This document shows positions 1-38,049 of a stretch of 38,049 bases of DNA, piece by piece. The stretch is from NCBI RefSeq assembly GCF_019599295.1, contig NZ_JAIEWN010000008.1, forward strand, positions 7,645 through 45,693. Reading direction: 5' to 3'. Numbering within the stretch: position 1 is the first letter of the stretch; every line of letters starts with the position of its first letter. The translations under genes were made by a program, and so were the position numbers. The notes below the pieces were generated by a model, which made no database searches, was not told where the DNA came from, and saw nothing but the letters and a program-made list of their open reading frames with translations. The stretch is from Oscillochloris sp. ZM17-4 (GTDB lineage Bacteria; Chloroflexota; Chloroflexia; Chloroflexales; Chloroflexaceae).

Positions 1-834
1 GCCGGTGTGCAGGTCCAGCCCCTGCTTGACCTGGCCGAGCTTGTCGATCAGGGCGGATGGGGCGACCAGCCAGCCCACCCGCAGGCCGGGCGTGAGCAGC
101 TTCGAGAAGGTGCTGAGGTAGACGACGTGGCGCAGCTCGCCGTGCAGCTCGCAGTCGATCGCCGCCAGCGGCGTGGCCCGCTCGCCCTCGTAGACCAGCT
201 CGCCGTAGGGGTCGTCCTCAATGATCGGCAGGCGGTGGCGGGCGGCCAGCTCGACCAGCGCGCGCCGCCGGGCGGGGGCCAGGGTCACGCCGGTGGGGTT
301 CTGGAAGGAGGAGACCACGTAGAGGAAGCGCGGGCGGGCGCCGCGCTCCAGCAGCTCGGCCAGGGCGCCCACATCGAGGCCGTCCTCGTCCATGGGCAGG
401 GGCAGCAGCTGCGGGCGGTAGGGCTGCCAGGCCTGCAGCGCGCCCAGGTAGGTCGGGCTCTCGACGGCCACCGGCGCGCCGGGGTCGATCAGCAGCTTGC
501 CGATCATGTCCAGCGCCTGCTGCGAGCCCGAGGTGATCATCACCTGGCCGGCGGGGGCGCGCAGGCCGAGGTCGCCCATCCAGCCGGCGATCAGCTCGCG
601 CAGCGGGCCGTGGCCCTCGGTCGGCCCGTACTGCAGGGCGGCGGCGGGCGACTCGACAATCGCCTGCTCGCAGGCCGCGCCGATCTCCTCGGCCGGGAAC
701 AGCTCGGGCGCCGGCAGCCCCCCGGCGAAGGAGATCATCTCCGGCTGCACCGTCAGCTTCAGCAGGTCGCGGATGGCCGAGCTGCTCATCTCGCGCGCGC
801 CCTGCGCGATCCGCTCGCCCCAGTTGATGCTCAT
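1..834 (-). CDS. PLP-dependent aminotransferase, class I/II (2-aminoadipate/aromatic aminotransferase type), 3' end cut by window edge
   Basis: This is the first 278 codons of a fold-type I aminotransferase; the C-terminus lies outside the window. The start ATG at 834-832 follows TGGAG with a 5-nt gap. Visible motifs are the SFAGGLPAPELFP segment near residue 35, the QYGPTEGHGPLRELIAGW segment, ITSGSQQALD, SFQNPTG, and SKLLTPGLRVGW carrying the PLP-binding lysine (about Lys245). This pattern is typical of the LysN/Aro8-like family that transfers amino groups from 2-aminoadipate, aromatic or branched-chain amino acids to 2-oxoglutarate. No N-terminal GntR/MocR DNA-binding domain is present, so it is a free enzyme. 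The exact substrate cannot be read from the sequence. A heptamer repeat array sits directly upstream of its ribosome binding site. Confidence 0.9.
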   Translation of the reverse strand, partial: MSINWGERIAQGAREMSSSAIRDLLKLTVQPEMISFAGGLPAPELFPAEEIGAACEQAIVESPAAALQYGPTEGHGPLRELIAGWMGDLGLRAPAGQVMITSGSQQALDMIGKLLIDPGAPVAVESPTYLGALQAWQPYRPQLLPLPMDEDGLDVGALAELLERGARPRFLYVVSSFQNPTGVTLAPARRRALVELAARHRLPIIEDDPYGELVYEGERATPLAAIDCELHGELRHVVYLSTFSKLLTPGLRVGWLVAPSALIDKLGQVKQGLDLHTG

Positions 835-846
835 TGCTACTCCAGA

Positions 847-879
847 ATTGCAGATTGCAGATTGCAGATTGCAGATTGC
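847..879. repeat. (ATTGCAG)n heptanucleotide tandem array, copy 1
   Basis: Four perfect ATTGCAG units plus a partial fifth. Read on the minus strand it is (CTGCAAT)n and ends about 13 bases before the aminotransferase start codon, just upstream of its TGGAG. The same heptamer occurs at 29948-29974 and, in the opposite orientation, at 30058-30089. Confidence 0.95.
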
Positions 880-925
880 CGGGCGCGGGAGACGGCCTTC
901 CCGCCCGCACCTGCGCAGTTGGGTC

Positions 926-933
926 AGTATACT
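926..933. promoter_or_regulatory. symmetric -10-like box AGTATACT
   Basis: AGTATACT is a perfect palindrome, so TATACT is present on both strands. It could serve the aminotransferase on the minus strand and/or transcription toward 1090. No convincing -35 element was found in either direction, so the assignment is tentative. Confidence 0.3.
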
Positions 934-981
934 CCCCGCCGGGCGGAGCCATCCAGAGACAATGTCATCCCCAACCGGGCG

Positions 982-987
982 TATAAT
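982..987 (+). promoter_or_regulatory. candidate -10 box TATAAT upstream of the 1090 gene
   Basis: A perfect TATAAT about 100 bases before the small membrane protein at 1090. The region 17 bases upstream shows only a poor -35 match. Initiation here would carry the long inverted repeat at 1011-1080 in the leader. Confidence 0.3.
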
Positions 988-1010
988 GGTTGAGGAAACC
1001 TGGGGCAGCG

Positions 1011-1080
1011 GTGTAAGGGCGCAGCAGCCCCAGTTGTCTATTCAGGTCTATAATTCTCCGCTGCTGCTGCGCCCTTACAC
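1011..1080. repeat. long inverted repeat, GGGCGCAGC palindrome family, 34-nt loop
   Basis: Perfect 18-bp arms, GTGTAAGGGCGCAGCAGC at 1011-1028 and its complement at 1063-1080, separated by 34 bases that include a TATAAT. The arm core GGGCGCAGC is shared with palindromes near 10202, 11863, 20057 and 24668. It lies directly before the gene at 1090. Confidence 0.85.
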
Positions 1081-1089
1081 ACCTACCCC

Positions 1090-1464
1090 ATGTCCCACCT
1101 CGCCCTCTTTCACGCCCGCCTGCAGGTCACGATCACGCTGGCCCTGGCCGCCCTGCTGCTCTGGGGGCTGGTCTGCGCCCTGCGCGGCGCCGTCGGCCGC
1201 GGCTACACGGCGGCCCTCTGGGTCGTCGGGCTGCTGATCATCGCCGAGGGGCTGCTCGGACTGCCCCTGCTGCTCAGCAGCGCCCGGCCGGCCCGCCTGG
1301 CCCTGCACATCGTCTACGGGGCGGTGGCCGCCGCCCTGCTGCCCGGCGCTATCGCCTACAGCCGGGGCCGCTCCGGACGCTGGGAGGCGCTGACCTACGC
1401 CGCGATCTGTCTGTTCCTGCTCGGCGTGGCCGCCCGCGCCTACCAGACTGGGGGGGCCGGGTGA
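1090..1464 (+). CDS. small integral membrane protein of unknown function
   Basis: A 124-residue hydrophobic protein with about four predicted membrane helices (residues about 12-32, 38-60, 70-90 and 100-117). I do not recognise the family. The ATG at 1090 has no clear Shine-Dalgarno sequence, because the preceding bases belong to the end of an inverted repeat. Its TGA at 1462-1464 overlaps the GTG start of the carotenoid desaturase at 1461. This overlap suggests translational coupling and a membrane role linked to carotenoid metabolism, but that link is inference from position only. Confidence 0.7.
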   Translation: MSHLALFHARLQVTITLALAALLLWGLVCALRGAVGRGYTAALWVVGLLIIAEGLLGLPLLLSSARPARLALHIVYGAVAAALLPGAIAYSRGRSGRWEALTYAAICLFLLGVAARAYQTGGAG

Positions 1465-2972
1465 GCTACGACGCGATCATTATCGGCGCGGGGGTGGGCG
1501 GGCTCACCGCCGCCGCCCTGCTCGCCCGCGACGGCTGGCGGGTGGCCCTGCTGGAGGGCCACATCGAGCCCGGCGGCTGCGCGTCCTCGTACCGCCGCAA
1601 GCGGCCCGACGGCACATCGTATGTGTTCGACGTGGGCGCCACCCTCTTCGGCGGCTTCCAGCCCGGCGGCGCGCACGACTGGGTGGCCCGCAGGCTGGGA
1701 CTGCGCTTCCCGGTGGTGCCCCTGGAGCCGGCCATGCAGGTCTGGCTGCCCGACCGGGCGGTGACGCGCTACGGCGACCCGGGGGCCTGGCGGGCCGAGC
1801 GGGCGCGGGCCTTCCCGGCGCAGGCCGCCGCCGCCGAGCGCTTCTGGCAGAACCAGGAGGAGATCGCCGACATCGCCTGGCGCTTCGCCGCGCGCAACCC
1901 GCCCATGCCGCCCGAGACGGCCGGCGACCTGCTGGGGATGCTCCCGGCCGTGCGCCCGGAGCTGCTCGGCCTGCTGCCGCACCTGGGGCGCACCGTCGGC
2001 CACGAGCTGCGCCGCCACCGCCTGGACGACCCGGCGCTGCGGGCCTTCGTCGACGCCCAGCTGCTGATCTCGGCCCAGGTGCCCGCCGACGAGGCGGCCT
2101 GGCTGTTTGGCAGCGTGGCCCTCGACCTGGCCCGCCAGGGCGTCTTCTACGCCGAGGGCGGGGCCTGGAGCATCGCCCGCACCCTGGCCGACGCGCTCAT
2201 CCGCGACGGCGGCGAGCTGCGCTACCGGGCCTGGGTCGATCAGATCCTGGTCGAGGGCGAGCGGGCGGTGGGCGTGCGCCTGGCCGGCGGCGAGGAGCTG
2301 CGCGCCCGCCACATCATCGCCGGGCAGACGGTCTGGGATGTCGCCCGGCTGCTGGGCGAGGCCGCGCCGCGCCGGCTGCTGCGGCTGGCCAAGGGGACGC
2401 CCGAGGCCTGGGGCGCCTTTATGCTCTACCTGGGGGTGGACGCGGCGGCCGTGCCGGCGGGGCTGGCCGAGCACCACCAGGTGCTGCTGCGCTACGGCGA
2501 GCCGATGGGCGAGGGCAACACCGCATTCGTCTCGCTGCACCCGGCCGACGACACGAGCCGCGCCCCGGCGGGCCAGCGGGCGGTGACGGTCAGCACGCAC
2601 ACGCGGGTCGGCCCCTGGTGGGAGGCGCGGGCGGCGGGGCGGGCGGCCTACCGCGAGCGCAAGGGGCGCTGGGCCGAGCGGCTGCTCGACGCGGCCGAGG
2701 TGGCGCTGCCGGGGCTGCGCGGCCACATCCGCTACCAGCAGGCCGGCACGCCGGTGAGCTTCGCGCGCTACACCCGCCGCGCCGAGGGCATGGTCGGCGG
2801 GCTGGGCCAGCGCCCCGAGCAGAGCGGATTCCGCAGCCTGGGCGCGCGCGCCGCCGGGGTAGACCGCCTCTGGCTGGTGGGCGACAGCGCCTTCCCCGGC
2901 CAGAGCACCGCCGCCGTGACCCAGGGCGCCATCCGGCTCTACCGCGCGCTGCGCTGGTCGCGCCGGATCTAG
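1461..2972 (+). CDS. crtD: CrtD-type carotenoid desaturase (FAD-dependent, phytoene desaturase/C-3',4' desaturase family)
   Basis: A 503-residue flavoprotein. An N-terminal dinucleotide-binding fold (IIIGAGVGG; Gly9, Gly11, Gly14) is followed by the LLEGHIEPGGCASS segment typical of the CrtI/CrtD/CrtISO group, and the C-terminus has the conserved WLVGDSAFPGQSTAAVTQGA flavin-contact region. The stretch around residues 120-240 (ERFWQNQEEIADIAWRF, then the long helical part and QGVFYAEGG) resembles the cyanobacterial-type C-3',4' desaturase subgroup, so the likely role is late desaturation of a monocyclic carotenoid at the membrane. A CrtISO-like isomerase is the main alternative. The GTG start overlaps the preceding gene by four bases. 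It is the only recognisable carotenoid gene in the window. Confidence 0.8.
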   Translation: MSYDAIIIGAGVGGLTAAALLARDGWRVALLEGHIEPGGCASSYRRKRPDGTSYVFDVGATLFGGFQPGGAHDWVARRLGLRFPVVPLEPAMQVWLPDRAVTRYGDPGAWRAERARAFPAQAAAAERFWQNQEEIADIAWRFAARNPPMPPETAGDLLGMLPAVRPELLGLLPHLGRTVGHELRRHRLDDPALRAFVDAQLLISAQVPADEAAWLFGSVALDLARQGVFYAEGGAWSIARTLADALIRDGGELRYRAWVDQILVEGERAVGVRLAGGEELRARHIIAGQTVWDVARLLGEAAPRRLLRLAKGTPEAWGAFMLYLGVDAAAVPAGLAEHHQVLLRYGEPMGEGNTAFVSLHPADDTSRAPAGQRAVTVSTHTRVGPWWEARAAGRAAYRERKGRWAERLLDAAEVALPGLRGHIRYQQAGTPVSFARYTRRAEGMVGGLGQRPEQSGFRSLGARAAGVDRLWLVGDSAFPGQSTAAVTQGAIRLYRALRWSRRI

Positions 2973-3004
2973 ACTCCCGCCGCTCACCTTGGGGCGCGGC
3001 GGGG

Positions 3005-3035
3005 GCCTGCCGTGCCAAAAATGTGCCCGGCAGGC
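3005..3035 (+). terminator. hairpin after crtD, possible terminator
   Basis: GCCTGCCG at 3005-3012 pairs with CGGCAGGC at 3028-3035, 33 bases after the crtD stop. There is no T-tract, so intrinsic termination is uncertain. The rest of the gap up to 3209 holds no gene; a TATGAT at 3149-3154 could be the -10 of the next operon but has no good -35. Confidence 0.35.
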
Positions 3036-3209
3036 GCAGCCTCACCGATGGTGCTGCGGCAACTAAAAGGGCGCAGTTTTGTACCGTGAGGTTGCACGAT
3101 CACTACGGGCAGAGCCACATCTCAAAGCATATTCCAACCCTCATAGACTATGATCATGGCGAAACGTCGCAAGCAGTGCGGGTCATCACATCACCAGAGG
3201 CACATCATC

Positions 3210-3479
3210 ATGGCACTGAATCGTCGCTCGCTTCTCTTCGACCTCACCCGCGCGGAGGTGCTCGCTAAAGGGCATGTACTCCCTGAGCCAGCGCGCTGCG
3301 TGCAGTGCGGGATCTGCTCCTATAACTGTCCGATCGGCCTGGATGTGCGGGCCTACGCGTGGCGCGGCGAGCCCATCTTCGATGGCCACTGCCTCACCTG
3401 TGGCCAGTGTGTGGCCCGCTGCCCGCGCGGCGTCCTCACCTTCGCGCGCGTCAATCTGTGCGCCGAGCCCACGCATTAA
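3210..3479 (+). CDS. 2[4Fe-4S] ferredoxin-type protein (HdrC-like), first gene of electron-transfer operon
   Basis: An 89-residue soluble protein with two complete CxxCxxCxxxCP motifs: Cys30/33/36/40 (CVQCGICSYNCP) and Cys61/64/67/71 (CLTCGQCVARCP), plus one extra Cys84. This spacing binds two cubane [4Fe-4S] clusters. The style resembles the iron-sulphur domain of heterodisulfide-reductase subunit C and related quinone-linked subunits. The start at 3210 is preferred over an in-frame ATG at 3150 because AGAGG lies about 10 bases upstream and homology begins here. It is followed by the FAD oxidoreductase, the dihaem cytochrome b and the multihaem cytochrome c on the same strand, so it probably passes electrons between the flavoprotein and the membrane subunit. 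That role is inferred from the operon. Confidence 0.85.
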   Translation: MALNRRSLLFDLTRAEVLAKGHVLPEPARCVQCGICSYNCPIGLDVRAYAWRGEPIFDGHCLTCGQCVARCPRGVLTFARVNLCAEPTH

Positions 3480-3485
3480 TATAGC

Positions 3486-3518
3486 GGCACGAGGGCGGGC
3501 GTGGCCCGCCCTCGTGCC
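3486..3518 (+). repeat. perfect 15-bp palindrome between ferredoxin and FAD oxidoreductase genes
   Basis: GGCACGAGGGCGGGC at 3486-3500, three-base loop GTG, and its exact complement at 3504-3518. The hairpin occupies most of the 60-base gap and ends about 20 bases before the start codon of the next gene. It has no T-tract. It may act as an mRNA processing or partial termination site that sets unequal expression within the operon. Confidence 0.7.
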
Positions 3519-3539
3519 CACGAGAGAGAGATACGCCCC

Positions 3540-4862
3540 ATGGCTACAGAATATGTCATTGTGGGGTCGGGGGTCGCCGGCATCGCCGCCGCCGAGGCGC
3601 TCCGCTCCCGTGCGCCGGGGGCGAGCGTCACCGTTGTTACGGAAGACCCTGACGGTTTCTACTCGCGGCCGGGGCTGGCCTACTACCTCAGCGGCACCAT
3701 CCCGGAGAAACAGCTCTTCCCGCGCTCGCCGGCCGATCTGCGCGACATGGGCCTGCGCTGGGTGCAGGCCCGCGCCACCCACATCGACGTGGCGGGCCAT
3801 CGCCTCACCCTCGCCGACGACCGCACGATCCCCTACGACAAGCTGCTCCTCGCCACCGGCGCCCGCGCCGCAGCGCCCGACTTCCCCGGCAGCGACCTCG
3901 ACGGGATCTTCACCCTAGACACGCTGGGCGATGCCAGGCGGCTGGTGCGCAAGGCCAATAGAAGCGGCCGCGCCGTGGTGGTGGGCGGCGGCATCACCGC
4001 ACTAGAGCTCGCCGAGGGGCTGCACGCCTGCGGCGTCCGCGTCCACTACCTGCTGCGCGGCGCGCGCTACTGGGCGAACGTCCTCGACGCCGAGGAGTCG
4101 CACCTCGTGGAGGAGCACCTGCGCAGCGACGGCGTAGAGATCCACTCCCACACGCGGGTGCGCCAGGCGCTGGGCAAGAAGGGCAAGCTGATCGCCGTAG
4201 AGACCGACTCCGGCGCGCTGATCCCCTGCCACATGCTGGCCGTCGCCATCGGCACGCGCCCGCACCTCGACCTGGCCCGCGCCGCCGGGGTCAAGGTAGA
4301 TCGTGGCATCCTGACCGACTCCTGCCTGCGCACGAGCGCGCCCGACATCTTCGCCGCCGGGGATGTCGCCCAGGTCTACAATGAGCGCAGCGGCCGAGCC
4401 AGCCTCGACACGCTCTGGCCGACGGCGCGCGCCCACGGGGAGGCCGCGGCGGCCGCCATGGCCGGCGAGCCCACGCCATACCAGCCCGCCACCGCCATGA
4501 ACGTCACCCTGCTTGCCGGCATCCCGACGACCATTATCGGCGCCCTCGGCAGCGGCAGCGACGAGGATCTGGTGGCGATCGCCCGCGGCGACAGCGAGCG
4601 GTGGCGCAATGCCACGCCAGCATGGGTGGTCGTCGAGCAGCACGCGGTGAACCGGGTGCGGCTCATGCTCGGCGAGCGCACGATCACCGGCGCGCTCGTG
4701 ATGGGAGACCAGACCCTCTCGCGCCCGCTCCAGCGCCTGATCGCCGCCGAGGCAGACATTAGCCCCATCCGCGACTCGCTGCTGGCCGACGGCAATACCA
4801 TCCTCGAGCGGATCGCCACCTTCTCTGCGGAATGGGAGTGTAGCCATGCAGCCACCCCGTGA
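3540..4862 (+). CDS. FAD/NAD(P)-dependent oxidoreductase (rubredoxin-/nitrite-reductase-like, Pyr_redox_2)
   Basis: A 440-residue two-dinucleotide-fold flavoprotein. The FAD fold is at residues 5-35 (VIVGSGVAGIAAAEAL; Gly9, Gly11, Gly14), LLLATGARAA lies near 105, the NAD(P) fold is near 145-175 (VVVGGGITALELAEG), and the flavin-binding DIFAAGDVAQ is near 272. A C-terminal part of about 140 residues follows. This layout matches NAD(P)H:rubredoxin reductases and the N-terminal half of NirB-type nitrite reductases, which move electrons between NAD(P)H and a small iron-sulphur protein. The ATG at 3540 follows a GAGAGAGAG tract. The end overlaps the next gene by 17 bases, indicating coupling. Within this operon it is the likely entry or exit point for reducing equivalents in the cytoplasm. 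Confidence 0.85.
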   Translation: MATEYVIVGSGVAGIAAAEALRSRAPGASVTVVTEDPDGFYSRPGLAYYLSGTIPEKQLFPRSPADLRDMGLRWVQARATHIDVAGHRLTLADDRTIPYDKLLLATGARAAAPDFPGSDLDGIFTLDTLGDARRLVRKANRSGRAVVVGGGITALELAEGLHACGVRVHYLLRGARYWANVLDAEESHLVEEHLRSDGVEIHSHTRVRQALGKKGKLIAVETDSGALIPCHMLAVAIGTRPHLDLARAAGVKVDRGILTDSCLRTSAPDIFAAGDVAQVYNERSGRASLDTLWPTARAHGEAAAAAMAGEPTPYQPATAMNVTLLAGIPTTIIGALGSGSDEDLVAIARGDSERWRNATPAWVVVEQHAVNRVRLMLGERTITGALVMGDQTLSRPLQRLIAAEADISPIRDSLLADGNTILERIATFSAEWECSHAATP

Positions 4863-5706
4863 CCTGCCGTCGGCGACAGTCAGCCGCCCGGCACGCCAGA
4901 CCACCTACGAGATCGAGATATCGCTGGTGTTGGTCGGCGCGATCACCGGGCTGTACCTGTGGGCGTCGCGCGCCGGCACCCCGGCGTCCAGCGGGCTCTT
5001 CGGCCACGGCCTGGGCATCATCGGCTTCCTGCTGATGCTGTCCACCGAGACGCTCTACTCGCTGCGCAAGCGCGCCCGCGGGCGCGCCTTCGGGCGGCTG
5101 AGCAGCTGGCTCCAGTGGCATATCGTCACCGGGATCGTCGGCTCGTACATGGTGCTCCTGCACACCGCATGGCAGTTCCACGGCCTCGCCGGCGTGGTGA
5201 CGCTGCTGACGGTGGTGGTGGTGGGCAGCGGCGTTGTCGGGCGCTACCTGTACACCGCCATCCCGCGCACGGTGGACGGCGCCGAGCTGACTCTGGCCGA
5301 CCTGGAGGGCCAGCTGGCGGCGGGGGCCTCGCGCCTGGAGATTCTGGCCCGCACGCGCGCGACGCCGGGCGAGCCGCCGGCCCGGCTGCGACTGCCGTCC
5401 CTGGCCGCCGCGCCCGGCGGAGCGCTCGCCAGCGTGCTCGCGCGCCCGCTGATCGGCTGGCGCGACCGGGCCGCCCTGAGCCGCGCGATCACAGAGCTGG
5501 GAAGCCAGGACCAGGCCACCGCCGATGAGCTACGCCGGCTGATCGGCGAGCGACACCGCCTGCTGCGCCAGATCGAGCGCCTGGCCGCCGCCCGCCGCCT
5601 GCTCGCCCTCTGGCACACGGTGCACATCCCGCTCGGCGTCGCCCTGTTCGTCCTATCCTTCGTCCACATCGGCGCCGCGATCTACTACGCGACGCTTCTT
5701 CGATAG
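4846..5706 (+). CDS. dihaem b-type cytochrome membrane subunit
   Basis: A 286-residue membrane protein with about five predicted helices: near 24-42, 52-72, 90-108, 113-138 and 258-284. Two helices each carry an H-x13-H pair: His92/His106 (WHIVTGIVGSYMVLLH) and His260/His274 (HIPLGVALFVLSFVH), with His257 nearby. Two helices with paired histidines one membrane width apart is the arrangement used to stack two b haems across a membrane, as in bc1/b6f and related cytochromes. Between the two helix groups lies a charged, partly helical soluble stretch (about residues 140-255). GGGAG precedes the ATG by seven bases, and the start lies inside the end of the FAD gene. I cannot place it in a named family with certainty. 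The function as a transmembrane electron carrier is inferred from the histidines and operon. Confidence 0.75.
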   Translation: MQPPRDLPSATVSRPARQTTYEIEISLVLVGAITGLYLWASRAGTPASSGLFGHGLGIIGFLLMLSTETLYSLRKRARGRAFGRLSSWLQWHIVTGIVGSYMVLLHTAWQFHGLAGVVTLLTVVVVGSGVVGRYLYTAIPRTVDGAELTLADLEGQLAAGASRLEILARTRATPGEPPARLRLPSLAAAPGGALASVLARPLIGWRDRAALSRAITELGSQDQATADELRRLIGERHRLLRQIERLAAARRLLALWHTVHIPLGVALFVLSFVHIGAAIYYATLLR

Positions 5707-5718
5707 GGGAGGCTCCTA

Positions 5719-6969
5719 ATGCGTCGTCTTGGCTGCCTCACGCCCTTCGGGATCGGCGCGGGCCTGATCGCCGTGGTCGCCGTCGCCGCCGCCGCCCTGC
5801 TCAGCGGCGGCGCCATGTTCAGCCCCGGCCCCCTGAGCACCCAGGCGCGCAATGGCGTCACGCTCGGCGGGGTCACATCGCACGCCGCCATCGGCGGGAA
5901 CTGCGCCAGCTGCCACACGAGCCCGCTCGACGCGCGGGGCATGGCCGGAGCCTGCCTGGACTGCCACACCGACATCCAGGCCCAGCTGGCCAGCCCGAAC
6001 ACGCTCCACGGCGCGCTGCCCGACGGGGCCTCCTGCCTCGGCTGCCACACCGAGCATAAGGGCGAGACCGCAAACCTCACGAACACCGAGCTGACGAGCA
6101 GCTTCCCCCACGAGCAGCTCGGCTTCTCGCTCGCGGCCCACAAGCGCACCGCCGATGGCCGCAGCTTCGCCTGCGCCGACTGCCACACCGCCCTCGATCA
6201 GACCCCGCGCCCCGCCAACGCCTACGCCCTCGACTCGGCGGGCTGCGTGGGCTGCCACGTGGGCTACCAGGCCGGCTTTATAGCGCAGCACCGCGCTGAC
6301 TTCGGCGACGACTGCCTGAGCTGCCACAACGGCGTGGACCGCTACAGCGGCTTCGACCACGCCGCGCTGAGCTTCCCCCTAGAGGGCCAGCACGCTGAGG
6401 TCGGCTGCCAGCTCTGCCACACCGCCGCCCACGCCCCGGCCGACTTCAAGATCGCCGATAGCACCTGCGTGGCCTGCCACCAGAGCCGCGATGTCCACCA
6501 GGGCGCCTACGGCACCGACTGCGCCACCTGCCACACGCCCAGCGGGTGGGAGCAGGTCACCTTCGACCACAGCAAGACGGCCTTCCCGCTCACCGGCGCA
6601 CATACCGATGCGGCCTGCGCCAGCTGCCACAGCGCCCACGTCTACAAGGGCACGCCCACCAGCTGCGTCTCGTGCCACGCCGAGCCGCAGGTACACCTCG
6701 GCCAGTTCGGCACCGACTGCGCCACCTGCCACGTGACGAGCGCCTGGGAGAATGTGATCTTCACCCACACCTTCCCGCTCAACCACGGCGGCCGCGGCCA
6801 GATCGCCTGCGCCACCTGCCACACCAACCCGCCGCCCCAGCAGTACACGACCTACACATGCGCCAGCTGCCACGGTGACGCGGAGATGGCCAGAAAGCAC
6901 AGCGAGGAGGGGATCACCAATATCACCAACTGTGTGCGCTGTCACGCCGACGGTCGCAAGCATGACTGA
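5719..6969 (+). CDS. 15-haem c-type cytochrome, membrane-anchored or exported
   Basis: A 416-residue protein with one N-terminal hydrophobic segment (about residues 8-33) that serves as a signal anchor or export signal, followed by a region with fifteen CxxCH haem-attachment motifs. Several repeats follow a F-x-H-x4-F-P-L-x-G-x-H-x4-C-x2-C-H pattern, for example FDHSKTAFPLTGAH, so extra histidines are available as distal ligands and most haems are probably bis-His and low potential. This resembles the cytochrome c3/c7 and extended NrfH/OmcX-like multihaem proteins used as electron wires. It is the last gene of the operon, 12 bases after the cytochrome b stop with GGGGAGG before its ATG, and is followed by a strong terminator. 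It should lie on the outer face of the membrane. The terminal electron partner is unknown. Confidence 0.9.
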   Translation: MRRLGCLTPFGIGAGLIAVVAVAAAALLSGGAMFSPGPLSTQARNGVTLGGVTSHAAIGGNCASCHTSPLDARGMAGACLDCHTDIQAQLASPNTLHGALPDGASCLGCHTEHKGETANLTNTELTSSFPHEQLGFSLAAHKRTADGRSFACADCHTALDQTPRPANAYALDSAGCVGCHVGYQAGFIAQHRADFGDDCLSCHNGVDRYSGFDHAALSFPLEGQHAEVGCQLCHTAAHAPADFKIADSTCVACHQSRDVHQGAYGTDCATCHTPSGWEQVTFDHSKTAFPLTGAHTDAACASCHSAHVYKGTPTSCVSCHAEPQVHLGQFGTDCATCHVTSAWENVIFTHTFPLNHGGRGQIACATCHTNPPPQQYTTYTCASCHGDAEMARKHSEEGITNITNCVRCHADGRKHD

Positions 6970-6985
6970 TGCTGATGGCTGTTGC

Positions 6986-7020
6986 AACCGGGTCTCGGGC
7001 TTCGCCCCAGACCCGGTTTT
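6986..7020 (+). terminator. intrinsic terminator of the cytochrome operon
   Basis: AACCGGGTCTCGGGC at 6986-7000 pairs with GCCCCAGACCCGGTT (one mismatch) across a TTC loop, followed directly by TTTTGTATT. It begins 17 bases after the multihaem cytochrome stop. This is the clearest Rho-independent terminator in the window. Confidence 0.8.
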
Positions 7021-7093
7021 GTATTGGGGTTGGGCGGCTTCGCCGCCCAACCCCAATACAAAATAATGCGGGGGCGGCACAGCCGCCCCCGCA
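7021..7093. repeat. double palindrome after the cytochrome operon terminator
   Basis: A perfect 18-bp palindrome (7021-7038 with 7042-7059, loop TTC) is followed by AAAATAA and a second perfect 12-bp palindrome (7067-7078 with 7082-7093, loop ACA). A similar layout, ATTGGG palindrome, A-rich linker and GGCGGC hairpin, occurs at 30192-30263 before pheT. Confidence 0.8.
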
Positions 7094-7155
7094 CCCCCAC
7101 CGGGAGGTGACGCGCGCAAAGCCGCGCGCCAGCCAGCCACAGACCGCAGGTGGTG

Positions 7156-7161
7156 TATACT
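7156..7161 (+). promoter_or_regulatory. -10 box TATACT of the response regulator, leaderless geometry
   Basis: TATACT ends seven bases before the ATG at 7169, so transcription would begin at or next to the start codon. No Shine-Dalgarno sequence is present (GTGCCCC precedes the ATG), which agrees with a leaderless mRNA. No strong -35 was found. Confidence 0.55.
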
Positions 7162-7168
7162 GTGCCCC

Positions 7169-7864
<696 letters not shown>

Positions 7865-7867
7865 GCC

Positions 7868-9283
7868 GTGCCGCGCATGATCATCCGCCATACGCGCCGG
7901 CGGGCCGTCGCCGCATCCATCGCGCTGGTCGTGGTCGCCCTGTCCTCCCTGGCCTGGGCGCTGATCGCGCTGACGCAAAGGGGCGAGGTCATCGATGCGG
8001 TGGGGCAGCGCATGGCCTATGCCGCGATCGGGTTCGCCCTGGTCGCGGCGGCCCTGGCCCTCGGCATGGCCCTGCTGGTCGTCCGCCGCGCCGCCCGCCC
8101 GCTCCGCGAGCTGCGCCAGCTGGCCAGCCGCCTCGCCAGCGGCGACCTTGATGCGACGGTGCCCATCCCGCCCGACGAGGACATGGCCGCCCTTTCCCAG
8201 GACATCAACCTGATGGCGAGCCGGCTGCGCCAGCTGATCCACACCGCCGAGGCAGAGCGCGGCCGGCTGAGCACGGTGCTGGCCACCATGGGCGACGGCC
8301 TGCTGATCGTGGAGCCCGACGACACGGTGAGCGCGGCCAACCCGGCCGCCGTCGCCGCACTCGGCCTGCCGCCCGCCCCCTTCCCGCTCGCCGCGATCAG
8401 CATCGGCCCGATCCTCAGCGCCGCCCTGCGTCGGCCGCCGCCGGCGGGCGTCCCGGGGCCGGTCATCCTCGATGAGCTGCAGCCCCAGGAGCGCGGCCGC
8501 TCCCTGCGCGCCCTCGTCACCCGCCCGGCCGAAGGGGACACCCGCCAGGCGATCGTCATCCTCCAGGATCTCAGCGAGCTGCGGCGGGCCGAGCGCGCCC
8601 GCCGCGCCCTGCTCGCCAATATCTCCCACGACCTGCGCACCCCCCTGGCCTCGCTCCAGGTGATGCTCGACGCCCTCCAGGACGGCGCCCTGGACGAGCG
8701 CGGCGTGGCCGAGGACTTCGTCCGCCGCATGGATGTCGAGGTGCAGGGGCTCAGCCGGCTCGTGAACGAGTTCCTCAGCCTCTCGCGGATCGAGTCCGGC
8801 CAGGAGGAGCTGCACCTCGTGCCCACCGACCCCGTCGGCCTGCTCGAGTCGGCCGCGGCGCGCATGGCCGCCCAGGCCGCGCAGCGCGCGATCGCCCTGC
8901 GCACCGAGCTACCCCCCAGCCTGCCGGCGATCAGCGTCGACCCGGGCCGGATCGAGCAGGTGCTGCTGAACCTGCTCCAGAACGCCCTGGCCTTCACCCC
9001 CGCCGGCGGCAGCGTGACGGTGCGCGCCGCGCAGGATGGGCCATGGCTGCGGGTGGCCATCGCCGACACCGGCGTCGGCATCGCCCCCGAGCACCTGCCG
9101 CATATCTTCGAGCGCTTCTACAAGTCCGACCCGGCCCGCAGCGGCGGCGGCACCGGCCTCGGCCTCGCCATCGCCCGCCACCTCGTCGAGCGCCACGGCG
9201 GCGAGATCCTCGCCGCCAGCGCCCTCGGCGCCGGAACCACGATGACGATCTCGCTGCCCCTCGCCCCCGCCGAGCCGCGTTAA
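7868..9283 (+). CDS. sensor histidine kinase (PhoR-like, HAMP plus HisKA/HATPase)
   Basis: A 471-residue kinase. There are two membrane helices (about 14-36 and 50-72) with almost no extracytoplasmic loop, so the signal is probably sensed in the membrane or cytoplasm. A HAMP segment (about 73-125), a PAS-like region (about 130-235), HisKA with the phosphorylated His254 (NISHDLRTPL), and a HATPase domain with NLLQNALAF, DTGVGIAPEH and GTGLGLAI follow. Start is GTG at 7868; an in-frame ATG at 7877 is the alternative. It forms an operon with the upstream regulator and should phosphorylate that protein's Asp52. Confidence 0.93.
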   Translation: MPRMIIRHTRRRAVAASIALVVVALSSLAWALIALTQRGEVIDAVGQRMAYAAIGFALVAAALALGMALLVVRRAARPLRELRQLASRLASGDLDATVPIPPDEDMAALSQDINLMASRLRQLIHTAEAERGRLSTVLATMGDGLLIVEPDDTVSAANPAAVAALGLPPAPFPLAAISIGPILSAALRRPPPAGVPGPVILDELQPQERGRSLRALVTRPAEGDTRQAIVILQDLSELRRAERARRALLANISHDLRTPLASLQVMLDALQDGALDERGVAEDFVRRMDVEVQGLSRLVNEFLSLSRIESGQEELHLVPTDPVGLLESAAARMAAQAAQRAIALRTELPPSLPAISVDPGRIEQVLLNLLQNALAFTPAGGSVTVRAAQDGPWLRVAIADTGVGIAPEHLPHIFERFYKSDPARSGGGTGLGLAIARHLVERHGGEILAASALGAGTTMTISLPLAPAEPR

Positions 9284-9394
9284 ACTCCCGTTCACCTTGC
9301 GATCACGTTGCGATCAACTCCCGGTGGGATACTGGGGCTAGGAACATCGGTGTTGCGCTGGGGAGCCCAGCGCAATACGCCATCGGGAGGCGCT

Positions 9395-10201
9395 GTGGAG
9401 ATCGTCCTCTTTCTGATCGCCCTGTGTGTCGGCGGGCTGGGCAGCATGCTCGGCATCGGCGGCGGGGTGCTGCTCATCCCGCTGCTCACCGGGCCGCTGG
9501 GCATCCCGATCAAGACCGCGATCGGCGCCAGCATCGTCAGCGTGATCGCCACCTCGTCGGCCGCCGGCGCCGTGTATGTCGGCAAGGGCATGAGCCACAC
9601 CCGCCTGAGCATGATCTTAGAGATCGCCACCACCATGGGCGCCTTCGCCGGCGGCATCACCGCCGTGCTGATCGACCCGCGCTGGCTCTCGGCGATCTTC
9701 GCCCTGGTGCTCTGCTACGTCATCTACAGCATGAGCCGACTGCCCAAGGAGGACCACGAGTCCAGCCCCACCGGCCTGCTCGACACCAGCTACGACGACC
9801 CGCTCAGCGGGCGCGAGGTGCGCTACGGCGTGCGCAACCTGCCCGCCGGCCTCGGCGCCAGCTTCCTGGCCGGCAACGTCTCCGGCCTGCTCGGCATCGG
9901 CGGCGGGATCATCAAGGTGCCGATCATGAGCCTGGTGATGGGCATGCCCCTGCGGGCCGCCATCGCCACCAGCAACTTTATGATCGGCGTCACCGCCGCC
10001 ACCAGCGCGGTGATCTACTACCAGCACGGATTCCTCGACCCGCGCGTGGCCATCCCCACCGCCCTCGGCGTGCTCGGCGGCGCCCAGATCGGCGCGCGCA
10101 TCGGCGGCAAGGTGCGCAGCCAGCGCCTCAAGCAGATCTTCCAGGGCCTCCTGATCATCTTCGCCGTGCAGATGCTCTTCCAGGCGATCCGCGGGGCGTA
10201 G
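9395..10201 (+). CDS. TauE/SafE-family membrane permease
   Basis: A 268-residue membrane protein with about seven to eight helices and two copies of the family signature: GGLGSMLGIGGGVLLIPLL near the N-terminus and GNVSGLLGIGGGIIKVPI in the second half. The family exports sulfite, sulfoacetate or related small anions, or takes up similar compounds. GTG at 9395 is chosen because GGGAGG lies four bases upstream and the first helix begins right after it; an ATG at 9308 in frame would add 29 residues unlike the family. A DUF1634 protein follows, a pairing seen often for this family. The substrate is unknown. The TAG stop is part of a GTAGGGGCGCAGC palindrome. Confidence 0.88.
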   Translation: MEIVLFLIALCVGGLGSMLGIGGGVLLIPLLTGPLGIPIKTAIGASIVSVIATSSAAGAVYVGKGMSHTRLSMILEIATTMGAFAGGITAVLIDPRWLSAIFALVLCYVIYSMSRLPKEDHESSPTGLLDTSYDDPLSGREVRYGVRNLPAGLGASFLAGNVSGLLGIGGGIIKVPIMSLVMGMPLRAAIATSNFMIGVTAATSAVIYYQHGFLDPRVAIPTALGVLGGAQIGARIGGKVRSQRLKQIFQGLLIIFAVQMLFQAIRGA

Positions 10202-10221
10202 GGGCGCAGCGTGCTGCGCCC
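10202..10221. repeat. short GGGCGCAGC palindrome between TauE and DUF1634 genes
   Basis: GGGCGCAGC, loop GT, GCTGCGCCC. The TAG of the preceding stop codon forms the left edge of the family motif GTAGGGGCGCAGC. Confidence 0.8.
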
Positions 10222-10248
10222 TCCCCGCGCCCGATAAAGTGTAATCTT

Positions 10249-10785
10249 ATGACAACCTCATCCCATCCTGAGACCGACAAGGCCGCGCCCGCGCGCACGC
10301 CGCCGGCCGCGCCGGTCACGCCCGATCTGCCCGCCGAGGTGCGCGTCGCCCACGCGCCGGCCCACGCCGAGCCGCGCCCCGCCGGCCGCGCCATCCACGT
10401 CGCGCCCGATATTGTGCGCCGGGTGACGCAGCCCGACGAGGTCGACCGCGAGAAGCGCGACCTGGACGCCCTCGTCCATAAGGTGCTGGTGATCGGCCTG
10501 GCCCTCAGCACCGCCCTCATGCTCGCCGGGGTCGCGCTCGACCTGATCCTCGGCCGGGCCATGCCCGAGACGGTCGCGGCGCTCGGCGAGGTCTTCCCCC
10601 GGATCATGGCCCTGCGCCCGTCGGGACTGCTGACCCTGGGGCTGCTGGTGCTGATCGCCACGCCCATCCTGCGGGTGATCGGCTCGATCGTCGCGTTCGT
10701 CTACGAGCGCGACTGGCGCTACGCCGGGATCACCTCGGTGGTGTTTCTGGTGATGATGGTCAGCATTATGATCGGCAAGGGCTAG
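10249..10785 (+). CDS. DUF1634 membrane protein, partner of the TauE permease
   Basis: A 178-residue protein. The first 75 residues are polar and rich in Pro/Ala. Three membrane helices follow (about 80-102, 120-142 and 155-175), with the HKVLVIGLALSTALMLAGV and RPSGLLTLGLLVLIATPILR segments that mark DUF1634. Members commonly sit beside TauE/SafE genes and probably form part of the transporter. The ATG at 10249 has no clear Shine-Dalgarno sequence. The gap to the permease is filled by a short palindrome. The long, low-complexity N-terminus is longer than usual for this small family. Confidence 0.8.
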   Translation: MTTSSHPETDKAAPARTPPAAPVTPDLPAEVRVAHAPAHAEPRPAGRAIHVAPDIVRRVTQPDEVDREKRDLDALVHKVLVIGLALSTALMLAGVALDLILGRAMPETVAALGEVFPRIMALRPSGLLTLGLLVLIATPILRVIGSIVAFVYERDWRYAGITSVVFLVMMVSIMIGKG

Positions 10786-10803
10786 CGGAAGGGGATCGAA
10801 CGC

Positions 10804-11862
10804 ATGGGTCTACAGTCTCGCCTCCAGAAGGGCGCGCTCGCGCTCTACACGATCATCTCGGCGATCAACGATGGCCACGAGGAGCAGGCCGTGCTCGACG
10901 CGCTCCTGGAGCGCACGGTGGTCGAGCTGGGCTACCGCGCGGCCACCCTGCGCATCCTCGACGAGGAGCGCCAGACCCTGGCCCTCAAGGCGGCCTACGG
11001 CCTAAGCGAGGGCTACCGCGCCAAGGGCGATGTGGAGCTCGCCAGCAGCGCGATCGACCGCGCGGTGATCGGCGGCGATCTGGTGACGGTGGACGATGTG
11101 CGGGCCGACCCCGGATTCCAGTACGGCGAGGCCGCCGAGCGCGAGGGCCTGGTCAGTGCGATCGCCCTGCCGCTCACCCTGCGCGACCGGGCGATCGGCG
11201 TGCTGCGCGTCTACACCGCCGCGCCCCACAGCTTCGGCGAGGAGGAGCGGGCGCTGCTCTCGGCGGTGGCCAGCCTGGGCGCCCAGGCCATCCAGCGCGC
11301 CCGGCTCTACACCGCGTTCCAGCAGATCGCCCGCGGCATGAACTCCAGCCTCGACCTGCGCGAGGTGCTGACCAGCCTGCTGCTCCAGTCGGTCGACGAG
11401 CTGAACGTGCGCGCCGGCTCCATCCGCCTGCTCGGCCCGAGCGCCCGGACCCTGCACCTCGCGGCGGCCTACGGCCTGAGCGAGGGCTACCTGGCCAAGG
11501 GCGCGGTGAAGGTGGCCCAGAGCCCGGTCGACCAGCACGTGCTCGCCGAGCGCCAGCCCGTCGCGATCACCGAGCTGACGGCGGCCGGCGGATTCCAGTA
11601 CCCCGAGGAGGCCCAGCGCGAGGGCATCCGCTCGGTGCTGGTGGTGCCGCTCTGCGCGCGCGGCGTGCCGATCGGCGTGCTGCGCGTCTACTCCGGCCAG
11701 AACCGCCGATTTGGCGCCGAAGAGATCGCCTTCATGTCCACCGTGGCCGACCTGGGCGGGCTCGCCATCGAGAACGCCAAGCTCCACGAGGCGCTCAAGT
11801 CGCGCCTGGCCGCGCTCCAGGCCGACGCGAACGCCTGGCAGCGGTTTCTGTCGTTTAGCTGA
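10804..11862 (+). CDS. tandem-GAF-domain signalling protein
   Basis: A 352-residue soluble protein made of two similar GAF domains, about residues 22-165 and 185-335, joined by a helix. The two halves repeat the same landmarks (AAYGLSEGYRAKGDVELA and AAYGLSEGYLAKGAVKVA; GVLRVYTAAPHSFGEEE and GVLRVYSGQNRRFGAEE), so they arose by duplication. No kinase, cyclase or DNA-binding domain follows, so it may be a ligand-binding or redox-sensing partner of another protein. GGAAGGGG lies upstream of the ATG. It is 18 bases after the DUF1634 gene and possibly co-transcribed. Ligand and partner are unknown. Confidence 0.88.
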   Translation: MGLQSRLQKGALALYTIISAINDGHEEQAVLDALLERTVVELGYRAATLRILDEERQTLALKAAYGLSEGYRAKGDVELASSAIDRAVIGGDLVTVDDVRADPGFQYGEAAEREGLVSAIALPLTLRDRAIGVLRVYTAAPHSFGEEERALLSAVASLGAQAIQRARLYTAFQQIARGMNSSLDLREVLTSLLLQSVDELNVRAGSIRLLGPSARTLHLAAAYGLSEGYLAKGAVKVAQSPVDQHVLAERQPVAITELTAAGGFQYPEEAQREGIRSVLVVPLCARGVPIGVLRVYSGQNRRFGAEEIAFMSTVADLGGLAIENAKLHEALKSRLAALQADANAWQRFLSFS

Positions 11863-11884
11863 GGGGCGCAGCGCGCTGCGCCCC
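11863..11884. repeat. perfect 22-bp palindrome between convergent stop codons
   Basis: The sequence GGGGCGCAGCG and its complement, with no loop, begins directly after the TGA of the GAF gene (11860-11862) and touches the TAG of the dehydratase (complement of 11884-11886). It may terminate both transcripts. It belongs to the GTAGGGGCGCAGC family. Confidence 0.85.
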
Positions 11885-12834
11885 TACGCCCCCACCGCCC
11901 GCAGGAACGCCTCGCTCGCGATGTTCCGCCCGCAGAGCAGGGCCACCACGCGCCGGCCGGCCACGCCGTCCACCAGGCCGTGGAGCAGGGCGGCCACGCC
12001 CACGGCGGCGCTGCCCTCGACCACCAGGTGGTGCTCGTCGAGCAGCCAGCGCATGGCGGCCGCGATCTGCGCCTCGCTCACCGTGAGCATGGTGTCCACC
12101 ACCCGCCGCACGATCGGGAAGGTGATGCTGTGCGGCTCGATGTTGCCGGCCAGCCCGTCGGCCAGGGTCGGCAGGTCGGGCGCGCTCACGATCTGGCCGG
12201 CCTGGAGCGAGGCGATCATGGCCGCCGAGCGCTCGGCCTGCACGCCGATCACCCGCGCGTGCGGGCTCATCGCCTTGGCCCAGATGCCCACCCCGCTGAT
12301 CAGCCCCCCGCCGCCGACGCCCACGACAATCGTGTCGGCCTGCGGCAGCTGCGCAAAGATCTCGGCGCCCAGAGTGCCCTGGCCGGCGATCACGGCGGGG
12401 TGGTTGTAGGGCGAGATGAAGCGCAGCCCGCCCGCGTGCGCCAGGCGCAGGGCCTCGGCCTCGGCCTCGTCGTAGCCCTGGCCGTGCAGGATGAGCCGCA
12501 CCGGGTAGCGCCGCAGCGCCGCCACCTTGGCCGGCGAGGCGCCCTCGGGCAGCACCAGCGTCACCTCCAGGCCGAGCAGGGCCGCCGCGTGGGCCATGCC
12601 CAGGGCGTGGTTGCCCGCCGAGCAGGCGATCGCCGGGCTGCGGTCGGCGTCGGCCAGCAGGGCGTTGGCCGCCCCGCGCACCTTGAAGCTGCCCGTCACC
12701 TGGGCGCACTCCAGCTTCAGGTACACCTCGGCGCCAGTGTGGGCCGAGAGCGGCCGGCTGTGCTCCAGCGGCGTGAGGGCCGCCACCCCGGCGATGCGCC
12801 GCCGGGCGGCCACGATATCGGCTGGCGTAGGCAT
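11884..12834 (-). CDS. threonine/serine dehydratase (PLP, fold type II)
   Basis: A 316-residue PLP enzyme of the threonine ammonia-lyase/serine racemase family. It has the lysine in GSFKVRGA (Lys51), the SAGNHALGMAHAA substrate loop, and the phosphate-binding VGVGGGGLISG. The family dehydrates threonine or serine to 2-oxobutyrate or pyruvate plus ammonia. It lacks the C-terminal ACT regulatory domain of biosynthetic IlvA, so a catabolic or racemase-like role is more likely. The ATG at 12834 shares its A with the TGA of the upstream aldo/keto reductase (TGATG), which points to coupled translation; a GTG one codon earlier is also possible. The stop lies in a palindrome. Confidence 0.9.
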   Translation of the reverse strand: MPTPADIVAARRRIAGVAALTPLEHSRPLSAHTGAEVYLKLECAQVTGSFKVRGAANALLADADRSPAIACSAGNHALGMAHAAALLGLEVTLVLPEGASPAKVAALRRYPVRLILHGQGYDEAEAEALRLAHAGGLRFISPYNHPAVIAGQGTLGAEIFAQLPQADTIVVGVGGGGLISGVGIWAKAMSPHARVIGVQAERSAAMIASLQAGQIVSAPDLPTLADGLAGNIEPHSITFPIVRRVVDTMLTVSEAQIAAAMRWLLDEHHLVVEGSAAVGVAALLHGLVDGVAGRRVVALLCGRNIASEAFLRAVGA

Positions 12835-13811
12835 CACGCGTGCCCGCGCACCGTGTGCGGCGTGTAGGGCTCCTCCAGCGACGCGATCTCCTCGGCGCTG
12901 AGCGACACATCCAGCGAGGCGATCGCCTCCTCCAGCTGGTACATCTTGCTCGCCCCGATGATCGGCGCGCTCACCGCCGGCCTGCTCATCAGCCAGGCCA
13001 GGGCCACCTGGGCCGGGCTCACCCCGCGCGCGGCCGCGATCTCGCCCAGCCGCTCCACCACCACGTAGTCGCCCTCGTTATACATCGCGTGCGAGATCGT
13101 GTCGCTGCGCCCGCGCACCGTCGTCGGGGCCGCGCCCTTCGGCCGGTTGCCGGTCAGGAAGCCGCGGGCCAGCGGGCTCCACGGGATCATCCCCACCCCC
13201 TGGTCCACGCAGAGCGGGATCATCTCGCGCTCCTCCTCGCGGTAGACGAGGTTGTAGTGGTTCTGCATCGTGCTGAACCGCGTCCAGCCGTGGCGCTCGG
13301 CCACGTGCTGGGCCTTGGCGAACTGCCACGCCCACATGCTCGACGCGCCGATGTAGCGGGCCTTCCCGGCCTTCACCACATCGTGCAGCGCCTCCATCGT
13401 CTCCTCGATCGGCGTCTCATTGTCCCAGCGATGGGTCTGGTACAGGTCCACGTAGTCGGTGCCCAGCCGCCGCAGCGAGCCATCGATCGAGGCCATGATA
13501 TGCTTGCGCGAGAGCCCGCGGTCGTTCGGCCGGTCGCTCATCGGCTGGTAGACCTTGGTGGCGATCACGAGGTCGTCGCGCTTGGCCAGGTCGGCCAGCG
13601 CCCGCCCCGTCACCTCCTCGCTTACCCCGAGCGAGTACATGTCGGCCGTGTCGAAGAAGGTGATGCCCGCCTCGATCGCCCGCTTGAAGAAGGGCCGGCT
13701 GGCCTCCTCGTTGAGCACCCACTCGCGCCACGCCGGCGTCCCGTAGGTCATACACCCCAGGCAGATCCGCGACACCTTCATGCCCGTGCTGCCGAGCCGA
13801 ACGTATTCCAT
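12834..13811 (-). CDS. aldo/keto reductase (AKR superfamily, YghZ/AKR11-14-like)
   Basis: A 325-residue NADPH-dependent oxidoreductase of the TIM-barrel AKR superfamily. The catalytic tetrad is visible: Asp54 and Tyr59 (FFDTADMYS), Lys86 (IATKV) and His127 (YQTHRWD). The cofactor-binding part near the C-terminus includes SAPIIGASKMYQLEEAI. It reduces aldehydes or ketones; the substrate cannot be told. The start is supported by GGAGG seven bases before the ATG. It is the first gene of a two-gene unit with the dehydratase, with overlapping stop and start. Confidence 0.92.
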   Translation of the reverse strand: MEYVRLGSTGMKVSRICLGCMTYGTPAWREWVLNEEASRPFFKRAIEAGITFFDTADMYSLGVSEEVTGRALADLAKRDDLVIATKVYQPMSDRPNDRGLSRKHIMASIDGSLRRLGTDYVDLYQTHRWDNETPIEETMEALHDVVKAGKARYIGASSMWAWQFAKAQHVAERHGWTRFSTMQNHYNLVYREEEREMIPLCVDQGVGMIPWSPLARGFLTGNRPKGAAPTTVRGRSDTISHAMYNEGDYVVVERLGEIAAARGVSPAQVALAWLMSRPAVSAPIIGASKMYQLEEAIASLDVSLSAEEIASLEEPYTPHTVRGHA

Positions 13812-13865
13812 GGCCTTGCCTCCAATCTTTCACGATGTGCGCCCATCATGCACATGATACACCGA

Positions 13866-13901
13866 TTGTGATGCGCGCGGCTACGCCGCGCCGCATCACA
13901 A
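13866..13901. repeat. imperfect palindrome upstream of the aldo/keto reductase
   Basis: TTGTGATGCGCGCGGC pairs with GCCGCGCCGCATCACAA across loop TAC, with one bulged base. It resembles the GTGCTGCGGCGCGG palindromes at 20936 and 25969. Confidence 0.7.
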
Positions 13902-13928
13902 AGCGGAGCTCTCCCACTGCCCCCAACA

Positions 13929-13956
13929 GTAGGGACGCAGCAAGCTGCGTTCCTAC
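13929..13956. repeat. GTAGGGACGCAGC palindrome overlapping the stop of the DUF3592 gene
   Basis: GTAGGGACGCAGC, loop AA, GCTGCGTTCCTAC (one G-T mismatch). The TAG stop codon of the minus-strand gene (complement of 13953-13955) lies inside the right arm. Confidence 0.8.
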
Positions 13957-14717
13957 AGCAGCATATGCGTCCGCTCGTCGATATAGAGCGCGGCGGCCGG
14001 CGTCGGGCATGCGGGCGCCGGCGCACCTTTAAGCTCATTGCGGACGCGCTCATAGCGCCCCGAGACGGTGTGCCCGTCAGGGGCCCTGAGCCGATACTCG
14101 ATGGCTACATTCAGATCATTGTCGCTGTCGAGGTACGCCGTGTAGTCGATGATCTCGGCCGGGGCAAGCTGTCCCTCGGCGCGCAGCTGGCGCTCGTAGC
14201 GGCCTCGGCTGATGATGACATAGATGACAACCAGGATGAAGCCGTTCCAGAAGAGGCTGAAGGCCGTCAGAAAGAGCGGCATGCCCAGGTGGTTCTCTGC
14301 AGCGACCCGCGAGGTGGCCGGGTCATCGCTCAGGTACTCGATGCTGAGTGGCTCGCCCACGACGAGCGCGTTGTAGCGATCGCGGCTCACCGATGCGCGG
14401 CCATCGAAGCGGCGGTCATCCGACGTGGTGTAGCGGTAGTCAAGGTAGTACGCGGTGTCTTCGCCGCCGTCATCGATCACTTTTCCGGTCACCACCGCTG
14501 TCGCCGGGCGGGCGTTGGCCTGAAAGCTCAGCCAGGAGGCCCAGCTCGAGAACGTGAGGGACAGCATAACCATGCCCGCCAGGACGAACGGGATGAAGAA
14601 GGCGACCATACAGCCCGCGCCCATCCGGCCGTCAGCAGCAGCCGGCGGGCGGGCGGCCAGGCCCTGGACAAAGGGGCGGTTGCGCTCATCGATCAGGAAT
14701 GGCGTAGGCGTGGACAT
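13953..14717 (-). CDS. DUF3592 membrane protein
   Basis: A 254-residue protein with two membrane helices (about residues 37-58 and 145-167) around an extracytoplasmic domain carrying the DUF3592 pattern: NARPATAVVTGKVIDDGG, then VGEPLSIEYLSDDPATSRV. A soluble C-terminal domain of about 80 residues follows. The function of the family is unknown. The ATG at 14717 follows GGAGGAG closely; an in-frame ATG at 14756 would add 13 residues with no ribosome binding site. The stop codon lies in a palindrome arm. Confidence 0.8.
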   Translation of the reverse strand: MSTPTPFLIDERNRPFVQGLAARPPAAADGRMGAGCMVAFFIPFVLAGMVMLSLTFSSWASWLSFQANARPATAVVTGKVIDDGGEDTAYYLDYRYTTSDDRRFDGRASVSRDRYNALVVGEPLSIEYLSDDPATSRVAAENHLGMPLFLTAFSLFWNGFILVVIYVIISRGRYERQLRAEGQLAPAEIIDYTAYLDSDNDLNVAIEYRLRAPDGHTVSGRYERVRNELKGAPAPACPTPAAALYIDERTHMLL

Positions 14718-14793
14718 CGGCTCCTCCGCGTAGCATGGTGAGACTCGGATCGCCATGTGCCTTCATCATGCTACGCAGAGCGTACGGCTCCCG

Positions 14794-15843
14794 TTACGCC
14801 CGGCCCGCGATCTCGATCACATCACGCAGCATGGCCTGGGTCGAGCCCATCGGCCCATCCTCCAGGCTGGCAATCGTCGTGCGGCCGATGATGTCGCTGT
14901 AGAAGACCGCGCCCATCTCGCCGTGGCGCATGTGGGCCAGGGGGTGCTCGGGGCCGAGCGTCGCCGGGGCCACGCTGAGGCGGTAGCGGCCGTCGCCCTG
15001 GCGCTCGGCCAGGCCCACCACCGAGATCCGCCCGCCGGCATCCCAGGCCGCCCGCAGCTCCTCGGCGCTCACCGCGCGGATCCCGGCGACGCTCAGGTCG
15101 GACAGGCCGGTCGGCTGCCCGAGCACCGCGTTGGCGAAGATCACCAGCTTGTTGGCCGCGTCCCAGCCGTCCACATCGAGTGAGGGGTCGGGCTCGACGA
15201 TGCCCTGGGCCTGGGCGGCGGCCAGGGCGCCATCAAAGCCCATCCCGGCCGCCATCTCCTCCAGGATCACCTGGGTTGTGCCGTTCACGATGAGCTCGGC
15301 GCGATCGATCGTCGCCCCGGCCAGGTCGCGCCGGCCGACATTGATCGTCGGCAGAGCCCCGCCGACCGCGCCGGAGAAGCGCAGGGCCGGCGAGCCCTGC
15401 GGGCCGGCCAGGTCGCTCATCGCCGCCAGCTCGGCGTAGGCCAGCACCAGCGGCCCCTTGCTGGCCAGCACGGCGTGGCTGCCTCCGCGCAGCGCCGCCC
15501 GCACAATATCCAGGCCGGGCTGGGCGTCCTGTAGGTTCGTCGGCGTGGCCTCCAGCAAAAACGCGGCGCCGGACAGGGCCACCATGCCCGCCGAGCTCAG
15601 GTCGGGGCGGTGCTTGGGCAGCGCGGACACCCGGCCGCCGCCGCGCTTGAGGGCCACGATAGCCGCGATATCCAGCCCGGCCGGGTCGTAGGCGACCCCG
15701 CTCGAGTCCGAGACCCCGACGCAGCGCAGGTCGAACCCGTAGCGCCGGCGCAGGCTGTCGCCCCGCGAGATCAGGATCTCAAGGAATGTCCGTCCGATAT
15801 TGCCGAGTCCGGTGAGCACAAACTGGTACGTGTGATCGTTCAT
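14794..15843 (-). CDS. homoserine dehydrogenase-like NAD(P)-dependent oxidoreductase
   Basis: A 349-residue enzyme with an N-terminal dinucleotide fold (FVLTGLGNIGRTFLEIL), the SKGPL segment holding the cofactor-contact lysine, and the catalytic region INGTTN-like NGTTQVILEEMAAG followed by QGIVEPDPSLDVDGWDAANK, with the Asp and Lys used by homoserine dehydrogenases. The family reduces aspartate semialdehyde to homoserine. There is no C-terminal ACT domain, so it belongs to the short, unregulated group; several such paralogs act on other semialdehydes. AGGA lies six bases before the ATG. A TATACT box on the minus strand at 15878-15873 fits as promoter. Confidence 0.85.
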   Translation of the reverse strand: MNDHTYQFVLTGLGNIGRTFLEILISRGDSLRRRYGFDLRCVGVSDSSGVAYDPAGLDIAAIVALKRGGGRVSALPKHRPDLSSAGMVALSGAAFLLEATPTNLQDAQPGLDIVRAALRGGSHAVLASKGPLVLAYAELAAMSDLAGPQGSPALRFSGAVGGALPTINVGRRDLAGATIDRAELIVNGTTQVILEEMAAGMGFDGALAAAQAQGIVEPDPSLDVDGWDAANKLVIFANAVLGQPTGLSDLSVAGIRAVSAEELRAAWDAGGRISVVGLAERQGDGRYRLSVAPATLGPEHPLAHMRHGEMGAVFYSDIIGRTTIASLEDGPMGSTQAMLRDVIEIAGRA

Positions 15844-15872
15844 ACTATTCCTACCATATCATTGACCCATAG

Positions 15873-15880
15873 AGTATAAT
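15873..15880. promoter_or_regulatory. divergent promoter with overlapping -10 boxes (AGTATAAT)
   Basis: TATAAT on the plus strand (15875-15880) and TATACT on the minus strand (15878-15873) overlap in the near-symmetric AGTATAAT. The minus box would start transcription near 15866, before the dehydrogenase; the plus box near 15887, before the gene at 15933. Matching -35 elements are weak. Confidence 0.5.
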
Positions 15881-15932
15881 GATGAACCCAAACTTGAGCA
15901 CTCGCGCCCGAACCATATATGGGGTTGTCACA

Positions 15933-16682
15933 ATGAAGCAGTGCACCCATCCGTGCCAGACCGTCGCCGCAAACTACAAAGACATAGAGAAGCTGCGCGC
16001 CCACCTGATCGAGGGCTACCAGTGTCTGGACGCGTGGCTGGCGATGAGCCAGCTGGTAACCGACCCGCACCAGCGCAAAGATTGCCTAGAGCGAGCCTCA
16101 GTGCTGGACCCTGGGAATGAGCAGATCCAGGTCGCCTACCTAGAGGCCTTTCTCACTATCGAGCCGAATGACACCGCCGCCCAGCAGCGCCTCGCGGAGA
16201 TCCGCACCATGCAGCTGCTGTCGGACGTGAAGACGACACACTTTCACGAGAAGCCGCGCGCCCGCCTGATCGGCGACATTCTGATCTCCATCGGGGCGAT
16301 CTCCAGCGATGAGCTGCACGAAGTGCTGCGATTCCAGACGAACGGCAGCGTGGTCGCGACGGATCGCCGGGTCGGCCAGCTGCTGCTCAAGAAGGGGCTG
16401 ATCTCTCCGAGCAAGCTGGCCAAGGCGCTGATCATCCAGCAGCAGGAGCGCAGTAAGCTGCGCATCGCCCCACAGGTGCTCGGCGAGTACCTGGTTGAGC
16501 AGAGCTACATCACCCCCCAGCAGCTCGAGCTGGCCCTCGCCGAGCAGCTGCGCCTCGACCAGAAGAGCCAGCGGTTCAGCCTCGGCCAGATCCTCGTCCG
16601 CCTGAACCTGGTGAGCCAGGCCCGTATCGACCAGGCCGTCCACGAGAATGAGCTGAGCTTCTGGTCGAAGTTCGGGTACTAG
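15933..16682 (+). CDS. protein with four GspE-N/MshEN-like repeats and a TPR-like N-terminus
   Basis: A 249-residue soluble protein. Residues 15-85 look like TPR-type helices (KDCLERASVLDPGNEQ). Then come four copies of a 30-residue unit of the kind found at the N-terminus of type II secretion/type IV pilus ATPases: near 111 (RLIGDILISIGAISSDEL), 145 (RRVGQLLLKKGLISPSKL), 181 (QVLGEYLVEQSYITPQQL) and 215 (FSLGQILVRLNLVSQARI). No ATPase domain is attached. Such units can bind c-di-GMP in MshE, but here the repeats are short and that ability is unproven. ATG at 15933 is chosen since the -10 box overlaps earlier ATGs at 15879/15882 and GGGG lies eight bases upstream. The TAG stop belongs to the 108-bp repeat that follows. 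Confidence 0.8.
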   Translation: MKQCTHPCQTVAANYKDIEKLRAHLIEGYQCLDAWLAMSQLVTDPHQRKDCLERASVLDPGNEQIQVAYLEAFLTIEPNDTAAQQRLAEIRTMQLLSDVKTTHFHEKPRARLIGDILISIGAISSDELHEVLRFQTNGSVVATDRRVGQLLLKKGLISPSKLAKALIIQQQERSKLRIAPQVLGEYLVEQSYITPQQLELALAEQLRLDQKSQRFSLGQILVRLNLVSQARIDQAVHENELSFWSKFGY

Positions 16683-16786
16683 TGCGCTTTCAGCGCAGGG
16701 GTTAGGAGTTGGGAGTCGGGGGTTAGGCGTTGCGATGCGACCGCACGCAGCACCTTGCCCAAAAAGGCTGCTTGAAACGGCACTAG
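16679..16786. mobile_element. 108-bp MITE-like element, copy 1 (CTAG ends)
   Basis: It begins CTAGTGCGCTTTCAGCGC and ends with a sequence whose complement is CTAGTGCCGTTTCAAGC, an imperfect terminal inverted repeat. Both ends carry CTAG. Inside is a heptamer-like tract GGAGTTGGGAGTCGGGGGTT. A second copy of exactly the same length lies at 29025-29132. No transposase is encoded. The first CTAG contains the stop codon of the preceding gene. Confidence 0.7.
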
Positions 16787-16819
16787 GGGCGGTGGCCCCC
16801 TGCGCCCGCCCGGCCCGCC

Positions 16820-17245
16820 TCATCCCACCGCCGGCGCGCGGCGCGGCAGCCGCAGCGGCAGCCCAGGCAGCACGGCGGCCACCAGCACGCAGGCAATGCC
16901 CACCGCCTGCACCGGCGCGATCCGCTCGCCGAGCAGCAGCACGGCGACCAGCGTGGTGATCGGCACCTCGAGCACGACGATCAGGCTGGCGATCCGCCCG
17001 GGGATGTGGCGCAGGCTGATCGTGAACATCGCGTAGCCCCCCAGCGTCGGCCCCAGCGCTAGGGCGAGCAGGATGAGCCAGGGCGTCGGGCTGACGCCCA
17101 CGGACACGAGCCCTGCTGGCCCGATGGCCAGCAGGTTCATGGCGAGCAGCGCCAGCGCGCCGAAGCTCATCGTGAGGGCGAGCGAGATCCACGGGCTGTG
17201 GCGGCCAAAAGCCGCCCCAACGCCATAAATCGCCTTATCGCCCAA
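16820..17245 (-). pseudogene. remnant of an EamA/DMT-family transporter (C-terminal half only)
   Basis: The frame from about 17245 down to the TGA at 16820 encodes the second EamA domain: AIYGVGAAFGRHSPW, then five hydrophobic helices, with the conserved EVPITTLVAVLLLGERI near the end. A complete member is about 290 residues with two such domains; only about 140 remain. The first half is absent, the frame has no start codon at the domain edge (first in-frame ATG at 17170), and the amidohydrolase gene ends just upstream at 17292. It is best read as a 5'-deleted gene. The frame is still open, so the deletion may be recent. Confidence 0.7.
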
Positions 17246-17291
17246 ACGTTCTGTCCGCCCCTGAACCTGTGGCACAGATCGTAGCGTGCGA

Positions 17292-18548
17292 TCAGGCCTG
17301 GGCGAGCACCCAGGCCATGGCCTTGTCGGCCAGGCGGTCGAGGGCCTGCACCGACAGCTGGATATGCTCCTCCAGGGTGTCCTCGATCTTGTTATGCGAG
17401 ATGCCGCGCAGGCTCTGCACAAAGAGCATGATCGTCGGCACGCCCGCGCGGGCCACCTCGGCCGCGTCGTGCAGCGGGCCGCTCGGCAGCTTATGCGAGG
17501 CCCCGCAGGTCTCCATGATCGCCGCATCGGCCAGCGCGATCAGGTCGGGGTGGAAGGGGATGGGGTCGATCCGCCAGAGCGGCTCCCACGCCACGGTGAT
17601 GTTCTCCTCCTCGGCAAAGCGGGCGCTGGCATCCTTCGCCATGGCCAGCATGCGCGCCAGCTTCTCGCCGTCCAGGTGGCGCTGGTCGAGCAGCTGCTCG
17701 GCCGTCTCCACCACGGAGGTGACGATGCCGGGCCTGCAGACGACGCCGCCCGAGGTGCAGACCGCACCGTCGCCCACCTCGCGGGCGATGTCGCGGATAT
17801 AGAGGGCGAGCTTGGCCGCGCCGGCCAGGGCGTCCTTGCGCTTATCCATCGGCGTGGAGCCGGAGTGGGCGGCCTGGCCGCGCCAGGTGATCTTGTGGCG
17901 CTCGACGCCGAAGGTGCCCAGCACGACGCCGAGCGGCAGGCCCATGCTCTCCAGCACCGGCCCCTGCTCGATGTGCAGCTCCAGGTAGGCGGCGGCGTTG
18001 GCGAACTGGCGGTTGGCCAGCTTCGCCGTGCGCAGGTCCACCCCGTGGGCGGCCAGGGCGTCGGGCAGCAGGACGCCGTCGCGGTCGCGCAGCTCCATCA
18101 GGTCCTCGGGGTCCATGGTGCCGGAGGCGGCGCTGGAGCCGACCAGGCTGCGCCCGAAGCGCGCGCCCTCCTCGTCGGCCCAGTCCACCAGGCGCACAGT
18201 GACGGGCGGTGTGCCCCCGGCGGCGATGCGCCGCAGCACCTCAAGGCCGGCCAGCACGTTCAGGCAGCCGTCGAGCCAGCCGCCGTTAGGCACCGAGTCG
18301 ATATGCCCGCCGATCAGCAGCTCGCGCTCGGACTCGCCGCGCAGGGTGGCCCAGACATTGCCGGCCTCGTCGGTCTCCACCTCCACCGGCAGCTCATCCA
18401 GCTTCGCGCGCACCCAGGCCCGCGCCTTCGCCCAGGTGTCCGTCCAGGCCACGCGCTGCGCGCCGTCGGCGTCGCCGGTCAGCGCGCGCAGCTCCTTCAG
18501 CTCGGCCACTGTGCGGGCGGGGTTCAGGGTTGCCTCATCCGTTGCCAT
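17292..18548 (-). CDS. M20-family Zn-dependent amidohydrolase (allantoate amidohydrolase / N-carbamoyl-L-amino acid hydrolase type)
   Basis: A 418-residue dinuclear-metal hydrolase. Metal ligands are recognisable: His82 (GGHIDSVPNGG), Asp93 (WLDG), Glu126-Glu127 (WADEEGARFGRS), the histidine in LELHIEQGPVLE, and the histidine in SLRGISHNKIED. The SGPLHDAAEVAR motif is typical of the allantoate amidohydrolase, N-carbamoyl amino acid amidohydrolase and beta-ureidopropionase group, which hydrolyse ureido or carbamoyl bonds and release ammonia and CO2. The exact substrate is not determined. ATG at 18548 is chosen with GGGGAG five bases upstream (GTG at 18554 is possible). A TATAAT at 18599-18594 on this strand fits as promoter. 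The next minus-strand enzyme upstream, an Ldh_2 dehydrogenase, could act in the same ureide pathway. Confidence 0.9.
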   Translation of the reverse strand: MATDEATLNPARTVAELKELRALTGDADGAQRVAWTDTWAKARAWVRAKLDELPVEVETDEAGNVWATLRGESERELLIGGHIDSVPNGGWLDGCLNVLAGLEVLRRIAAGGTPPVTVRLVDWADEEGARFGRSLVGSSAASGTMDPEDLMELRDRDGVLLPDALAAHGVDLRTAKLANRQFANAAAYLELHIEQGPVLESMGLPLGVVLGTFGVERHKITWRGQAAHSGSTPMDKRKDALAGAAKLALYIRDIAREVGDGAVCTSGGVVCRPGIVTSVVETAEQLLDQRHLDGEKLARMLAMAKDASARFAEEENITVAWEPLWRIDPIPFHPDLIALADAAIMETCGASHKLPSGPLHDAAEVARAGVPTIMLFVQSLRGISHNKIEDTLEEHIQLSVQALDRLADKAMAWVLAQA

Positions 18549-18593
18549 AACCACTCCCCTTGGTGTCGTATGCGCAATCTACAGCCTGGGCCG

Positions 18594-18599
18594 ATTATA
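18594..18599 (-). promoter_or_regulatory. -10 box TATAAT for the M20 amidohydrolase
   Basis: Minus-strand TATAAT about 45 bases upstream of the ATG at 18548, giving a leader of about 40 bases with the GGGGAG site. The -35 position is a poor match. Confidence 0.4.
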
Positions 18600-18770
18600 T
18601 GCGATCACCGGCTAGGCCCGGTCGTTGATTCGAGCGCGCGACCGACAGCGACCGTCAGACTCTGGAAGGGAAACCGAAAGCCAGCTATGAGGTAGCGCGA
18701 GCGCTCATTCGAATACAATGAGCCTATCTCCGCCAGACCGAACGGAATATGAAGATCCTGGAGGGCCGCC

Positions 18771-18956
18771 ATGAGTACATCAGAACTGATCGCCGCCCTG
18801 GCCATAGCGATGGTATGCAACGACATTCCGTGCGTGAATCGCACCCTCAGGGCGCTCGACACGCGCATGGCCCCCGAGAAGATGCGGGAGCTGTTGGTCA
18901 GGCTCGACCAGGTGCGGAGGCCGAGCGCGCGCTGCGCGCGCGCCCATGCCGCCTGA
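18771..18956 (+). CDS. small hypothetical protein (61 aa)
   Basis: A 61-residue ORF with a good GGAGGG site eight bases before ATG 18771. The first 50 residues look like two amphipathic helices (SELIAALAIAMVCNDI and MAPEKMRELLVRLDQV); the tail is basic and Cys/Arg-rich. It lies alone between two minus-strand genes. No family is recognised. The ribosome binding site and helix pattern support it; the short length does not allow certainty. Confidence 0.45.
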   Translation: MSTSELIAALAIAMVCNDIPCVNRTLRALDTRMAPEKMRELLVRLDQVRRPSARCARAHAA

Positions 18957-18970
18957 GCTAGGGGAAGCCC

Positions 18971-20032
18971 CTATGTGATGGGCGACGGCGGCGCGACGCC
19001 GAGCTCCTCGGCGAGCTGGGTGAGCTGGGCGACAGCGGCGGGCGCGAGGGGCACGCCCCCGGCGAGCAGCTGGCGGCGCAGGGCCGAGCGGCGCTCGCCG
19101 GGGATGCGCACGCCGGCGCTGCCGATCGCCGGCGGCACCTGGTGCAGCCCGTCGATCAGTCCCGCCGCCCGCGCCGCAAACGCGTCGGGCTCGACAAAGG
19201 CGGCGATGTTGATCGCGGCCATGACGTGGCCGATGGTCGAGGGGCGCTCAAAGTTATCGAAGTAGGATGGGATCTCGGGCGAGGCGGCGGCCCCGGCGAG
19301 CAGGGCGCAGAGCACCTCGACGGCCAGGGCCAGGCCGAAGCCCTTGGCGCCGGCCATCGGCAGCAGGGCGCCGCGCAGCGCCGCCGCCGCGTCGGTGGTC
19401 GTCGCGCCCGCCTCATCCACCGCCACGCCGGGCGGGATGGGTGCGCCGTTGCGGTTGGCCTTGAGGATCTGGCCGCGGGCGATCGCGCTCGTCGCCATAT
19501 CCAGGATGATCGGGTCGCCGCCGGCCACCGGCACGCCCACGCCGATCGGGTTGGTGCCCAGGAAGGCCGCGCGGCCGCCGTGGGGGGCCATGGCGGGCGG
19601 GCTGTTCGAGAGGGCCAGGCCGATCATGCCGGCATCGATCGCGATGCCGGTGTAGTAGGATGTGGCGCCGAAGTGCCCGCTGCCGCGCACCGTCACCAGG
19701 CCGATGCCCAGCTCGCCGGCCAGGCGCACCGCCTCGCGCATGGCCCGCGCCGCCGCCACCTGGCCCATGCCGTTGTCGGCGTCCAGCACCGCTGTGGCCC
19801 CCATGCGCCGCACGAAGGCCATCTGCGGGGCCGGGTTCATGATCCCCCGCCGCAGCCGCAGGAGGTAGTTGGGCAGCCGGCCCATGCCGTGGGTGTCCAC
19901 GCCATCCAGGTCGGCCTGCACCACCGCCGCCGCCGCCGTCGCCGCGTCGTCCGCCGGCACGCCCAGGGCCGCCAGCAGGTCGGTCGCCAGGCGGGCCAAT
20001 TCATCGGCCGCGAAACGCATTCCATCGGTCAT
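18971..20032 (-). CDS. Ldh_2-family NAD(P)-dependent dehydrogenase (malate/L-lactate/ureidoglycolate dehydrogenase type)
   Basis: A 353-residue member of the family unrelated to classical Rossmann dehydrogenases. Signatures are DLDGVDTHGMGRLPNYLLRL (His48), VTVRGSGHFGATSYYTG with the catalytic His120, LSNSPPAMAPHGG, LGTNPIGVGVP and LDMATSAIARG. Members oxidise 2-hydroxy acids such as malate, lactate, sulfolactate or ureidoglycolate (AllD), or reduce the keto acids and delta-1-piperideine/pyrroline carboxylates. The neighbouring M20 amidohydrolase makes ureidoglycolate one candidate; the TauE permease beside it makes a sulfonated acid another. ATG at 20032 is chosen with GGGGAT upstream; 12 bases later an ATG (MRF) is also possible. 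Confidence 0.9.
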   Translation of the reverse strand: MTDGMRFAADELARLATDLLAALGVPADDAATAAAAVVQADLDGVDTHGMGRLPNYLLRLRRGIMNPAPQMAFVRRMGATAVLDADNGMGQVAAARAMREAVRLAGELGIGLVTVRGSGHFGATSYYTGIAIDAGMIGLALSNSPPAMAPHGGRAAFLGTNPIGVGVPVAGGDPIILDMATSAIARGQILKANRNGAPIPPGVAVDEAGATTTDAAAALRGALLPMAGAKGFGLALAVEVLCALLAGAAASPEIPSYFDNFERPSTIGHVMAAINIAAFVEPDAFAARAAGLIDGLHQVPPAIGSAGVRIPGERRSALRRQLLAGGVPLAPAAVAQLTQLAEELGVAPPSPIT

Positions 20033-20056
20033 GTGGTTATCCCCGTGTTTATGTAG

Positions 20057-20103
20057 GGGCGCAGCAGCAGATTGGCGCGGAGCGCCAATCTGCTGCTGCG
20101 CCC
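20057..20103. repeat. perfect 22-bp palindrome between Ldh_2 and TauE genes
   Basis: Arms 20057-20078 and 20082-20103, loop GGA. The outer part GGGCGCAGCAGC matches the GTAGGGGCGCAGC family (the left edge reads GTAGGGGCGC from 20053); the inner part AGATTGGCGC is unique to this copy. Confidence 0.85.
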
Positions 20104-20118
20104 ATATCGGCCACACAA

Positions 20119-20847
20119 TCAGGCCGTGATCATCGCCAGGACCCCGGCCACAAAGGCCACCGCCAGGGCGATCCGGCGGAAGAGCAGGTCGGGCAGGCTG
20201 GTGCCGAGGCGCACGCCGGCCAGGTTGCCGGCCAGGGCCACCGGCAGCCAGATCAGGCCGCGGGGGATCAGCGCCTCGGCGAAGGGCGCGCCGCGCGCGG
20301 CCAGCACCGCCAGGGTGATCAGATTGCTTGAGATAAAGAAGAGCGCCAGGTTGGCCTGGAATCCCTTGGGCGAGACCCGGTCGCGGGCGAGCAGCAGCAC
20401 CGGCGGGATGCCGTTGAGCGAGGTGGTGGAGCCGAGGAAGCCGGCCAGGAAGCCGGCCAGCCCGGTGGAGCCGGGGATGCGCGCGGGCGCCGGGCGGGCC
20501 ATGCTGCGCAGGATGAGCAGGACGGCCACGATCACCAGCGCGCCGGCGGCCAGCTTGATCGCGCGCGGGTCGGCCCAGGCGATCACCCAGGTGCCGAGCA
20601 GGATGCCGGGCACGCTGGCCGCCACCAGCCAGGCCACCCGGCCCACGTCGATGTGCGCGCGCAGCCGGTAGGCCACCGAGATGCGGGTGGCCGTGGCCAG
20701 GCTCAGGTTCGAGATCACCACCACGGGGAGGGGCACGCCCAGACTGAGCAGCAGCGGCGTGCAGACGAGGGCGAAGCCGAAGCCGGTGATCCCGCCGAGG
20801 AGGGCCGCCCCCAGCACCACCAGCCCGCCGAGCAGGAGTGTGAGCAA
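20119..20847 (-). CDS. TauE/SafE-family membrane permease, second paralog
   Basis: A 242-residue membrane protein with about seven helices and the family motifs GGLVVLGAALLGGITGFGFA near the N-terminus and GFLAGFLGSTTSLNG in the middle. It should export or import a small organic or sulphur anion. It is only distantly similar to the TauE at 9395. The frame has no ATG or GTG at the N-terminus; TTG at 20847 is the best start because the first helix follows directly and GAGG lies upstream. A further in-frame TTG at 20895 lies inside a palindrome and is unlikely. It precedes the Ldh_2 dehydrogenase on the same strand, so the two may be co-transcribed across the palindrome. Confidence 0.82.
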   Translation of the reverse strand: MLTLLLGGLVVLGAALLGGITGFGFALVCTPLLLSLGVPLPVVVISNLSLATATRISVAYRLRAHIDVGRVAWLVAASVPGILLGTWVIAWADPRAIKLAAGALVIVAVLLILRSMARPAPARIPGSTGLAGFLAGFLGSTTSLNGIPPVLLLARDRVSPKGFQANLALFFISSNLITLAVLAARGAPFAEALIPRGLIWLPVALAGNLAGVRLGTSLPDLLFRRIALAVAFVAGVLAMITA

Positions 20848-20856
20848 TGAAGCCTC

Positions 20857-20901
20857 ATATTCTTGTGCGGGCGCGCCGACGGCGCGCCCGCACAAGAATA
20901 T
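20857..20901. repeat. perfect 21-bp palindrome just upstream of the TauE start
   Basis: Arms 20857-20877 and 20881-20901, loop GAC; the arm begins ATATTCTTGTGCGGGCGCG. It sits about ten bases upstream of the proposed TTG start. Confidence 0.85.
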
Positions 20902-20935
20902 ACACTATGTTTGTGCCCATCAGATCCATGATGCG

Positions 20936-20986
20936 CTGATGGTGCTGCGGCGCGGCGTAGCCGCGCCGCAGCACCATCAGCTTTTT
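20936..20986. repeat. perfect 21-bp palindrome followed by a T-tract
   Basis: Arms 20936-20956 and 20960-20980 (CTGATGGTGCTGCGGCGCGGC, 21 bases when counted in full; loop GTA), followed by CTTTTT. It is terminator-like on the plus strand, but no plus gene ends nearby. Its arm is nearly the same as the palindrome at 25969-26013. Confidence 0.75.
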
Positions 20987-20987
20987 C

Positions 20988-21012
20988 TGTGGGAGAGCTT
21001 TGCTCTCCCACA
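20988..21012. repeat. 11-bp hairpin after the HEAT-repeat gene
   Basis: TGTGGGAGAGC, loop TTT, GCTCTCCCACA. It lies downstream of the minus-strand HEAT gene (stop at 21049) and may act in its termination. Confidence 0.6.
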
Positions 21013-21048
21013 CCCTCTCTGTGCGCAGTGTTGTTTTTAGGAGCGCAG

Positions 21049-21579
21049 CTAGCGCAGGTCGTAGGCGCGCAGATCTTCGAGGGCCTTATGGGCGGCGAGG
21101 GGCACAGTGAGGTTGGCCCCGACGCCATCGAGCGCCTGCATCACCGGGGTGATGATCGGCGCGAGGCCGCCGGAGATCAGGGTGCGCAGGACGTGGTGCG
21201 CCCCGAGGCGAAGGTTGGTCTCGTCCCAGCGCTCGCTCTGGAGCGCGCGCAACAGCGGTATCAGGGACATGCTGCCGAGGGCGCAGAGTGACTCGGCGGC
21301 GACCCAGCGCACATCGCCCATGTCGTCCTCGAGGGCGCGCACCAGGGCCGGGGCGGCGTCGGGGTCGCGCATGACACGCAGGCAGCGGGCCGCCTCAAGG
21401 CGCACCCGGTCGCGCGGGTCGCTCAGGGCAGCGATCAGCGCGGGCGACGACCTGCGGCCCAGGCGGGTCAGCTTCATACAGATCACGTCCCGCGCGGTGC
21501 TGCTGCTATCGTCAAGCTCATCGATATACTGACGGATCTGCTCATCGGTCTCATCGCTGGTGATCGGGTCGAGCTCCAT
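21049..21579 (-). CDS. HEAT-repeat protein
   Basis: A 176-residue helical-repeat protein. About three to four HEAT/PBS-lyase-type repeats are seen, for example [39 protein letters not shown] and [19 protein letters not shown]. Such proteins are binding scaffolds with no enzyme activity of their own. The N-terminal 25 residues are acidic. ATG 21579 is preferred: AAAGGA lies eight bases upstream, and an in-frame upstream start at 21666 would add 29 unlikely residues. It is divergent from the glycogen debranching gene, with a shared upstream region of 183 bases that holds two inverted repeats. The partner is unknown. Confidence 0.82.
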
Positions 21580-21650
21580 GGCCGTTATCCTTTCATACAC
21601 GCCGCAAGCCATCTGCCACGGCCTAGCGTGCTGAGCCCCCGGACAGCCCA

Positions 21651-21728
21651 AGGGTACAGGGTACATACCCTACGCATAGCAGAATCTATGCCAGGGGCGC
21701 GCCCCGCCCCCCGTTTCTGCGGTATACT
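21651..21728 (+). promoter_or_regulatory. intergenic control region: operator-like repeats and -10 box before the glgX fusion gene
   Basis: AGGGTAC occurs twice in tandem (21651-21664) and is followed by ATACCCT, so AGGGTA/TACCCT forms an inverted repeat at 21658-21671. A second inverted repeat GCATAG/CTATGC lies at 21674-21691. TATACT at 21723-21728 is a likely -10, about 34 bases before ATG 21763. The -35 position is GC-rich and poor, which would fit an activator-dependent promoter (inference). Confidence 0.4.
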
Positions 21729-21762
21729 ACAGGCAGACACCAACAAATACCGAGACATATTC

Positions 21763-24635
<2,873 letters not shown>

Positions 24636-24648
<13 letters not shown>

Positions 24649-25859
24649 GGAGTCTCCGGCTGGCTCTGTAAGGGCGCAGCAGCGCTGCGCTGCTGCGCCC
24701 TTACGTAGAGCTCTTCATACCGCGTTACGAGCTCGGGCGCGGCGTAGCGCTCGCGGGCCAGCTCGCGGGCGCGGGTGCCCAGCCGGCGGGCCGCGGCCGG
24801 GTCGGCGAGCAGCTCCCGCAGACGCACGGCGAAGGCCCGCGGCGTGGCCGCCAGCGCGCCGCTCACCCCGTCGGCGATGATGTCGGGCGTGCCGCCGGTG
24901 GGCATGGCCAGGATGGGCGCGCCGACGCTCGACGCCTCCAGCAGCACCCGGCTCAGCGGCTCGCCCCAGGCCGACGGGAAGAGCAGCAGGTCGCAGCGGG
25001 CCATCAGCCGCAGCAGCTCGTCGTGGCCAGCCCAGTCGAGGAACTGCGCGCGCACCCCCAGCTCGCCCAGCTCGCGCTCCAGCGCATTGCGCAGCGCCCC
25101 GTCGCCGGCGATCAGCAGGGTGAAGGGCGGCGCGCCCAGCTCGCGCAGCTCGCGGAAGATCGCCGGCAGCAGCCCGGCGCCCTTGTTCGGCTCCAGCTTG
25201 CCGGCGAAGAGCAGCGTCGGCCCCTCCAGCCGGGTCTCCGGCGGCGCGGCGATAACGCGCTCAAGCGCGGCGAAGTCGACCATGTGCGGCAGGACGTGCA
25301 GGCGCTCGGGGGCGACGATCCCGCGCAGGCGGCCGGCGATGTAGCCGCTGCAGGCGATCACCGCGTCGGCCTGGGACAGGAAGGCGGCGCGGCGGCGCAG
25401 GTGGGCCAGCATATAGGGGATGGCCGGCAGGGCCAGCGCGCCGCGCAGCGGGCCGAGCCGGGCCGGCAGATCAGTCGCCAGGCTGGCCCAGCTCGCCGCC
25501 GGGTGCGGCAGCCGGTCACCGTGCAGCCCCGTGGCGAAATAGTCCCAGGGCCAGTGGTCGCGCACGGTGACGACGACGGGCGCGCCGAGGCGGCGGCCGG
25601 CCATGACGGCGGCCGGGGCGGCCTGCACGTGCTGGGCGTGGATGACATCGGGCCTGCCGGACGACGCGGCGACGATGGCGTCGGCCAGGCGCGGCCAGAG
25701 CCGCTCGTGGCGGAAGTAGTTCTGCACGATCGGTATGGACGGCGCGCGGTAGCCGACCCGCAGGGCCGGCACGCCGAGCGCGTCGTAGGGCGAGACGCCG
25801 GGGCGGCCGCGCGCCGGCACCACCGCCGTCACCGTATGGCCGCGCCCGAGCAGGGCCAT
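24636..25859 (-). CDS. GT4-family glycosyltransferase, N-terminus uncertain
   Basis: A retaining GT-B glycosyltransferase of at least 407 residues. The N-terminal half contains [15 protein letters not shown] and [12 protein letters not shown]; the C-terminal half has the nucleotide-sugar site ([17 protein letters not shown]) and the E-x7-E region ([20 protein letters not shown]). It would transfer a sugar to a lipid or polysaccharide at the inner membrane face. The first ATG at 25859 cuts off the usual first strand: the same frame runs upstream as GKGGAAWSSHALA to a stop at 25964-25962, with homology-like content but no ATG, GTG or TTG. A start-codon loss, a frameshift or a sequencing error is likely. 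The last residues ([14 protein letters not shown]) are encoded by a 37-bp palindrome. It converges on glgX, with a 13-base overlap. Confidence 0.8.
24668..24704. repeat. 17-bp palindrome inside the 3' end of the glycosyltransferase gene
   Basis: GTAAGGGCGCAGCAGCG at 24668-24684, loop CTG, exact complement at 24688-24704. It belongs to the GTARGGGCGCAGC family. It is translated as part of the glycosyltransferase tail. Confidence 0.85.
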
Positions 25860-25968
25860 GGCCAGGGCGTGGCTGCTCCATGCCGCGCCGCCCTTCCCCG
25901 TCGGCCTTGTCCGCGAGCGTGAGCCAACTGTTACCCTGACTCGGCCCTTCTGAAACCTTGTCTAACAA

Positions 25969-26013
25969 CTGATTGTGCTGCGGCGCGGTCACGCCGCGCC
26001 GCAGCACAATCAG
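25969..26013. repeat. perfect 20-bp palindrome upstream of the glycosyltransferase
   Basis: CTGATTGTGCTGCGGCGCGG at 25969-25988, five-base loop, exact complement at 25994-26013. Its arm differs from that at 20936 by one base over 20. It abuts the in-frame stop (25964-25962) that ends the upstream extension of the glycosyltransferase frame. Confidence 0.85.
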
Positions 26014-26032
26014 TGCAGCATGTGCCTGTGGG

Positions 26033-26055
26033 CACAAGAATAAGAGATTCTTGTG
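26033..26055. repeat. 9-bp hairpin at the end of the hybrid kinase gene
   Basis: CACAAGAAT, loop AAGAG, ATTCTTGTG. It lies 12 bases downstream of the minus-strand hybrid kinase stop and may help terminate it. ATTCTTGTG is shared with the palindrome at 20857. Confidence 0.55.
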
Positions 26056-26066
26056 GGTTCGCGCAG

Positions 26067-28064
26067 CTATGTTAGCCTGCGCAGCGCCTCCTCGGCCCGC
26101 CGGTGCGCCCCCTCGACCGCGCGCAGCAGCGCCAGCGCCTCCGCATCCACAAGGCCGAGGCGGGCGCGCTGCTCAAGCTGCCGGCATGCCTCGGCCAGCG
26201 CGGTGGCACCCATCGATAGGCTGCTGCCCTTGATCCGGTGGGCCAGCTGGCTGATCTTGTCCGGCGACCCCGGCCACACCGCGCGGATCTCGCTCAGGTC
26301 GCGCTGAGACTGCTCCAGAAAGAGGCTGATCAGCACGGCGACGCCGGCATCGTCGCCCATATGCTCGCGCAGCACGTCGATGGCCATCGGGTCGATCACC
26401 GCATCAGCCGGGGCGGTGGCCTGCTGCGCCGCCGCGCGCCTGCCGTCGCCGCGCCGCAGGGCGGCATCCAGATCGGCCCGGCGCATCGGCTTGCTGATGT
26501 AGTCGTCCATCCCGCACGCCATGCACGTCTCACGGTCGCCGGACATGGCGTTGGCCGTCACCGCGATGATATAGGGCTGCCGATCGGCAGGCAGGGTCTG
26601 GCGCAGGCGGCGCGTGGCGTCCATCCCGTCCATGTGCGGCATCTGCACATCCATCAGCACCACGTCATAGTCGCGGTGGCGCAGGGCCGCGATCACCTCC
26701 AGCCCGTTCTCCGCCAGGTCGGCCTGGTAGCCCATCTTCTCCAGCATGCGCAGGGTCACCTGCTGGTTGACAACGTGATCCTCGGCCACCAGCAGCCGCA
26801 GGGCGTGGCGGGGGGGCGCGGGCTCCGGGGCGGGCGCGCGGGACAGGTGGGCCGGCGCACGGCCCTCGGCCGCCGCGCTGCGGAAGGTCACGCGGAAGAT
26901 CGAGCCCAGGCCGACCCGGCTGCGCACCACGATCGTGCCGCCCATCAGCTCGCAGAGCCGGTGGCTGATCGCCAGCCCCAGCCCGGTCCCGCCAAAGCGC
27001 CGCGTCGTAGAGGCGTCGATCTGGCTGAACGGACGGAACAGACGCTCGATCCGCTCGGGAGGGATGCCGATCCCGGTGTCGGAGACCGTCAGGGTGACGC
27101 GCAGGTCGCCCTGACGGTCGCCATCGACCTTGTGCATCGACGCGCGCACCGCCACCTCGCCGGCCTGTGTGAACTTGATCGCGTTGGCGACGAGGTTGAC
27201 CAAGATCTGGCGCACGCGGGTGCTATCGCCGACGATCAGCTCGGGCATCTGCGCGCTCACCTCGCCGATGAAGGTCAGGCCCTTCTCGACGGCCTGCGGG
27301 GCGAGCAGATCGCTCACGTCTGCGAAGCAGTCGCGCAGGCTAAAGGGCTGGCGCTCAAGCTCCATGTGGCCCGACTCGATCTTTGAGAAGTCGAGGATGT
27401 TGTTGATCAGCGCGAGCAGCATGTCGCCGCTGCGGCGGATCGTCTCGGTGTACTGGCGCTGCTCGCTGGTCTGGTCGGTGTCGAGGAGCAGGCCGGTCAT
27501 CCCGATGACGGCGTTCATCGGGGTGCGGATCTCGTGGCTCATCGTGGCCAGGAAGGCCGACTTGGCCCGCGTGGCCGCCTCGGCCGCCTCCTTGGCCCGG
27601 ATCAGCTCCTCCATAGACTGTAGGCGCTCGCTGATGCTGCGCTGGAGCGCCTCGGCGGCCTCCCGCCGCTCGGTCACGTCGCTCCCGATGGCGATGAAGT
27701 GGGTCAGCGCGCCCTGCGCGTCGAAGACCGGCGAGACCTGGAGCGAGACCCAGTAGGGCCGGCCGTCTTTGGCGTAGTTGAGCAGCTCCTCGCTGAACCC
27801 CTGCCCCAGTCGCTCGCGCTGGCGCATGCGCTCGACGGCGGCATGGTCGGTGGCCGGGCCGCGCAGGAAGCTGCCCGGGCTGCGGCCGATCACCTCTGCC
27901 AGAGTGTAGCCGGTGAGCCGGGTGAAGCCCGCGTTCACCCACGCGATCCGGCCACAGTCGTCGGAGATAATCACGGCGTTCGTGGTCTGCTGGGCCACCA
28001 GCGCGAGCACCCCTGGATCGAGCGATGGGCTGTCGGGCTGCGCGGAGGAGGAAGATGGTGACAT
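26067..28064 (-). CDS. hybrid sensor kinase: PAS - HisKA/HATPase - receiver - HPt
   Basis: A 665-residue soluble phosphorelay protein without membrane helices. Order: PAS domain (about 20-130; [18 protein letters not shown]), coiled coil (130-165), HisKA with His177 (MSHEIRTPM), HATPase (NLVANAIKF near 290, DTGIGIP 329-335, GGTGLGL 358-364), a Pro-rich linker, a receiver with Asp472 ([11 protein letters not shown]), and an HPt domain with His609 ([14 protein letters not shown]). All four relay residues are present in one chain, as in BarA-type kinases, so the phosphate can pass His-Asp-His to a separate regulator that is not adjacent. The PAS resembles LOV/PYP types in its FLRGPATD segment but lacks the flavin-reactive cysteine. 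Signal unknown. Confidence 0.93.
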
Positions 28065-28162
28065 AGCCGTCGTGTCCTGGCGAGCGATGATTCTGCCGCG
28101 TGCATGCGCAGTATAGCGTGTTATGCAAACCTGCGGCTGGCGAGCTGGCTATCGCAGGGCTG

Positions 28163-28296
28163 ATATCAAATCTGGCAAGACCGTGAGCATGTCATGCTTC
28201 GCTGCGCTCAGCATCTTCCAGTCACGTGTATAGGAAGACCCTTCGCTTCGCTCAGGGTGACAGGATGCACGGTATCAATCAAGCAAGATTTGATAT
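28163..28296. repeat. 134-bp inverted-repeat-bounded element (possible MITE)
   Basis: ATATCAAATCT at 28163-28173 and AGATTTGATAT at 28286-28296 are perfect 11-bp terminal inverted repeats. Inside are two related segments, ATGCTTCGCTGCGCTCAGCAT and, shorter, CCTTCGCTTCGCTCAGGG, each a near palindrome. No ORF of note is inside. The rest of the 28065-28603 gap holds a small hairpin (GGCTGAG/CTCAGCC, 28342-28360), the promoter at 28475, and no recognisable gene. Confidence 0.6.
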
Positions 28297-28474
28297 GATG
28301 CAACGTCCTGAGGCATCGCCACCCCCACCCCTCCGTCTGGCGGCTGAGATGCCCTCAGCCCTCTGGCGGGCGAGCGCGCCGCTGCTGTGCGTCAGCCGCC
28401 AGCGTGGATGACAGCGTAAACACACACGCCGTTCACCGATGTGTGAATCTGCCTCCAAGAGCGCCCTATCATGT

Positions 28475-28504
28475 ATTGCTCAAACATGCTATGCTATGCT
28501 ATAC
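28475..28504 (+). promoter_or_regulatory. promoter of the antitoxin-like gene
   Basis: TTGCTC (28475-28480), 18-base spacer, TATACG (28499-28504). The spacer contains the short direct repeat ATGCTATGCTATGCTAT, which could bind a regulator. The start codon lies 100 bases downstream at 28604. Confidence 0.45.
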
Positions 28505-28603
28505 GTACGCAACGAAGCGATACGTGGCGCATCTGGAGCGCATGTGGCGCCGCAGACAGAGCATGACGCACACTGCTGTGCAAGATCAGAAAGGGAGCGA
28601 ACC

Positions 28604-28969
28604 ATGCCAACTCGTACGGGCTTGAACCTGGATGTGGACTTACAGCGAGGCGTCGTGCCAATCTCAAAGGCAGCCTCATCCCTGGCGGCGCTGATTAAGC
28701 GCGCCAGGGCAACCGGCCGGCCGGTGATCGTGACCCAGAAGGGCTACCCCACCGGGGTGCTGCTCCCGATCGAGCTGTTCGCCACACTGAAGAATATGGC
28801 GGACAATCACGATCTGGAGATCACGGATGGGCCAGACACCACGTTGGATGCCCTGAGCACGTATGACGCGACGCCCGACGTCGAGGAGGCGGCCCCTCAG
28901 GAGGCTGCTGCCCCGAAGCCGTTGCGCCGCAAGCGCGCGAAGGCAGAGCCGGCCGAGGTTGTCGCGTAG
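28604..28969 (+). CDS. Phd/YefM-family antitoxin-like protein, no toxin partner visible
   Basis: A 121-residue protein. Residues 15-65 fit the Phd/YefM DNA-binding fold: VVPISKAASSLAALIKRA, then TGRPVIVTQKGYPTGVLLP, the pattern by which these antitoxins bind operator DNA as dimers. The C-terminal 40 residues are acidic and then Ala/Lys/Arg-rich (PLRRKRAKAEP), unlike a usual toxin-binding tail. AAGGGAG lies seven bases before ATG 28604. No toxin gene follows: a weak hairpin and a repeat element come next. It could be an orphan antitoxin, a repressor derived from one, or the remains of a pair that lost its toxin. Confidence 0.8.
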   Translation: MPTRTGLNLDVDLQRGVVPISKAASSLAALIKRARATGRPVIVTQKGYPTGVLLPIELFATLKNMADNHDLEITDGPDTTLDALSTYDATPDVEEAAPQEAAAPKPLRRKRAKAEPAEVVA

Positions 28970-28971
28970 CT

Positions 28972-29012
28972 ACAAGGCCGATCACCGCGAGACGACGCGA
29001 CGCCGGCCTTGT
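28972..29012 (+). terminator. hairpin after the antitoxin-like gene
   Basis: ACAAGGCCG and CGGCCTTGT form a 9-bp stem with a 23-base loop, three bases after the stop. No T-tract follows, so its strength as terminator is doubtful. Confidence 0.35.
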
Positions 29013-29024
29013 GAAGGCTAGGCG

Positions 29025-29132
29025 CTAGTGCGCTTTCAGCGCAGGGGTGAGGAGTTGGGGGTCGGGGGTTGTGCGCTGCAACGCGCGAGCGCCTAGCCTC
29101 GTGCCCAACAAGGTCGCTTGAACCTGCACTAG
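29025..29132. mobile_element. 108-bp MITE-like element, copy 2 (CTAG ends)
   Basis: Same length as copy 1 at 16679-16786. The first 46 bases and the last 25 bases align closely; the middle 35 diverge. It starts CTAGTGCGCTTTCAGCGC and ends TGCACTAG. It contains the heptamer-like tract GGAGTTGGGGGTCGGGGGTT. It inserts between the antitoxin-like gene and the coiled-coil protein gene. Confidence 0.7.
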
Positions 29133-29138
29133 AGAAAC

Positions 29139-29170
29139 GGGCCGGCTCCACAATAGCGTGGGGCCGGCCC
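29139..29170 (-). terminator. 13-bp hairpin downstream of the coiled-coil protein gene
   Basis: GGGCCGGCTCCAC, loop AATAGC, GTGGGGCCGGCCC, one mismatch. It is 58 bases after the minus-strand stop at 29228 and likely ends that transcript, although no clear T-tract is seen. Confidence 0.45.
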
Positions 29171-29227
29171 ACATTGTTGGCTGGGTGGTGCAGGCGCCTC
29201 CAGACACGTCATCGCCCGCCAGCGGCG

Positions 29228-29932
29228 CTACGGCGTCGGCGTGACCTCAGCCGTGGGCGTCTCGGTGGGCGCCGGCGTCTCGGCGGGGGCGGGCGTGCCA
29301 TCCTGGCTCGACAGGTCGCCGGCGAGGTCGCCGAGGCGCTGGAGGAAGCGGGCGATCCGGTCGGTGCGCAGCTGCAGGTCGCTCAGCCGGCCGGTGTTGT
29401 CGGCCTGGACCGTGGCGACGACGGAGACGAGCACCTGGCCCTCGCGGGCCTGGGCCTGGATGGTGGCGGCGAGGGCGATGTTCTCGTCCAGATCTCTGGC
29501 CAGGGCGGCGGCGGTTGCGGCCTGGCCGGCGAGCTCGGCGGCCTGCTGCTCGTAGGCGGCGACCTTGGCCTCAAGGTCGTCGACGCGCTCGCGGGCGACG
29601 TTGACGCCACCGACCTGCTCGGCGCTGGCGGTGCGCAGCAGGGCCACCTCGGTCTGGAGGGCCTGGCTCTCGCTCTGGATCGTGGCGACATCGGCGCTAG
29701 ACTGGCGGATCTGGCCGGGGGTGCTCAGGTTGAAGCCGAAGACGTAGAAGAGGATGGCGGCGGCGGCGGCGATCGCCAGGGCCGCGCTGAGCACAACCGT
29801 GACGATCCAGCCGATGAAGCCCATCGCGCGGCTCATGCAGCTGCGGCGTGGCGGCGCGAGGCGGGCGGTGGGCTGCGGCTGCGCCGGCGGCGGGCCAGGG
29901 GCGGCGTACTCCGGTTCCTGGGGCTGGGTCAT
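29228..29932 (-). CDS. single-pass membrane protein with long coiled coil, function unknown
   Basis: A 234-residue protein: Pro/Gln-rich cytoplasmic start (1-30), one membrane helix (about 36-66, GFIGWIVTVVLSAALAIAAA), then a heptad-rich coiled coil (about 75-205) with few prolines, ending in a Thr/Pro/Glu-rich tail (TPAPAETPAPTETPT). No catalytic motif is seen. Such a layout suits a scaffold or tether at the cell surface. ATG 29932 follows AGGAG. A promoter TTGACG-16-TAGAAT at 30018-29991 lies upstream, and the heptamer array 29948-29974 lies in the leader, directly before the ribosome binding site. Confidence 0.8.
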   Translation of the reverse strand: MTQPQEPEYAAPGPPPAQPQPTARLAPPRRSCMSRAMGFIGWIVTVVLSAALAIAAAAAILFYVFGFNLSTPGQIRQSSADVATIQSESQALQTEVALLRTASAEQVGGVNVARERVDDLEAKVAAYEQQAAELAGQAATAAALARDLDENIALAATIQAQAREGQVLVSVVATVQADNTGRLSDLQLRTDRIARFLQRLGDLAGDLSSQDGTPAPAETPAPTETPTAEVTPTP

Positions 29933-29947
29933 GGTGGCTCCTGCTCG

Positions 29948-29974
29948 ATTGCAGATTGCAGATTGCAGATTGCA
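29948..29974. repeat. (ATTGCAG)n heptanucleotide array, copy 2
   Basis: Three perfect units and a partial fourth. On the minus strand it lies between the promoter and the AGGAG of the coiled-coil protein gene, the same position as copy 1 relative to the aminotransferase. Confidence 0.95.
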
Positions 29975-29990
29975 ACCGGCCCTCGGATGG

Positions 29991-30018
29991 ATTCTAGCGG
30001 GTTTATGCGGCGCGTCAA
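29991..30018 (-). promoter_or_regulatory. promoter of the coiled-coil membrane protein gene
   Basis: TTGACG (30018-30013), 16-base spacer, TAGAAT (29996-29991) on the minus strand. Predicted start near 29984, leader of about 50 bases that includes the heptamer array. Confidence 0.65.
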
Positions 30019-30057
30019 GTCGGCCCCGCCACGGATCGCGGGCGAAGGCATTGCGCC

Positions 30058-30089
30058 CAATCTGCAATCTGCAATCTGCAATCTGCAAT
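30058..30089. repeat. (CTGCAAT)n heptanucleotide array, copy 3, inverted relative to copy 2
   Basis: Four perfect CTGCAAT units preceded by CAAT. Together with copy 2 it forms an inverted pair 83 bases apart. The end of the array runs into the TTGACA of the pheT promoter. The 29933-30288 gap holds these repeats, two promoters and two hairpins, and no gene. Confidence 0.95.
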
Positions 30090-30119
30090 TTGACAGCCCT
30101 CAGCCGGCTCGGCTACAAT
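30090..30119 (+). promoter_or_regulatory. pheT promoter
   Basis: Consensus TTGACA (30090-30095), 18-base spacer, TACAAT (30114-30119). It is one of the best sigma-70-type promoters in the window. The leader to ATG 30289 is about 160 bases and contains the hairpins at 30192-30263. Confidence 0.7.
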
Positions 30120-30191
30120 CGGCGGGATCATCGCACGCTGGCGACAGCCCCTATGTACTGCGCATGGGGCGGAGCCCCAGGCCTCAGTTGT

Positions 30192-30263
30192 TATTGGGAT
30201 CGCGCGGCTGCGCCGCGCAATCCCAATACTAAAAAATAACGTGTGGCGCGGCGCAGCCGCCCC
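30192..30263. repeat. double hairpin in the pheT leader
   Basis: TATTGGGATCGCGCGGC pairs with GCCGCGCAATCCCAATA (one mismatch, loop TGC) at 30192-30228, followed by an A-rich linker CTAAAAAATAA and a second, weaker hairpin GGCGCGGC/GCCGCCCC at 30245-30263. The layout matches 7021-7093. Confidence 0.7.
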
Positions 30264-30288
30264 GCTCCCCATAGGAAGCGACACCTAG

Positions 30289-32901
30289 ATGAAAGTCCCG
30301 TTGAGCTGGCTGCGCGAGTTCGTCGAGATCACCGTGCCCGTCGAGGAGCTGGCCCGCCGGCTGACCCTCAGCGGCATGGAGGTGGTGGATACCCGCTACA
30401 TCGGGCTGGAGGGCGGCGAGCTGCCCTGGGACCCGGAGAAGATCCTGGTCTGCAACATCCTTGAGGTGCGGCAGCACCCCAACGCCGAGCGGCTGGTGCT
30501 GGCCGAGGTGGACTACGGCGCCGCCGAGCCGCACACGGTGGTGACGGGCGCGCCGAACCTGTTCCAGTACCGCGGGCTCGGCCGGCTGCCCCACCCGCTC
30601 AAGTCGGTCTACGCCAAGGAGGGCGCCCGGCTCTACGACGGCCACGCCGAGGGCTGGGTGATCACCACGCTCAAGGGCCGCCCGGTGCGCGGGGTGATGA
30701 GCGACGCCATGCTCTGCTCCGAGAAGGAGCTGGGCATCTCCGAGGAGCACGACGGCATCCTGCTCCTTGAGGACGACGCGCCCACCGGGGCGCCGCTGCG
30801 CGACTTCCTCGGCGAGGTGGTGCTTGAGCTGGACTTCACGCCGAACTACGCGCGCTGCCTCTCGATCGTCGGCATGGCCCGCGAGGTGGCGGCGATCACC
30901 GGCACCAGGCTGACCATCCCCGACCCGCAGGTGGCCGCCGAGGGCGCGCCGATCGCCGGCCGCGCCGGGGTGACGATCGAGGCGCCCGATCTCTGCCCGC
31001 GCTTCACCCTCGGCCTGATCGAGGGCGTCACGGTCGGCCCCTCGCCGCACTGGATGCAGCGCCGCCTGACCAACGCCGGCATGCGCCCGATCAGCAATAT
31101 CGTCGATGTCTCGAACTATGTGATGCTGGAGTGGGGCCAGCCCACCCACGCCTTCGACTACCAGAAGGTGGCGGGCGGCCAGCTGATCGTGCGCAGCGCC
31201 CGCCCCGGCGAGCGCCTGCTCACCCTCGATGGCAAGGACCGCGCCCTGACCCCCGGCGCCGAGAGCGGCCTCGGCCACGCGCCGCTGATGGTCTGCGACG
31301 CGACCGGCCCGCTGTCGGTGGCCGGCGTGATGGGCGGCGAGTCGTCTGAGGTGGGCGACACGACCAGCGACGTGCTGCTTGAGGCGGCGATCTGGGAGCC
31401 CGTGCAGATCCGCAAGGTGGCCCGCGGCCTGAAGCTGCCCAGCGAGGCCTCGCGCCGCTACGAGCGCGGGGTGGACTACGAGCTGCCGCTGATCGCGCAG
31501 CGCCGGGCGCTTGAGCTGATGCGCCAGTGCGCCGGCGGCGCGGTGGCCCAGGGCTTTGTGGACGAGTACCCGCGCCCCTGGCAGACGGTGGTGCTCGACC
31601 TGACGCCGGCCGAGGTGGCCCGCATCGTCGGCATCCAGCTCGACGCCCACGAGATCGCGGACATCCTCGCGCGCCTCGGCTTCACCTGCGAGCTGATCGG
31701 CAGCCAGGGCATGGGCGACTTCGCCGCCTTCGCCGACGAGCCCACGGTGCGCGTGACGGCGCCCTCCTTCCGCCTCGATGTGAGCATCCTGGCCGACCTC
31801 TGCGAGGAGGTGGCGCGCATCTACGGCTACGACAAGATCCCCGAGACGCGCATGGCCGATGAGCTGCCGCCCTCACGGGATAACCGGGAGCTGCACCTGG
31901 AGCAGAAGGTGCGCGCCACGATGGTCGGCTGCGGGCTGGATGAGCTGATCACCCACTCGCTGATCGCCATGCCGCTGGTGGCCAAGGTGCAGCCGGGCGA
32001 GGCCGTCGCCGAGCGCTATGTGAAGCTGGCCAACCCGAACACGCCCGAGCGTGTGTACATGCGCCGCTCGCTGCTGCCCTCGCTGGGCGATGCGCTGACG
32101 AGCAACCTGCGCGAGCGCGAGCGGGTGGCCGCCTTCGAGATCGGCCGGGTCTACCTGAACCCCGAGCCGCTGGGCGCGGGCGGGCGCTGGCTTCCCGATG
32201 AGCCGCGCCGCCTGGCCGTGGCCCTGGCCGGCCCGCGCGAGGCCGAGGGCTGGGCGGCCTCCCAGCGCGAGCCCATGGGCTTCTACGACATCAAGGGCGT
32301 GGTCGAGGCGCTGATCGACCGGCTGGGCCTGACGGGCAAGGTGAGCTACGCCCCGCTGACCGACGACGAGCGCTTCCACCCCGGCCGCTCAGCGGCGCTG
32401 CTGCTGGAGACGGGTGAGCAGGCCGGCCCGCCGGCGGCCGGCGCGGGCAAGAAGGGCAAGGCGGCGATCATCAGCCGGCGGGTGGGCGTGCTCGGCGAGC
32501 TGCACCCGGCCGCGCGCGCGCGCCTGGAGCTGAGCGTCCCCCGCGCGGCCATGGCCGAGATCGACCTGGACGCCCTCTTCGCGGCCAGCGACAAGGCCCA
32601 GTTCCGCGCGATCTCGCGCTTCCCGGCGATCGTGCAGGACCTGTCGATCACCGCGCCGCTGGAGGTGCCCGAGGCCCAGGTGGCCGCGCTCATCCGCCGC
32701 GGCGCCGGCGACCTGCTCGAGTCGCTGACCCTGTTCGATGTCTACAGCGGGCCGCAGGTCGGCGAGGGCAAGCGCAGCCTGACCTACCACCTGGCCTTCC
32801 GCGCCGCCGACCGCACCCTCACCGACGAGGCGCTGACCAAGCTGCGCCGGAAGATCATCGGCGGCCTGGAGCGCGAGATCGGCGCGGCGATCCGGGCCTG
32901 A
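30289..32901 (+). CDS. pheT: phenylalanyl-tRNA synthetase beta subunit
   Basis: An 870-residue PheT. The N-terminus MKVPLSWLREFV and the tRNA-binding EMAP-like domain (about 45-160; ILVCNILEVRQHPNAERL) are followed by the B3/B4 editing region (about 230-400), B5 (about 430-510, LDLTPAEVARIVG), the catalytic-like core (about 530-730), and the C-terminal ferredoxin-fold anticodon-binding domain (about 775-870, FPAIVQDLSITAPLEVPEAQ). It charges tRNA-Phe together with PheS, which is not adjacent. It is somewhat longer than the usual 800 residues, owing partly to a Gly/Ala/Lys-rich insert near 708-723. AGGAAG lies upstream of the ATG. It converges on the penicillin-binding protein with a 9-base gap. 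Confidence 0.97.
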   Translation: MKVPLSWLREFVEITVPVEELARRLTLSGMEVVDTRYIGLEGGELPWDPEKILVCNILEVRQHPNAERLVLAEVDYGAAEPHTVVTGAPNLFQYRGLGRLPHPLKSVYAKEGARLYDGHAEGWVITTLKGRPVRGVMSDAMLCSEKELGISEEHDGILLLEDDAPTGAPLRDFLGEVVLELDFTPNYARCLSIVGMAREVAAITGTRLTIPDPQVAAEGAPIAGRAGVTIEAPDLCPRFTLGLIEGVTVGPSPHWMQRRLTNAGMRPISNIVDVSNYVMLEWGQPTHAFDYQKVAGGQLIVRSARPGERLLTLDGKDRALTPGAESGLGHAPLMVCDATGPLSVAGVMGGESSEVGDTTSDVLLEAAIWEPVQIRKVARGLKLPSEASRRYERGVDYELPLIAQRRALELMRQCAGGAVAQGFVDEYPRPWQTVVLDLTPAEVARIVGIQLDAHEIADILARLGFTCELIGSQGMGDFAAFADEPTVRVTAPSFRLDVSILADLCEEVARIYGYDKIPETRMADELPPSRDNRELHLEQKVRATMVGCGLDELITHSLIAMPLVAKVQPGEAVAERYVKLANPNTPERVYMRRSLLPSLGDALTSNLRERERVAAFEIGRVYLNPEPLGAGGRWLPDEPRRLAVALAGPREAEGWAASQREPMGFYDIKGVVEALIDRLGLTGKVSYAPLTDDERFHPGRSAALLLETGEQAGPPAAGAGKKGKAAIISRRVGVLGELHPAARARLELSVPRAAMAEIDLDALFAASDKAQFRAISRFPAIVQDLSITAPLEVPEAQVAALIRRGAGDLLESLTLFDVYSGPQVGEGKRSLTYHLAFRAADRTLTDEALTKLRRKIIGGLEREIGAAIRA

Positions 32902-32910
32902 TGCGCGCCC

Positions 32911-35457
32911 CTACGGCCCCGTCGCCACCCGCGCCGTGCGCCGCGCGTCGGCGCTGATGCCGTCGGCGCTGACCACGCGCAGGCGGACGGTGTACTGGCC
33001 GGGGGGCAGCCCGCCGAGCATCCAGACGCCGAGCAGGCCGTTCTCCACCGCCACGGAGCCCTGCCCGATCGGCCGCCACTCCTGCGGGTCGGCGCCTGCG
33101 CCGTACTCCAGGGTGAAGGGGCCGCGGGCCGTGCCGCTGACGAAGACCTGGGCGCCGACGACCACGTCGGCGCTGCCCAGCGGGTTGAGGATGGCCACCG
33201 CCTGGGCCAGCTGCTGCGGCGGCGGGCACGGCTCCGTGGGCGGCTGGGGCACGTTCCTCGCCGCCCACGCGCGGAACTCCGGCGGGTAGACCGGGTAGCT
33301 CACCTCGCGCACCTCGCCCGCCGGGGTGTAGGGCTGGGCCAGGCAGCCGCCGTCGCCGCCGACGCGCACCTTCTGGTAGACCACGTCCACGTCCGTGGGC
33401 GCGGTGCCGGCCACGAACAGCTCGGTCGTCGGGCGCGGGCAGGCCTCGCCAGCCCTGCCGCCGGTGTCGGCGCAGACCGGGGCCTCCTCGATCCCGGCCG
33501 GGCGGGCGAAGGGCTGCGGCGGCCGGCCCTGGTTGTAGGCGATCATCAGCTCGCGCCAGATCAGGCCGGCCCCGTTCGAGCCGGCCACCTCCTCCATCGG
33601 CGCGCCGTCGTTGTTGCCCACCCAGACCCCGATCGTCACATCCTGGGTGTAGCCCAGCGCCCAGGAGTCGCGCCAGTCGTTGCTGGTGCCGGTCTTCGCG
33701 GCGGCGATGATGTCGGGCAGCTCCAGCACGTTGTTGCGGCCAAACATAAACCAGCGGGCCTGGTTGTCGCTCAGGATGCTCGTGATCAGGTAGGCGATCT
33801 GCTCGCTCTGCGGGCCGAAGATCGGCCGGCCGCGCTCGGGCGACCAGCGCTCCAGCACCTCGCCCCGGCTGTTCGTCACCTTAAGGATGGCCACCGGCGG
33901 GGTGGCGTGGCCGCCGTTGCGCAGGGCGCTGTAGGCCCCGGCCAGCTCTAGCAGGCGCACCTCGTTGCTGCCCAGGGCCATGGCCAACCCGTAGCGGCTC
34001 GGGTCGTCGAAGGTGGTCACGCCCAGGCGCGACATCTCCTCGATGAAGGCCGGCACGCCCACATACTCCAGGGCCTTCACCGCCGGGATGTTCAGCGAGT
34101 TGGCCAGGGTCATGCGCAGGCTGAGCGGGCCGTGGAAGGCGTTGTCGTAGTTCAGCGGCGTGTAGACCACGCCGTCCGGCGTGCGCCACTCGCTCGGCGT
34201 GTCCCAGATCACGGTGGCCGGCGTCCAGCCGCGCTGGAGCGCCCCCGCGTAGACGAAGGGCTTCAGCGCCGAGCCGGGCTGGCGTGCGGCCATGGTCACG
34301 TTCACCTGGCCGTCGGGCGCGCCGTAGTCCACGCTGCCGACCATCGCCAGGATCTGGCCGTCGGGCGCGAGCATGACCACGCCGGCGTTCGAGGCGTTCT
34401 TCGCCCGCAGCTCGGCGACCTTCTCCTGGGCCACGCGCTGGGCCTCAGACTGCCAGGACATATCGATGCTGGTGACGACCCGCAGCCCGGCGCGGTAGAG
34501 CAGGTCGGGGCCATAGCGCCGCTCCAGCAGGTCGCGCACATAGAAGGCAAAGTGCGGGGCCACCAGGTCGGCCTGCGGCGGGGCGAGGGCCAGCGGCGTG
34601 CGGGAGATCTGGTCGGCCTGGGCCGAGGTGAGGTAGCCAGACTTGGCCATGAGGTCAAGGGTGACGCGCTGGCGGGCCTTGGCGGCGGGCAGGTTCTCGA
34701 AGGGGTTGTAGCTGGAGGGCGACTGGGGCAGGCCGGCGATCAGGGTGGCCTCGGCGGGGCTCAGCTCCCAGACGTGCTTGCTGAAGTAGGCCTGGGCGGC
34801 GGCCTCGACACCGTAGGCCTGCGCGCCGTAGTAGACCTCGTTGAGGTAGATGCCGAGGATCTGGTCCTTGCTGTACTCGCGGCTGACCCGGTAGGCCAGG
34901 ATGGCCTCGCGCAGCTTGCGCTCGTAGCTGCGATCGCCGCGCTCCTCGGGGGTGAGCAGGATGTTGCGCACCAGCTGCTGGGTGATTGTGCTGGCCCCGC
35001 TGACGATCTCGCCGCTCTGATAGTTCTGCAGGGCGGCGCGGATGATCCCGCGCAGGTCGACGCCGGGGTTCTCGTAGAAGCCGGCGTCCTCGACGGCCAC
35101 CGTGGCCTGCTTAAGCGCCAGGGGGATGCGCTCGAAGGGCACCGGCGTGCGCCGCCCGGCGTCCGGGCCGACCAGCTCGTACAGCAGGGTGGCGCCGTCG
35201 CGCGCGTAGATGCGGGTGGTCTCAAAGCTGCGGTACTCGCTGATCCGCTGGGGGTCGGGCAGGTCGCTGCCGTAGCGGTAGTAGAGCCACATCCCGCCGG
35301 CCACAGCGCTGAGGCCGACCAGCAGGGAGAGCTTGATCAGGGCCAGGGCGAGGCGCAGGATGAAGGCGAGCAGGGGGAAGCGCCGGCGGAACGGCGAGAT
35401 CTTCCGGCGGATGCGCGGACGGCGGATAAAGTGGGGCGGCGGTGGGCGCTGATTCAC
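32911..35457 (-). CDS. class A penicillin-binding protein (glycosyltransferase 51 plus transpeptidase)
   Basis: An 848-residue bifunctional peptidoglycan synthase. Residues 1-28 are basic, a membrane helix follows (about 29-60), then the GT51 domain with VEDAGFYENPGVD (catalytic Glu123) and the GASTITQQLVRN segment, and the transpeptidase domain with SxxK (Ser396, GSALKPF), SLN and KTGTS (Lys588). After residue 640 comes a Cys-containing linker and a C-terminal Ig-like domain (about 760-848) like that of PBP1C-type proteins. The GT51 motif has Asn in place of the usual His (ENPG for EHPG). Start is GTG 35457, seven bases after an extended -10 TGCTATAAT, so the mRNA is probably leaderless. Confidence 0.95.
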   Translation of the reverse strand: MNQRPPPPHFIRRPRIRRKISPFRRRFPLLAFILRLALALIKLSLLVGLSAVAGGMWLYYRYGSDLPDPQRISEYRSFETTRIYARDGATLLYELVGPDAGRRTPVPFERIPLALKQATVAVEDAGFYENPGVDLRGIIRAALQNYQSGEIVSGASTITQQLVRNILLTPEERGDRSYERKLREAILAYRVSREYSKDQILGIYLNEVYYGAQAYGVEAAAQAYFSKHVWELSPAEATLIAGLPQSPSSYNPFENLPAAKARQRVTLDLMAKSGYLTSAQADQISRTPLALAPPQADLVAPHFAFYVRDLLERRYGPDLLYRAGLRVVTSIDMSWQSEAQRVAQEKVAELRAKNASNAGVVMLAPDGQILAMVGSVDYGAPDGQVNVTMAARQPGSALKPFVYAGALQRGWTPATVIWDTPSEWRTPDGVVYTPLNYDNAFHGPLSLRMTLANSLNIPAVKALEYVGVPAFIEEMSRLGVTTFDDPSRYGLAMALGSNEVRLLELAGAYSALRNGGHATPPVAILKVTNSRGEVLERWSPERGRPIFGPQSEQIAYLITSILSDNQARWFMFGRNNVLELPDIIAAAKTGTSNDWRDSWALGYTQDVTIGVWVGNNDGAPMEEVAGSNGAGLIWRELMIAYNQGRPPQPFARPAGIEEAPVCADTGGRAGEACPRPTTELFVAGTAPTDVDVVYQKVRVGGDGGCLAQPYTPAGEVREVSYPVYPPEFRAWAARNVPQPPTEPCPPPQQLAQAVAILNPLGSADVVVGAQVFVSGTARGPFTLEYGAGADPQEWRPIGQGSVAVENGLLGVWMLGGLPPGQYTVRLRVVSADGISADARRTARVATGP

Positions 35458-35464
35458 GGCTGAA

Positions 35465-35473
35465 ATTATAGCA
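35465..35473 (-). promoter_or_regulatory. extended -10 promoter TGCTATAAT of the penicillin-binding protein gene
   Basis: TGCTATAAT on the minus strand, with seven bases between the box and the GTG start at 35457. Transcription would start at or one base from the start codon. No Shine-Dalgarno sequence fits in between. The geometry is the same as at 7156-7169. Confidence 0.6.
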
Positions 35474-35525
35474 CGCGCCCCCCTGGCTGGTGGCTGACGT
35501 CGCGCCGGCAGGGCGCGCTGCGCCG

Positions 35526-35568
35526 GGCGTCGGCCTGCGCCGACGCCGCACCCGCCCGCGACGGCGGG
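35526..35568. repeat. GC-rich hairpins in the gap between divergent genes
   Basis: GGCGTCGGC, loop CTGC, GCCGACGCC (35526-35547), then CCCGCC/GGCGGG (35551-35568). They lie between the two outward promoters of the 265-base gap. No gene is seen here. Confidence 0.5.
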
Positions 35569-35647
35569 CGGTCGGCCGCAGGCCCCCGCGACGCGGCTTC
35601 AGCCGCCAGCGACGTTGCCCATGCCCTGGCCGCCGACCCGCGCGCGG

Positions 35648-35676
35648 TTGACCTTGCCCACGCTGCATGCTATACT
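35648..35676 (+). promoter_or_regulatory. promoter of the ANTAR response regulator
   Basis: TTGACC (35648-35653), 17-base spacer, TATACT (35671-35676). Predicted start near 35683, about 40 bases before ATG 35723. Confidence 0.7.
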
Positions 35677-35722
35677 TCGCGCGTAATAGAACTATAGATT
35701 ATCTATGAGGAAAGGTGTCGCC

Positions 35723-36298
35723 ATGGCGCAGACACGTCTGGTGATCGCCGACGATGAGTCGATCATCCGCATGAACCTTAAGGAGACGCTGGTCGGCCTC
35801 GGCTACCTGGTGGTGGGCGAGGCGGGCGACGGCGTCAGCGTCATAAATCTGGCCCGCGAGCTGCAGCCCGACCTCGTCCTGATGGACATCAAGATGCCCA
35901 AGCTGGACGGGATCCAGGCCGCGAAGATCCTCACCGAGGAGAAGATCGCGCCGGTGCTGCTGCTCACCGCCTACTCCGACCGCGAGCTCGTCGACCGGGC
36001 CAAAGAGGCCGGCGTGGTCAACTATGTGGTCAAGCCCTTCCGTGAGGCCGAGCTGCTGCCCGCGATCGAGATCGCGATGGCCCGCTACCAGGAGTTCCTG
36101 GAGATGGACAAGCAGATCTTCGACCTGAAGGAGACCCTCGACACCCGCAAGCTGGTCGAGCGGGCCAAGGGCGTCCTGATGGACTCGCAGGGCCTCAAGG
36201 AGGCCGAGGCCTTCCGCAAGATCCAGCAGCTCTCGATGAACACGCGCAAGTCGATGAAGGAGATCGCGCAGGCCATCCTGCTGGCCAACGAGATCTAA
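35723..36298 (+). CDS. AmiR/NasT-type response regulator with ANTAR RNA-binding domain
   Basis: A 191-residue two-domain protein. The receiver (about 4-118) has Asp10-Asp11, phosphoacceptor Asp55 (LMDIKMPKLDG) and Lys in VVKPF. The ANTAR domain (about 128-188) has the conserved ERAKGVLMDSQGLKEAEAF and a helical end. ANTAR proteins bind paired RNA hexaloops and prevent transcription termination in response to phosphorylation. ATG 35723 is chosen over 35705 because AGGAAAGG lies eight bases upstream. The next gene starts four bases after the stop. No sensor kinase is adjacent. Targets are not visible in this window, although several leader hairpins exist. Confidence 0.93.
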   Translation: MAQTRLVIADDESIIRMNLKETLVGLGYLVVGEAGDGVSVINLARELQPDLVLMDIKMPKLDGIQAAKILTEEKIAPVLLLTAYSDRELVDRAKEAGVVNYVVKPFREAELLPAIEIAMARYQEFLEMDKQIFDLKETLDTRKLVERAKGVLMDSQGLKEAEAFRKIQQLSMNTRKSMKEIAQAILLANEI

Positions 36299-36301
36299 GC
36301 C

Positions 36302-36928
36302 GTGCCCGAGACGAACCTGACGCCTGAGGGGCCGGCCGCGCCACCGCCGACCGCCCCGCGCTGGCGAACCCTGGTGGCGGCCACGCTGCCGTACATCGCT
36401 ACGGCAGCCGTGGCTGTTCTTTGTAGCATGATGATCCAGGCCGCGATCGCTCCGCCTGCCACCATCGCCCCCACGGCCGCGCCGGCAGCTGCGGCGACGA
36501 CGGCGGTGGCGGACACGCCGCCCAGCCCCACCGCGCCGCCGCAGGCCACCCCCGCGCCCGCCACCCCCGCCCCCTCCGCGCTCCCCGCCGACGAGAGCAT
36601 CCTCCGCCTTCAGGTGCTCGACCTCGAGGCCGCCGACCGGCGGCTCTGGAGCGCGATCTACCTGCTGCGCGCCGCCAGCCAGATCGACGACTCCGTCGTC
36701 GCCCTCCAGGCGAACGACCTCGATGAGGTCGACCGGACCCTGCTCAACGCCCGCCGGTCGCTCGACCGCGCCTACGCCTTCAGCGCCGAGCAGGCTAAGG
36801 GGCCGATCGACACCTTCCGCCTCCAGATCAGCCAGGCCCGCGATAGCCTGCGCGTCCGCCCCGAGGGCCTCGACCGCCGTCTGCGCCAGATGCGCCAGCT
36901 CATCCTCAGCCTTGTGGATGAAGGATGA
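36302..36928 (+). CDS. single-pass membrane protein, function unknown, co-transcribed with the ANTAR regulator
   Basis: A 208-residue protein with a GTG start four bases after the regulator's stop. One membrane helix (about 27-50, AATLPYIATAAVAVLCSMMI) follows a Pro-rich start; then an Ala/Pro/Thr-rich linker (50-95) and a helical domain (about 97-205) with acidic and basic heptads such as LQVLDLEAADRRLWSAIYLL. The family is not recognised. The C-terminus is set by a heptamer repeat: the TGA stop (36926-36928) lies in the second GGATGAA unit, so the final VDEG comes from the repeat. Confidence 0.75.
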   Translation: MPETNLTPEGPAAPPPTAPRWRTLVAATLPYIATAAVAVLCSMMIQAAIAPPATIAPTAAPAAAATTAVADTPPSPTAPPQATPAPATPAPSALPADESILRLQVLDLEAADRRLWSAIYLLRAASQIDDSVVALQANDLDEVDRTLLNARRSLDRAYAFSAEQAKGPIDTFRLQISQARDSLRVRPEGLDRRLRQMRQLILSLVDEG

Positions 36929-36990
36929 AGGATGAAGGATGAAGGATGAATAGAGGGAAGCATTCATCCTTCATCCTTCATCCTTCATCC
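36916..36990. repeat. (GGATGAA)5 / (TTCATCC)4 inverted heptamer array between convergent genes
   Basis: Five perfect GGATGAA units (36916-36950), a 12-base loop, and four perfect TTCATCC units (36963-36990). The arms can form a 28-bp stem. The TGA stops of both flanking genes lie inside the units (36926-36928 and complement of 36985-36987). It may act as a bidirectional terminator. Confidence 0.95.
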
Positions 36991-37692
36991 TTTAAAGTCC
37001 ACAAACCGGTAGCCCACGCCCCGCTCCGTGAGGATGTACTTAGGGGACGACGGGTCCTCCTCGATCTTCTGGCGCAGGTAGGTGATATAGAGCCGCAGGT
37101 AGTGGCTCTCCTCGCGATACTCCGGCCCCCAGACCTTCGTCAGCAGCATCTCGTGGGTCTGCACGTAGCCGGCGTTCTGCACCAGGTGGTAGAGCAGCCG
37201 GTACTCGGTGGGGCGCAGGTTCACCCGCACGCCGGCGACCAGCACCTCACGTCGGGCGAAGTCGATGCTCAGCCGGTCATCCACCTGCACCAGCGTCTGC
37301 GGCACCGGCGGCGCGGTGTAGTGGCGGCGCATCACCGCGCGGATGCGGCTCACTAGCTCGCGGTGGCTGAACGGCTTGCCGATATAGTCGTCGGCCCCCA
37401 GCTCCAGCCCGCGCACCCGGTCCTCCTCCTCATCCTTGGCGGTGAGCATGAGCACCGGCACCTGCGAGAACTGCCGCAGCCGCCGCAGCGCCTCAAACCC
37501 GTCCATCACCGGCATCATCACATCGAGCAGCACCACATCGGGCATGTCATCGCGCGCGTGCTCGATCGCCTCCCGGCCATTTGATGCCGTGGCCACCCGC
37601 ATCCCCTCCATCTCAAGATTCAGCCGCATGAAGTTGATCATGCGCGGCTCATCATCGACGATGAGTATGAGTTTGTCCTTGAGCTCCGACAT
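36985..37692 (-). CDS. OmpR/PhoB-family response regulator
   Basis: A 235-residue two-domain regulator. The receiver (about 7-120) has Asp13-Asp14, phosphoacceptor Asp57 ([11 protein letters not shown]) and Lys in [12 protein letters not shown]. The winged-helix domain (about 135-232) carries [17 protein letters not shown] and [16 protein letters not shown], then GVGYRF. The ATG at 37692 has AAGGCGG upstream. No kinase is adjacent, so it is an orphan in this window. The stop codon lies in the heptamer array, and the last residues FKG end at the repeat edge. Confidence 0.94.
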
Positions 37693-37793
37693 GATGCACC
37701 GCCTTTTCCCCGATCGAATGCCTGCGCATTGTAGCACGAAGCCGATCCCCGGCTAGCACGCTGCGTGCCACGTGTCAATACCTCATAAGGGTG

Positions 37794-37822
37794 ATGACGT
37801 TCGGCGTGGGCGATTCTACAAT
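37794..37822 (+). promoter_or_regulatory. promoter of the gene at 37981
   Basis: ATGACG (37794-37799), 17-base spacer, TACAAT (37817-37822). Predicted start near 37829, which leaves a leader of about 150 bases. Confidence 0.45.
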
Positions 37823-37904
37823 GGACACCAGACGCGCCGCCGCCAGCCCACCGGCGAGAGTCGGGGCACCCGCGCCTGGCCGCCCTTACCGATACCAATC
37901 ACGG

Positions 37905-37959
37905 ACAGAGCCATCACCGCTGCATCGCCGCGTAGGTCTGTGATGCTTCTCCCGGAAGC
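37905..37959 (+). other. possible structured leader before the gene at 37981
   Basis: ACAGA (37905-37909) can pair with TCTGT (37937-37941), and GCTTC (37945-37949) with GAAGC (37955-37959), the second hairpin ending eight bases before AAGGAG. No known riboswitch consensus is recognised. Confidence 0.25.
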
Positions 37960-37980
37960 TACCCACAAGGAGCTACCGCA

Positions 37981-38049
37981 ATGCAGGCAGCCCTCCGCAC
38001 AATCGGGCTGGCGACCACGCTCGTGGCGCTCAACGTCATGCTGCTCGTG
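37981..38049 (+). CDS. start of an exported or membrane protein, cut by window edge
   Basis: Only the first 23 codons are present. ATG 37981 follows AAGGAG with an eight-base gap, the strongest Shine-Dalgarno sequence in the window. The peptide begins with one arginine and a hydrophobic run (MQAALRTIGLATTLVALNV), which suits a signal peptide or first membrane helix. Nothing more can be said of its function. Confidence 0.7.
   Translation, partial: MQAALRTIGLATTLVALNVMLLV

Follow-up and report, generated by a model that had tools for sequence, protein, structure and literature searches.

Do four neighbouring genes of the filamentous photosynthetic bacterium Oscillochloris sp. ZM17-4 encode a wire that could carry electrons from a cytoplasmic flavoprotein through the cell membrane to a chain of haems outside? 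The window, i.e. the whole stretch of 38,049 nucleotides that was analysed (contig NZ_JAIEWN010000008.1, positions 7,645 to 45,693), comes from a phototrophic Chloroflexales bacterium related to Oscillochloris. An earlier note, made from the sequence alone, described a ferredoxin, an FAD oxidoreductase, a dihaem cytochrome b and a 15-haem cytochrome c gene on one strand, two of them overlapping and the set closed by a strong terminator, and read them as an electron conduit not known to match any named complex exactly, whose direction was not known and which could serve extracellular electron exchange, a quinone-independent reductase or the oxidation of an external donor. Our analysis shows that this observation holds, whereas the interpretation given to it is supported only in part.

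The gene set and its parts

Table 1. Features of the locus (positions in the window) and their predicted products.
Position	Strand	Feature	Details
3210..3479	+	Small 2[4Fe-4S] ferredoxin, predicted cytoplasmic electron carrier subunit	89 aa; two C-x2-C-x2-C-x3-C motifs
3486..3518	+	Hairpin between the ferredoxin and FAD genes	15 bp; -39.3 kcal/mol, z -5.1 for 3477-3545
3540..4862	+	FAD/NAD(P)H oxidoreductase, PadH/rubredoxin-reductase type	440 aa
4846..5706	+	Membrane dihaem cytochrome b	286 aa; overlaps the FAD gene by 17 bases; two H-x13-H pairs (H92/H106, H260/H274); inferred haem ligands H92/H260 (inner) and H106/H274 (outer)
5719..6969	+	15-haem c-type cytochrome, predicted extracellular haem wire	416 aa; 15 CxxCH; N-terminal hydrophobic anchor (segment within 3-37)
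6985..7100	+	Three consecutive hairpins, likely terminator	-101 kcal/mol, z -9.5 for 6970-7110

The ferredoxin gave Pfam Fer4 dicluster matches over cut-off, and its best solved matches are the polyferredoxins MvhB and FwdF. The earlier note had called it HdrC-like, which is not supported: no HdrC model is among the best 25 of 47 NCBIfam rows, which reach down to E 4e-4, nor is one among the 26 PDB matches, although a weaker match among the 22 remaining rows is possible. The rubredoxin-reductase-like nature of the flavoprotein, on the other hand, is supported by a Pyr_redox_2 match (PF07992, 3e-57) and by its closest NCBIfam model, PadH (6.5e-58), although the score of 196.6 bits lies below the PadH equivalog cut-off of 475 bits. 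Among PDB chains it is closest to 1xhc, 6ruz and 8c0z_E, the last described as similar to ferredoxin:NADH oxidoreductases. No hydrophobic segment was found in the FAD or FeS protein.

The b subunit matches no Pfam family over cut-off, with only a sub-threshold match to Ni_hydr_CYTB (PF01292). PDB sequence searches with this protein alone or as a 30-row profile gave no match below E 0.1, searches of viral contigs, plasmids and PHROGs gave nothing, and no relative with known function was found. However, the four histidines of the two H-x13-H pairs are the only ones invariant in 30 diverse relatives, in agreement with two bis-His haems. Hydropathy over a threshold of 1.6 finds only four of the five helices proposed for this subunit, missing the one with H92/H106. 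The multihaem protein matches PF14522 (Cytochrome_C7, 2e-19), PF14537 (2.7e-19) and PF02085 (3.8e-14) but had no PDB match at 0.01. Eight aligned wires of the family, at 57-82% identity, share 15 CxxCH and exactly 15 other invariant histidines, suggesting, within this family, a wire without an obvious catalytic haem, and other histidines are at least equal in number to haems in 37 of 37 multihaem frames. AlphaFold predictions of the b subunit (pLDDT 54.9) and of the 15-haem protein (pLDDT 41.1) were too poor to be used.

The first of the three hairpins behind the set is followed by UUUUGUAUU. A simple terminator scan listed a site there only on the - strand, and the element is a member of a dispersed palindromic repeat with 60 matches in the same genome, some of them being two strands of one place, with 40 of 175 first-look candidates scored.

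Distribution and modularity in Chloroflexota

The earlier note had proposed that synteny not kept in any related genome would refute its reading, but the order fd-fad-cytb-MHC recurs in the family and in other families of the phylum and is more than a chance arrangement. Within the family the b subunit occurs in 11 of 41 genomes, 9 with all four genes and 2 cut by contig ends, and a scan of genome contigs with two peptide patterns specific to the close family placed the set in named strains of phototrophs. With a haem wire, it also occurs in 18 genomes of three other Chloroflexota families, 17 of which have all four genes. These genome searches were confined to the phylum, and the set is patchy, because 30 of the 41 family genomes lack the b subunit, including one of six in the genus. 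The upstream CrtD-like and downstream TauE genes are not kept with the set. Pairwise distances between the proteins correlate across 25 loci (cytb-fad r 0.91, fad-MHC 0.86, lowest 0.69), but these values carry shared ancestry, have no unrelated gene as a control, and fall to 0.44-0.71 within one other family (f13) alone.

Beyond the first reading, our comparisons show that the FAD-FeS-b core also exists without any haem wire. In 28 of 62 cytochrome b loci all four parts lie together, whereas a further 28 keep FAD and FeS without a haem protein; counted by genome, 28 others keep FAD and cytochrome b genes, 27 also FeS, with no wire. One wired locus lacks a detectable ferredoxin, and one (locus L067) has cytochrome b and an 8-haem protein only. 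Two further histidines of the b subunit, H54 and H257, track the presence of the wire, being found in 30 of 30 loci with a haem neighbour and in 0 of 29 core-only loci, one of these cut; this pattern follows two clades and may be a single historical change and is therefore an association, not proof of function. The wires themselves grow by tandem three-haem modules, from 14 to at least 37 haems, although haem numbers 14 and 17 do not fit a simple 15 + 3n series and a strict module pattern finds none in 8 of 37 frames.

Some of these counts call for care. Loci L077 and L109 (cytochrome b matches of 9e-7 and 3e-4) were left out of the 62-locus counts by a limit of 1e-10; L014 and L015 are two contigs of one genome with the same match values, and two genomes (G423 and G309) give two loci each. 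L011, L016, L025, L026 and L094 are cut or broken at contig ends, and in L025 a histidine was assigned to position 257 although the frame is broken before it. L064 and L065 have interrupted FAD frames, and the wire frame of L064 is broken too (13 and 3 haems).

A putative conduit and its alternatives

The explanation that we favour, with moderate confidence, is that the four genes encode a membrane-spanning electron conduit for redox balance or extracellular electron transfer. In this view, NAD(P)H (or a reduced ferredoxin) would give electrons to the FAD subunit, and the 2[4Fe-4S] ferredoxin would turn hydride chemistry into single electrons, which would cross the membrane over two stacked b haems and enter a chain of 15 bis-His c haems anchored on the outer face of a presumably monoderm cell, to be handed to an external acceptor such as a mineral, humic matter, a partner cell or another cytochrome. 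The set would work as an electron outlet that regenerates NAD(P)+ or oxidised ferredoxin rather than as a pump, because moving electrons outwards runs down the membrane potential, with the FAD-FeS-b part being a separable core and the haem wire an extensible add-on. The gene set, its motifs, its conservation and the invariant ligands are established by the sequence comparisons, whereas the assembly of the four proteins into one complex, the topology, electron exchange with the outside and its outward direction, which rests on general bioenergetics, and the bypass of quinone are inferred in the absence of biochemistry, expression or structural data. The composition of a cytoplasm-to-outside conduit, the dihaem b subunit, the 15-haem wire and the kept synteny proposed in the earlier note are supported.

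The alternative that survives best, although it remains unlikely, is that the b subunit exchanges electrons with menaquinone, making the set a quinol:cytochrome (or NAD(P)H:quinone) module working like CymA/CbcL/ImcH or Mco, with the flavoprotein feeding or draining the same haems. Membrane haem proteins paired with multihaem c chains elsewhere are, or are proposed to be, quinol or methanophenazine oxidoreductases (PMC6295460, PMC9012536), and H54 and H257 could serve a quinone site, which cannot be excluded. On the other hand, the b subunit has no Pfam match over cut-off, a dedicated FAD-FeS pair in the same gene set makes quinone unnecessary for NAD(P)H oxidation, and core-only sets lack the extra histidines. 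Less likely still, and not exclusive of quinone use, is that electrons run inwards, the wire taking them from Fe(II), sulfide-linked donors or partner cells and delivering them towards NAD(P)+ or ferredoxin for CO2 or N2 fixation. The host has type II reaction-centre genes, and a cultured Chloroflexi shows both anodic and cathodic exchange (PMC5808234), but NAD(P)+ reduction from most external donors is uphill, the membrane potential opposes inward electrons, and 29 of the 40 family genomes with reaction-centre genes do without the b subunit. It is doubtful that the four genes are only neighbours, the ferredoxin and FAD protein serving a soluble reductase and the b and c proteins forming a separate oxidoreductase. 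L067 has no FAD or FeS gene nearby, and in another locus (L059) the order is b, c, ferredoxin, FAD, but the FAD-FeS-b triad persists without the wire in 28 of 29 core-only loci, which is hard to explain if FAD and FeS belong elsewhere. A bifurcation as in Kuenenia, with quinol oxidation split between NAD(P)+ and the multihaem chain, has an analogy in the anammox complexes described below but is very unlikely, no Rieske or bc1-type cytochrome b model matching any of the four proteins at E up to 0.1.

Known systems and implications for the phylum

No described complex of this composition was listed in full-text searches of an open-access library, as judged largely from titles and the beginnings of abstracts, but several systems share part of it. 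The anammox (Kuenenia) Rieske/cytochrome b complexes join a putative cytoplasmic NAD(P) oxidoreductase (an NAD(P)/FAD module) with modelled Fe-S clusters, membrane b haems and hexa- or octahaem c proteins on the other side (PMC12954380), but have the Rieske protein and bc1-type cytochrome b not matched among the four proteins here. CbcL/MtoC/MtrH and ImcH are membrane haem proteins passing electrons to multihaem c chains, with CxxCH numbers of the CbcL type varying from 3 to 23 (PMC6295460); they are proposed quinol oxidases, and in CbcL a multihaem N-terminal half is fused to a HydC/FdnI-like b domain, whereas the b and c parts are separate frames in the wired loci. In ANME Mco, a VhtC-related cytochrome b gene is followed by a gene for a 7-11-haem MHC in cells without an outer membrane; this system is proposed to be methanophenazine-fed, and no FAD or ferredoxin gene was mentioned in the text examined (PMC9012536). 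PadF/PadH of phenylglyoxylate dehydrogenase and the 8c0z_E subunit (AorC) of an aldehyde oxidoreductase combine a flavoprotein and a small ferredoxin linking NAD(H) to an Fe-S chain, but serve soluble oxidoreductases and are not known to have membrane haem subunits. NADPH oxidase and ferric reductase membrane domains pass electrons across the membrane over two bis-His b haems from a cytoplasmic flavin, with a flavin domain of another fold; Ferric_reduct matched 3 of 30 relatives of the b subunit weakly (best 0.0011) and not the protein of the window.

A more far-reaching reading, which is not excluded but remains tentative, is that this set is the missing inner-membrane gate for extracellular electron transfer in Chloroflexota, a quinone-independent conduit from NAD(P)H (or ferredoxin) to the outside, assembled by bolting a haem wire of adjustable length onto a three-subunit transmembrane reductase that other lineages of the phylum still use bare. 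Wire length would then be set by the number of tandem three-haem cassettes, and H54/H257 of the b subunit would belong to the hand-over to the wire. A 2018 survey of quinol-linked inner-membrane gates found 0 CymA, 0 CbcL-type and 1 ImcH homologue in Chloroflexi (PMC6295460), although a member of the phylum exchanges electrons with electrodes (PMC5808234) and others carry large multihaem cytochromes of varying haem number (PMC7399161). The gene set described here, recurring in distant members of the phylum, offers a concrete, testable route from cytoplasmic carriers to surface haems and a natural series of wires for studying how length affects conduction, and it could explain how these bacteria exchange electrons with their surroundings.

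Gene content, host, and distribution

The window lies at G000:C161:7645-45693 (contig C161 of the host genome, G000), in an assembly of 6.7 Mb. Its coordinates and those of related loci are collected in the table below. The observation made in the earlier note, that four electron transfer genes lie together on one strand, was confirmed, and its interpretation was supported in part. Pfam and NCBIfam place the first, second, and fourth gene products, whereas the third, a membrane protein, reaches only a sub-threshold Ni_hydr_CYTB match. The element behind the set belongs to a dispersed palindromic repeat, with 60 matches in the own genome, some of them being the two strands of one place (40 of 175 first-look candidates were scored); therefore, a role as terminator is likely but not specific to this set.

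Features of the window and of related loci (positions are those of the window unless a locus handle, L, is given; L loci are the stretches fetched from related genomes)
Location	Strand	Feature	Observation
1461-2972		CrtD-like carotenoid desaturase	Directly upstream of the set; TIGR02733 2.9e-104, below cut-off
3210-6969	+	Four genes: 2[4Fe-4S] ferredoxin (89 aa), FAD oxidoreductase (440 aa), membrane protein (286 aa; the b subunit), protein with 15 CxxCH motifs (416 aa; the wire)	Start of the 286-aa gene overlaps the FAD gene by 17 bases
3486-3518		15-bp hairpin between the ferredoxin and FAD genes	z -5.1; might tune expression or be another dispersed palindrome
5719-5751		Residues 1-11 of the 15-haem protein	N-terminal motif (M..LGCLTPFG) before the hydrophobic anchor; Cys6, outside any CxxCH, invariant in 8 of 8 family wires
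6970-7110		Three hairpins behind the set	z -9.5
6985-7100		Palindromic element repeated across the own genome	A REP-like family of this Oscillochloris relative
7169-9283		OmpR-type response regulator and sensor kinase	Directly downstream of the set
L010:9017-12994		Tandem wire genes of very different length	18 and 33 haems, side by side
L067:8847-10712		Related b subunit next to an 8-haem protein and chemotaxis-type genes	Genome of family f19; no FAD or FeS genes nearby
L068:6504-9715		Bare FAD-FeS-cytochrome b set	28 similar loci, in Chloroflexota genomes of up to 13.7 Mb; FeS detected in 28 of 29 loci; long extra C-terminal stretch on the FAD protein in L068 and L070
L084:4726-9001		Tandem wire genes of very different length	18 and at least 37 haems, side by side

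Close loci (11 in total) come from uncultured Oscillochloris, Ca. Oscillochloris fontis Chuk17, Chloroflexales bacterium ZM16-3, Ca. Viridilinea halotolerans, Ca. Chloroploca, and another Chloroflexales MAG. Because 40 of 41 genomes of the family carry reaction-centre proteins (PF00124), the host included, the host is most likely an anoxygenic phototroph. A single membrane is presumed, as has also been stated as a presumption for another Chloroflexi (PMC5808234).

A first search of 41 relatives found the b subunit in 7; it occurs in 11 of 41 genomes of the family and in no others of the 82 genomes of the order, whereas a nine-row profile finds it in 55 of 400 genomes drawn from the phylum. The surroundings of all 55 were then examined. 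Among 62 cytochrome b frames at E up to 1e-10 from these and the other family genomes, 28 have FAD, FeS, and multihaem genes within 4.5 kb, 1 has FAD and multihaem genes, 1 a multihaem gene only, 28 have FAD and FeS but no multihaem gene, 1 has FAD only, 2 have FAD and FeS with the contig ending at the b gene, and 1 is a fragment. By genome, all four genes are together in 9 of the 11 family genomes (the other two, G015 and G041, are cut before the wire) and in 17 of 18 wired genomes of other families of the phylum (13 of family f13, 4 of f27, and 1 of f83), the exception, G280, lacking a detectable ferredoxin. On the other hand, a bare form without the wire is present in 28 genomes of families f24, f40, and f43 (27 with FeS), and genome G092 of family f19 has the b subunit and an 8-haem protein only. 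The gene order is fd-fad-cytb-MHC in the wired form (cytb-MHC-fd-fad in locus L059) and fad-fd-cytb in the bare form. The CrtD-like and TauE neighbours of the window set are not found beside it elsewhere; response-regulator matches are weak in family loci (42% in L016, 28% in L024), and some distant loci hold regulators or kinases too.

The multihaem profile PF14522 is found in 0 of 28 bare-form genomes and in 12 of 12 others put into the same search, namely 9 of the 18 wired genomes outside the family, G092, the host, and G001, a genome that lacks the b subunit; Escherichia coli and Thermus composti also gave matches among 14 controls. Multihaem proteins of this type therefore also occur without the set. 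Over 25 wired loci, the pairwise distances of the four proteins correlate (r 0.69-0.91), and within 13 f13 loci the values are 0.44-0.71, although shared descent contributes to both and these figures stand without an unrelated gene as a control.

Sequence features of the four proteins

In 30 diverse members of the b subunit, only four histidines are invariant, H92, H106, H260, and H274, forming two pairs with 13 residues between. Together with a basic segment at residues 73-90 (net +6) and a long loop at 137-252 (net +5), the simplest inferred topology puts H92/H260 at the cytoplasmic side and H106/H274 at the outer side, although hydropathy alone misses the helix holding H92/H106. Two further histidines, H54 and H257, are present in 30 of 30 loci with a haem neighbour (and in L016, which is cut at a contig end) and in 0 of 29 without, one of these being cut; this pattern follows clade membership, so that one event may explain it. 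In f13, the subunit is mostly 184 aa long and lacks the long loop. No solved relative was found in searches of the PDB.

In 8 aligned family wires (57-82% identical to the window protein), all 15 CxxCH histidines and exactly 15 others are invariant, which would provide a second axial ligand for every haem and hence suggests a conduit with no obvious open catalytic site. Two of these 8 differ by insertion of a 66-67-residue unit with three CxxCH and three other conserved histidines; DNA tandem repeats of 198-201 bases are seen in locus L010, and a strict module pattern is met up to seven times per frame but not at all in 8 of 37. Uncut wires have 14 to 33 haems, whereas one frame running to the end of the stretch has 37 (L067 has 8; L059 has a second, cut frame of 10; the 13 of locus L064 is a broken frame). 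Other histidines are at least as many as haems in 37 of 37 frames with at least eight haems, and in eight loci a second wire gene lies next to the first. Variable haem number was already noted in large Anaerolineales cytochromes (PMC7399161), which may or may not belong to the same family.

The flavoprotein is closest to PadH in NCBIfam (below cut-off) and, in the PDB, to 1xhc, 6ruz, and 8c0z_E; an f13 flavoprotein and 2 of 2 bare-form flavoproteins tested also rank PadH first. The best solved matches of the ferredoxin are polyferredoxins, and an f13 ferredoxin also matches PadF weakly, whereas bare-form ferredoxins are not clearly similar to the window one by sequence. This is the kind of pair that links NAD(H) to Fe-S chains. 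The earlier note had described the ferredoxin as HdrC-like, which is not supported.

Comparison with described systems and proposed mechanism

No paper describing this set was found in the open-access library searched, as judged by titles and the opening of abstracts. The nearest composition is the anammox Rieske/cytochrome b complex with NAD(P) oxidoreductase, the Rieske and bc1 parts of which are absent among these four proteins. CymA, CbcL, ImcH, and Mco are, or are proposed to be, quinol- or methanophenazine-linked, and no FAD-FeS pair is named with them in the text consulted. Conduits made of a membrane b haem plus multihaem c are already known; the present set, which is apparently undescribed within that library, belongs with these but has a modular core and an extensible wire.

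Whereas the gene set and its conservation are established by our analyses, its function and each of the following steps are inferred. Most likely, electrons would pass from NAD(P)H (or reduced ferredoxin) to FAD, to two Fe-S clusters, to the inner and outer b haem, to 15 c haems, and to an outside acceptor. Bare sets would reduce an acceptor at the outer face directly, as ferric reductases do, or quinone. Outward flow is favoured because NAD(P)H is strongly reducing and the membrane potential pulls electrons out; such a device spends rather than stores energy and would serve redox balance, for instance in the dark or when the cell is over-reduced.
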